Shown here piece after piece: positions 1 through 37,180 of a stretch of DNA of 37,180 bases; the stretch's first letter is position 1; every line of letters starts with the position of its first letter. The translations under genes and the position numbers were made by a program. Source of the stretch: Bacteroidaceae bacterium (GTDB taxonomy: Bacteria; Bacteroidota; Bacteroidia; Bacteroidales; Bacteroidaceae); the NCBI GenBank assembly GCA_017427185.1, contig JAFRTJ010000016.1:1-37180 (forward strand), given 5' to 3'. The notes under the pieces were generated by a model, which saw only the letters and a list, made by a program, of their open reading frames with translations, did not search any database and had not been told where the DNA came from.

Positions 1-213
1 ATTCCTTTCTTGTTTCTTTTATTCATCAAGCAAAAATGTAGGTTAATTTATACAATTATTGTATATCAAAATCATTTTATAAATCAACGTGTTAGGTAAG
101 ATTCTCCAACCTTTATTCACCACCTAAATTGACGCAGAACCTATTACCTAAACCACTTAATGAATATCCATAGAACAGGATCAATCTCTTCGTGGAAGGC
201 GTGACATACAATC
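1..213. other. Intergenic end of window with a short perfect palindrome
   Basis: No gene is seen here. An AT-rich perfect inverted repeat occupies 49-65 (TATACAAT, one base, ATTGTATA), and TTAGGTAA at 92-99 is repeated inverted at 144-151. A lone copy of the 22-bp-array core in its reverse form (CAACGTGTTA) lies at 85-94 without clear neighbours at 22-bp spacing. The palindrome could be an operator for a gene to the left of the window, but nothing shows that. No clear intrinsic terminator for the minus-strand gene ending at 214 was seen. Confidence 0.3.
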
Positions 214-2223
214 CTACAGCTCGTACTCGAGCATGACGAAACTATAGGGAGCCACATCGAGGGTGAATCGTCGCTGGGCCTTAACGTCAGAGCGCTGGGG
301 AGCGATGGGTTGAGCCTCGAAATTGTTTTCGTCGTCAGGATTGCCTGAAAGAACGGTTTTCTTTGCCATGTCCTTCAGCTTGAAACGCGAAAGATTGATG
401 TTGGCTCGCTTGGTTTCAGCTCCTGCGTTGCAAAGCTTGACGAAAAGACGACGCTCTTTGACGTTGAGGACCACTGACTGGCCGTAGTGAACTCCCTCCT
501 GCGGCTGTTCCACGTTTTTGGCATCACCTTCGAAATGGACACAGTCGCCGTAATAATACTGTCCAGCCGACTGCCCGAACATCTGCTGAACATAATAACT
601 GCATGTAAGTATGGGACGTTCGTTGTCGAAGTAGATGAGGTCAGGATTCCAGTTTGTAGCCTCTTTGCGTGCAAAGAGTGGAGCATAGGAAGTCATGCAG
701 ACAACATCGCCATTGCGCTCCACATGCAACAGGTAAAGTCCCTCTGCGAGAGCATCGATGAGTTTCTTGTCCTTAGAAGCATATTCACCCAGATAGACCT
801 TTGTCTTGCGGTCGCGTGGATAGCTGTCGTACTGACGGCTGCGCAGGAAGTAGTCGCGCGGTTCATAGTAGTGCTCGTCCATGATGGGCATGCCCAACTC
901 ATCGGCCAAGCGCCATCCATTCTCGTAGTCAGGATTTCCCGCATGTGAGCCAGGACCTGCCGTGCCCACAATAACAATCTCAGGATGGGCTTCCATTACC
1001 TTTTTGTATATATAGCGGAAACGCTCCTCAAATTCAGGAGAAATCTTTTCTTCGTTGCCAAGTCCAAGGTACTTCAATCCAAAAGGAGCCGGATGGCCTG
1101 CCTCTGCACGCATCTTAGCCCACTTGTTGGTGGCTGGATCGCCATTCGCCCAATCAATGAGATCGAGCGCATCCTGTACCCATTCGTCCATTTCGCTCAT
1201 GGGTACCACGTCTTGTGCCTGTCCGCGCATACCCCAGCCTCCATTGGTGCCCTGACAGGACACGCCACATGGCAAGATGGGTACAGGCTGCATGCCTACG
1301 TCCTCGCAGAACTGGAAGTACTCGTAGTAACCAAGTCCCATTGACTGATGGTAGCCCCAAGTGTTCTTGAGCGGGCGACGCTCATGACGAGGTCCAAGAG
1401 TCGTTTTCCAACGATATGTGTTCCAGAATCCGTCGCCACCTCCATGAACAACACAGCCTCCAGGGAAGCGCATGAACTTAGGCTTCAGGTCTGCCAATGC
1501 CTGAGCGAGATCCTTGCGAAGTCCATGACCATTGTAAGTGTCTGCAGGCATGAGTGATACGGCATCGATGTCAACACTGCCCACGTTGAGTACGAGGATG
1601 TGGAGCAATGCGTTTTTGGAAGCCTCGGAAGGTGTCAGAACCGCTGTATGCTCTTTCCATTGCTTTCCATCGACATTAAACGTGGCATCAGCCAACAATT
1701 TGGGAGACTTCCCCCACCCTTGCGGCTCAACGAGCGCCACACGTACCTGCTTGGCAACTCCCTCAACGTTGCGCAGGAAAGCCTTGAAATCATACTTTGC
1801 ACCAGCCTGAAGGCAGAAACCGTCAAAGCCATCATTCTGGATGCCGAAACCTGTCCAGCCATCGAAGTCATAGTAATGGCCAACGCGTTCCACATGCAGG
1901 CGCATATAGTTGGGATTATTGGGATGGAGAGGCGCATCCATTCGCGTTTCCAGATAACCCAGAGAATGACCAGGACGAATCAGGCGCCAAGCTGTGCCTG
2001 CACCCCATCCATCACGCTCCGTTGGATTGTACTCAAACGAACCGTTCTGCACGAGGTCGGCATAAAGTCCACCATCGGCTGCAGAGCTGATGTCCTCGAA
2101 GAAAATACCAATAAGTTCATCGCTGATAGCCTTACCGCCAGAAGGAGCCTTCATTGGACGACTGGCACTAAGACATGTCGCAACCACACATAGGAATACA
2201 GTCAAAAGATTTCGGTTAATCAT
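214..2223 (-). CDS. Alpha-L-arabinofuranosidase, GH51 family, secreted
   Basis: Predicted retaining GH51 enzyme that removes terminal alpha-L-arabinofuranosyl groups from arabinan or arabinoxylan. Residues 1-20 form a signal peptide, so it acts in the periplasm or outside. A carbohydrate-binding-like segment (about 60-225) precedes the TIM barrel. The acid/base Glu391 sits in GLGNEE and the nucleophile Glu480 in YLGEYAS. The C-terminal beta domain is complete, ending in a VMLEYEL-type strand. At 669 residues it has the length usual for Bacteroidota GH51 proteins with this N-terminal module. It starts only 13 bp after the MATE gene stop, so it probably belongs to the same transcript as the peptide synthetase. 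Its metabolic link to that pathway is not obvious; it may be a passenger gene. Family assignment is strong, exact substrate is inference. Confidence 0.93.
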   Translation of the reverse strand: MINRNLLTVFLCVVATCLSASRPMKAPSGGKAISDELIGIFFEDISSAADGGLYADLVQNGSFEYNPTERDGWGAGTAWRLIRPGHSLGYLETRMDAPLHPNNPNYMRLHVERVGHYYDFDGWTGFGIQNDGFDGFCLQAGAKYDFKAFLRNVEGVAKQVRVALVEPQGWGKSPKLLADATFNVDGKQWKEHTAVLTPSEASKNALLHILVLNVGSVDIDAVSLMPADTYNGHGLRKDLAQALADLKPKFMRFPGGCVVHGGGDGFWNTYRWKTTLGPRHERRPLKNTWGYHQSMGLGYYEYFQFCEDVGMQPVPILPCGVSCQGTNGGWGMRGQAQDVVPMSEMDEWVQDALDLIDWANGDPATNKWAKMRAEAGHPAPFGLKYLGLGNEEKISPEFEERFRYIYKKVMEAHPEIVIVGTAGPGSHAGNPDYENGWRLADELGMPIMDEHYYEPRDYFLRSRQYDSYPRDRKTKVYLGEYASKDKKLIDALAEGLYLLHVERNGDVVCMTSYAPLFARKEATNWNPDLIYFDNERPILTCSYYVQQMFGQSAGQYYYGDCVHFEGDAKNVEQPQEGVHYGQSVVLNVKERRLFVKLCNAGAETKRANINLSRFKLKDMAKKTVLSGNPDDENNFEAQPIAPQRSDVKAQRRFTLDVAPYSFVMLEYEL

Positions 2224-2236
2224 AAGTCGTAAGAAA

Positions 2237-3550
2237 TTATAAATTGATTTGTAGTTTAAGTTTTATATGACAAAAATAATGAATGAGACCTATAGCCAAT
2301 GCCTCGAGGATATAGGCCCAAAGGTAGCTGTACCACAAGTAATGGGGAGCCCATTGAGAGACAACCCACAACACTGGAATAACGGTCAGCGAGAGGGCTA
2401 ACGATATGAACAACGCCATGCGGTGTTGGCCATAGAGCTTGTAGACAATCATCAGCACATATATGTAGCAGAAAGGAACGAAACTGAGGGAGAAGATGCG
2501 AAATGCACGACTCGTCTCAGCAATCATCGCCTCGTCTGTGGCACCAAAAAGCTGGGCTATAAACGAGGGGAATATCCACACAACTACACACGTCGCAGCC
2601 ATTGAGATTGTGATAAAGCGGAAGGCACGCCGGAGCAGATCACGGAATCCTATATCGTCGGCCTTACCCACATAAACGGCACCCAACGACTGCAGAGTCT
2701 GGCATGTACCAGATAGAAAGAGATTATAGAGCTGAAGCAGATTCATGCACACAGCAAAGACAAAGATGCCCAAACGACCAGCAGTAGACAGCACAATGGA
2801 GTTGGCTGAAAGCAAAAGTAATGTCAAGCAAATGGAAGCAAGTGCAAGGGGCGCACCCTGGGAGAGGATGCGACGCCATGAGGACAATATTCCATCGATG
2901 TTAAGAAGTGGAACAAGCCTACGGTTTGATGGCAACCGCCAATGACTGAGAAGGATGGCAATGCCTACAACATGACCTGCGATAGTGGCTGCCGACGAAC
3001 CAGCGATGCCCCAACCCAAAAGCTGTATGAAGACCACGTCCAAACATAGGTTAAGAGCATTGTCGATAATCACAGCCAAGGAAACGAGGCGTGGGCTCCC
3101 ATCAACACCTACCATCGTGGAGAGACCCCACATGAGGATGTATGCTGGCGCACCAAGCAAAAGAATCCGCATATAGTCGAAAGCCATCGGACGAAGCTGA
3201 TCGTTGCTGCATAGCATGTGCGCTAATTCCGAAGTGAAAAGCAGACCACCAAAGATAGTAATGAGGACACCTATGCCAGCACTAAGTCCAAGGGAACGTG
3301 TGAACATACGTCGTGCTTCAACTGAATCTTTCTTGCCCAGCGCATAACCAACGAGCATACCCGCACCAGCGTTAATGAGCAAATGTAAAGTGAAGATGAA
3401 CTGCACAACAGGTTTCGAAAGATTGATGGCACTGACACCATCTTCGCTTATCAGGTTGCCAACGATGATGCCATCGACAACATTGCCAAGACAACCCGAC
3501 AAAGCGACGAAGATGTATGCCCAAAGATAGCTGTAGAATGAAGTTTTCAT
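2237..3550 (-). CDS. MATE-family multidrug/metabolite efflux transporter
   Basis: A polytopic inner-membrane protein of 437 residues with the twelve-helix pattern of MATE transporters. The N-terminal part has the family signature around VVDGIIVGNLISEDGVSA and a second pseudo-repeat half begins near residue 230. MATE proteins exchange Na+ or H+ for small organic compounds. The ATG lies 3 bp after the stop codon of the peptide synthetase gene, so the two are almost certainly co-transcribed and translationally coupled. The natural inference is that it exports the peptide product across the inner membrane or gives self-protection. Substrate is not deducible from sequence. Confidence 0.9.
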   Translation of the reverse strand: MKTSFYSYLWAYIFVALSGCLGNVVDGIIVGNLISEDGVSAINLSKPVVQFIFTLHLLINAGAGMLVGYALGKKDSVEARRMFTRSLGLSAGIGVLITIFGGLLFTSELAHMLCSNDQLRPMAFDYMRILLLGAPAYILMWGLSTMVGVDGSPRLVSLAVIIDNALNLCLDVVFIQLLGWGIAGSSAATIAGHVVGIAILLSHWRLPSNRRLVPLLNIDGILSSWRRILSQGAPLALASICLTLLLLSANSIVLSTAGRLGIFVFAVCMNLLQLYNLFLSGTCQTLQSLGAVYVGKADDIGFRDLLRRAFRFITISMAATCVVVWIFPSFIAQLFGATDEAMIAETSRAFRIFSLSFVPFCYIYVLMIVYKLYGQHRMALFISLALSLTVIPVLWVVSQWAPHYLWYSYLWAYILEALAIGLIHYFCHIKLKLQINL

Positions 3551-3553
3551 CGA

Positions 3554-6500
3554 TTATTCAAAGAATCCGAAACCACCGATAGCGGTAAGCATACGTTCAA
3601 CATAATCCCATGACGTAGGCGACCACGCAAAGCCCAGACGATAGAGAACTTGTGTCGTGTAGTCATTGTCACGTGCAACATCTGTAGTCTTCTGACCGTG
3701 AGCCATATCCTGATAGGCAAGAAGACTTGACATCTGACGAGCCTTCTGGGGATCACTCTTGGCCTCTTCCATGACAGCAGAGAACTCCTCTTGTTCCACG
3801 AAACGAACACCCATGTTTGCACCTTGATTGCCCGTCTTCAGTTTTTCTCCAACGTTGGTTAGCCCTTGGAGTACATCTCCCAGGAACTGAGTATGGATAT
3901 TGTAAGGATGGAAGACACAGCAAGCTTTCGGCGTAGTAGCCAACAAGAGAATAGCCGCAGCCACTTCATTGATGGGCGAGAACTCCACACGTTTGTTGCG
4001 CATAGCATACGGGCAGCAGCCAAGCATGTTGTACACTTTGATACGCCCCATGAACGAGTTGGTCGAGAAGTTGGCTTGGAACTCGCCATCGGTAGAACGA
4101 GCGGCGAGATTACCTACACGCATAATCTTTGCACTCAAGCCATGCAAGGCAACGGCATCCAGAATCAAACGCTCAGCCATAAACTTGGAATAGATGTACT
4201 TATTGCCAAGATACTGGCCCATATAGAGACGCTGTTCTGTGAAGACATCCTCTTTCGTCTCACCTGCCCAGAGTCCGCGAGTGCTAGCTGTTGAGATATG
4301 AACAAGCCTTGCACCTGTACGCAAGCAATACTCAACGCAACGTTTTGCGCCACCAATGTTCACGTCTTCAATCTCAGTTCCCTCGCTGAAATGTTTAACG
4401 ACCGCAGCACAGTTGATGACGGTATCAATCGAAAGTCCTTCTGCAAAGTCACTGGTGACATCACCAAGCACAATGTGCAGGCGTGATCCGAAGTAATCCT
4501 TGAAAGAATCAGCGAAATAGTAATAAAGAAGAGTGCGCAGGCGACGCTCTGCGGCTTCTTCTGTCTTACCACGCACAAGGCAATAGATGTGCGATGCATC
4601 AGAATCTATAAGCTCGCGCAGGATATGAATGCCCAAATACCCTGTGGCACCTGTCAATAACACGTTGCCCAACGATTGTCTTTCACCACTACGGAAAGCA
4701 GTAAGTGTATTTGCAGCAAGTGTATTGTTGATGGACGTATAGTCAAAAGAATTTACTTCATCAGGCTCATTGCTACCATCCTCTCCTGTGATTAAGCGAG
4801 CCAAGGCACGCGGAGTAGGATTGGCAAAAACATCGCCATAGGCCACATGCAGATTAGCCTTGTCGGCCTCGATGATGACGCGTGTGACAACAAGTGAAGT
4901 TCCACCCAATTCAAAGAAGTTGTCTGTGGCCCCAACCTTATCCATCTGCAAGATATCAGCAAAAATGTCGCAGAAGGTACGCTCTGTAGCATTGGCGGGT
5001 GCCTCATAAGCTGATGTGACAGCCAACTGCGGTTCAGGAAGTGCCTTGACATCTGTCTTGCCGTTGGGCGTCATAGGCATGGATGACAATTGTAAATAGG
5101 CAGTGGGCACCATGTATTGCGTAAGACTCTTCGATATTTCAGCTTTCAAAGCATCTGGTGCAATCTCATGGTCAGCTGTGTAATATGCACACAAATGCTC
5201 CTTGCCGCCCAACTTGCGAATGAGGATGACAACTTTCTCAATACCTTTTACCTTCAGCATGACATTCTCTATCTCACCCAGTTCTATGCGCAACCCTCGT
5301 AGCTTGATTTGATGGTCTGTGCGACCAAGAATGACCACATCGCCATCGGGCAACCAGCGAGCATAGTCACCTGAACGGTAGATACGAGTGCCATGGTAGT
5401 CAATGAAACGCTCACGAGTCATTTCGTCAAGATTGTTGTAACCGCGCGCTACACCACGACCACCGATATACAACTCTCCTACTACACCAACAGGCAGTTC
5501 ATTGCCATCGCTATCAACAACAAACTCGCACACGTTCAGCTGTGGCCGACCTACGGTGACCATCTCTGCATGTGTCAGTTCCTTATTGTTCGAGGCAACA
5601 GTAATTTCTGTAGGACCATAACAATTAAAGATACGCGCATTTGTCACACTACGCATTTGAGCAAGTAATTGGTCAGAGAACTTCTCTCCTCCTGCACGAC
5701 AGATTCTCACTTTCGAGATGGCTTGACAAAAGTCGTCGCTAGTGAGCCATGTTTGCCAACGCGAAGGCGTTCCTGAAACCATATTGATATTCTGCTGTTT
5801 TATGAGATGAGCTAAATCAAGTGGGTTGTTAGCCTGTTCCTCAGTCGCAACAACAAGAGTCTTGCCATTGAAGTAAGCCATACCTATATCCTGCAGAGCA
5901 GCATCAAAAGAGATTGTAGTGACACTAAGAATGCGATCAGCATCGGTAAACACAGCGTTGGCAAACACATTGGCAGGATGACCGTAGAGATAGTTACAAA
6001 TACCTTCGTGACGAAGCATTACGCCCTTCGGCCGTCCTGTGGAACCTGACGTATATATCAAATAGGCAAGATCATCGGGAGTAATCTCATCGTTAGTGAG
6101 GGGAACTTTCGTCTCCTGAGCAATCAGTGTCTCTACATCAATTGCCTTATCAGCAGGTACGCTATCAAGACGGTCAGCCGTAGTGATGATAAATCGTGCC
6201 TCGCTGTCCTCCAAGATGAGCCGAACGCGGTCGGCTGGATACTCAGGATCACAGGGTATATATGCGGCACCAGCTTTCAGCACACCGAAAAGCGAGAGAA
6301 TCAAGCGACTGGTACGAGGAAGAAGGAGTGCTACACGATCCCTAGCGGCAACACCTCGACTGCGCAAAGCAAATGCAATACGGTCAGTAAGTTGATCCAT
6401 CTGGCTATAGGTATAGGTAGCATCGATGGCAACCAATGCTTCTTTTTCTGGTTGCTGTTCAGCAAAATGATGAATACATTCATGGAAGAATTGGAATGGA

Positions 6501-9500
6501 GCATTGCCAGTAGCTGTCTGACGCAGACTTGCAAGTTCTTTCTCCTGATTATCGCTGACAATGGAAAGAGTTCTGACTCGAGCCTGAGACTGGGTCACCA
6601 TCCGTTCAGCAACAGCAACAATACTTTCTGCTAAAGCCTGACCAAGGCGGGCACTATAAAGTGAATCATCGTATTGCACGACCACACCTCGTGATTCAAT
6701 CTTGATATTAATCTTGAACTTGGGCACATTCAGTTCCAACAACTCCTGACCAACAGGTTTGCCTCCAACTGTATAATCTGAGAGAACACCCACCTGATAT
6801 GCGTAAGCGATGGCAGGTCGGAAACCATAATCGGTAGCAATGCGAGCAAAAGGATAGTCCTCATGACAGAGTGTCTGGTCGAAAGTCTCACTTGTTTGAC
6901 GCAAGAAATCGATTACACTTACATCATTGATACTTAGCCCGAGAGCTAATGTGTTGACAAACATTCCTACTGTATCAGCTATCTTCAGGTTGGATCGGCC
7001 ACTGCTGACAGTACAGAGATAAACGTCACGATTGTTAGTGTAACGCGAAACAACATAAGCTGTGGCTGCCAGGAAAAGATGAGCAGGCGTAATTTCCTGC
7101 TGTCGGCAGAACGCAGCAATGTGATCAAAGTCGGGCTTGCAGACAACTTCACCGATAAAACCTTGCTGGTCAGTTTTAGGCATGTCAGCAGGTATCTCAC
7201 TGGCGCCCTCACATGTCTGCAAACGCTCTGCAAAGAACTGCTGGGCGACACGGAAAGCATCCGTTTCCTCTGCAGCCTGTTGGTCTGCAACAAAATTCAG
7301 ATAGGTGTAGGACTCACGCTCAATGGGAAGACCTTCTAGCGCACCATTTATCTGATGGATAAGCAGATCTGCGGAGCCGCCATCAAAGATGAGGTGGTGA
7401 ACATCAAGCAGAAGATAGGTTCCAATCTCTGTTGACACAACCTCCAAACGATAAAGGGGTGCTTTCTGCAGGTTGAAAGGCCTTACAAAATCGTTCTTGT
7501 AGAGAGCAAGCTGCTGTTCTGTCATCCCAGTAATGGGAACTTCAACAGCTACTGCACCTTCAGTAGTCTGTACAATCTGGTCACCCTCTGTGGTGAAATG
7601 CACGTGCATTTCCGGATGACTCTCCACAACTTGCTTCACAACTGCAGCCAATCGCTCCGCTTCAATATCTGAGGGATAAGAAAGAAGATACGGAATGTTG
7701 TAAATAGTGGATGTGGGATCTTTCAAACATTCGAAGTATACACCCGTTTGAGCATAAGACAAGGGTACAAACAGCAAAGGTTCTCCACCATTCCCTGCCA
7801 GAGCTTGCCTAGCATCAGTCTTCCCTTGAGGAGAAATATTTCCTGTTGAATCATCCTTGTGGCAAAGGAAGGACGACAGGATTGCGTTTTCAATACTCTG
7901 AAGCGTACCAGTCTTGACGAGTGTCTTCGAATCAAGTGTCACACCATAGCGTTTGTTCACCTGAACAGCCAGTTTAATGGCTGAGATAGAAGTCAATCCT
8001 GCATAGCCAAGTATTGTAGTAATGCCGAAGTCCTTTGTATTGACGATGTTAGCAATAAGTTCATGAAGTTCCTCTTCAAGCACATTCATGGGAGCGTTAT
8101 TCTCTTCAATGACGGCAACTTTCTTCTCTGGCTTAGGGAGGGCACGTTTGTTCACCTTCTGGTTTTGATTTAAGGGAATGGCATCAATCTGCATGGTGAC
8201 AGCTGGTACCATATAAGGAGGCTTTTCATCGAGAATAAACTGATTGAGAGCATCTATATCGATAGCCTCATCACTAACAATATATGCTGCAATAAACTTG
8301 CCACCGCCCTCATCGTCGAAAGCTTGCACAGTCGCATCCTTAATACCAGGGAACTCGCGGATGACACCCTCTACTTCCTTCAGTTCAATACGGAAACCTC
8401 GAATCTTGACCTGTCCGTCACGGCGCCCTACGAATTGGATATCACCCGTAGGCAGATATCGAACGATGTCGCCAGTTCGATAAATACGGGCATATTTCCT
8501 GCAGTCTGATTCTGTGTCATATTCATTAAGGAATGGATTTGTTATGTAGACTTCAGCCGTCTTTTCAGGACGGTTGAGGTATCCACGACTGACCTGCGGT
8601 CCACTGACCCACAATTCTCCTGCTGCACCTACAGGCATGCGGTGTCCCTGTGGGTCAACAATATATAGCCGGAGATTGTCAAGAGAACGGCCGATGGGAA
8701 TCTCCTTCATTTTGCGGTCAACGTGATAGGCTGTAATAAAGACAGTGCATTCCGTAGGACCGTAGACATTATAGAAATTATAATTCACAGGTGGCGTAAG
8801 GGATGCGAGCTTTTCTCCCCCTGTGGACAGATAATGCAAGGAGTGGTTATCGATGCTTGTAGCAAACTGATAGCCCACCTGTGTAGTCATAAACGAATGC
8901 GTGATACCATTCTGCTCAAAATAGTCGTTCAAAGCCACAAGATCAAGTCTCAATTCCTCAGGCACAATATATACGCATGCACCACACGTCAGAGTTGGAT
9001 ATAGGTCCATCATGCAGGCATCGAAACCATAGCTTGCATACGCTGCCACACGATGCTCGGCTTGCAGACCATAGAAACGTTGATACCAGTCACAGAATGC
9101 GACGAGATTGGCATGTGTAAGTTGACATCCCTTAGGAATGCCCGTAGAACCAGAAGTGTAGAGCAGAATGAACAGGTTGTTTGGTGAAATTGATGGTTGA
9201 CTGTATAGTCGATCATTCCCTATCATCAAGTCTCCATTTTCAATTGGCAGTACCTCTCCCTCGTATTCGTCAACCAGAGGACGCAACTCTTTGTCAGCAA
9301 TCAACAAACGGGCACCAGCATCTTTCATCATGAAATTCAAACGTTCCTTCGGATAACTCGGGTCAAGGGGCTGATAGGCACAACCTGCCTTGAGAATTCC
9401 CATCGATACTATAGCCATCCACTCACAACGCGGAATAAGTACGGAGACGACATCTTCTGTACCTAAACCTTTTGAGATAATGAAAGCAGCTATGCGGTCA

Positions 9501-10900
9501 CTTATCTCGTCAACTTCAGCATAGGTGTATCGCTTGTCCTTGTAGACAACAGCAAGGTTTCCTGGTGTGGCAGCAGCCTGTCGACGGAAAAGAGACACGA
9601 TGGTTTGCGTGTCGTCATAGTCAACATCGGTTTGATTGAAATTATCGAGAGTCTGCTTCTGTGTATCAGTAGCGATATCTATATCATGCAGGAATGTTTG
9701 GGTAAGAAAACCCTCCACAATCGCCTCATAGCTCTCAAGGAACTGAGCGATGAGGGCAGCAGAATACTCATTCGCTTTGTATTCAGCCTTGACATAGTAA
9801 GAACCATCGTGAATGAAAGCTTTCAGATAAAGAGAAGCATCGAGGGTACTGTTACCAATGCGTACAGTCCGCATAGGGAGACCACCCATCTGTTCGTTGG
9901 CAAAAAGCATCCCATGCCATGCAAACATTGAATTGCTCTGAAGACCAAGGTCACTGACCATGTCACCATAACTGTATGCGTCGTGATCGCGGCAACCGCT
10001 CATCTGCTCCTGTGCTGAACGAAGATAATCGAGGACGCTAGTATCTGGTGTAAACTTGGCATATACAGGAAGCGTCTTTACAAACATACCAACGGTATGG
10101 CTAAGCGATTTGTCTTTGCGTCCATTGAAAACAGTGGTGAAAAGCGACTCCTGCTCATTGTTGTATTTAGCAAGGAGGTAAGCGTAGGAAGCCGTGAAGA
10201 GCGTGCTACGGAAGATGCCTGTACGGTGGCAGAAGTCATCGACGCGCTCCATCGGAACACATAAAACGCGCACGAGACTATCTTCAAGACGTTCTGTACC
10301 TTCAAGGTCAGGAAGAAGTTGTGTGAAGGTATCGGCACAATCAAAATGCTGAGCATACCAGCGTTTCCCTTCCTCAAATGCCTCTGTCTGTCTAATCTCA
10401 CGTTCTATCTGCACTTGTTGAGCCAGCGTACGTTGCTCCTGTTCAAGAACTTCACCACAATAGGCTCGGTCTATCTCATTCAGCATAAGGTTCATCGATG
10501 TTCCGTCAGCAATAAGATGATGGTAGTCAATGAAGAGATAGTAATTGACAGGAGTCCTGAACAGACGGATTCGGAACAAACGGTCTTCATAAATATTGAA
10601 GGGTTTCACCAACTGCGACTGAACTTGGTCAATATCATCAATGTCTTCTATGGTAAGGGTAAAGGTTTCTTCGTCATCGACTGTCTGAATAGGTTCACCG
10701 TTTTCATCAGTACTTATGCGAGTGAAAAGTGTGGGATGAGCTGCTACAGCCATTTCTATAGCTTCACGCAAATGATCAGCATTGAGATTGCGGTCTAATA
10801 TATAAATATAAGGTAAATTGTAATAGACCTCTCCAATATGATGGACACATTCAACATAGAGGCCATATTGCGATTGAAGTAAGGGAGAAGAGGTTTTCAT
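3554..10900 (-). CDS. Nonribosomal peptide synthetase, two modules with terminal reductase (C-A-T-C-A-T-R)
   Basis: A 2448-residue cytoplasmic assembly line. C1 spans about 1-425 with HHLIADG at 127-133. A1 spans about 432-925 with an intact A3 loop (YTSGSTGIPKG) near 577 and the A10 lysine near 913. T1 has its carrier serine at Ser971 in GLTSISA. C2 spans about 1040-1465 with HHLIFDG at 1168-1174. A2 spans about 1467-1955 with YTSGSTGRPKG near 1615 and Lys1948. T2 has Ser2002 in LGGTSL. The terminal reductase (about 2075-2448) has the NAD(P)H loop TGATGYLG near 2080 and YxxxK at Tyr2235/Lys2239. By eye the A-domain pockets read DAMFSGVVFK (A1) and DAQSCACVAK (A2); Asp235 is kept in both, so alpha-amino acids are expected. 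The reductase implies release as an aldehyde or alcohol; the N-terminal C domain suggests an acylated first residue. It needs a phosphopantetheinyl transferase, which is not in this window. Confidence 0.95.
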   Translation of the reverse strand: MKTSSPLLQSQYGLYVECVHHIGEVYYNLPYIYILDRNLNADHLREAIEMAVAAHPTLFTRISTDENGEPIQTVDDEETFTLTIEDIDDIDQVQSQLVKPFNIYEDRLFRIRLFRTPVNYYLFIDYHHLIADGTSMNLMLNEIDRAYCGEVLEQEQRTLAQQVQIEREIRQTEAFEEGKRWYAQHFDCADTFTQLLPDLEGTERLEDSLVRVLCVPMERVDDFCHRTGIFRSTLFTASYAYLLAKYNNEQESLFTTVFNGRKDKSLSHTVGMFVKTLPVYAKFTPDTSVLDYLRSAQEQMSGCRDHDAYSYGDMVSDLGLQSNSMFAWHGMLFANEQMGGLPMRTVRIGNSTLDASLYLKAFIHDGSYYVKAEYKANEYSAALIAQFLESYEAIVEGFLTQTFLHDIDIATDTQKQTLDNFNQTDVDYDDTQTIVSLFRRQAAATPGNLAVVYKDKRYTYAEVDEISDRIAAFIISKGLGTEDVVSVLIPRCEWMAIVSMGILKAGCAYQPLDPSYPKERLNFMMKDAGARLLIADKELRPLVDEYEGEVLPIENGDLMIGNDRLYSQPSISPNNLFILLYTSGSTGIPKGCQLTHANLVAFCDWYQRFYGLQAEHRVAAYASYGFDACMMDLYPTLTCGACVYIVPEELRLDLVALNDYFEQNGITHSFMTTQVGYQFATSIDNHSLHYLSTGGEKLASLTPPVNYNFYNVYGPTECTVFITAYHVDRKMKEIPIGRSLDNLRLYIVDPQGHRMPVGAAGELWVSGPQVSRGYLNRPEKTAEVYITNPFLNEYDTESDCRKYARIYRTGDIVRYLPTGDIQFVGRRDGQVKIRGFRIELKEVEGVIREFPGIKDATVQAFDDEGGGKFIAAYIVSDEAIDIDALNQFILDEKPPYMVPAVTMQIDAIPLNQNQKVNKRALPKPEKKVAVIEENNAPMNVLEEELHELIANIVNTKDFGITTILGYAGLTSISAIKLAVQVNKRYGVTLDSKTLVKTGTLQSIENAILSSFLCHKDDSTGNISPQGKTDARQALAGNGGEPLLFVPLSYAQTGVYFECLKDPTSTIYNIPYLLSYPSDIEAERLAAVVKQVVESHPEMHVHFTTEGDQIVQTTEGAVAVEVPITGMTEQQLALYKNDFVRPFNLQKAPLYRLEVVSTEIGTYLLLDVHHLIFDGGSADLLIHQINGALEGLPIERESYTYLNFVADQQAAEETDAFRVAQQFFAERLQTCEGASEIPADMPKTDQQGFIGEVVCKPDFDHIAAFCRQQEITPAHLFLAATAYVVSRYTNNRDVYLCTVSSGRSNLKIADTVGMFVNTLALGLSINDVSVIDFLRQTSETFDQTLCHEDYPFARIATDYGFRPAIAYAYQVGVLSDYTVGGKPVGQELLELNVPKFKINIKIESRGVVVQYDDSLYSARLGQALAESIVAVAERMVTQSQARVRTLSIVSDNQEKELASLRQTATGNAPFQFFHECIHHFAEQQPEKEALVAIDATYTYSQMDQLTDRIAFALRSRGVAARDRVALLLPRTSRLILSLFGVLKAGAAYIPCDPEYPADRVRLILEDSEARFIITTADRLDSVPADKAIDVETLIAQETKVPLTNDEITPDDLAYLIYTSGSTGRPKGVMLRHEGICNYLYGHPANVFANAVFTDADRILSVTTISFDAALQDIGMAYFNGKTLVVATEEQANNPLDLAHLIKQQNINMVSGTPSRWQTWLTSDDFCQAISKVRICRAGGEKFSDQLLAQMRSVTNARIFNCYGPTEITVASNNKELTHAEMVTVGRPQLNVCEFVVDSDGNELPVGVVGELYIGGRGVARGYNNLDEMTRERFIDYHGTRIYRSGDYARWLPDGDVVILGRTDHQIKLRGLRIELGEIENVMLKVKGIEKVVILIRKLGGKEHLCAYYTADHEIAPDALKAEISKSLTQYMVPTAYLQLSSMPMTPNGKTDVKALPEPQLAVTSAYEAPANATERTFCDIFADILQMDKVGATDNFFELGGTSLVVTRVIIEADKANLHVAYGDVFANPTPRALARLITGEDGSNEPDEVNSFDYTSINNTLAANTLTAFRSGERQSLGNVLLTGATGYLGIHILRELIDSDASHIYCLVRGKTEEAAERRLRTLLYYYFADSFKDYFGSRLHIVLGDVTSDFAEGLSIDTVINCAAVVKHFSEGTEIEDVNIGGAKRCVEYCLRTGARLVHISTASTRGLWAGETKEDVFTEQRLYMGQYLGNKYIYSKFMAERLILDAVALHGLSAKIMRVGNLAARSTDGEFQANFSTNSFMGRIKVYNMLGCCPYAMRNKRVEFSPINEVAAAILLLATTPKACCVFHPYNIHTQFLGDVLQGLTNVGEKLKTGNQGANMGVRFVEQEEFSAVMEEAKSDPQKARQMSSLLAYQDMAHGQKTTDVARDNDYTTQVLYRLGFAWSPTSWDYVERMLTAIGGFGFFE

Positions 10901-10946
10901 ATATTCGTGTTATTTGCTTAATTGAGTTTATTCAATTGTAATGTAC

Positions 10947-12275
10947 TCACCATTTTGTCGTGAAGAGGTGTGGAGTGATGTTCAACGAAAGCCATATCCA
11001 TTGCAGGCGTCCGTTGTCAGAGGCACGCTTGAGGGCTTTCATGGTATTGGAGCCCACCATCAGAGAATATCCTGCCGAGAGTTTAGCGTCGTGCATGAAA
11101 CTGTAAGTGGCCAAAAGTTCCAATTCATGACCCAATGCACGGTCCAAGCCTTTCAAATTAACGGTCGTAGCCAAATAATGGTATGCAGCACTCGTGCTCA
11201 CTTTTTTTATAGGCGAGAAATCAACGCCAGCATAAATGTTCTGTAAACCTGGCGAGAAACCATCAATGAAGGCACTGATATAGAAGAAATCCATAGCACC
11301 ATAGAACTGATGATTAGATCCGTAGAGGGTACTGAAACCCTTCTGCTTCTTGCGGTGTACCAAGCCAATCTGACCTTGTCCACGAACATAATAGAATTCA
11401 TCACCACTGAGATAATCGTAACCCGTCATGAGGCGCAGGGCATTCGTAATCTTATACCGTACCTTGCCGCTGGCCATCCAAGCCTCGATGGGCATATTGA
11501 CATCGCTACGGCCGAACTGACGGTAATAAGAACCTTCCAACAGCCAACGATTCGGATTGTACCGGGCATAGAGTCCAGCCAACTGTTGGAAACGCGTCAC
11601 GCGATACGTCACATCCTGAGTACCCAGATTCATGAATATGAGTGAGGCTCCCAACTTCGTGTGTGGCACATCGTAGTGATACCAAAGTGTCTGCATCGAC
11701 TTGTAGGGCTGTGCGCCATTTGCATAGAACGTTCCGCCGTTGGTGTTCTCAGCATTCTGATTGAAACCCAAGATAAGGTGTGCCTTATGCCCATGGCCTT
11801 CATATCCAAACTTTCCCACGTCATGCGAGGCGGCAGCCATTGCCCAATCGTTACTGCCTATGATACGTTCGTCATCATACGAAAGCTCCTGCCTTCCCAG
11901 TCTCGCGAACATTCCGTTTTTAGCATTCAACTGAACCCATGTCTCATAGAGGTTCATTGAACCTTTGCCAGCTTGTCCCCATACACCTGAGTGCTGGAAC
12001 GATATCTTGGCATCCAGATAAGGGCGCGAGTAACCTGCGATTAAACGAGTACGTTCCATAAAGAAAGCTGCGAAATCATCGTCCAGCTCGTTTTCGGGCA
12101 ACCCTCCTAAACGCAACTCTCCACGAGATAAGAATTGTGCGTCGAGTGTCAATTGGTTCTTCTTGGAGACGCTGTCAGCATTAATGGTTTCTGAGGTCTG
12201 CGCCAAGGGTCGCATCGGACACAGGGCAAAAACCACGAAACAACTGATATACAGAAAAGCTTGGTTAGACTTCAT
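10947..12275 (-). CDS. Outer-membrane beta-barrel, alginate-export-like porin
   Basis: A 442-residue protein starting at the ATG at 12275, chosen because it opens directly on a signal peptide (MKSNQAFLYISCFVVFALC, cleavage after a LAQ). An in-frame start 39 bp upstream would bury the signal. The rest is alternating beta strands with aromatic girdles and the motif LGRQELSYDDERIIGSNDWA, typical of the alginate-export (AlgE-like) barrel family found in many Bacteroidota without alginate genes. It ends in an aromatic-rich barrel strand before TTKW. The synthetase gene starts 46 bp downstream and the STAS gene ends 56 bp upstream. In this operon it is a candidate outer-membrane exit (or entry) pore for the peptide product. 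Family call fairly firm, role is inference. Confidence 0.8.
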   Translation of the reverse strand: MKSNQAFLYISCFVVFALCPMRPLAQTSETINADSVSKKNQLTLDAQFLSRGELRLGGLPENELDDDFAAFFMERTRLIAGYSRPYLDAKISFQHSGVWGQAGKGSMNLYETWVQLNAKNGMFARLGRQELSYDDERIIGSNDWAMAAASHDVGKFGYEGHGHKAHLILGFNQNAENTNGGTFYANGAQPYKSMQTLWYHYDVPHTKLGASLIFMNLGTQDVTYRVTRFQQLAGLYARYNPNRWLLEGSYYRQFGRSDVNMPIEAWMASGKVRYKITNALRLMTGYDYLSGDEFYYVRGQGQIGLVHRKKQKGFSTLYGSNHQFYGAMDFFYISAFIDGFSPGLQNIYAGVDFSPIKKVSTSAAYHYLATTVNLKGLDRALGHELELLATYSFMHDAKLSAGYSLMVGSNTMKALKRASDNGRLQWIWLSLNITPHLFTTKW

Positions 12276-12331
12276 GGGGAGAAATGGTGTTGAAGGCATA
12301 CTATCAATAAGCATGCGCCTGTTTGTTGATG

Positions 12332-12634
12332 TTATTCAAAATCAAAGAGAGTGAGGAAGCCTGTCAGTTTAAACACATTCTTGATATCATCGTTGACATC
12401 TTTGAGAGTCACTTTACGTCCGTTGGCTTTCGCATTTTTAAGCAGGCTGACGAGGATGCGCAGGCCACTGGATGCAATGTAATCCAGCTGGGCGCAATCA
12501 AGGAGAATGTCACGCTTATCATCGACGAACAAAGGCTTCAGGGCATTCTCTACATCCTGTGCTGCCGCTGTGTCGAGTTCACCTTCCAGGACGGCCACGA
12601 TGCGCTCATCCTGTTCATGGATTGTTGTTTTCAT
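12332..12634 (-). CDS. STAS-domain protein, anti-sigma-factor-antagonist-like
   Basis: A 100-residue single STAS domain of the SpoIIAA/RsbV type. The conserved switch motif is at residues 52-58 (YIASSGL); one of Ser55/Ser56 is the expected phosphorylation site. In known partner-switching systems an RsbW-type kinase phosphorylates this serine and a PP2C phosphatase removes it. Here both activities are encoded by the gene immediately upstream, whose stop codon lies 20 bp inside this reading frame, so the pair is translationally coupled. Bacteroidota usually lack sigma-B/sigma-F, so the output partner is unknown. Lengths and motif fit the family well. Confidence 0.92.
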   Translation of the reverse strand: MKTTIHEQDERIVAVLEGELDTAAAQDVENALKPLFVDDKRDILLDCAQLDYIASSGLRILVSLLKNAKANGRKVTLKDVNDDIKNVFKLTGFLTLFDFE

Positions 12635-14894
12635 TGTTGTTGAATTTTATTGGATTATCTTTTAGTTTTTTCTTGAGAGTCAAAATGTTGAGGCCGTCTT
12701 CTCGTTCATAGTTGAGGCTGTCCATCAGCTCACGCATGAGGTGGATACCCAGCCCACCAATGGGACGTTCTTCTGCCGAAAGACTCGTGTCAACCTCTGC
12801 TGCCTCAGTAGGATCAAATGGCACACCATTGTCCATGATTCTAATATAGAGGCATTGATCCTCTTCTGTGGATGTGCGGACATCAGCTTCCACCGTCACA
12901 GTTCCCTCAGTTTCTCGAGGATAGGCATAAGTGATTACGTTCACCACCGCTTCTTCGATGGCAAGTCTCAGGTTCGATGCCTCGCTTTTCTTCATGCCGA
13001 TGCTTTCTGTGAAAGCTTTCACGAAACGGCTGAGAGCTGTTATCTCGCTGATATCATTCTTTAAGGTGATTGATTCGTGCAGAAGAGTGTCCTCCTTCTT
13101 TGGCATATAATGTACGGCCAGCATCGTCAGGTCGTCACTTTGTTCTGCCCCACTAACGAACTGACGAACACAATCGTTCATGTTCTTCAGCAGTTGCTCA
13201 GCCGTCAGCTTCGTGGTGGCATAATTATCGAGAATATCTTTCAACCTTTTTTCTCCAAAGAAAGCACGCTGTGGATCACGTGCCTCAGTAAGTCCGTCAG
13301 TATAAAGAAACAGCATTGCACCAGATGTCAACATTTCTTCCTGGGCCTGATAGACGAAGTCATCAAAGAGGCCAATGGGAATGTTTGCCTTGACTGGCAG
13401 TTCGCGGGCACTGCCTCCCTCCAATACGAAGGGGCGGTCATGACCAGCGTTGCAATATTTCAAACGTCCTGTAGGCAAGTCGAGGACGCCCACAAACAGC
13501 GTGACGAACATGTTCGACTCATTGCCTGCACAGGAGGCTCCGTTCAGTGCCTTCATGATGCGCGCAGGATTCGTCTCATGGGCGGATGCTGAACGGAAGA
13601 AGGCATGTGTCACAGCCATAACAAGCGCTGACGGAACTCCTTTGCCTGAAACGTCACCAATACAGAAGAATAGCTTCTCGTCACGGACAAGAAAGTCAAA
13701 AAGATCGCCTCCTACCTCTTTAGCCGGTTCGAGCATACCATAGAGGTCAAGATCGTGGCGTTCAGGGAAAGGAGGAAAGTGCTCAGGGAGCATGTCTTTC
13801 TGGATATTGCGTGCAATGCGCAGTTCTCCATTGATGCGCTCTTTTTCCATATCGGCTTGCTTCAAGCGACGAAAGCTTCCTGCCGATCGATATATAATGT
13901 ATCCCAGCAGGAGCAAACCCAACAAAGAGAGCAACAAGATATTCCAACGCATTCGATTCAGCTTACCGTATACCTCATGGTCATAATATACTACAGCAAT
14001 CTGCCAATGAGGTTCGCCCTTCATGTTGGCATAAAAGATAGTAGCATCGCCATTCTTGGCATCATCCATATCCAGCACCGTAGTGCGTCCTGTCTGGCTA
14101 AGCTGGCGAGCCTTTGTGCTGTCGTTGATCAGAGCCACTACTGTATTCAAATCCGTCCCCTTCTCATGCGGACCTGCTATAAGGCGGCCGCTTTCAGTCA
14201 ACAGGATATCAAATGAAGAGGGATACATGTGGCGGTTGTTAAGTGTGTCGCCTAGCCAATTCAGGCTTACGTCGGCTCCTAAAACTGCCACCGTCTGCCC
14301 GTCAGCATCATCCAGAGGCATCGAGACGGTAGTGATCAGTCCCAGTCCTCCCTTCTCATCAATGTATGGGGCGCTCCAGTAGACATCACCCTGCGCTAGC
14401 GCCTGCACGTAGAATTCCATCTGTGTGTAATCGTGATCGGCATCCGCAAGTTGCATGAAACTTATCGAGTCGCCACGACACAAAGCAAAAGGTTCGTACA
14501 GACGTTCGTCCGTTGAGTAATAGTAAGGTTTGAAGGCGATGCCTCCACTCATAATATTGGGGTGAGCACGCACAAGGCGACCAGCCACTGGGTACAACGA
14601 TTCGTGGTCAGCCAAGTGGTGACGGGCGTCATAGGCATGATCGCGCAGGGAAGTCTCAATAGCATTTAGAATCCCCTTGACTATGACTGCCTTCAGTCGC
14701 AGCTCACTTTCGGCATGATGCTCTAGCTCTTGAGCCAGCAAACCGCGTGTATACCAATACTGTACTGCGGATATCAGCTCCAACAGTAAAGCAGCGACAA
14801 GGATAATACCCAAGTTGGGAAACTTTCTTCGGAAAGTATCCAATCTTGAACGAACAATATCTTGAGTAACATTGAAGAACTTCAACATTAGCAT
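12615..14894 (-). CDS. Membrane sensor with PP2C (SpoIIE/RsbU) phosphatase fused to RsbW-like kinase domain
   Basis: A 759-residue inner-membrane signalling protein. TM1 is about 27-48 and TM2 about 315-338. The segment between them is a Cache-like extracytoplasmic sensor. After a short coiled linker (RINGELRIARNIQKDMLP) comes a PP2C domain with metal-binding acidic motifs EVGGDLFDF (near 395), GDVSGKGVPSA (near 415) and YTDGLTEARD. The C-terminal 140 residues form a GHKL ATPase of the anti-sigma kinase type: N-box AIEEAVVNVITYAY near 650 and G-box IGGLGIHLMREL near 714. Fusing phosphatase and kinase in one chain means it could both phosphorylate and dephosphorylate the adjacent STAS protein according to the external signal. 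It is first in the synthetase operon. An alternative start two codons later is possible. Confidence 0.92.
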   Translation of the reverse strand: MLMLKFFNVTQDIVRSRLDTFRRKFPNLGIILVAALLLELISAVQYWYTRGLLAQELEHHAESELRLKAVIVKGILNAIETSLRDHAYDARHHLADHESLYPVAGRLVRAHPNIMSGGIAFKPYYYSTDERLYEPFALCRGDSISFMQLADADHDYTQMEFYVQALAQGDVYWSAPYIDEKGGLGLITTVSMPLDDADGQTVAVLGADVSLNWLGDTLNNRHMYPSSFDILLTESGRLIAGPHEKGTDLNTVVALINDSTKARQLSQTGRTTVLDMDDAKNGDATIFYANMKGEPHWQIAVVYYDHEVYGKLNRMRWNILLLSLLGLLLLGYIIYRSAGSFRRLKQADMEKERINGELRIARNIQKDMLPEHFPPFPERHDLDLYGMLEPAKEVGGDLFDFLVRDEKLFFCIGDVSGKGVPSALVMAVTHAFFRSASAHETNPARIMKALNGASCAGNESNMFVTLFVGVLDLPTGRLKYCNAGHDRPFVLEGGSARELPVKANIPIGLFDDFVYQAQEEMLTSGAMLFLYTDGLTEARDPQRAFFGEKRLKDILDNYATTKLTAEQLLKNMNDCVRQFVSGAEQSDDLTMLAVHYMPKKEDTLLHESITLKNDISEITALSRFVKAFTESIGMKKSEASNLRLAIEEAVVNVITYAYPRETEGTVTVEADVRTSTEEDQCLYIRIMDNGVPFDPTEAAEVDTSLSAEERPIGGLGIHLMRELMDSLNYEREDGLNILTLKKKLKDNPIKFNNNENNNP

Positions 14895-14934
14895 TATCCT
14901 CTTTTCAAAGTCACATTGTACTTACATCACGTTA

Positions 14935-14965
14935 CAAAATTAAGGAAAAAAGAATAAAGAAACAA
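14935..14965 (-). promoter_or_regulatory. Bacteroidota-type promoter of the synthetase operon
   Basis: On the minus strand a TTG (14963-14965) is followed after 20 bp by TAATTTTG (14935-14942), matching the Bacteroidota consensus for the primary sigma factor. Predicted transcription starts near 14928, leaving a leader of about 33 nt before the ATG at 14894. No other good match was seen upstream of any of the next five genes. Confidence 0.75.
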
Positions 14966-15258
14966 TTTTTCTTGAATTTTTTCGAAGGACTATAATCACA
15001 ATACTGACAATACTGAGGCAGCAGCATCATTTCTGCCTATATTTCATGAGGGAAGAATTGATAATTATAGCCTGGCATTGGAAAGAGTTGACTCAAAAAA
15101 CACAACACGTTGAAACCGCAGACACAACACGTTGAAACTGCAAACACAACACGTTCTTCCTCCCCTTTCAACACGTTGTCTTTTTACAGCTCTCTCGTTC
15201 CGTCATTTTCTATGTTTTGCCGTCGTTCACGATGAAATGCCACAAAGCTTTCGTTCTG
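14966..15258. other. Intergenic region upstream of the operon promoter
   Basis: About 290 bp with no gene. It contains the 22-bp-period repeat array described separately (15081-15178) and otherwise AT-rich sequence. The array lies about 150-240 bp upstream of the predicted start of the synthetase operon and just past the 3' end of the unknown gene at 15259. Confidence 0.5.
15103..15178. repeat. 22-bp-period array of CAACACGTTG, four units
   Basis: The core CAACACGTT(G/C) begins at 15103, 15125, 15147 and 15169, exactly 22 bp apart, with 12 variable bases between cores. A degenerate fifth unit ending in GTTGA lies 22 bp further left at 15081. The core is a near-palindrome (CAAC-AC-GTTG). Units 1 and 2 share the flank GAAAC; unit 4 has the mirrored flank TTT before and TC after. 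The same spacing recurs at 29730-29783 and 35747-35800. Confidence 0.85.
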
Positions 15259-15960
15259 TCAGAATTTCATCGCGTCGCAGAAAGCTTCGTAACTTAGCTC
15301 GATACGAGCCAACTCGTATGGTTTCAAATTAAGCGAGAAGGTGCCTTTCACTTCTGTCAACCCAAAATATGACTTCACCAAACTGGCAAGATTGAAACTG
15401 AGTCCGTCTCCTTTCTTGATAAGGAAGTTGGTCAGACGAATCAGATAAGGGCGGTCGTGTTCCACATAACGAAGGGAGTTAAACAAAAGGAAGGAACACG
15501 GCATGTTGGAATTTTTCAACAGATACGGAATCCAGTCAGAGGGCTGATCCACTCCCAAAAGGCGGAAGAGATGTTTGATCTGGGCAACCTCGTGCTGAAT
15601 GGGAATCAAACGAAGAAGCGTTTTCTGCACATCAATGGGATTAGAGGATATTGCACGGCAGAATTCCTGAAAACCATCATCGTAGAGAGAGAGGTCTGCA
15701 TCGAGTCTTTGGGAAAGGGATTTTAGCAAAGTAACGAGGAATGCCTTGGAATTCCAAGTGACAAGTTTGTCAAAAAAAATCCAAAAGGTTTCTTTGTCGG
15801 CATCAAACAAAATCCGCTCCCCCAAAAGATAACCAGCCGTGCGGAATTCGGCATTGCTGAGCGAGGTGAGATAAACAAAAAGACCTTCAACGTCTCTGCT
15901 CGTCACCAGAACTTGCAGTTTATTGAAGATCTCTCGATTATAATGCTTATCGCTTATCAT
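15259..15960 (-). CDS. Protein of unknown function, 233 residues
   Basis: I do not recognise this family. It is a predicted soluble, mostly helical protein with no signal peptide or membrane segment, rich in Leu/Phe and ending in EAFCDAMKF. The ATG at 15960 is preferred over an in-frame upstream codon because the latter lies inside the tRNA-Thr gene. The start is 3 bp from the tRNA 3' end, and the only Shine-Dalgarno-like sequence (AAGAGG, 5 bp before the ATG) is the tRNA acceptor strand itself. It seems to be transcribed with the SRP RNA and tRNA upstream, as no separate promoter fits between them. Codon use looks like that of its neighbours. Confidence 0.8.
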   Translation of the reverse strand: MISDKHYNREIFNKLQVLVTSRDVEGLFVYLTSLSNAEFRTAGYLLGERILFDADKETFWIFFDKLVTWNSKAFLVTLLKSLSQRLDADLSLYDDGFQEFCRAISSNPIDVQKTLLRLIPIQHEVAQIKHLFRLLGVDQPSDWIPYLLKNSNMPCSFLLFNSLRYVEHDRPYLIRLTNFLIKKGDGLSFNLASLVKSYFGLTEVKGTFSLNLKPYELARIELSYEAFCDAMKF

Positions 15961-15963
15961 TCG

Positions 15964-16037
15964 AGCCTCTTGTCGGATTCGAACCAACGACCCCGAGATT
16001 ACAAATCACGTGCTCTGGCCAACTGAGCTAAAGAGGC
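15964..16037 (-). tRNA. tRNA-Thr (anticodon UGU)
   Basis: A full 74-nt cloverleaf: acceptor GCCTCTT paired with AAGAGGC, D arm GCTC/GAGC, anticodon loop TTTGTAA (UGU), T arm GTTGG-TTCGAAT-CCGAC, discriminator U in the gene sequence. The anticodon stem CGTGA/TCTCG carries one U-U mismatch at the 29-41 position. CCA is not encoded. It follows the SRP RNA by 4 bp and precedes the unknown gene by 3 bp. Confidence 0.95.
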
Positions 16038-16041
16038 GGGT

Positions 16042-16137
16042 GGGAAAGCTTACTGTATCGCGCTGCTACAACCAAGTACCCTTGCTGCGATCAAGCCCTG
16101 GGGGATTCCAAGGGAGCTAGCCGTACAGGACTTTCCC
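16042..16137 (-). ncRNA. ffs: Small signal recognition particle RNA (4.5S RNA)
   Basis: About 96 nt bounded by GGGAAAG and CTTTCCC, which pair to close a long hairpin. The apical region contains the SRP-like segment CCCCCAGGGCTTGATCGCAG followed by AAGGGT, which resembles domain IV of Bacteroidota SRP RNAs, and the CTGTA(C)/(G)ATACAG pairing continues the stem. The RNA binds Ffh and targets nascent membrane proteins. A strong promoter at 16151-16181 would start transcription within a few bases of the 5' end. Recognised by eye; a covariance-model search for the bacterial small SRP family would confirm it. Confidence 0.82.
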
Positions 16138-16150
16138 GTTTTTAGCGCCG

Positions 16151-16181
16151 CAAATTTAGTAAATACATCTGGTATCGCCAA
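16151..16181 (-). promoter_or_regulatory. Promoter of SRP RNA / tRNA-Thr transcript
   Basis: Minus-strand TTG (16179-16181), 20 bp, TAAATTTG (16151-16158). The predicted start is about 7 nt downstream, at the 5' end of the SRP RNA. Confidence 0.75.
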
Positions 16182-16252
16182 ATTTTAGGACAAGTTTTTT
16201 TTATTTAAAAGTATTTTCACCAGAACATGAGAGTTAATTGAATGAAATTTCA

Positions 16253-16260
16253 TAACTTTG
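16253..16260 (+). promoter_or_regulatory. Probable -7 element of the ten-gene run
   Basis: TAACTTTG matches TAnnTTTG and lies 24 bp before the ATG at 16285. No TTG is found at the usual 19-21 bp distance, so this is a half match. Confidence 0.5.
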
Positions 16261-16284
16261 TTGGCGTTACATCATAAACAAACA

Positions 16285-16827
16285 ATGAGCGAGAACCCCT
16301 TCGACTACCGTCAAGCCAGAGCCTATGCGTCACATTTCGGCCTATGGATAGGTCTGATGTGGATTGTCAGCTTTGTCTGCTCGATGCGTAGTTTTGACCA
16401 CATGTTATTGGGACACCTAGGAAACATCATGGCCCTTCTCTCCTTCTTTGCTCTGGTGCGTCAGGTGAAGAACTATCGCTACATCATCTCCGACATGAGC
16501 CTGTTGCAATGCTGCTGGATGTGCTTTACCATCTGCATCTATGCAGGATTGATCACGACAGGAGTGCAAGCCCTGTATTTCCACTTCTTCGACAACGGCC
16601 ATCTGGCAGATTCGCTTTCCAACATGTTTGCCCAAGAGGAATACCGCATATTATTTGAGCAATACCTTGCCGGTCAAAAGCCGGAAGATGTCATCGAGAT
16701 GATCCAAGGGATGTCCATATCAGACATTATCGTGCAGATGATGACTATCAATCTTACGATATCCATGCTGTTTGCCATCTTTGGCGGCATGCTTGCCTAT
16801 AGAGGGAAAGTACGACAAACTGAATAA
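16285..16827 (+). CDS. DUF4199 family membrane protein
   Basis: A 180-residue inner-membrane protein with four hydrophobic segments, of the type annotated DUF4199 in Bacteroidota; function unknown. The start MSENPFDYRQA at 16285 is preferred over a TTG 27 bp upstream because that codon overlaps the promoter element. It ends 19 bp before the GT2 glycosyltransferase, a pairing that is common in Bacteroidota, suggesting an accessory role in the envelope glycosylation step. Confidence 0.85.
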   Translation: MSENPFDYRQARAYASHFGLWIGLMWIVSFVCSMRSFDHMLLGHLGNIMALLSFFALVRQVKNYRYIISDMSLLQCCWMCFTICIYAGLITTGVQALYFHFFDNGHLADSLSNMFAQEEYRILFEQYLAGQKPEDVIEMIQGMSISDIIVQMMTINLTISMLFAIFGGMLAYRGKVRQTE

Positions 16828-16846
16828 AACCAACGAATCAAAGGAC

Positions 16847-17809
16847 ATGAATATTTCCGTTATCATACCACTCTTCAACGAGGAAGAATCACTTCGCGAG
16901 CTATTTGAATGGATAAAGCGCGTAATGACAGAGCATAATCTGACTTATGAGGTGATATTTGTCAATGATGGAAGCACAGATCATTCCTGGCAAGTGATTG
17001 AGCAACTGCGCGATGAGAACCCTGAAGTGGTGCGCGGCATCAAGTTCCGTCGCAACTATGGAAAGAGTCCTGCCCTTTATTGCGGCTTTGCCAAAGCAGC
17101 GGGCGATGTGGTTATCACGATGGATGCAGACTTGCAGGATTCCCCCAACGAGATTCCTGAACTGTACCGAATGATAAAAGAGGACGGATACGATCTGGTC
17201 AGCGGATACAAGATGAACCGCAGCAAGGGCGACCCTCTCTCGAAAACCATCCCCACGAAACTCTTCAACGCGACAGCTCGTGCCGTAAGCGGCATACACA
17301 ACCTGCATGATTTCAACTGTGGATTGAAGGCATACCGAAAGGATGTTGTGAAGAACATCGAGGTCTACGGAGAGATGCATCGATACATCCCCTTCCTGGC
17401 AAAGAACGCAGGTTTCACGAAGATAGGCGAAAAGAGAGTGCATCACCAGGCAAGGAAGTTTGGCAAATCAAAGTTTATGGGATGGAACAGGTTTGTCAAT
17501 GGATACCTGGATTTGCTGACGCTCTGGTTCCTCAACAACTTCGGGCTCAAGCCAATGCATGTGTTTGGATTCATTGGAAGCTTGATGTTCCTGTTGGGTT
17601 TCATTGCCATTTTGGTAGTAGGCGGCACGAAACTGTATCATCTGCATAGCGGGCAATCCTATCCCCTCGTAACCAACAATCCATATTTCTACATCGCGCT
17701 GACGATGATGATTCTGGGCACACAGCTCTTCGTGGCTGGATTCCTAGGTGAACTGGTAAGCCGCAATGCTCCTGAGAGAAACAACTACCAGATAGAGAAA
17801 GAATTCTAA
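16847..17809 (+). CDS. GT2 glycosyltransferase, polyprenyl-phosphate sugar synthase type
   Basis: A 320-residue protein with a cytoplasmic GT-A domain (IIPLFNEEESL at 5-15, VNDGSTD at 39-45, DADLQD at 93-98) and two C-terminal membrane helices (about 233-255 and 275-300). This layout is that of DPM1/GtrB-like enzymes, which transfer a sugar from a nucleotide donor to undecaprenyl phosphate at the inner face of the membrane. The basic loop HHQARKFGKSKF before the membrane part is characteristic. The ATG at 16847 has AAGGAC just upstream and starts the conserved domain; an earlier in-frame codon would overlap the previous gene. Sugar specificity cannot be told. Confidence 0.92.
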   Translation: MNISVIIPLFNEEESLRELFEWIKRVMTEHNLTYEVIFVNDGSTDHSWQVIEQLRDENPEVVRGIKFRRNYGKSPALYCGFAKAAGDVVITMDADLQDSPNEIPELYRMIKEDGYDLVSGYKMNRSKGDPLSKTIPTKLFNATARAVSGIHNLHDFNCGLKAYRKDVVKNIEVYGEMHRYIPFLAKNAGFTKIGEKRVHHQARKFGKSKFMGWNRFVNGYLDLLTLWFLNNFGLKPMHVFGFIGSLMFLLGFIAILVVGGTKLYHLHSGQSYPLVTNNPYFYIALTMMILGTQLFVAGFLGELVSRNAPERNNYQIEKEF

Positions 17810-17819
17810 GCCTATCAGC

Positions 17820-18284
17820 ATGAGACGATTTTGCCATATATCCGTTGTCCTCTGCATCCTCGTCATCTCGGCATGCGACTCCGCAGACTGCACCCTGATG
17901 AACAACGTGGCATGCTCCTATGGATTCTACAGCAACGGAACATCCATATCGCTTCTCGACACTCTGAATGTTTATGCGTGTGGAACTGATTCTGTTCTGG
18001 TGAACCAGGAAATAGGGGCCAGCTCAGCAAGCATACCGATGAGCTACTGGCTCGATGCCGACACGCTGATATTTGAGGTATGTGGCGAGACATACCTTTT
18101 GGTGGACACTGTCTATGTGGAGAAAGAAAACATCCCTCACTTTGAGTCCCCCGACTGCCCCAGCAAGATGTTCCATGCGATTACTGCAGTTCGCTGCACC
18201 CATAATTTCATGGACGACATCACCATAACAAACCCTATAGTAAACTACGACCAAGTTGAGAACCTGCAGATTCATATCCGTTAG
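17820..18284 (+). CDS. Putative lipoprotein, DUF6452-like
   Basis: A 154-residue exported protein whose signal peptide ends in a lipobox (VISAC, lipidated Cys19). The mature part has several cysteines and alternating beta strands and resembles the DUF6452 family of Bacteroidota; function unknown. It starts 10 bp after the glycosyltransferase and its 3' end overlaps the next gene by 29 bp. The same two genes appear to function as a pair. Confidence 0.8.
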   Translation: MRRFCHISVVLCILVISACDSADCTLMNNVACSYGFYSNGTSISLLDTLNVYACGTDSVLVNQEIGASSASIPMSYWLDADTLIFEVCGETYLLVDTVYVEKENIPHFESPDCPSKMFHAITAVRCTHNFMDDITITNPIVNYDQVENLQIHIR

Positions 18285-18975
18285 CCTGCTGCTGATTTGG
18301 CTGATGCCTCTCGCGACTTTCGCTCAGGAAGCAGATGTCGTAGAGGAGGTACAGGAGGCCCTTGCTCCCAAGGAGAAGATTCCTTTGCTGGCAGGCGTGG
18401 CTGTCTCAGCAGATCTGTGCGGACTTTTCATGAAGGTCACAAACTCGAGATTCGCCAACATGGAAGCTGCATGCCGTCTGGACTTCAAGGAGAAATACTT
18501 CCCCATCTTCGAAATGGGAATTGGTGACTGTAAGCGGGAAGGAGGCGACAACAACAACTCGTTCTCCACTACGGCGCCCTATTTCCGTGTGGGAATGGAT
18601 TATAACTTCAACAAAAAAATGAGTGGCAACAGGTTCTTTGCTGGTATAAGATATGCCTTCACTTCCTTTGATTTCGATTTCAAGAACCCAGACTTTACAG
18701 ACCCTTACTGGAACATGCAACGTCCGCTGAACATTACCACACATTCCAACACACAATGGATAGAACTGGTGCTGGGCGTAGAGACGAAAATCTGGAGCAT
18801 CGTCCGTTTCGGATGGAAACTTCGCTACAAGGGAAGAATACATCAAACAGGCAAAGAGAGGGGAGAGCCATGGTATGTCCCCGGATTCGGCAAGAATGGT
18901 GGCACAGGCTGGGGAGGCACCATAGACTTGACATTCGATGTGGGAAAAACCGCTAAATCAAAAAAACGGAAATGA
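18256..18975 (+). CDS. DUF6048-like outer-membrane/periplasmic protein, TTG start
   Basis: A 239-residue exported protein with a classical signal peptide (cleavage near TFAQ at residue 23) and a beta-rich body with barrel-like strands (YFRVGMDYNFN, FFAGIRYAF) resembling DUF6048. The start is inferred as TTG at 18256 inside the preceding gene, because the first ATG (about 18304) would cut most of the signal peptide. Its stop overlaps the mntP start (ATGA). The tail TAKSKKRK is basic. Function unknown. Confidence 0.78.
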   Translation: MRTCRFISVSLLLIWLMPLATFAQEADVVEEVQEALAPKEKIPLLAGVAVSADLCGLFMKVTNSRFANMEAACRLDFKEKYFPIFEMGIGDCKREGGDNNNSFSTTAPYFRVGMDYNFNKKMSGNRFFAGIRYAFTSFDFDFKNPDFTDPYWNMQRPLNITTHSNTQWIELVLGVETKIWSIVRFGWKLRYKGRIHQTGKERGEPWYVPGFGKNGGTGWGGTIDLTFDVGKTAKSKKRK

Positions 18976-19541
18976 GTACACTGGAAATTTGGCTCATAGG
19001 TTTAGCCCTGGCAATTGATTGCTTTGCGGTATGCATGACGACTGGAATCACCACTCGACGTTTTGTGCATGACCGCATGATTGTCATGGCATTGTGCTTT
19101 GGCTTATTCCAAGGAGGAATGACGTTGTTGGGCTTCTGGGGCATCAATTTCTTCAGCGACTACCTGAAACCCGTTGACCACTGGATTGCTTTCATCCTGC
19201 TTGCATATCTGGGCGGACAGATGATATGGGACGGATTCCATCCGAAAGAAGAGAAAAGAATCAATCTGCTGAGTTACAGAAACATCATGGCGATGGCCAT
19301 CGCAACCAGCATTGACGCATTTGCGATAGGAATCTCCTTCGCTTGTCTGGATGGCGTTTATGATTACACCAACATACTCTTCCCAATTGCAATCATTGCA
19401 ATATGCTCTTTTCTACTATCTATCGTAGGATTAGGTTTGGGAATCAGTCTTGGCAAAAAGACAAACTGGCCTGTAGAAATCGCAGGAGGTACCATTCTGA
19501 TAATAATAGGAATAAAAACATTAATTGAGCACTTGAACTGA
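18972..19541 (+). CDS. mntP: MntP manganese efflux pump
   Basis: A 189-residue, six-helix inner-membrane protein of the MntP (DUF204) family, which exports Mn2+ and protects against manganese excess. The two half-repeats each carry the conserved acidic motif: Asp16 in LAIDCFAV and Asp115 in SIDAFAIGISFA. Length equals the usual 185-190 residues. It overlaps both neighbours by a few bases, so it is translated as part of the run. No mntP riboswitch (yybP-ykoY) is visible upstream, which fits its internal operon position. Confidence 0.93.
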   Translation: MSTLEIWLIGLALAIDCFAVCMTTGITTRRFVHDRMIVMALCFGLFQGGMTLLGFWGINFFSDYLKPVDHWIAFILLAYLGGQMIWDGFHPKEEKRINLLSYRNIMAMAIATSIDAFAIGISFACLDGVYDYTNILFPIAIIAICSFLLSIVGLGLGISLGKKTNWPVEIAGGTILIIIGIKTLIEHLN

Positions 19542-20572
19542 TGGAACAGAAATCCAGATTCCGCTTATGGCATATTCCCTTGCTGATACTGCTGATACTC
19601 GGCACTGTATGGATTGCTCTCTCAGAGAAACACCCTGCAGATATTCCGTTTCAGCGTAACGAGGGCGCCATCTTTGGCACTATCTACCACTCTACATACC
19701 AGTACAAGGAAGATATCAACGATGAGATACTTGCTGCGCTGAATCAGGTGGATGCTAGCCTTTCCATGTTTAACCCTGCAAGCACAATTTCAAAGATAAA
19801 CTCTGGCGAATCCGACTTGACAGACTCTCTCCTACTTCACGTCCTCCAATTGAGCAAAACCATCAGCAAAGAAACAGATGGAGCCTTTGATGTCACCGTG
19901 GCTCCTCTGGTTAATGCATGGGGGTTCGGCTTCAAAAGCAACACTTTTCCCGACAGCGCAATGGTGGACAGCCTGAGAGGTCTCGTAGGATGGGACAAAC
20001 TCACAGTGGAAGGGAACCGACTAGTGAAAGCAGATCCCAATATGATAATCGACTTCAGCGCAGTAGCTAAAGGATTTGGTGTGGATTGGGTGGCACGATT
20101 GTTCCAGAAAAAGGGAATCCGCAATTTCATGATAGAAATTGGTGGAGAAGTTATCACATCGGGCACCAATCCTAAGAATGAGCTTTGGCACATAGGCATC
20201 AACAGTCCAGAAGAGGATTCCATACAAGGTGGCAATGAGCTGCAAGTGATACTAGCTATGAGTGACTGCGCGATGGCGACCAGCGGAAACTATAGGAATT
20301 ATTACCTCCATGAGGGAAAAAGGATTGCTCACACAATTGACCCTAAAACGGGTTATCCAGTACAGCACAGCATCCTAAGCAGTACCGTACTGGCACCTTC
20401 ATGTGCAATGGCCGATGGCTATGCGACAAGTTTCATGGTATTAGGATTGGAAAAGGCCAAGGAAGTGCTTTCATTTCATCCGGAGCTACAAGCCTATTTC
20501 ATCTATTCCGATGAAAAGGGAGAGAATAAAGTATGGTATACACCTTCATTAAAACAATTTTTCACAGAATAA
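19541..20572 (+). CDS. apbE: FAD:protein FMN transferase (ApbE)
   Basis: A 343-residue ApbE-family enzyme that moves FMN from FAD onto Ser/Thr of target flavoproteins such as NqrB/NqrC or RnfG/RnfD on the periplasmic side. It has an N-terminal membrane anchor or signal (about 11-27). The flavin/Mg motif is HTIDPKTGYPV (His264, Asp267, Thr270), followed by ADGYATSFMVLG. The start codon overlaps the mntP stop (TGATG). The target flavoprotein is not in the window. Confidence 0.93.
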   Translation: MEQKSRFRLWHIPLLILLILGTVWIALSEKHPADIPFQRNEGAIFGTIYHSTYQYKEDINDEILAALNQVDASLSMFNPASTISKINSGESDLTDSLLLHVLQLSKTISKETDGAFDVTVAPLVNAWGFGFKSNTFPDSAMVDSLRGLVGWDKLTVEGNRLVKADPNMIIDFSAVAKGFGVDWVARLFQKKGIRNFMIEIGGEVITSGTNPKNELWHIGINSPEEDSIQGGNELQVILAMSDCAMATSGNYRNYYLHEGKRIAHTIDPKTGYPVQHSILSSTVLAPSCAMADGYATSFMVLGLEKAKEVLSFHPELQAYFIYSDEKGENKVWYTPSLKQFFTE

Positions 20573-20584
20573 AACAAGCGAATC

Positions 20585-21253
20585 ATGGACATACATGAAA
20601 TGTATCAGATGTTGACTGGAATCAGACTATTTCAGGGAATTAATGGAATGAATCTGGCGAGATTGGAAGAAAGAGTTCAACTGAACATATCTTCGCGTCA
20701 GCAATCACAGGGAACCTTCATCAAACAAAATACAGTTTGCAGTTCTCTGGATTTCCTCATTGAAGGAAGCCTAATCCGCAGTTTCAAAGATCCGGAAGGT
20801 AGATACGAAGTATGCCAAGAGGTAAATCATCCATTTGCCATCGAACCAGAATCCCTATTCGGGCTGCATTGTCTCTACACGTTCAGTTATTCTCCTATGG
20901 GACAATGCATGATGCTAAGTATCCCCAAGACTGATGTGACACATACACTCATCAGGGAAGATATCTTCCGTATCAATTACCTGAATCTGATGGCATCCCA
21001 AGTCAAGAAACTTGAGCAATTGAATCTAAAGACTCCACTTGACAACTTTCATGACAAATTTGTTCACCTCATACGTCGACACACGATGGATCAGCGAGGA
21101 GAAATCACCCTCATCGCCAGACTTCAGGACATTGCCACGCTATGTGCTGAAACACGTTTGACAACCTCGAATGAACTGAACAAAATGGAAGAACAAGGAT
21201 TGATAGAGATGAAACGCTGTCAAATCATTATTCCTGATTTGGATAAACTATGA
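20585..21253 (+). CDS. Crp/Fnr-family transcription regulator
   Basis: A 222-residue protein with an N-terminal cyclic-nucleotide-binding-like beta roll (about 15-120) and a C-terminal winged-helix domain (about 150-215, recognition part around LCAETRLTTSNELNKMEEQG). No cysteine cluster for an iron-sulphur centre is seen, so it is not a true Fnr. The effector is unknown. It sits in the middle of the run, 12 bp after apbE and overlapping the peptidase gene by 4 bp. Confidence 0.85.
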   Translation: MDIHEMYQMLTGIRLFQGINGMNLARLEERVQLNISSRQQSQGTFIKQNTVCSSLDFLIEGSLIRSFKDPEGRYEVCQEVNHPFAIEPESLFGLHCLYTFSYSPMGQCMMLSIPKTDVTHTLIREDIFRINYLNLMASQVKKLEQLNLKTPLDNFHDKFVHLIRRHTMDQRGEITLIARLQDIATLCAETRLTTSNELNKMEEQGLIEMKRCQIIIPDLDKL

Positions 21254-23277
21254 ACATCCTATTATCAAAAGAATTCAGAACGCCCCACAATACAATCCCA
21301 TTCTCCGAAATCCATATCGAGGACTATGAACCAGCTATGATGGAGGGAATGAGGCAGGAGAATGCTGCAATTCAATCCATCATAGATAATCCTGAGGAAC
21401 CAACATTTGATAATGTAATCGCTCCTCGCACGGATGAACTTTTGAGTCTGGCAAGCAACATCTTCTTCAACCAAATCAGTTGCAACACCTGCGACGAACT
21501 CGACGAACTGGCCCAAAAGATGTCACCCATCCTAACCGAACACAGTAATCGAATCTTACTCAACGAGAATCTGTGGAAGAAAGTAAGTGCTGTGCATGAT
21601 AATCCCCGTGAACTGAATGAAGAGGAAAGTATGCTACTGGATCGAGTATACGAAGGCTTCCTTCAAAATGGTGCCTGCTTATCATCTGACGACAAAAAAA
21701 CATTCAGCGAGCTACGGATGAAGTTGGCCCAGTTGACACTTCAGTTCAACCAAAACAACTTGAAGGACACCAATGCGTTCCTGCTACATTTAAATGATGA
21801 GAAAGACATGGAGGGATTACCAGAATCATCATTAGAGGCTGGAGCATTGGCTGCTAAGGAAAAAGGTCTTGACGGATGGATATTCACTCTCCATGCTCCA
21901 AGCTACATTCCCTTCATGCAGTACGCAAAGAATCGAGAACTGAGGCGGAAGATGTATATGGCTCACAATACGATATCATGTCATGGAGATGAATTCGACA
22001 ACAAAGAAATTACCCGACAGATCGTGAATCTCCGACGCCAAATAGCCCAGCTTCTTGGATTCAACTGTCATGCTGATTATGTGCTTACTCATCGATGCGC
22101 TGAGAAAAAGGAGAATGTTTATCGGCTTCTGCACCAGCTGCTGAATGCATACAAACCACAGGCTGAGAAAGAAGTTGCTCTAATTCAGGAGATAGCACGA
22201 AAGATGGAAGGACCTGATTTTATGCTTCAGCCTTGGGACTTTGCTTATTATAGCCACAAACTGAAGATGCAGCTCTTCAATATAGATGCAGAAATGCTGC
22301 GCCCCTATTTTGAATTGTCGCGAGTCATCATGGGGGTATTTGGTTTGGCCACAAGACTCTATGGTATCACATTTAAGTCATGTTCCGACATTCCTGTATA
22401 TCATCCCGATGTGGAAGCGTATGAGGTCTACGATGAAAACGAATCTTTCCTAGCTGTTCTCTATGTAGACTTCCACCCGCGGAACAACAAACAGAGCGGT
22501 GCATGGATGACGAGTTACAAAGAGCAATACATTGATGAACAAGGCGTGGATCATCGGCCACACGTCAGCCTTGTTATGAATCTGACCAAACCTACCAAGG
22601 AAAAACCCGCCCTACTCACTTTAGGAGAAGTTGAAACGTTTCTCCACGAATTCGGCCATGCCCTTCACGGTATCTTTTCTCGCGTACACTACGAAAGCCT
22701 CTCCTGCACTAATGTTTATTGGGATTTTGTGGAACTTCCCAGTCAATTTATGGAGAATTATGCTGTGGAACCAGATTTCCTCAACACATTTGCCAGACAT
22801 TATAAGACAGGAGAGCCCATACCGCCTGAACTTATTCAGCGAATTCGCGACAGCAGGAATTTCCTGTGCGGATACTCATGTGTACGCCAAGTTAGCCTGG
22901 GACTGCTTGACATGGCCTATTACACGCTTACAGAAGAACTTACCAGTGACATATTGCAGTTTGAGAAGGAAGCAATGGCATCCGCTCAACTCTTCCCTCA
23001 ACTTCCCGACACCTGCATGAGCGTACAATTTGGCCACATCATGAGCGGAGGATATGCAGCAGGATACTACAGCTACAAATGGGCTGAAGTTCTGGATGCT
23101 GATGCATTCAGTCTCTTCCAGCAAAAAGGAATTTTCAACCGCGAAACAGCTCAAGGTTTCCGCGATGAGGTCCTCTCGCGTGGTGGCACTCGTCCTCCCA
23201 TGGAACTATACTACAAATTCCGTGGCCAGGAACCCACCATTGATGCTTTACTCAAAAGAAATGGAATCAGTGTATGA
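21250..23277 (+). CDS. M3 family zinc oligopeptidase (Dcp/OpdA-like)
   Basis: A 675-residue peptidase of the thimet oligopeptidase family that degrades short peptides, probably in the cytoplasm since no signal peptide is visible. The zinc motif HEFGH is at 466-470 with the downstream acidic helix (NVYWDFVELPSQFMENY) that gives the third ligand. The C-terminal FGHIMSGGYAAGYYSYKWAEV segment is diagnostic. Length matches bacterial Dcp/OpdA. The ATG overlaps the previous stop (ATGA). Confidence 0.95.
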   Translation: MNILLSKEFRTPHNTIPFSEIHIEDYEPAMMEGMRQENAAIQSIIDNPEEPTFDNVIAPRTDELLSLASNIFFNQISCNTCDELDELAQKMSPILTEHSNRILLNENLWKKVSAVHDNPRELNEEESMLLDRVYEGFLQNGACLSSDDKKTFSELRMKLAQLTLQFNQNNLKDTNAFLLHLNDEKDMEGLPESSLEAGALAAKEKGLDGWIFTLHAPSYIPFMQYAKNRELRRKMYMAHNTISCHGDEFDNKEITRQIVNLRRQIAQLLGFNCHADYVLTHRCAEKKENVYRLLHQLLNAYKPQAEKEVALIQEIARKMEGPDFMLQPWDFAYYSHKLKMQLFNIDAEMLRPYFELSRVIMGVFGLATRLYGITFKSCSDIPVYHPDVEAYEVYDENESFLAVLYVDFHPRNNKQSGAWMTSYKEQYIDEQGVDHRPHVSLVMNLTKPTKEKPALLTLGEVETFLHEFGHALHGIFSRVHYESLSCTNVYWDFVELPSQFMENYAVEPDFLNTFARHYKTGEPIPPELIQRIRDSRNFLCGYSCVRQVSLGLLDMAYYTLTEELTSDILQFEKEAMASAQLFPQLPDTCMSVQFGHIMSGGYAAGYYSYKWAEVLDADAFSLFQQKGIFNRETAQGFRDEVLSRGGTRPPMELYYKFRGQEPTIDALLKRNGISV

Positions 23278-23699
23278 AAGATAATAGTATATTAGACAGA
23301 CGCTACCTTCGGATGGCCACTATCTGGAGTGAAAACAGTTATTGCATCCGCCGTCAGGTAGGTGCCTTGATTGTCAAGAACAAGATGATCATCAGCGATG
23401 GCTACAATGGCACGCCCAGTGGATTCGAGAACATCTGTGAGGATGAGAACAACGTCACCAAGCCTTATGTGCTCCATGCAGAGGCAAATGCTATCACTAA
23501 GATAGCACGCTCCAACAACAACTCAGATGGAGCTACACTTTATGTGACAGATTCCCCATGCATTGAATGTTCAAAGCTCATCATCCAAGCTGGAATCCAG
23601 AGAGTTGTTTATGCCAGAGAGTATCGACTTTCTGATGGAATTGACCTACTGAAGAGGGCTGGCATAAGTGTTGTTTTATTACCTATTGAAGAACTTTAA
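23274..23699 (+). CDS. dCMP deaminase (ComEB-like)
   Basis: A 141-residue zinc deaminase. The proton-shuttle motif HAE is at 68-70 and the zinc cysteines PCIEC at 95-99. The N-terminal RRYLRMATIWSENSYC and the GYNGTP segment are those of deoxycytidylate deaminases, which supply dUMP for thymidylate synthesis. The start overlaps the peptidase stop by 4 bp. Confidence 0.92.
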   Translation: MKDNSILDRRYLRMATIWSENSYCIRRQVGALIVKNKMIISDGYNGTPSGFENICEDENNVTKPYVLHAEANAITKIARSNNNSDGATLYVTDSPCIECSKLIIQAGIQRVVYAREYRLSDGIDLLKRAGISVVLLPIEEL

Positions 23700-23716
23700 A
23701 ACCCATCATCCATAAT

Positions 23717-25462
23717 ATGAAATCACGTTTTGCTCCACTTCTCTTGGCATTATGTGTCATTGTAGGTATCCTCATTGGTACCTTCTACGCCAATCACTTC
23801 AGTGGAAATCGTCTAAGTATCATCAATACAGGATCCAACAAGCTGAACTACCTCCTCCAATTAATTGACAATAATTATGTGGATACCGTAGACATGAGTT
23901 CCTTAGTGGAGGATGCCATGCCTCAGATTCTCAGCGAACTGGATCCTCATAGCAGTTATATCTCTGCAGCTGATGCCCAGCAGGTGTCCGAAGACTTAAA
24001 AGGTTCATTCTCTGGCATTGGTGTCCAGTTTGTGATGGAGAAAGATACTGTCAACGTGATGTCTGTCATTAAAGGTGGTCCTGCAGAGAAGGTGGGGATT
24101 CTGGCAGGCGATCGTATCATTACTGCCGACACAAACAATTTGGTGGGAATGGGAAGTGATGAGGTCATGAGGCATCTCAAAGGAGAAAAGAACTCCAAGG
24201 TAAAGCTGGGAATTCGTCGTCATGGTACTCCAGAAACTCTCTTCTACACCGTAGTTCGTGGAGATATTCCCGTTATCAGTATTGATGCCAGTTATATGAT
24301 CAACAACAATACTGCATACATCCGCGTAAAGAACTTTGGAGAGCAAACCTATGCAGAGATGCTTGTTGCTTTGGCAAAGCTTAATGTGCAAGGAATGGAA
24401 AACCTTATTGTTGACCTTCGAGGTAATCGTGGTGGCTATATGCACATCGCCATTCAGATGGTAAACGAATTCTTACCCAAGAATCGACTGATAGTCTACA
24501 CGGAAGGGCGGAAGTCACCACGCGAAGAATTCCGTTCAGATGGAAGAGGCAGTTTCCAAAGACTTCCCATAGTTGTCCTTATGGATGAGGGAGCTGCATC
24601 AGCCAGTGAAATCTTTGCTGGCGCAATCCAGGATAATGATCGAGGCACAATCATCGGACGGCGATCCTTTGGTAAGGGTCTAGTCCAGCAACAAATGAAT
24701 TTCCGCGACGGAAGTGTGGTTCGCCTTACCATCGCCCGATACTATACCCCTAGTGGACGCTGCATTCAGAAGCCTTATGAGAAAGGACATGGTGAGGAAT
24801 ATGAGAATGAACTGTTGGCTCGCTACGAGCGTGGCGAGTTCTTTAGTGTTGACAGTATTCATCAGACAGGAGAAGAATATAAAACCACTATTGGCCGAAC
24901 TGTATATGGAGGAGGTGGAATCATGCCTGACATCTTTATTCCTGAAGATACAACTTCCGTCACATCTTATTATCGAGAAGCACTTTTCACAGGGCTTCTA
25001 CGTCAGTTCGCTTTTGCATATACTGACCAGAATCGAGAGAAACTGAATTCCTTCAAAACAGCTTCACAACTCGAGGCATTTCTCCGCCGCCAGAATCTTT
25101 TAGAGAAATTTGCGCAATTCGGAGACCAACACAGTTTGAAGCGCCGCAACTTAATGCTCAACAAGAGCCGGAATCTATTCGAACGCAACATCTATGGTAA
25201 TATTATCTACAACTGCAAGACGATGGAAGAATACTTGGAATTCATCAATCAAGACGATCCTTGTGTAATGAAGGCAGTCCAGATTCTGTCAGATGGGCTA
25301 TCTGTACCGCAAGTAGCGGATAATAATGACTCTTTAGATGTAAAGAAAGAAAAACCTATCGCTTATTATAGAGGGAATGGTACTCCTCTGAGTTTGATTT
25401 ACATAGCTGCTTGCGACAAAATAAACATTTCAGTTGAGAATAGCCTTTATCAGGATTCTTAA
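23717..25462 (+). CDS. S41 family C-terminal processing protease
   Basis: A 581-residue protease exported or anchored by its N-terminal hydrophobic segment (about 5-26). A PDZ domain (about 85-175, core FSGIGVQFV) is followed by the S41 catalytic domain with Ser295 in GAASASEIF and Lys320 in GRRSFGKG; the 25-residue distance is that of CtpA/Prc enzymes. These proteases trim or destroy periplasmic proteins from their C terminus. The C-terminal 190 residues are an extension beyond the catalytic domain, common in Bacteroidota. Last gene of the ten-gene run. Confidence 0.94.
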   Translation: MKSRFAPLLLALCVIVGILIGTFYANHFSGNRLSIINTGSNKLNYLLQLIDNNYVDTVDMSSLVEDAMPQILSELDPHSSYISAADAQQVSEDLKGSFSGIGVQFVMEKDTVNVMSVIKGGPAEKVGILAGDRIITADTNNLVGMGSDEVMRHLKGEKNSKVKLGIRRHGTPETLFYTVVRGDIPVISIDASYMINNNTAYIRVKNFGEQTYAEMLVALAKLNVQGMENLIVDLRGNRGGYMHIAIQMVNEFLPKNRLIVYTEGRKSPREEFRSDGRGSFQRLPIVVLMDEGAASASEIFAGAIQDNDRGTIIGRRSFGKGLVQQQMNFRDGSVVRLTIARYYTPSGRCIQKPYEKGHGEEYENELLARYERGEFFSVDSIHQTGEEYKTTIGRTVYGGGGIMPDIFIPEDTTSVTSYYREALFTGLLRQFAFAYTDQNREKLNSFKTASQLEAFLRRQNLLEKFAQFGDQHSLKRRNLMLNKSRNLFERNIYGNIIYNCKTMEEYLEFINQDDPCVMKAVQILSDGLSVPQVADNNDSLDVKKEKPIAYYRGNGTPLSLIYIAACDKINISVENSLYQDS

Positions 25463-25492
25463 TGTAACCATCAGCCTGCCAACCAATATGGT

Positions 25493-27322
25493 TTAGCCAT
25501 GTCCTTTGCTGCTCTGCATCATTTGTTCATTCGCAACAGGTATATCCACAAAGAAGTAGTAGTTCCAATATGAATCAGCATATTTGGATTGAAGCATTAC
25601 GTTGGCATCCTCCTTGTCTTTCAGATACTCTTGGATACGTATGTCATATTCCTCTGGATATTGGAAAGCATCCCGCATTTTGCCTCCCATCGCCTCCACC
25701 AATGCAGCAGCTTCAGCAAAAGCTTTGGGTAATGGATGTTGTTTGTAATAAGGCAGATTATGGATGACAATCTGGAAGAAATTGAGTTTCTTCTGAAGTA
25801 GCAGCCCACACAACAAGTAATCGATGTAGCCCTGTTTATCGGGGAACAACTGGGCTTGACGAACCATCTCTGAATTGAAAGGATAACCACCCACGAAATC
25901 ATCTTTGCGAAGCGGGGTCTCTGGCTTTACTCCCTTTTTCTCCAATTCCTTGATTCTTGCTAAGCGATCAGAGACAAACCGATGATGGAACAGGCTTTTA
26001 TCCAAAATGCTAAGATACTTCCTGGCAACAGGAAAATCTGCTTCCTCAATACTGTAATCAATCATGTCTCTCATCACAGAAAAGCAATTGCCGTTTGTCT
26101 CCAGAAGCGAATATTCCATTGCTTGGTGCATAGCTTCGTCATAAATGCCCAACGTAGCATAGAACTGCCGATTGAAAATCAATGGAAAACTTGTGCGATC
26201 TTTCCGATAAAGGAAATCTTCAGGATCATTGATGGAATAAGAGAAGAGATTCTCTCCCAACGTTCCTTCTGCGCTCTCTGCCAGCAAGGCATACTTGATG
26301 CGGATAGCATTTTCCATACCATCCTTTCTCAATTCTTTCTTCAATCCCTCCCAGTCTTTCTTATCTGTCAAGGAAATGTAGCGATAACACTTCTCGTAGT
26401 GGTGGAAAACCTCTTTCTGGCTCAACAAGAACACTGAGCAGAGAGAAGACAACGTGACGAAAGCCAGCCGCAAACCCTTAAGCCGGCGAAATGGAACCAT
26501 AACCAGCAGGAGCGTCAACAAATACATTCCTATATATAAATAATAATTGGAATCACTGACTTCACGAAGATGGAAGAAACGATCCGTGAAGGGCAAGAAA
26601 CATACCTTTTGACTATAAAGCTGCGGAACTAGAAAACATAATGCTATGCAGGACAAAGTGCCCCAGTAGAGTTTCGTGCGATAATGGAACCTTTCCAGCA
26701 GAGTCATGCAAACCAACAAGAGAATCTGTATGGGGTGATTCATCAATCCGAATCCTATGGTTGCAGAAAAAAGAGCCAAAACCAATCTACCCCACCCAAT
26801 GGAGACCTTGACATAAAGATATAACAGCACCATGAAGAAAACTGCCTCTATCGATAATCCAAGATCGTAAGTAAAGAAACTGATGAGAGCGATAGGCATC
26901 AGGAGAGCCATTTCCTTCATCGTTTCGCGTTTCATCGTTTTAGGAATAGCCATACAGAGAATTGTCATCAAGCCCAGCAGCAATGACTGAATGATTGCAC
27001 CTGCGATGGGCCAGCGATAGAATTGAAACAAGAAATCCTCGATCCAAGCCGTAAGAGCAGGTGCCATATTCAACTTTGACAAGAAATATTCTCGCGTAAA
27101 CAGAAAGTACGCATTTCCCTCCTGCAATCTCAAGCTCTCAGGGTACACCATCACCCACATAACTGTAAGAGAAAGCAAGAAAAGTAGGAGAATAAGATAA
27201 AGGACAGCAGATTCCGGAAGATGGAATCCGCTCTTCGCCTGCAAGGATGAAGATACCTTTCCTTCCTGCGAAGGCGAGGGTTTCTGACTTGTTGATATAT
27301 CCTTCTTTTTCTTTTGCCGCAT
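25493..27322 (-). CDS. DUF6057-like integral membrane protein
   Basis: A 609-residue protein. After a basic cytoplasmic N terminus of about 38 residues come around nine to ten hydrophobic helices (40-320), then a soluble helical C-terminal half of about 290 residues with TPR-like helix pairs. It resembles the Bacteroidota family DUF6057; function unknown. It lies 62 bp downstream of the propeller lipoprotein on the same strand, so the two probably work together at the envelope. It converges with the S41 protease gene, leaving only 30 bp between the stops. Confidence 0.82.
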   Translation of the reverse strand: MRQKKKKDISTSQKPSPSQEGKVSSSLQAKSGFHLPESAVLYLILLLFLLSLTVMWVMVYPESLRLQEGNAYFLFTREYFLSKLNMAPALTAWIEDFLFQFYRWPIAGAIIQSLLLGLMTILCMAIPKTMKRETMKEMALLMPIALISFFTYDLGLSIEAVFFMVLLYLYVKVSIGWGRLVLALFSATIGFGLMNHPIQILLLVCMTLLERFHYRTKLYWGTLSCIALCFLVPQLYSQKVCFLPFTDRFFHLREVSDSNYYLYIGMYLLTLLLVMVPFRRLKGLRLAFVTLSSLCSVFLLSQKEVFHHYEKCYRYISLTDKKDWEGLKKELRKDGMENAIRIKYALLAESAEGTLGENLFSYSINDPEDFLYRKDRTSFPLIFNRQFYATLGIYDEAMHQAMEYSLLETNGNCFSVMRDMIDYSIEEADFPVARKYLSILDKSLFHHRFVSDRLARIKELEKKGVKPETPLRKDDFVGGYPFNSEMVRQAQLFPDKQGYIDYLLCGLLLQKKLNFFQIVIHNLPYYKQHPLPKAFAEAAALVEAMGGKMRDAFQYPEEYDIRIQEYLKDKEDANVMLQSKYADSYWNYYFFVDIPVANEQMMQSSKGHG

Positions 27323-27384
27323 TACTACATACTTTTTCGTGGGAGCCGATCCATTTTTTCAAGAGATGTGAATGAAATGAACTC

Positions 27385-28815
27385 CTATTTCAATTTAAAG
27401 AAATCTGCCAACTGGTCCTTAGGAATATCCACTGGCTCGAGCATGAACTCTGGGATATTGTAACTGAACATCAGCTGGGTATTATACTCTGGGTCCCGCT
27501 GAGGTAAAAGGAAAGCCTTGCTGAATTCCTTTCCATCCCAATGAGCAAGGAAGACACGGGTATATCTCGTATCAACCCGTTTGCTGCTCAACATCACCCA
27601 TCGACCCGTACTGCTCCACGCGTGATGACTTTCCACATCATTGCTGTTGAGGGGCGAAGTATCTATCGAATCCCCCGTTTCCAAGTCTATCATTCTGAGG
27701 TCAGCTTCCTTGTGATACAAATGGAATGCACCACATTCTGCCCATGTGTACATCAAGTATCGACCATCAGGAGAGATGCGAGGCATCAGCACGCTTCCTC
27801 CCTCCAACTCTGCATTGTAGATCGTGTCAATCTCCGCACCCAACGACCCGTCCTTCTCGTCAAAAGGAACGCGAATCAGGCTGTAGCGAAGCTTATCGAA
27901 TTCCTTAGGCATCATCACTCTCTTCCCTGTACTGAAATACAGCCATTTACCGTCTGGCGAGAAGCATGGAAAAGTCTCCCAGTTAATGCTGTCATTGAAT
28001 CGAGCATCTGCCAACACATCATGTTTCTCCACGTCATAGATAATCATATCGGACCCCAAATCATACACCTCGATCTTGTCACGAGAATGGCTGTAGAACG
28101 ACTGGTGGGTCGCATTGGAAGAAAAAGCGATGAAGCGGCCTGAGGGATGCCAATAATTATAGCTCCCATGCTTGCGGGGACCCATACTTTTGATGTCGAC
28201 TTTCTCTATTTTACCATTATGGCAGACAATGGTGCCGCCACCTTCGCCACGAGCATGAAACATAAAATCGTCTGGCTTGTATCGAGCAAACGAATGGCAA
28301 TTGAGGCAACCTTTATTGTTTTGGGAATTCTCGACAATAGGCCTCGTGTCGAAATTGGTGAGATTACGCTCGTAGATTCCCATCTTGTCCCATCCTTCAT
28401 ACCCTGGTGGGATGAAGCGGTAGGCAATCCAATCATCGATTTCATCCTGGCTGACATGAAGCGTGAAAGGGAGATAGCTTGCTCCCTCAGGATGCTCCTC
28501 AGTCCAGGCAGAAACCTCGACACGTATGTCCCCACCTTCAGCCATGAGCTTTCTCCAGCCTTTCAGGGGGATATCCACATACCTTTTGCCTGAAACCTTA
28601 AGTTCAGTTCCTTTCTGATTGGTCAGGATAGCCTGGATTCGTCTCGCGCCAAGTATTTCAAAATTCAGGGGTGCGATGTTCTTGGGGACCGTCACATCCG
28701 TATAGTCAGGATAGACAGGAGGTTCCTCGTCCAATCTCTCCTTTGCAGACTTGACACCACAACTCGTCAATGCCACAAGACCACAAATTATTCCCAACCA
28801 ATACAGTTTCTTCAT
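27385..28815 (-). CDS. Beta-propeller (PD40/TolB-like) lipoprotein with a CXXCH haem-binding motif
   Basis: A 476-residue lipoprotein. The ATG at 28815 is chosen because AGAGAGGA precedes it and it opens a lipoprotein signal (lipobox LTSC, Cys19); a longer in-frame reading would run into a tRNA gene. After an N-terminal beta domain (about 40-130) the sequence CLNCH at 170-174 is a c-type haem attachment motif. The C-terminal part (about 195-460) has repeated PD40-type blades (FSPDGKWLYFST, ISPDGRYLMYTW). It is therefore exported to the periplasmic or outer face. Function unknown; the haem may make it a redox or sensor protein. A distal axial ligand could not be picked out. Confidence 0.85.
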   Translation of the reverse strand: MKKLYWLGIICGLVALTSCGVKSAKERLDEEPPVYPDYTDVTVPKNIAPLNFEILGARRIQAILTNQKGTELKVSGKRYVDIPLKGWRKLMAEGGDIRVEVSAWTEEHPEGASYLPFTLHVSQDEIDDWIAYRFIPPGYEGWDKMGIYERNLTNFDTRPIVENSQNNKGCLNCHSFARYKPDDFMFHARGEGGGTIVCHNGKIEKVDIKSMGPRKHGSYNYWHPSGRFIAFSSNATHQSFYSHSRDKIEVYDLGSDMIIYDVEKHDVLADARFNDSINWETFPCFSPDGKWLYFSTGKRVMMPKEFDKLRYSLIRVPFDEKDGSLGAEIDTIYNAELEGGSVLMPRISPDGRYLMYTWAECGAFHLYHKEADLRMIDLETGDSIDTSPLNSNDVESHHAWSSTGRWVMLSSKRVDTRYTRVFLAHWDGKEFSKAFLLPQRDPEYNTQLMFSYNIPEFMLEPVDIPKDQLADFFKLK

Positions 28816-28839
28816 TCCTCTCTGGTAAGTTTTTCTCTC

Positions 28840-28847
28840 CAAAGATA
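28840..28847 (-). promoter_or_regulatory. Possible -7 element of the propeller lipoprotein gene
   Basis: Minus-strand TATCTTTG matches TAnnTTTG, 25 bp before the start codon. The nearest TTG is 25 bp further upstream, longer than usual. Confidence 0.45.
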
Positions 28848-28968
28848 CAAACAAAATTCGAGATAGTGAGCGCAAGAACAATTTTTTTCCTCGAAGAGAT
28901 GCGTTTTTCTGGTTTTCACGTGTGCGCCTGCCCATTCTGACGTGTGAGCTGCGCAAATTTTCAATAAG

Positions 28969-29041
28969 AGCGGAAAACGAGACTCGAACTCGCGACCCCA
29001 ACCTTGGCAAGGTTGTGCTCTACCAACTGAGCTATTTCCGC
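28969..29041 (-). tRNA. tRNA-Gly (anticodon GCC), copy 2
   Basis: 73-nt cloverleaf; acceptor GCGGAAA, anticodon arm CAACC-TTGCCAA-GGTTG, T loop TTCGAGT. Identical in sequence to the copy at 29426-29498. It is the last tRNA of the four-gene cluster. Confidence 0.96.
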
Positions 29042-29199
29042 ATAAAGACAAAAAAAGCGAGATTCTGGCATCATTCACCGTTTTGTACTCGAAGATAAGT
29101 CTAGCACTCTATCGGTCAATGGAAATCCAGAACTCCGCAATTCTTGCGATTCTAACCTTTGCATTAGAATCTTATCGTATGCTGATTCTAATCGTGAGG
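29042..29199 (-). other. Inter-tRNA spacer with mutually exclusive hairpins
   Basis: No gene. GATTCTAA at 29148-29155, TTAGAATC at 29164-29171 and GATTCTAA at 29184-29191 allow two alternative 8-bp perfect stems that share the central arm. They could mark a processing site or terminator/attenuator between tRNA-Leu(GAG) and the last tRNA-Gly; no poly-U tract follows. Confidence 0.5.
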
Positions 29200-29281
29200 T
29201 GAAGAGGAGGAGACTCGAACTCCCACGCCTCGCGGCACTACCACCTCAAAGTAGCGCGTCTACCAATTCCGCCACCTCTCC
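29200..29281 (-). tRNA. tRNA-Leu (anticodon GAG)
   Basis: 82-nt class II tRNA with long variable arm. Acceptor GGAGAGG, anticodon arm CTACT-TTGAGGT-GGTAG giving GAG, T loop TTCGAGT, discriminator A. CCA not encoded. Confidence 0.94.
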
Positions 29282-29326
29282 AGCACGAATTAAAATCGAC
29301 ATTAAAAAGTCAAAAGCAGTATGTAG

Positions 29327-29408
29327 TGCCCAGAACAGGACTCGAACCTGCACACCTTTCGGCACACGCACCTGAAACGTGCGCGTCTACCAATTCCGCC
29401 ACCTGGGC
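29327..29408 (-). tRNA. tRNA-Leu (anticodon CAG)
   Basis: 82-nt class II tRNA. Acceptor GCCCAGG, anticodon arm CACGT-TTCAGGT-GCGTG giving CAG, long variable arm, T loop TTCGAGT, discriminator A. Confidence 0.94.
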
Positions 29409-29425
29409 AATCACTTTGATGAAAG

Positions 29426-29498
29426 AGCGGAAAACGAGACTCGAACTCGCGACCCCAACCTTGGCAAGGTTGTGCTCTACCAACTGAGCTATTTCCGC
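29426..29498 (-). tRNA. tRNA-Gly (anticodon GCC), copy 1
   Basis: 73-nt cloverleaf identical to the copy at 28969-29041, including the flanking G of the acceptor. First tRNA of the cluster, about 87 nt after the predicted transcription start. Confidence 0.96.
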
Positions 29499-29591
29499 AT
29501 GCTATCAAACAACTGCTTTCTGACCTTGATGCATATCCAATAAATAATGTCTTCAAGACTTTCTTTCTGCAACTCCTCCGAATTGCGAGTG

Positions 29592-29622
29592 CAAAGATAT
29601 TGCTTTTTCACGAAACCGCCAA
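29592..29622 (-). promoter_or_regulatory. Promoter of the tRNA cluster
   Basis: Minus-strand TTG (29620-29622), 20 bp, TATCTTTG (29592-29599). Predicted start near 29585, upstream of all four tRNAs. Confidence 0.72.
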
Positions 29623-29833
29623 ACAAATGGAAGAAAAAATTATTCGACTTTGTATGTATTGGCAGACTATACATTATAATATAAGGTAATAATGCGTTCA
29701 GAACTGCCCAACAGTCACGCCAGAAAAGACAACACGTTGAAACCGCAAAGACAACACGTTGAAATTGGAAAGACAACACGTTGAAATGAAGGAGGCGACG
29801 TGAGGACCCTTTTGAGCAGGGATGGAAAGGCAA
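29623..29833. other. Intergenic region between tRNA promoter and nspC
   Basis: About 210 bp without a gene. It is AT-rich up to 29700 and then carries the three-unit 22-bp array at 29730-29783, which begins 51 bp past the stop of the decarboxylase gene. Confidence 0.5.
29730..29783. repeat. 22-bp-period array of CAACACGTTG, three units
   Basis: Perfect cores CAACACGTTG start at 29730, 29752 and 29774, each preceded by GA and followed by AAA. The shared unit is GACAACACGTTGAAA. Spacers differ (CCGCAAA, TTGGAAA). A degenerate ACGTG lies at the next 22-bp step (29796). Confidence 0.88.
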
Positions 29834-30982
29834 TCAATCCATCCTGTCGCGATAATCCTCATAACGGAATTCGCGCAGGACTTCGATGGTTCCATCCAGA
29901 TGCTTCATGCAGATGGCTGGGTGCTGGATACCATTGAACATGCAGGTCTTGACGGTGGTATAGTGGATCATGTCCTCGAAGATTACCTCCTCGCCTACCT
30001 GTAATTCGTGGTCGAACCGCCAGCACGACATGTAGTCTCCACTGAGACAACTGTTTCCTCCCAAACGATAAACGTGCTCGTCCTTCGAGGCCGTCTTGAT
30101 GTAATCCTCTGGCATCGTCTCTGCCCCACGCACATCAGGCCAATAGGGCATCTCGAGGCAGTCAGGCATGTGACACGTGAAGGAGACGTTCAGGATGGCT
30201 GTCCTGACACCCTGATTCTCGACGATGTCCACCACGCTACTGACCAAGGGACCCGTCTGCCAGGCAAATGCGCTGCCAGGCTCCAGGATGATGCGAAGCC
30301 AGGGATACCGCTCATGCAGCCCTTTCAGGATTCTGATCAAGTGGTCTGTATCGTAGTCATTTCGAGTCATCAAGTGTCCGCCTCCCAGATTGAGCCATTT
30401 GATCTCGTGGAACCAACGCGAGAACTTCTCCTCGAGATGCTGCAGACTATGCTCCAGCGCATCAGGACCGCTTTCGCAATGATTGTGGCAATGGAACCCC
30501 TCGATGCCACCAGGGAGATGGTCTGGCAGCTGGTCGGCTGTGACTCCAAAGCGTGTGCCTGGAGCGCAAGGATTATAGAGTTCCGTCTCTATCTCAGAGT
30601 ACTCTGGGTTCACACGAATGCCGCAACTGACGGTATGCTCCTCGTAGGTTTGCACATAAGGATAGAAGCGGCGGTACTGAGACAAGGAGTTGAAGGTGAT
30701 GTGACCACTGCAATCCAAAATCGAAGAGAACTCCTCTTCCGTATATGCAGGGCTGTAGGTATGGGCCAACGAGCCGAACTCCTGGCGTGCAAGTCGGGCT
30801 TCATAGAGAGAACTGGCTGTGGTATGGCGAATGTATTCGCGAAAGATCGGAAATGTTCTCCATAGGGCAAAAGCCTTGAAAGCCAGGATGATCTCCACCC
30901 TGCTTTCCTTTGCGACCTTCTCTATAAGTGAAAGGTTGCGACGGAGCAAGTCCTCTTCTATCAGATAATACGGTGTCTGCAT
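29834..30982 (-). CDS. nspC: Carboxynorspermidine / carboxyspermidine decarboxylase
   Basis: A 382-residue PLP enzyme of the fold-type III (alanine racemase-like) decarboxylases that makes norspermidine or spermidine from the carboxylated form. The PLP lysine is Lys36 in ILAFKAFALW. GFHCHNHCES, LNLGGGHLMT and the C-terminal GNSCLSGDYMS segment are family landmarks and contain the phosphate-binding and active-site cysteine regions. The ATG at 30982 is chosen; a TTG 24 bp upstream would overlap the preceding gene. It starts 13 bp after the PCMD gene stop. The usual partner, carboxynorspermidine dehydrogenase, is not in the window. Confidence 0.94.
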   Translation of the reverse strand: MQTPYYLIEEDLLRRNLSLIEKVAKESRVEIILAFKAFALWRTFPIFREYIRHTTASSLYEARLARQEFGSLAHTYSPAYTEEEFSSILDCSGHITFNSLSQYRRFYPYVQTYEEHTVSCGIRVNPEYSEIETELYNPCAPGTRFGVTADQLPDHLPGGIEGFHCHNHCESGPDALEHSLQHLEEKFSRWFHEIKWLNLGGGHLMTRNDYDTDHLIRILKGLHERYPWLRIILEPGSAFAWQTGPLVSSVVDIVENQGVRTAILNVSFTCHMPDCLEMPYWPDVRGAETMPEDYIKTASKDEHVYRLGGNSCLSGDYMSCWRFDHELQVGEEVIFEDMIHYTTVKTCMFNGIQHPAICMKHLDGTIEVLREFRYEDYRDRMD

Positions 30983-30995
30983 GCTCTGCCTGGTG

Positions 30996-31946
30996 TCAAT
31001 AAACAAGTTTCACATTATCAATCATCAGCGTGTTCCCTTCTGAACCAATGTAGGCGCCGCCATAACTGCTGTCGAACTTCACGATGAGATGCGTAGGAGT
31101 CTCATTGGAATCAGCCCAGCCTTCCTCGATGATTTTCACGTTCTTACCCTTGGAATTCAGGCCATAATAAGTACGCTCGCCTGTGACCAAACCCATCCAA
31201 TCCTTGTACCAAGACTCCTTCGTGATGTCGCCATAGTGAATCTGGAATTCTTTTCCCTCGACCCATCCGTTGGTGTCCTTGTTGAAGCGGAACCGCTGAG
31301 TGCCTATTCGCAAGGCGTGTATATTGCCCTCTTCATCCTCCCAACGCTTCTGCAAGAGGCAAACCATCTCACCCATATCAGCTCCCTCGACGACTCTCCG
31401 CTTGGAGAAACCAGTCTCGCGGATACGCTTTTGCTCTCCTGCTCCTTTGTAATTGTAGTCAAACTTTATCGCTTTGGGGCGTTTTGTGAAAGGTATTCCC
31501 ACGTTGATTTTCGACATGGGATTCGAGCTGCTGGTGATAGGTTCGAGCATAGTACCCAGATAGATAGAGCCGGCAGCCAGTACGCTGATGTTCACGATGC
31601 CGATTGCCTTGCATTTCACGATATGGGTATAAAGTTTCACGCACTTGCCTGCTCCGTGTGCCTCAGGATAGACGGAAACGTTGGTCTTCACCACGCCTGC
31701 CACCTTGGCATACACATTGCTGTTTGCCCAAGGGCATCCCCCCTGATTGGTGAAAGCACGAGCCCCGTCGAAAGTTCCCTTGGGCCCCACTTCATACAGC
31801 GTTTGTGTATTGCCTCCCACCAACACGGATTCTTTTATGCTGCGAGTAATCCATGAGTCAAAATCTCCAAACTTGATGAGCTCCTCTTCTGCCATAGAGG
31901 TCAAGGAACCCAATCCAAGCAATACTGATAGAATAAATTTCTTCAT
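30996..31946 (-). CDS. PCMD-domain (putative carbohydrate metabolism) exported protein
   Basis: A 316-residue exported protein. The ATG at 31946 opens a signal peptide MKKFILSVLLGLGSLTSMA. The body is a jelly-roll-like beta protein resembling the PCMD family of Bacteroidota (KAIKFDYNYKGAGEQ in the middle, LMIDNVKLVY at the end). This family is thought to bind glycans or sit at the cell surface; direct evidence is scarce. It shares a transcript with nspC by spacing, with no functional link that I can see. Confidence 0.78.
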   Translation of the reverse strand: MKKFILSVLLGLGSLTSMAEEELIKFGDFDSWITRSIKESVLVGGNTQTLYEVGPKGTFDGARAFTNQGGCPWANSNVYAKVAGVVKTNVSVYPEAHGAGKCVKLYTHIVKCKAIGIVNISVLAAGSIYLGTMLEPITSSSNPMSKINVGIPFTKRPKAIKFDYNYKGAGEQKRIRETGFSKRRVVEGADMGEMVCLLQKRWEDEEGNIHALRIGTQRFRFNKDTNGWVEGKEFQIHYGDITKESWYKDWMGLVTGERTYYGLNSKGKNVKIIEEGWADSNETPTHLIVKFDSSYGGAYIGSEGNTLMIDNVKLVY

Positions 31947-32016
31947 AAGTCCTGAATACATTTTATTGTCACAATCTTGGTGTTTGTTTCTTTATACATA
32001 ATTATAATAGTGAGGC

Positions 32017-33183
32017 TCAGAATGCCTCGTTCATGTTCACACACACTCCTGGCTTGAACTTGTTGGTCATGCCTACATCAATTCGGAAATTCACCCTAGG
32101 TTTGAACTCCCATCGAAATCCAACACCATAGTTGGGCAACGTGTGCCGCCACTTAATGGAATCGAAGTCGTGGAAGCTGTTGGCACATCCAGCAAACAGG
32201 ACGACACCTAATCTGTAGGGCAAACTCTGACGCAACTCCAGCTGACCCTCGATGATGTTGCGATCCCTGTAACGCCCCTCGTAGTATCCTCGCATACGGC
32301 AACTCTCATCACCCACCAGGGCCAACATGGTCCAAGGAACGGTGCCGCCATAATTAAGTTGGCTATGGAGATCCAATGCCAGGATGCATCGTTTCCAAAC
32401 CTTACGGTATGCGTCATAAGTCATCTCAGTACGATTGAAGTAGTACGTGTTGAGAAACTTGGGGAAAAACAGTTGCTCCAACCTGATGAAATTGCCTCGA
32501 TAGGCATTCAGGATAAAGTCGCGGCTGTCATATTGCATGATCACTCCTGCGCCGGCAGAGAAAATGTTCTTGTCTTGCCCTTGTATGCGCCCCAGCGTCT
32601 CATCGGAATCAAAGTGATAGTTGTGACTGTAATTGAGGTCGGTCATAGGGCCCACATACAGATTTCTGGCAATGCGGAAGAGATAATCAAATTTGAAATG
32701 GAGCTTCAGCTCGTGATATTTTCCCTTATTCTCATTCAAGTCAGCACTCTCGTAACCAATTCCCCAAAAATTCAGGGGGAGAGACTGGGCAGTCAGTTTG
32801 TAGTTCCATCGCTGCCTGTCATTCGGCATGAAATTGTTTCCACGAAGTCCTATCTGGAAGAAGCCCTTGATACTGGCGTTGAAGAAAAGCGATACGTTGC
32901 TCGCCATCAGCAGAGAATCCGTCGGATCCCACTTGTAGATTCCTGAATAAGCACCTCCTATGCCAAACGAAGAAGTGTTGTTGTACGACGGACCTACCAC
33001 GAAGCTCCCATCAAAGGCTTTGTTCGTGGGCTTGTTGGTCTTACTCAGATAATCCAGGATCCAATACACAGGCTGCATAACCCCACTCCGCTGAGTGTTG
33101 GTTGTGTCCATGCTGACAGTATCCGTTTGAGCCTTTCCACTCATCGAAACTATCAGAAGAAGAGATAGCCAAAAGCGTTTCAC
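32017..33183 (-). CDS. Omp85/BamA-like outer-membrane barrel protein, GTG start
   Basis: A 388-residue outer-membrane protein with a signal peptide (KRFWLSLLLIVSMSGKAQ) followed by a sixteen-strand-type barrel with the surface-antigen features of Omp85 proteins (VGDESCRMRGYYEGRYRDRN near the conserved RGY loop). POTRA domains are absent, so it is not BamA itself. GTG at 33183 is taken as start because it opens the signal peptide; a TTG six codons upstream overlaps the promoter. Role unknown, perhaps lipid or protein export at the surface. Confidence 0.82.
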   Translation of the reverse strand: MKRFWLSLLLIVSMSGKAQTDTVSMDTTNTQRSGVMQPVYWILDYLSKTNKPTNKAFDGSFVVGPSYNNTSSFGIGGAYSGIYKWDPTDSLLMASNVSLFFNASIKGFFQIGLRGNNFMPNDRQRWNYKLTAQSLPLNFWGIGYESADLNENKGKYHELKLHFKFDYLFRIARNLYVGPMTDLNYSHNYHFDSDETLGRIQGQDKNIFSAGAGVIMQYDSRDFILNAYRGNFIRLEQLFFPKFLNTYYFNRTEMTYDAYRKVWKRCILALDLHSQLNYGGTVPWTMLALVGDESCRMRGYYEGRYRDRNIIEGQLELRQSLPYRLGVVLFAGCANSFHDFDSIKWRHTLPNYGVGFRWEFKPRVNFRIDVGMTNKFKPGVCVNMNEAF

Positions 33184-33188
33184 GAGCG

Positions 33189-33196
33189 CAAAGTTA
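33189..33196 (-). promoter_or_regulatory. -7 element immediately upstream of the Omp85-like gene
   Basis: Minus-strand TAACTTTG ends 5 bp before the GTG. Transcription would start at or next to the start codon, implying a leaderless or nearly leaderless message. No TTG at the usual distance. Confidence 0.45.
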
Positions 33197-33216
33197 CACA
33201 AAAAAGTCCGTAATCC

Positions 33217-33247
33217 TTGCAGAAATGCTATTTTATGACTAAATTTG
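33217..33247 (+). promoter_or_regulatory. Promoter of fructose-1,6-bisphosphatase gene
   Basis: TTG (33217-33219), 20 bp, TAAATTTG (33240-33247), 24 bp before the ATG at 33272. It is arranged divergently with the Omp85-like gene within 88 bp. Confidence 0.72.
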
Positions 33248-33271
33248 TTTCACAATTAATAAAAATAAACT

Positions 33272-35260
33272 ATGTGGACTCCTACTGCTCAAGATATTGA
33301 AAGGGACATGAGACTCCTGGAATTGCTCTCTCAGACGTTCCCCAACGCAGAAAGTGCCAGCACAGAGATAATCAATCTCGAAGCCATCATGAACCTGCCC
33401 AAAGGGACTGAACATTTCGTTGCTGACGTACATGGCGAGAATGAAGCCTTCCTGCATATTCTTCGCAATGCAAGCGGAAACATCAAACGCAAGGTGAAGG
33501 AACTCTTTGGCGAGAAGTTGACAAGGAAAGAAATTGCAGAACTGTGCACTCTCATCTACTATCCAGAACAAAAGCTGGAGATGAAGGAGGCGCAAGAGCA
33601 GGACTTGAACGAGTTCTACAGCCAAACCCTTCATCAGCTGATACAGGTCTGCCGATCGGTTAGCAGCAAATACACCCGCAGCAAGGTCCGCAAGGCCCTA
33701 CCCCGCCAGTTTGCCTATATCATCGAGGAGCTTATGCACGAGAATCCAGAGGATGACAACAAAGAGGCCTATTTCAAGCGAATCATCGAAACCATCATCC
33801 AGACGGGGCAAAGTCAGAACTTCATCACAGCCATCAGTAAAGTGATTCAGCGGCTCAGCATCGACCAGCTGCATATCCTGGGCGACATCTTCGATCGAGG
33901 TCCAGGTGCCCACATCATCATGGATTACCTGCTCACGCGAGATAACTTCGATATCGTATGGGGCAATCATGATGCGCTTTGGATGGGTGCGGCAGCAGGC
34001 AATGACTGCTGCATCGCCAATGTGCTTCGCCTCTCGCTCCGCTATGCCAACATGGCTACGCTGGAGGACGGATACGGCATCAACCTTCTCCCGCTGGCCA
34101 CCTTTGCCATCGAGAAATACTCAGATGATCCCTGTCAGCGTTTCGAACCCATCGTAATGCCATCCGATAAAACTCTACGCAAGAAAGACCTCCGTCTGAT
34201 AGCCCAAATGCACAAAGCCATCAGCATCATCCAATTCAAGCTGGAATACCAGATGCGCATGAGACACCCAGAATGGGACATGCACGAAACAGGGACACTC
34301 GAGCACATCGATTTCCAGAAGGGCATTTATGTGCTGGATGACAAGGAATACGAGCTGCTCGACAAGACCTTCCCTACCGTTGATTTCTCAGATCCTTATC
34401 GCCTAACACATGCTGAGGAGGATTTGGTGAATAAACTTCACCACAGTTTCCGCATTTCCGACAAGCTGCGTAAGCATGTCAAATGTCTCTTCCAGCATGG
34501 ATGCATGTACAACATATCCAACGGCAATCTGCTCTTTCATGCCAGCATCCCACTCAACGAGGATGGTTCCATGAAGATGGTGACAGTAAACGGGAAAGCC
34601 TATTGCGGAAGGGATTTGATGCATCATATAGGCATGTACATGCGCTCAGCTTTCCAGCACGACGCTCCTGTGGAGGAACGTCAGGCAGCACGCGATTATT
34701 TCTGGTATCTCTGGTGCGGTCAGGACAGTCCTCTCTTCGACAAGAGTGGCATGAAGACTTTCGAGCGCTATTTTCTGTCGGACAAGAAGCTCCAGCACGA
34801 GGAAAAGGGCTACTACTACAAATTGCGGCAGGATCCAGCAATATGCGACCGTATCCTGGATGCATTTGGGGTGGAAGGCGACACTCGACACATCATCAAC
34901 GGTCACGTCCCAGTGCATGCTGCAGAAGGAGAGAATCCCATCAAGGCAGATGGAAAACTGATGGTAATCGATGGCGGATTTGCCAAAGCCTACCACAAAC
35001 AGACGGGTATTGCAGGATACACACTTGTGTATCACAGCCGTGGTTTCGAACTCGTTCAACACGAACCTTTCACCAGCACCAAGGAAGCGATACAGAAAGA
35101 GACAGACATCAAGTCAAGTACCCAGATTGTAGAAATGGCAGGCCGCCGCATACGTGTTCGCGACACAGACAGAGGCAGGCAACTGCAGGCTCAACTCCAA
35201 GAACTCTCAGAACTCCTCTATGCTTATCAACACGGAATGCTCAAAGAGGTGAAGAACTGA
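33272..35260 (+). CDS. fbp: Class III fructose-1,6-bisphosphatase
   Basis: A 662-residue cytoplasmic enzyme that hydrolyses fructose-1,6-bisphosphate in gluconeogenesis. It belongs to the metallophosphoesterase-type class III FBPases (Fbp_2) found in Bacteroidota and Firmicutes. Metal motifs are DVHGE (52-56), GDIFDRG (204-210) and GNHD (231-234), with NGHVPVHAAEGE towards the C terminus. Length is as usual for the family (640-670). A separate promoter lies just upstream. Confidence 0.96.
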   Translation: MWTPTAQDIERDMRLLELLSQTFPNAESASTEIINLEAIMNLPKGTEHFVADVHGENEAFLHILRNASGNIKRKVKELFGEKLTRKEIAELCTLIYYPEQKLEMKEAQEQDLNEFYSQTLHQLIQVCRSVSSKYTRSKVRKALPRQFAYIIEELMHENPEDDNKEAYFKRIIETIIQTGQSQNFITAISKVIQRLSIDQLHILGDIFDRGPGAHIIMDYLLTRDNFDIVWGNHDALWMGAAAGNDCCIANVLRLSLRYANMATLEDGYGINLLPLATFAIEKYSDDPCQRFEPIVMPSDKTLRKKDLRLIAQMHKAISIIQFKLEYQMRMRHPEWDMHETGTLEHIDFQKGIYVLDDKEYELLDKTFPTVDFSDPYRLTHAEEDLVNKLHHSFRISDKLRKHVKCLFQHGCMYNISNGNLLFHASIPLNEDGSMKMVTVNGKAYCGRDLMHHIGMYMRSAFQHDAPVEERQAARDYFWYLWCGQDSPLFDKSGMKTFERYFLSDKKLQHEEKGYYYKLRQDPAICDRILDAFGVEGDTRHIINGHVPVHAAEGENPIKADGKLMVIDGGFAKAYHKQTGIAGYTLVYHSRGFELVQHEPFTSTKEAIQKETDIKSSTQIVEMAGRRIRVRDTDRGRQLQAQLQELSELLYAYQHGMLKEVKN

Positions 35261-35418
35261 ATTGTCCTACGCATCCACACCTAATCGTCTTTGTAATGCC
35301 AGAAATATAAGTTTCGCTTGTTCTTTTCTTTTGTAGTTAAGTAGTCAGTAGTTCTTGCGCTCCAGTGGGTGCTCAGACGCAGGCGGAGTAGTAGTTAAGC
35401 CGTTACTGTTTGCCAGTT
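35261..35418. other. Non-coding, no clear feature
   Basis: No gene or terminator is seen after fbp. GTAGTTAAG occurs twice (35333-35341 and 35391-35399) in an otherwise unremarkable stretch. Confidence 0.4.
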
Positions 35419-35454
35419 CTCGTCATCGTTATCGTTCTCGTTATCGTTCTCGTT
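35419..35454. repeat. Hexamer tandem repeat (A/C)TCGTT
   Basis: Six consecutive hexamers: CTCGTC, ATCGTT, ATCGTT, CTCGTT, ATCGTT, CTCGTT. It ends 6 bp before the left flanking repeat of the MITE-like element. Confidence 0.85.
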
Positions 35455-35469
35455 GATTTGTTGATTTCA

Positions 35470-35634
35470 ATGAATTCAAAAGTGACCTACACTCTACACC
35501 GAACACCCCTAACATACTGGCTATCAGAAAGAAATAAGGGTGTAGGCTATTTTGTGGGCCTACACCTGTATATCACATTGATTCATAGTGCGTTAATCCC
35601 CTTGGTGTAGAGTGTAGGTCATTTTTGAGTTCAT
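35470..35634. mobile_element. MITE-like element, 165 bp, 31-bp terminal inverted repeats, 9-bp flanking duplication
   Basis: Left arm 35470-35500 and right arm 35604-35634 are inverted repeats matching at 29 of 31 positions (shared part TGACCTACACTCTACACC). The 9-mer TTGATTTCA flanks the element directly on both sides (35461-35469 and 35635-35643), as a target-site duplication would. Inside, GGTGTAGGC (35539-35547) and GCCTACACC (35558-35566) form a second hairpin that echoes the terminal sequence. No transposase is encoded. A short in-frame reading across it has no family features and is taken as chance. Alternatively it is a large extragenic palindrome. Confidence 0.65.
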
Positions 35635-35746
35635 TTGATTTCAGAAGTAGTGAAGCAGCCAGAAATTAAGTAGCAAAGCCAACACGCTGGCTGGCGAATC
35701 CACTTTTTTGTGTATGTCTATGCAACTACTGTCCTTTCAAAAAAGA

Positions 35747-35800
35747 CAACGTGTTGACTTTGTCATTTCAACGTGTCGACTTGCTCGATTCAACATGTTC
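35747..35800. repeat. 22-bp-period array, reverse-form cores, three units
   Basis: CAACGTGTTG (35747), CAACGTGTCG (35769) and CAACATGTTC (35791), 22 bp apart. The first core is the exact reverse complement of the CAACACGTTG core of the other arrays, and the array is more degenerate towards its right end. It lies about 70 bp upstream of the promoter at 35869. Confidence 0.78.
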
Positions 35801-35868
35801 TTGGACTAGATTCTTATGGAAGTTGAAATCTTTTTTTCAGAAGCTTTATTGGATTTTTTCGTCTTACT

Positions 35869-35900
35869 TTGTGGTTATTCAGAATATTTTCGTAATTTTG
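35869..35900 (+). promoter_or_regulatory. Strong promoter-like site before the structured RNA
   Basis: TTG (35869-35871, within TTTG), 21 bp, TAATTTTG (35893-35900). Predicted start near 35907. No convincing protein start follows for 430 bp. Confidence 0.68.
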
Positions 35901-35906
35901 CATCGC

Positions 35907-36231
35907 ATCTGCTCGATAGTGGCTCTGGAGAGAGCAAGGAAATATTGGGCAGGGCACTACATTAAGGAAAAGCGTCACACGATGCTTTGTCGATTGGCAA
36001 TCTGAAATTACCACTAGAAGATGTGTGTCAAAGACAAAAGCAGAGTTTGATGCCACGGGTATGCTGGATATGTGTATCCCGTTGTGTGCGTGGAGGTTAA
36101 CCAAACCTTCATCGCACACTTACGGGTGTTTCAGTTATACGTATGCGTGGGTATCACTCTACTCGTCAACACACAGGGCTGTGGTAGGCCTCAGATTGCG
36201 GATGAGCAGAAGGTGGATACCCACGTTTTTT
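35907..36231 (+). ncRNA. Candidate structured RNA (or long leader of the BspA-like gene)
   Basis: About 325 nt between a promoter and a terminator-like end. A strong hairpin at 36084-36119 pairs GTGTGCG with CGCACAC and, above a small internal loop, GGAGGTT with AACCTTC. A 10-bp perfect stem pairs CGTGGGTATC (36146-36155) with GATACCCACG (36216-36225), directly followed by six T. Inside it CTACTCGTC can pair with GATGAGCAG (8 of 9). Near the 5' end, TGCTC/GGGCA and TAGTG/CACTA cross, as in a pseudoknot, around hairpin GCTCT-GGAG-AGAGC; these short stems are weaker evidence. It may be a free-standing RNA like the promoter-to-terminator RNAs known in Bacteroidales, or an attenuating leader for the gene at 36341. 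Confidence 0.55.
36146..36231 (+). terminator. Terminator-like stem with U6 tract
   Basis: Perfect 10-bp stem CGTGGGTATC/GATACCCACG enclosing a 60-nt structured loop and followed at once by TTTTTT (36226-36231). The large loop is unusual for a simple intrinsic terminator. Confidence 0.5.
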
Positions 36232-36340
36232 GTTGTGTGGTTTATAAACGGAAATTAAAGCCTGAGCTTGGGTGTCGGAAGGCTATTGTAGAATATTAAA
36301 AATGAATATGATAAACTCTAAATGCGCAATTATATTGACG

Positions 36341-37180
36341 ATGAAAAAAATCTTTTTTCTTTTATTACTTCTTCTTCCAGAATTTGTTAGTGCATACGAT
36401 GCATGCATTGACGGTATCTATTATAACCTTAATCGTGATACGAAAGAGGCTACAGTTACATACAAGGCTCTTAATTCATCAAGTTATTCTGGTACTGTTA
36501 ACATCCCACCTTTGATTACGTATGAAGGAAAAAAATACTCCGTGACAAGCATTGGCGAAAATGCATTCGAGGGTTGCAAGAGCTTGCTCTCTTTTACTAT
36601 CCCCAGCAGCGTGACAAGCATCGCTTATATGGCTTTTGCAGACTGCTCTTCCCTTACCTATTTGTCCATTCCTAATAGCGTGACAAGCATCGGGAATAGT
36701 GCGTTCAAGGGTTGTTCCAGTCTTACCTCTGTAATCATTCCCAATAGTATGAAAATGATTTACTATAGTGTGTTTAGTGGCTGCTCCAGTCTTATTTCTG
36801 TGACTATTCCTAGTAGTGTAGAAAGCATTTGGCAAGGGGCATTTTATGGTTGCTCTAGCCTCACCTCTGTACATATTTCTGATTTAGAAGCATGGTGTAA
36901 AATAGCATTTGTTACCGATTGGTATTCGAACCCTCTTCAATATGCTCATCATTTGTTTTTGAATGATGAGGAATTGAAAGATTTAATTATCCCCAACACT
37001 GTGGAAAAGATCAACAAGTACGCATTCCGGGGGTGTTCCAGCCTCACTTCCTTGACCCTCTCCAATAATTTGACAAGCATCGGAGAAAATGCATTCGCTG
37101 GCTGCAGCGGCTTGCGTTCCGTGACCGTTTGCTCTGACAAGCTGTCCCTGTCGAACGCCTTCCCTGATTCCAAGAGCGTG
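36341..37180 (+). CDS. BspA-like leucine-rich-repeat surface protein, 3' end cut by window
   Basis: The open frame runs without a stop for 280 codons to the window end, so the gene is partial. ATG at 36341 opens a signal peptide (MKKIFFLLLLLLPEFVSA); an in-frame ATG at 36302 would add 13 residues before it and is less likely. After a short beta domain come repeats of about 23 residues with the pattern GCSSLTSVTIPxSVTSIGxxAF, that is, LRR_5 (BspA/Treponema type) repeats. Such proteins are surface-exposed or secreted adhesins. At least seven repeats are seen, with one interrupted by an insertion (LEAWCKIAFVTDWYSNPLQ). No own promoter is visible between 36231 and 36341, so it may depend on readthrough from 35869. 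Confidence 0.9.
   Translation, partial: MKKIFFLLLLLLPEFVSAYDACIDGIYYNLNRDTKEATVTYKALNSSSYSGTVNIPPLITYEGKKYSVTSIGENAFEGCKSLLSFTIPSSVTSIAYMAFADCSSLTYLSIPNSVTSIGNSAFKGCSSLTSVIIPNSMKMIYYSVFSGCSSLISVTIPSSVESIWQGAFYGCSSLTSVHISDLEAWCKIAFVTDWYSNPLQYAHHLFLNDEELKDLIIPNTVEKINKYAFRGCSSLTSLTLSNNLTSIGENAFAGCSGLRSVTVCSDKLSLSNAFPDSKSV

What the first reader, a model, noticed from the sequence alone, without database searches (positions are those of the whole stretch)
214..14965. A self-contained six-gene operon: sensor phosphatase-kinase, STAS, outer-membrane barrel, reductase-type NRPS, MATE exporter, GH51
Six minus-strand genes follow one good promoter (14935-14965) with gaps of -20, 56, 46, 3 and 13 bp. 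This puts a partner-switching signal pair, a peptide synthetase, an inner-membrane exporter and a candidate outer-membrane pore on one transcript. I know of reductase-type NRPS clusters in gut bacteria, but not of one wired to a PP2C-kinase/STAS module and an alginate-export-like barrel. Seen: gene order, spacing, domains. Known: what each family does. Inferred: that they act as one sensing, synthesis and export system.
Basis: partly seen in the sequence, partly recalled or inferred. Interest (0 to 1): 0.85.

Follow-up and report, generated by a model that had tools for sequence, protein, structure and literature searches.

The report
Sensor-switched peptide-aldehyde gene cluster
Many gut Bacteroidales share a gene block in the same order (a predicted sensor, its predicted switch protein, a predicted outer-membrane barrel, a peptide synthetase and a predicted exporter) that likely makes and secretes a small peptide aldehyde in response to a signal that is still unknown.

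Summary
Five form a conserved unit; GH51 does not belong. Among 80 loci with a related synthetase (best 80 of 581), 66 hold enough upstream DNA: STAS is in the same block in 62, the kinase in 58, the barrel in 54, the exact order kinase-STAS-barrel-synthetase in 49. MATE is in 60 of 71, a phosphopantetheinyl transferase (absent from the window's block) in 34 of 69, GH51 in 1 of 69. A Bacteroidetes-type promoter motif precedes the kinase in 41 of 57 loci (chance 7.3). The synthetase is C-A-T-C-A-T-reductase with active-site motifs kept: likely an N-acyl dipeptide aldehyde. The barrel model matches AlgE best; the sensor is a dCache fold. Of 20 more distant synthetase loci, 12 also have kinase or STAS nearby, 8 do not; one origin of the link is weakly rejected. 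No sigma factor was found on this contig, so what STAS acts on is unknown. My open-literature searches found no such switch-synthetase pairing in Bacteroidota. New variant of a known kind.

The parts
14935..14965 (-). promoter-like site TTG-N20-TAATTTTG ahead of the kinase gene
   Evidence: sequence; the motif is enriched upstream of orthologous kinases, 41 of 57 for the -7 part and 16 of 57 for both parts; consensus recalled
12615..14894 (-). sensor phosphatase-kinase: dCache sensor, PP2C (SpoIIE) and HATPase_c_2 kinase domains
   Evidence: Pfam; motifs IGDVSGKG 57 of 60 and GGLGI 57 of 60 in orthologues; dCache model; in the block in 58 of 66 loci
12332..12634 (-). single-domain STAS switch protein, candidate phosphoserine Ser55
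   Evidence: Pfam; aligns to TM1442, SpoIIAA and RsbV chains; IASSGL in 67 of 71; in the block in 62 of 66 loci
10947..12314 (-). AlgE-like outer-membrane barrel (start may be 12275)
   Evidence: PF13372 45.9 bits; model pLDDT 79.9, Foldseek ranks 1-15 are AlgE entries; in the block in 54 of 66 loci
3554..10900 (-). C-A-T-C-A-T-reductase peptide synthetase
   Evidence: Pfam; carrier serines 74 of 74, HHxxxDG 71 of 74 (C1) and 74 of 74 (C2) in orthologues
2237..3550 (-). MATE-family exporter
   Evidence: PF01554 99.1 bits; in the block in 60 of 71 loci with enough downstream DNA
214..2223 (-). GH51 arabinofuranosidase-like gene: neighbour, possibly on the same transcript, not part of the conserved unit
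   Evidence: Pfam; in the block in 1 of 69 loci

Best explanation
The five genes at 2237-14894 form a gene cluster whose order is kept in dozens of Bacteroidales species, and it likely makes an N-acylated dipeptide aldehyde and exports it through a predicted MATE pump and AlgE-like barrel when a predicted periplasmic sensor would shift the phosphorylation of its STAS switch protein. Shown: gene content, order, spacing, kept active-site motifs, and the promoter motif ahead of the first gene. Predicted by family or model: dCache sensing, phosphatase and kinase action on STAS Ser55, the barrel fold, the transport role of MATE. Inferred: C1 caps the first amino acid with an acyl group, the reductase releases an aldehyde that the cap keeps from cyclising, and the product leaves through the barrel. 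Not known: the signal, the exact building blocks, and the molecule that STAS acts on; I think it most likely that STAS controls the output of this same cluster, and by what step is open.
For: Order and co-occurrence: STAS 62, kinase 58, barrel 54 and exact KIN-STAS-OMP-NRPS 49 of 66; MATE 60 of 71; all five in exact order 39 of 61. Median gaps 21, 7, 30 and 17 bp. Promoter motif ahead of the kinase, near chance ahead of the other genes. Active-site motifs kept in synthetase, kinase and STAS. C1 is the least conserved synthetase domain (median identity 0.59 against 0.74-0.83 for A1, C2, A2 and R), which fits a variable acyl cap on a constant core. A PPTase, needed to arm such synthetases, is in the block in 34 of 69 relatives. 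Barrel fold AlgE-like, sensor dCache. 12 of 20 more distant synthetase loci also have kinase and/or STAS nearby. Acylated dipeptide aldehydes from gut NRPS clusters are documented (PMC8518294, passages).
Against: No product, expression or interaction data. Four of 66 loci lack STAS, eight lack the kinase and twelve lack the barrel in the block, so barrel and kinase are not indispensable. Eight of 20 more distant synthetase loci show neither kinase nor STAS, one of them on a truncated contig. The synthetase is far below the AusA cut-off (1120 against 2500 bits) and its A-domain codes match no substrate that I can name with confidence. Whether C1 adds an acyl group, and whether the reductase stops at the aldehyde, was not tested. 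The MATE and the barrel have no shown link to each other.
Confidence: 0.66

Rival explanations
1. The switch works in the classical way, in trans: STAS binds a separate RsbW-like protein (such as the 164-aa HATPase on contig C33), which in turn would hold a sigma factor encoded elsewhere; the cluster merely carries one of several inputs to that circuit.
For: The genome has a second module on C33 with its own kinase, RsbW-like protein and STAS, and 20 Sigma70_r2 matches, one of them about 3.5 kb from the lone sensor phosphatase on C11.
Against: No sigma match on C49 or C33 among the 20; the conserved promoter motif fits the ordinary Bacteroidetes consensus; STAS keeps to the synthetase more closely than the kinase does (62 against 58 of 66). 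None of this excludes control in trans.
Confidence: 0.25
2. The kinase-STAS pair serves the barrel (for example uptake or envelope state) and the synthetase-exporter pair is an independent neighbour.
For: Kinase and barrel are absent together more often than expected (Fisher p 7.5e-6, not corrected for relatedness); elsewhere in the family STAS modules sit with transporters and without a synthetase.
Against: Five loci keep kinase and STAS beside the synthetase with no barrel in the block (L031, L071, L079, L095, L108), four keep STAS directly before it without kinase or barrel in the block, and distant synthetases are also linked to the switch without a barrel match.
Confidence: 0.07
3. The product is a free cyclic pyrazinone-type compound like aureusimine, or an alcohol, rather than a capped aldehyde.
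For: Best NCBIfam model is the aureusimine synthetase AusA; reductase release can lead to either (recalled).
Against: An extra N-terminal condensation domain with its HHxxxDG motif in 71 of 74; score far below the AusA cut-off.
Confidence: 0.2
4. Chance neighbours on one strand.
For: Holds for GH51 outside its closest relatives (1 of 69 loci).
Against: For the other five the order is kept across many species while flanking genes differ.
Confidence: 0.02

Closest known systems
Gut dipeptide-aldehyde NRPS clusters: N-octanoyl-Met-Phe-H (BGC0001686) and ruminopeptin of Ruminococcus (passages of PMC8518294 and PMC12327764)
   Same: NRPS-made, acylated dipeptide aldehyde products are documented there; the two-module reductase layout seen here would give such a product (inference)
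   Different: The passages name Clostridium and Ruminococcus sources and mention no partner-switching sensor or outer-membrane barrel; here the host is Bacteroidales, product untested
Aureusimine synthetase AusA (NCBIfam NF047350)
   Same: Best NCBIfam hit, 1120 bits
   Different: Cut-off 2500 not reached; here an extra N-terminal condensation domain (that AusA lacks it is recalled)
Partner-switching modules RsbU/RsbV/RsbW and SpoIIAA, and SypE-SypA of Vibrio fischeri (passages of PMC8256260)
   Same: STAS protein with conserved serine, PP2C and serine-kinase domains; as in SypE both activities sit in one protein
   Different: Built into an NRPS operon, with a dCache sensor fused to both activities, and no sigma factor found on the contig
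Pseudomonas aeruginosa alginate exporter AlgE
   Same: Pfam family above cut-off and best fold matches
   Different: About 13% identity in the fold alignment; neighbours are a peptide synthetase and a MATE gene, not polysaccharide synthesis genes
SspH, a HATPase-family regulator of antibiotic synthesis in Streptomyces (PMC9137472, search listing only)
   Same: A HATPase-family regulator affecting natural-product output
   Different: Streptomyces; I saw only the listing and the opening of the abstract

Membership tests
Reductase-terminated dipeptide-aldehyde NRPS | Two modules ending in a thioester reductase | tested here: met
   C-A-T-C-A-T-R by Pfam; Rossmann motif G(A/S)TG(Y/F)LG in 74 of 74 and YIYSK in at least 66 of 74
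Reductase-terminated dipeptide-aldehyde NRPS | Product is a dipeptide aldehyde | not testable with these tools
   needs chemistry
Aureusimine synthetase AusA | NCBIfam equivalog cut-off of 2500 bits | tested here: not met
   1120.1 bits
Partner-switching module | STAS protein with the phosphorylatable serine | tested here: met
   IASSGL in 67 of 71, ISSSGL 3, IASSGM 1; aligns to SpoIIAA and RsbV chains
Partner-switching module | PP2C phosphatase and HATPase serine kinase with intact motifs | tested here: met
Partner-switching module | Phosphorylation and dephosphorylation of STAS by this pair | not testable with these tools
   needs biochemistry
Sigma-factor-releasing partner switch (RsbV/RsbW/SigB type) | Cognate sigma factor encoded alongside | tested here: not met
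   20 Sigma70_r2 matches in the genome, none on contig C49; control in trans is not excluded
Alginate_exp / AlgE barrel family | Pfam cut-off and barrel fold | tested here: met
   45.9 against 25.2 bits; Foldseek ranks 1-15 AlgE, TM-score 0.59-0.63 by query length
Alginate export system | Encoded with polysaccharide synthesis genes | tested here: not met
   neighbours are kinase, STAS, NRPS and MATE
Amino-acid-binding dCache (dCache_1AA) | Carboxylate-binding arginine two residues before the aromatic pair (R126 in PctA) | tested here: not met
   methionine 159 in the window, R in 14 of 46 aligned sensors; position matched by eye, motif residues from passages of PMC10104139
Amine-binding dCache (dCache_1AM) | Full amine motif | tested here: inconclusive
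   aromatic pair F161/Y162 and D208 (46 of 46) present; the rest of the motif was not mapped

The most novel reading that the evidence does not exclude
STAS docks directly on the peptide synthetase (or its export partner) and gates it after translation: a partner switch whose target is an assembly-line enzyme instead of a sigma factor, taken up by Bacteroidales synthetase clusters more than once. In its favour: STAS lies directly before the synthetase in four loci with neither kinase nor barrel in the block (L038, L048, L054, L094; in L038 and L094 a kinase relative lies some 7-9 kb upstream, in the other two none in the 10 kb held), the promoter motif looks housekeeping, no transcription factor is in the block, and a single origin of the kinase-NRPS link is weakly rejected (p-AU 0.025).
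Probability: 0.16. Interest if true: 0.92.

Novelty: new variant of a known kind. Interest (0 to 1): 0.7.

Why it matters
If true, an environmental cue in the ruminant gut would be tied to secretion of a protease-inhibitor-type peptide by common Bacteroidales, through a partner switch without a visible sigma factor, and with a predicted path across both membranes (pump and barrel) on one operon. It makes two open questions testable: what single-domain STAS proteins control when no sigma factor is in sight, and how small peptides leave Bacteroidota cells. PMC8241843 (passages) counts 934 NRPS clusters in rumen Bacteroidaceae and reports Prevotella NRPS clusters among those more expressed in less feed-efficient steers; whether this cluster is one of them is not known.

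Tried and rejected
GH51 as part of the system: rejected (1 of 69 in the block). Generic promoter and terminator scan: 19 promoter-like sites against 23.7 in shuffles and 18 terminator-like against 13.7 (sd 4.0), not used. AusA-type synthetase: below cut-off. Substrates of the A domains: codes DAMFSGVVFK and DAQSCACVAK were read at positions recalled from GrsA; the nearest solved A1 is linear gramicidin synthetase LgrA, but I make no firm substrate call. Sensor ligand: amino-acid motif not met, amine motif not settled; the purine paper was opened but its motif was not tested. Distance correlations between genes (0.34-0.78) are not used as evidence, because species descent alone gives such values. 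Literature: (open-licence papers only, listings of the best hits) showed no synthetase with this switch in Bacteroidota; a negative of limited weight. Rows dropped: 6 kinase, 7 synthetase and 1 MATE orthologues outside 0.85-1.2 of the expected length; L125's kinase did not pass the profile step of the tree; two long-branched rows (L167, L127) were left out of the careful tree after the quick tree was seen.
Full report
What is there. The window is Bacteroidales (Rfam Bacteroidales small SRP). Six minus-strand ORFs lie at the stated places with the stated families.

Is it a unit? I placed the six proteins on them by tblastn, with two more families seen by clustering all ORFs: a PPTase (PF01648, 50.3 bits) and a ligase-like protein (AMP-binding below cut-off). 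A block means same strand with gaps under 600 bp. Of 66 loci with at least 4.6 kb upstream, STAS is in the block in 62, kinase in 58, barrel in 54; exact KIN-STAS-OMP-NRPS in 49; KIN-STAS-NRPS in 6, one of which (L103) has the barrel after MATE. Of 71 with at least 1.6 kb downstream, MATE is in 60. Of 69 with at least 2.6 kb downstream, PPTase is in 34, the ligase in 6, GH51 in 1. All five in exact order: 39 of 61 with enough DNA on both sides. Beyond these, one family (BipA-like by my reading of the sequence, no family search run) occurs in 11 of 80 loci and no other in more than 6. Median gaps are 21, 7, 30 and 17 bp. Rearranged orders exist (L061, L092, L103).

Loci that lack parts. No STAS in the block: L057, L096, L097, L098. 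No kinase: these four and L038, L048, L054, L094, which keep STAS directly before the synthetase; in L038 and L094 a kinase relative lies some 7-9 kb upstream. No barrel: 12. The STAS of these kinase-less loci keep IASSGL. Kinase and barrel are absent together more than expected (p 7.5e-6, not corrected for relatedness).

Promoter. Within 300 bp upstream of the kinase the -7 motif TAnnTTTG occurs in 41 of 57 loci (200 first-order resamplings: mean 7.3, sd 2.4, largest 15), the two-part motif in 16 (1.2, 1.0, 4). Ahead of STAS the counts are 7 and 3 of 68 (chance 3.1 and 0.5, so slightly above), of the barrel 3 and 0 of 60, of the synthetase 5 and 1 of 72, of MATE 2 and 1 of 65. The consensus is recalled, and related loci are not independent.

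Synthetase. C-A-T-C-A-T-R. Carrier serines 74 of 74; HHxxxDG 71 of 74 (C1) and 74 of 74 (C2); reductase motifs kept in most. Median identity to the window by domain: C1 0.59, A1 0.78, C2 0.74, A2 0.83, R 0.81, which I read as a constant dipeptide core with a variable cap (inference). A1 codes vary around DAMFSG(V/G/L)(I/V)FK; A2 is DAQSCACVAK in 34, DAQSVACVAK in 22 and other codes in 18 of 74. The large protein search returned 2067 relatives at E <= 1e-100; of the 120 shown, the few named ones bear generic names.

Beyond the orthologues. Twenty further synthetase stretches of the same family, most of them more distant, were fetched (some may be species already among the 80). Kinase and/or STAS lie within about 5 kb in 12 (L119, L121-L125, L127-L130, L137, L138) and in none of L120, L126, L131-L136, of which L131 is a short contig. 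In a draw of 295 genomes of the order, 5 besides the window's own passed E <= 1e-150, all from other families; two of those five regions have a kinase relative nearby (L165, L167) and one (L168) is cut by its contig end. In a kinase tree of 45 rows (20 of 59 cassette kinases sampled; two long rows left out), the window, 19 cassette kinases and L121-L123 form one clade (support 96/90); the cassette kinase of L105 falls outside. Holding all 30 NRPS-linked kinases together is rejected at p-AU 0.025; the quick tree with the two long rows needed 4 label changes, the careful one 5, of which starred branches force 2. I read this as more than one uptake of the switch by synthetase clusters; support is modest and long branches remain.

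Other uses of the switch. I picked 20 STAS loci away from listed synthetase matches, so no synthetase is expected there: none shows one, and 8 of 20 carry a transporter family of which two members were scanned and score as CitMHS with TrkA_C. In this family the switch thus also sits in operons with other membrane proteins.

Barrel. Model pLDDT 79.9, pTM 0.76, 19 strands of three or more residues; residues 332-341 and parts of the N-terminus are poorly modelled. Foldseek ranks 1-15 are AlgE entries, then other porins.

What is known. From passages: acylated dipeptide aldehydes come from gut NRPS clusters and inhibit proteases (PMC8518294); ruminopeptin is one (PMC12327764); single-domain STAS proteins act with anti-sigma factors or, like SypA, on an unknown target (PMC8256260); rumen genomes hold 5,346 NRPS clusters (PMC8241843). 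A term search inside PMC9248904, on Bacteroidetes natural products, gave no occurrence of STAS or Bacteroidales. The parts are known kinds; the combination, conserved and probably recurring, I did not find in the searches listed.

Verdict. What the unit makes and what STAS touches remain inferred.

Noticed in passing
window 15098-15155 and 29725-29787: Arrays of a 22-bp repeat with core ACAACACGTTGAAA, both beyond the 3' ends of minus-strand genes; the core occurs 103 times in the window's genome, often spaced 22 bp, against 0 for the reversed control. A 12-base core overlapping it was found in no relative's locus held at the time.
   Followed up: partly
L102, L033, L043, L046, L100, L075, L170: A ligase-like gene (about 450 aa) follows the synthetase in these relatives, the window's closest ones included (L102, L170, L033), and is absent from the window's block. 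It could supply the acyl cap.
   Followed up: partly
L139, L142, L144, L150, L151, L153, L154, L158: STAS modules lie beside a transporter family (two members scanned: CitMHS with TrkA_C), a second operon type for the same switch.
   Followed up: partly
L053, L089, L091, L108: Two synthetase genes lie in tandem in one block, in L053, L091 and L108 with MATE between them.
   Followed up: no
G000 contig C33 (L115 5738-9148): A second sensor phosphatase-kinase with a separate RsbW-like HATPase and STAS, downstream of an LptD-family gene; a possible partner of the window's STAS.
   Followed up: partly
window 28968-29498: Two tRNA-Gly(gcc) genes flank two tRNA-Leu genes (gag, cag).
   Followed up: no
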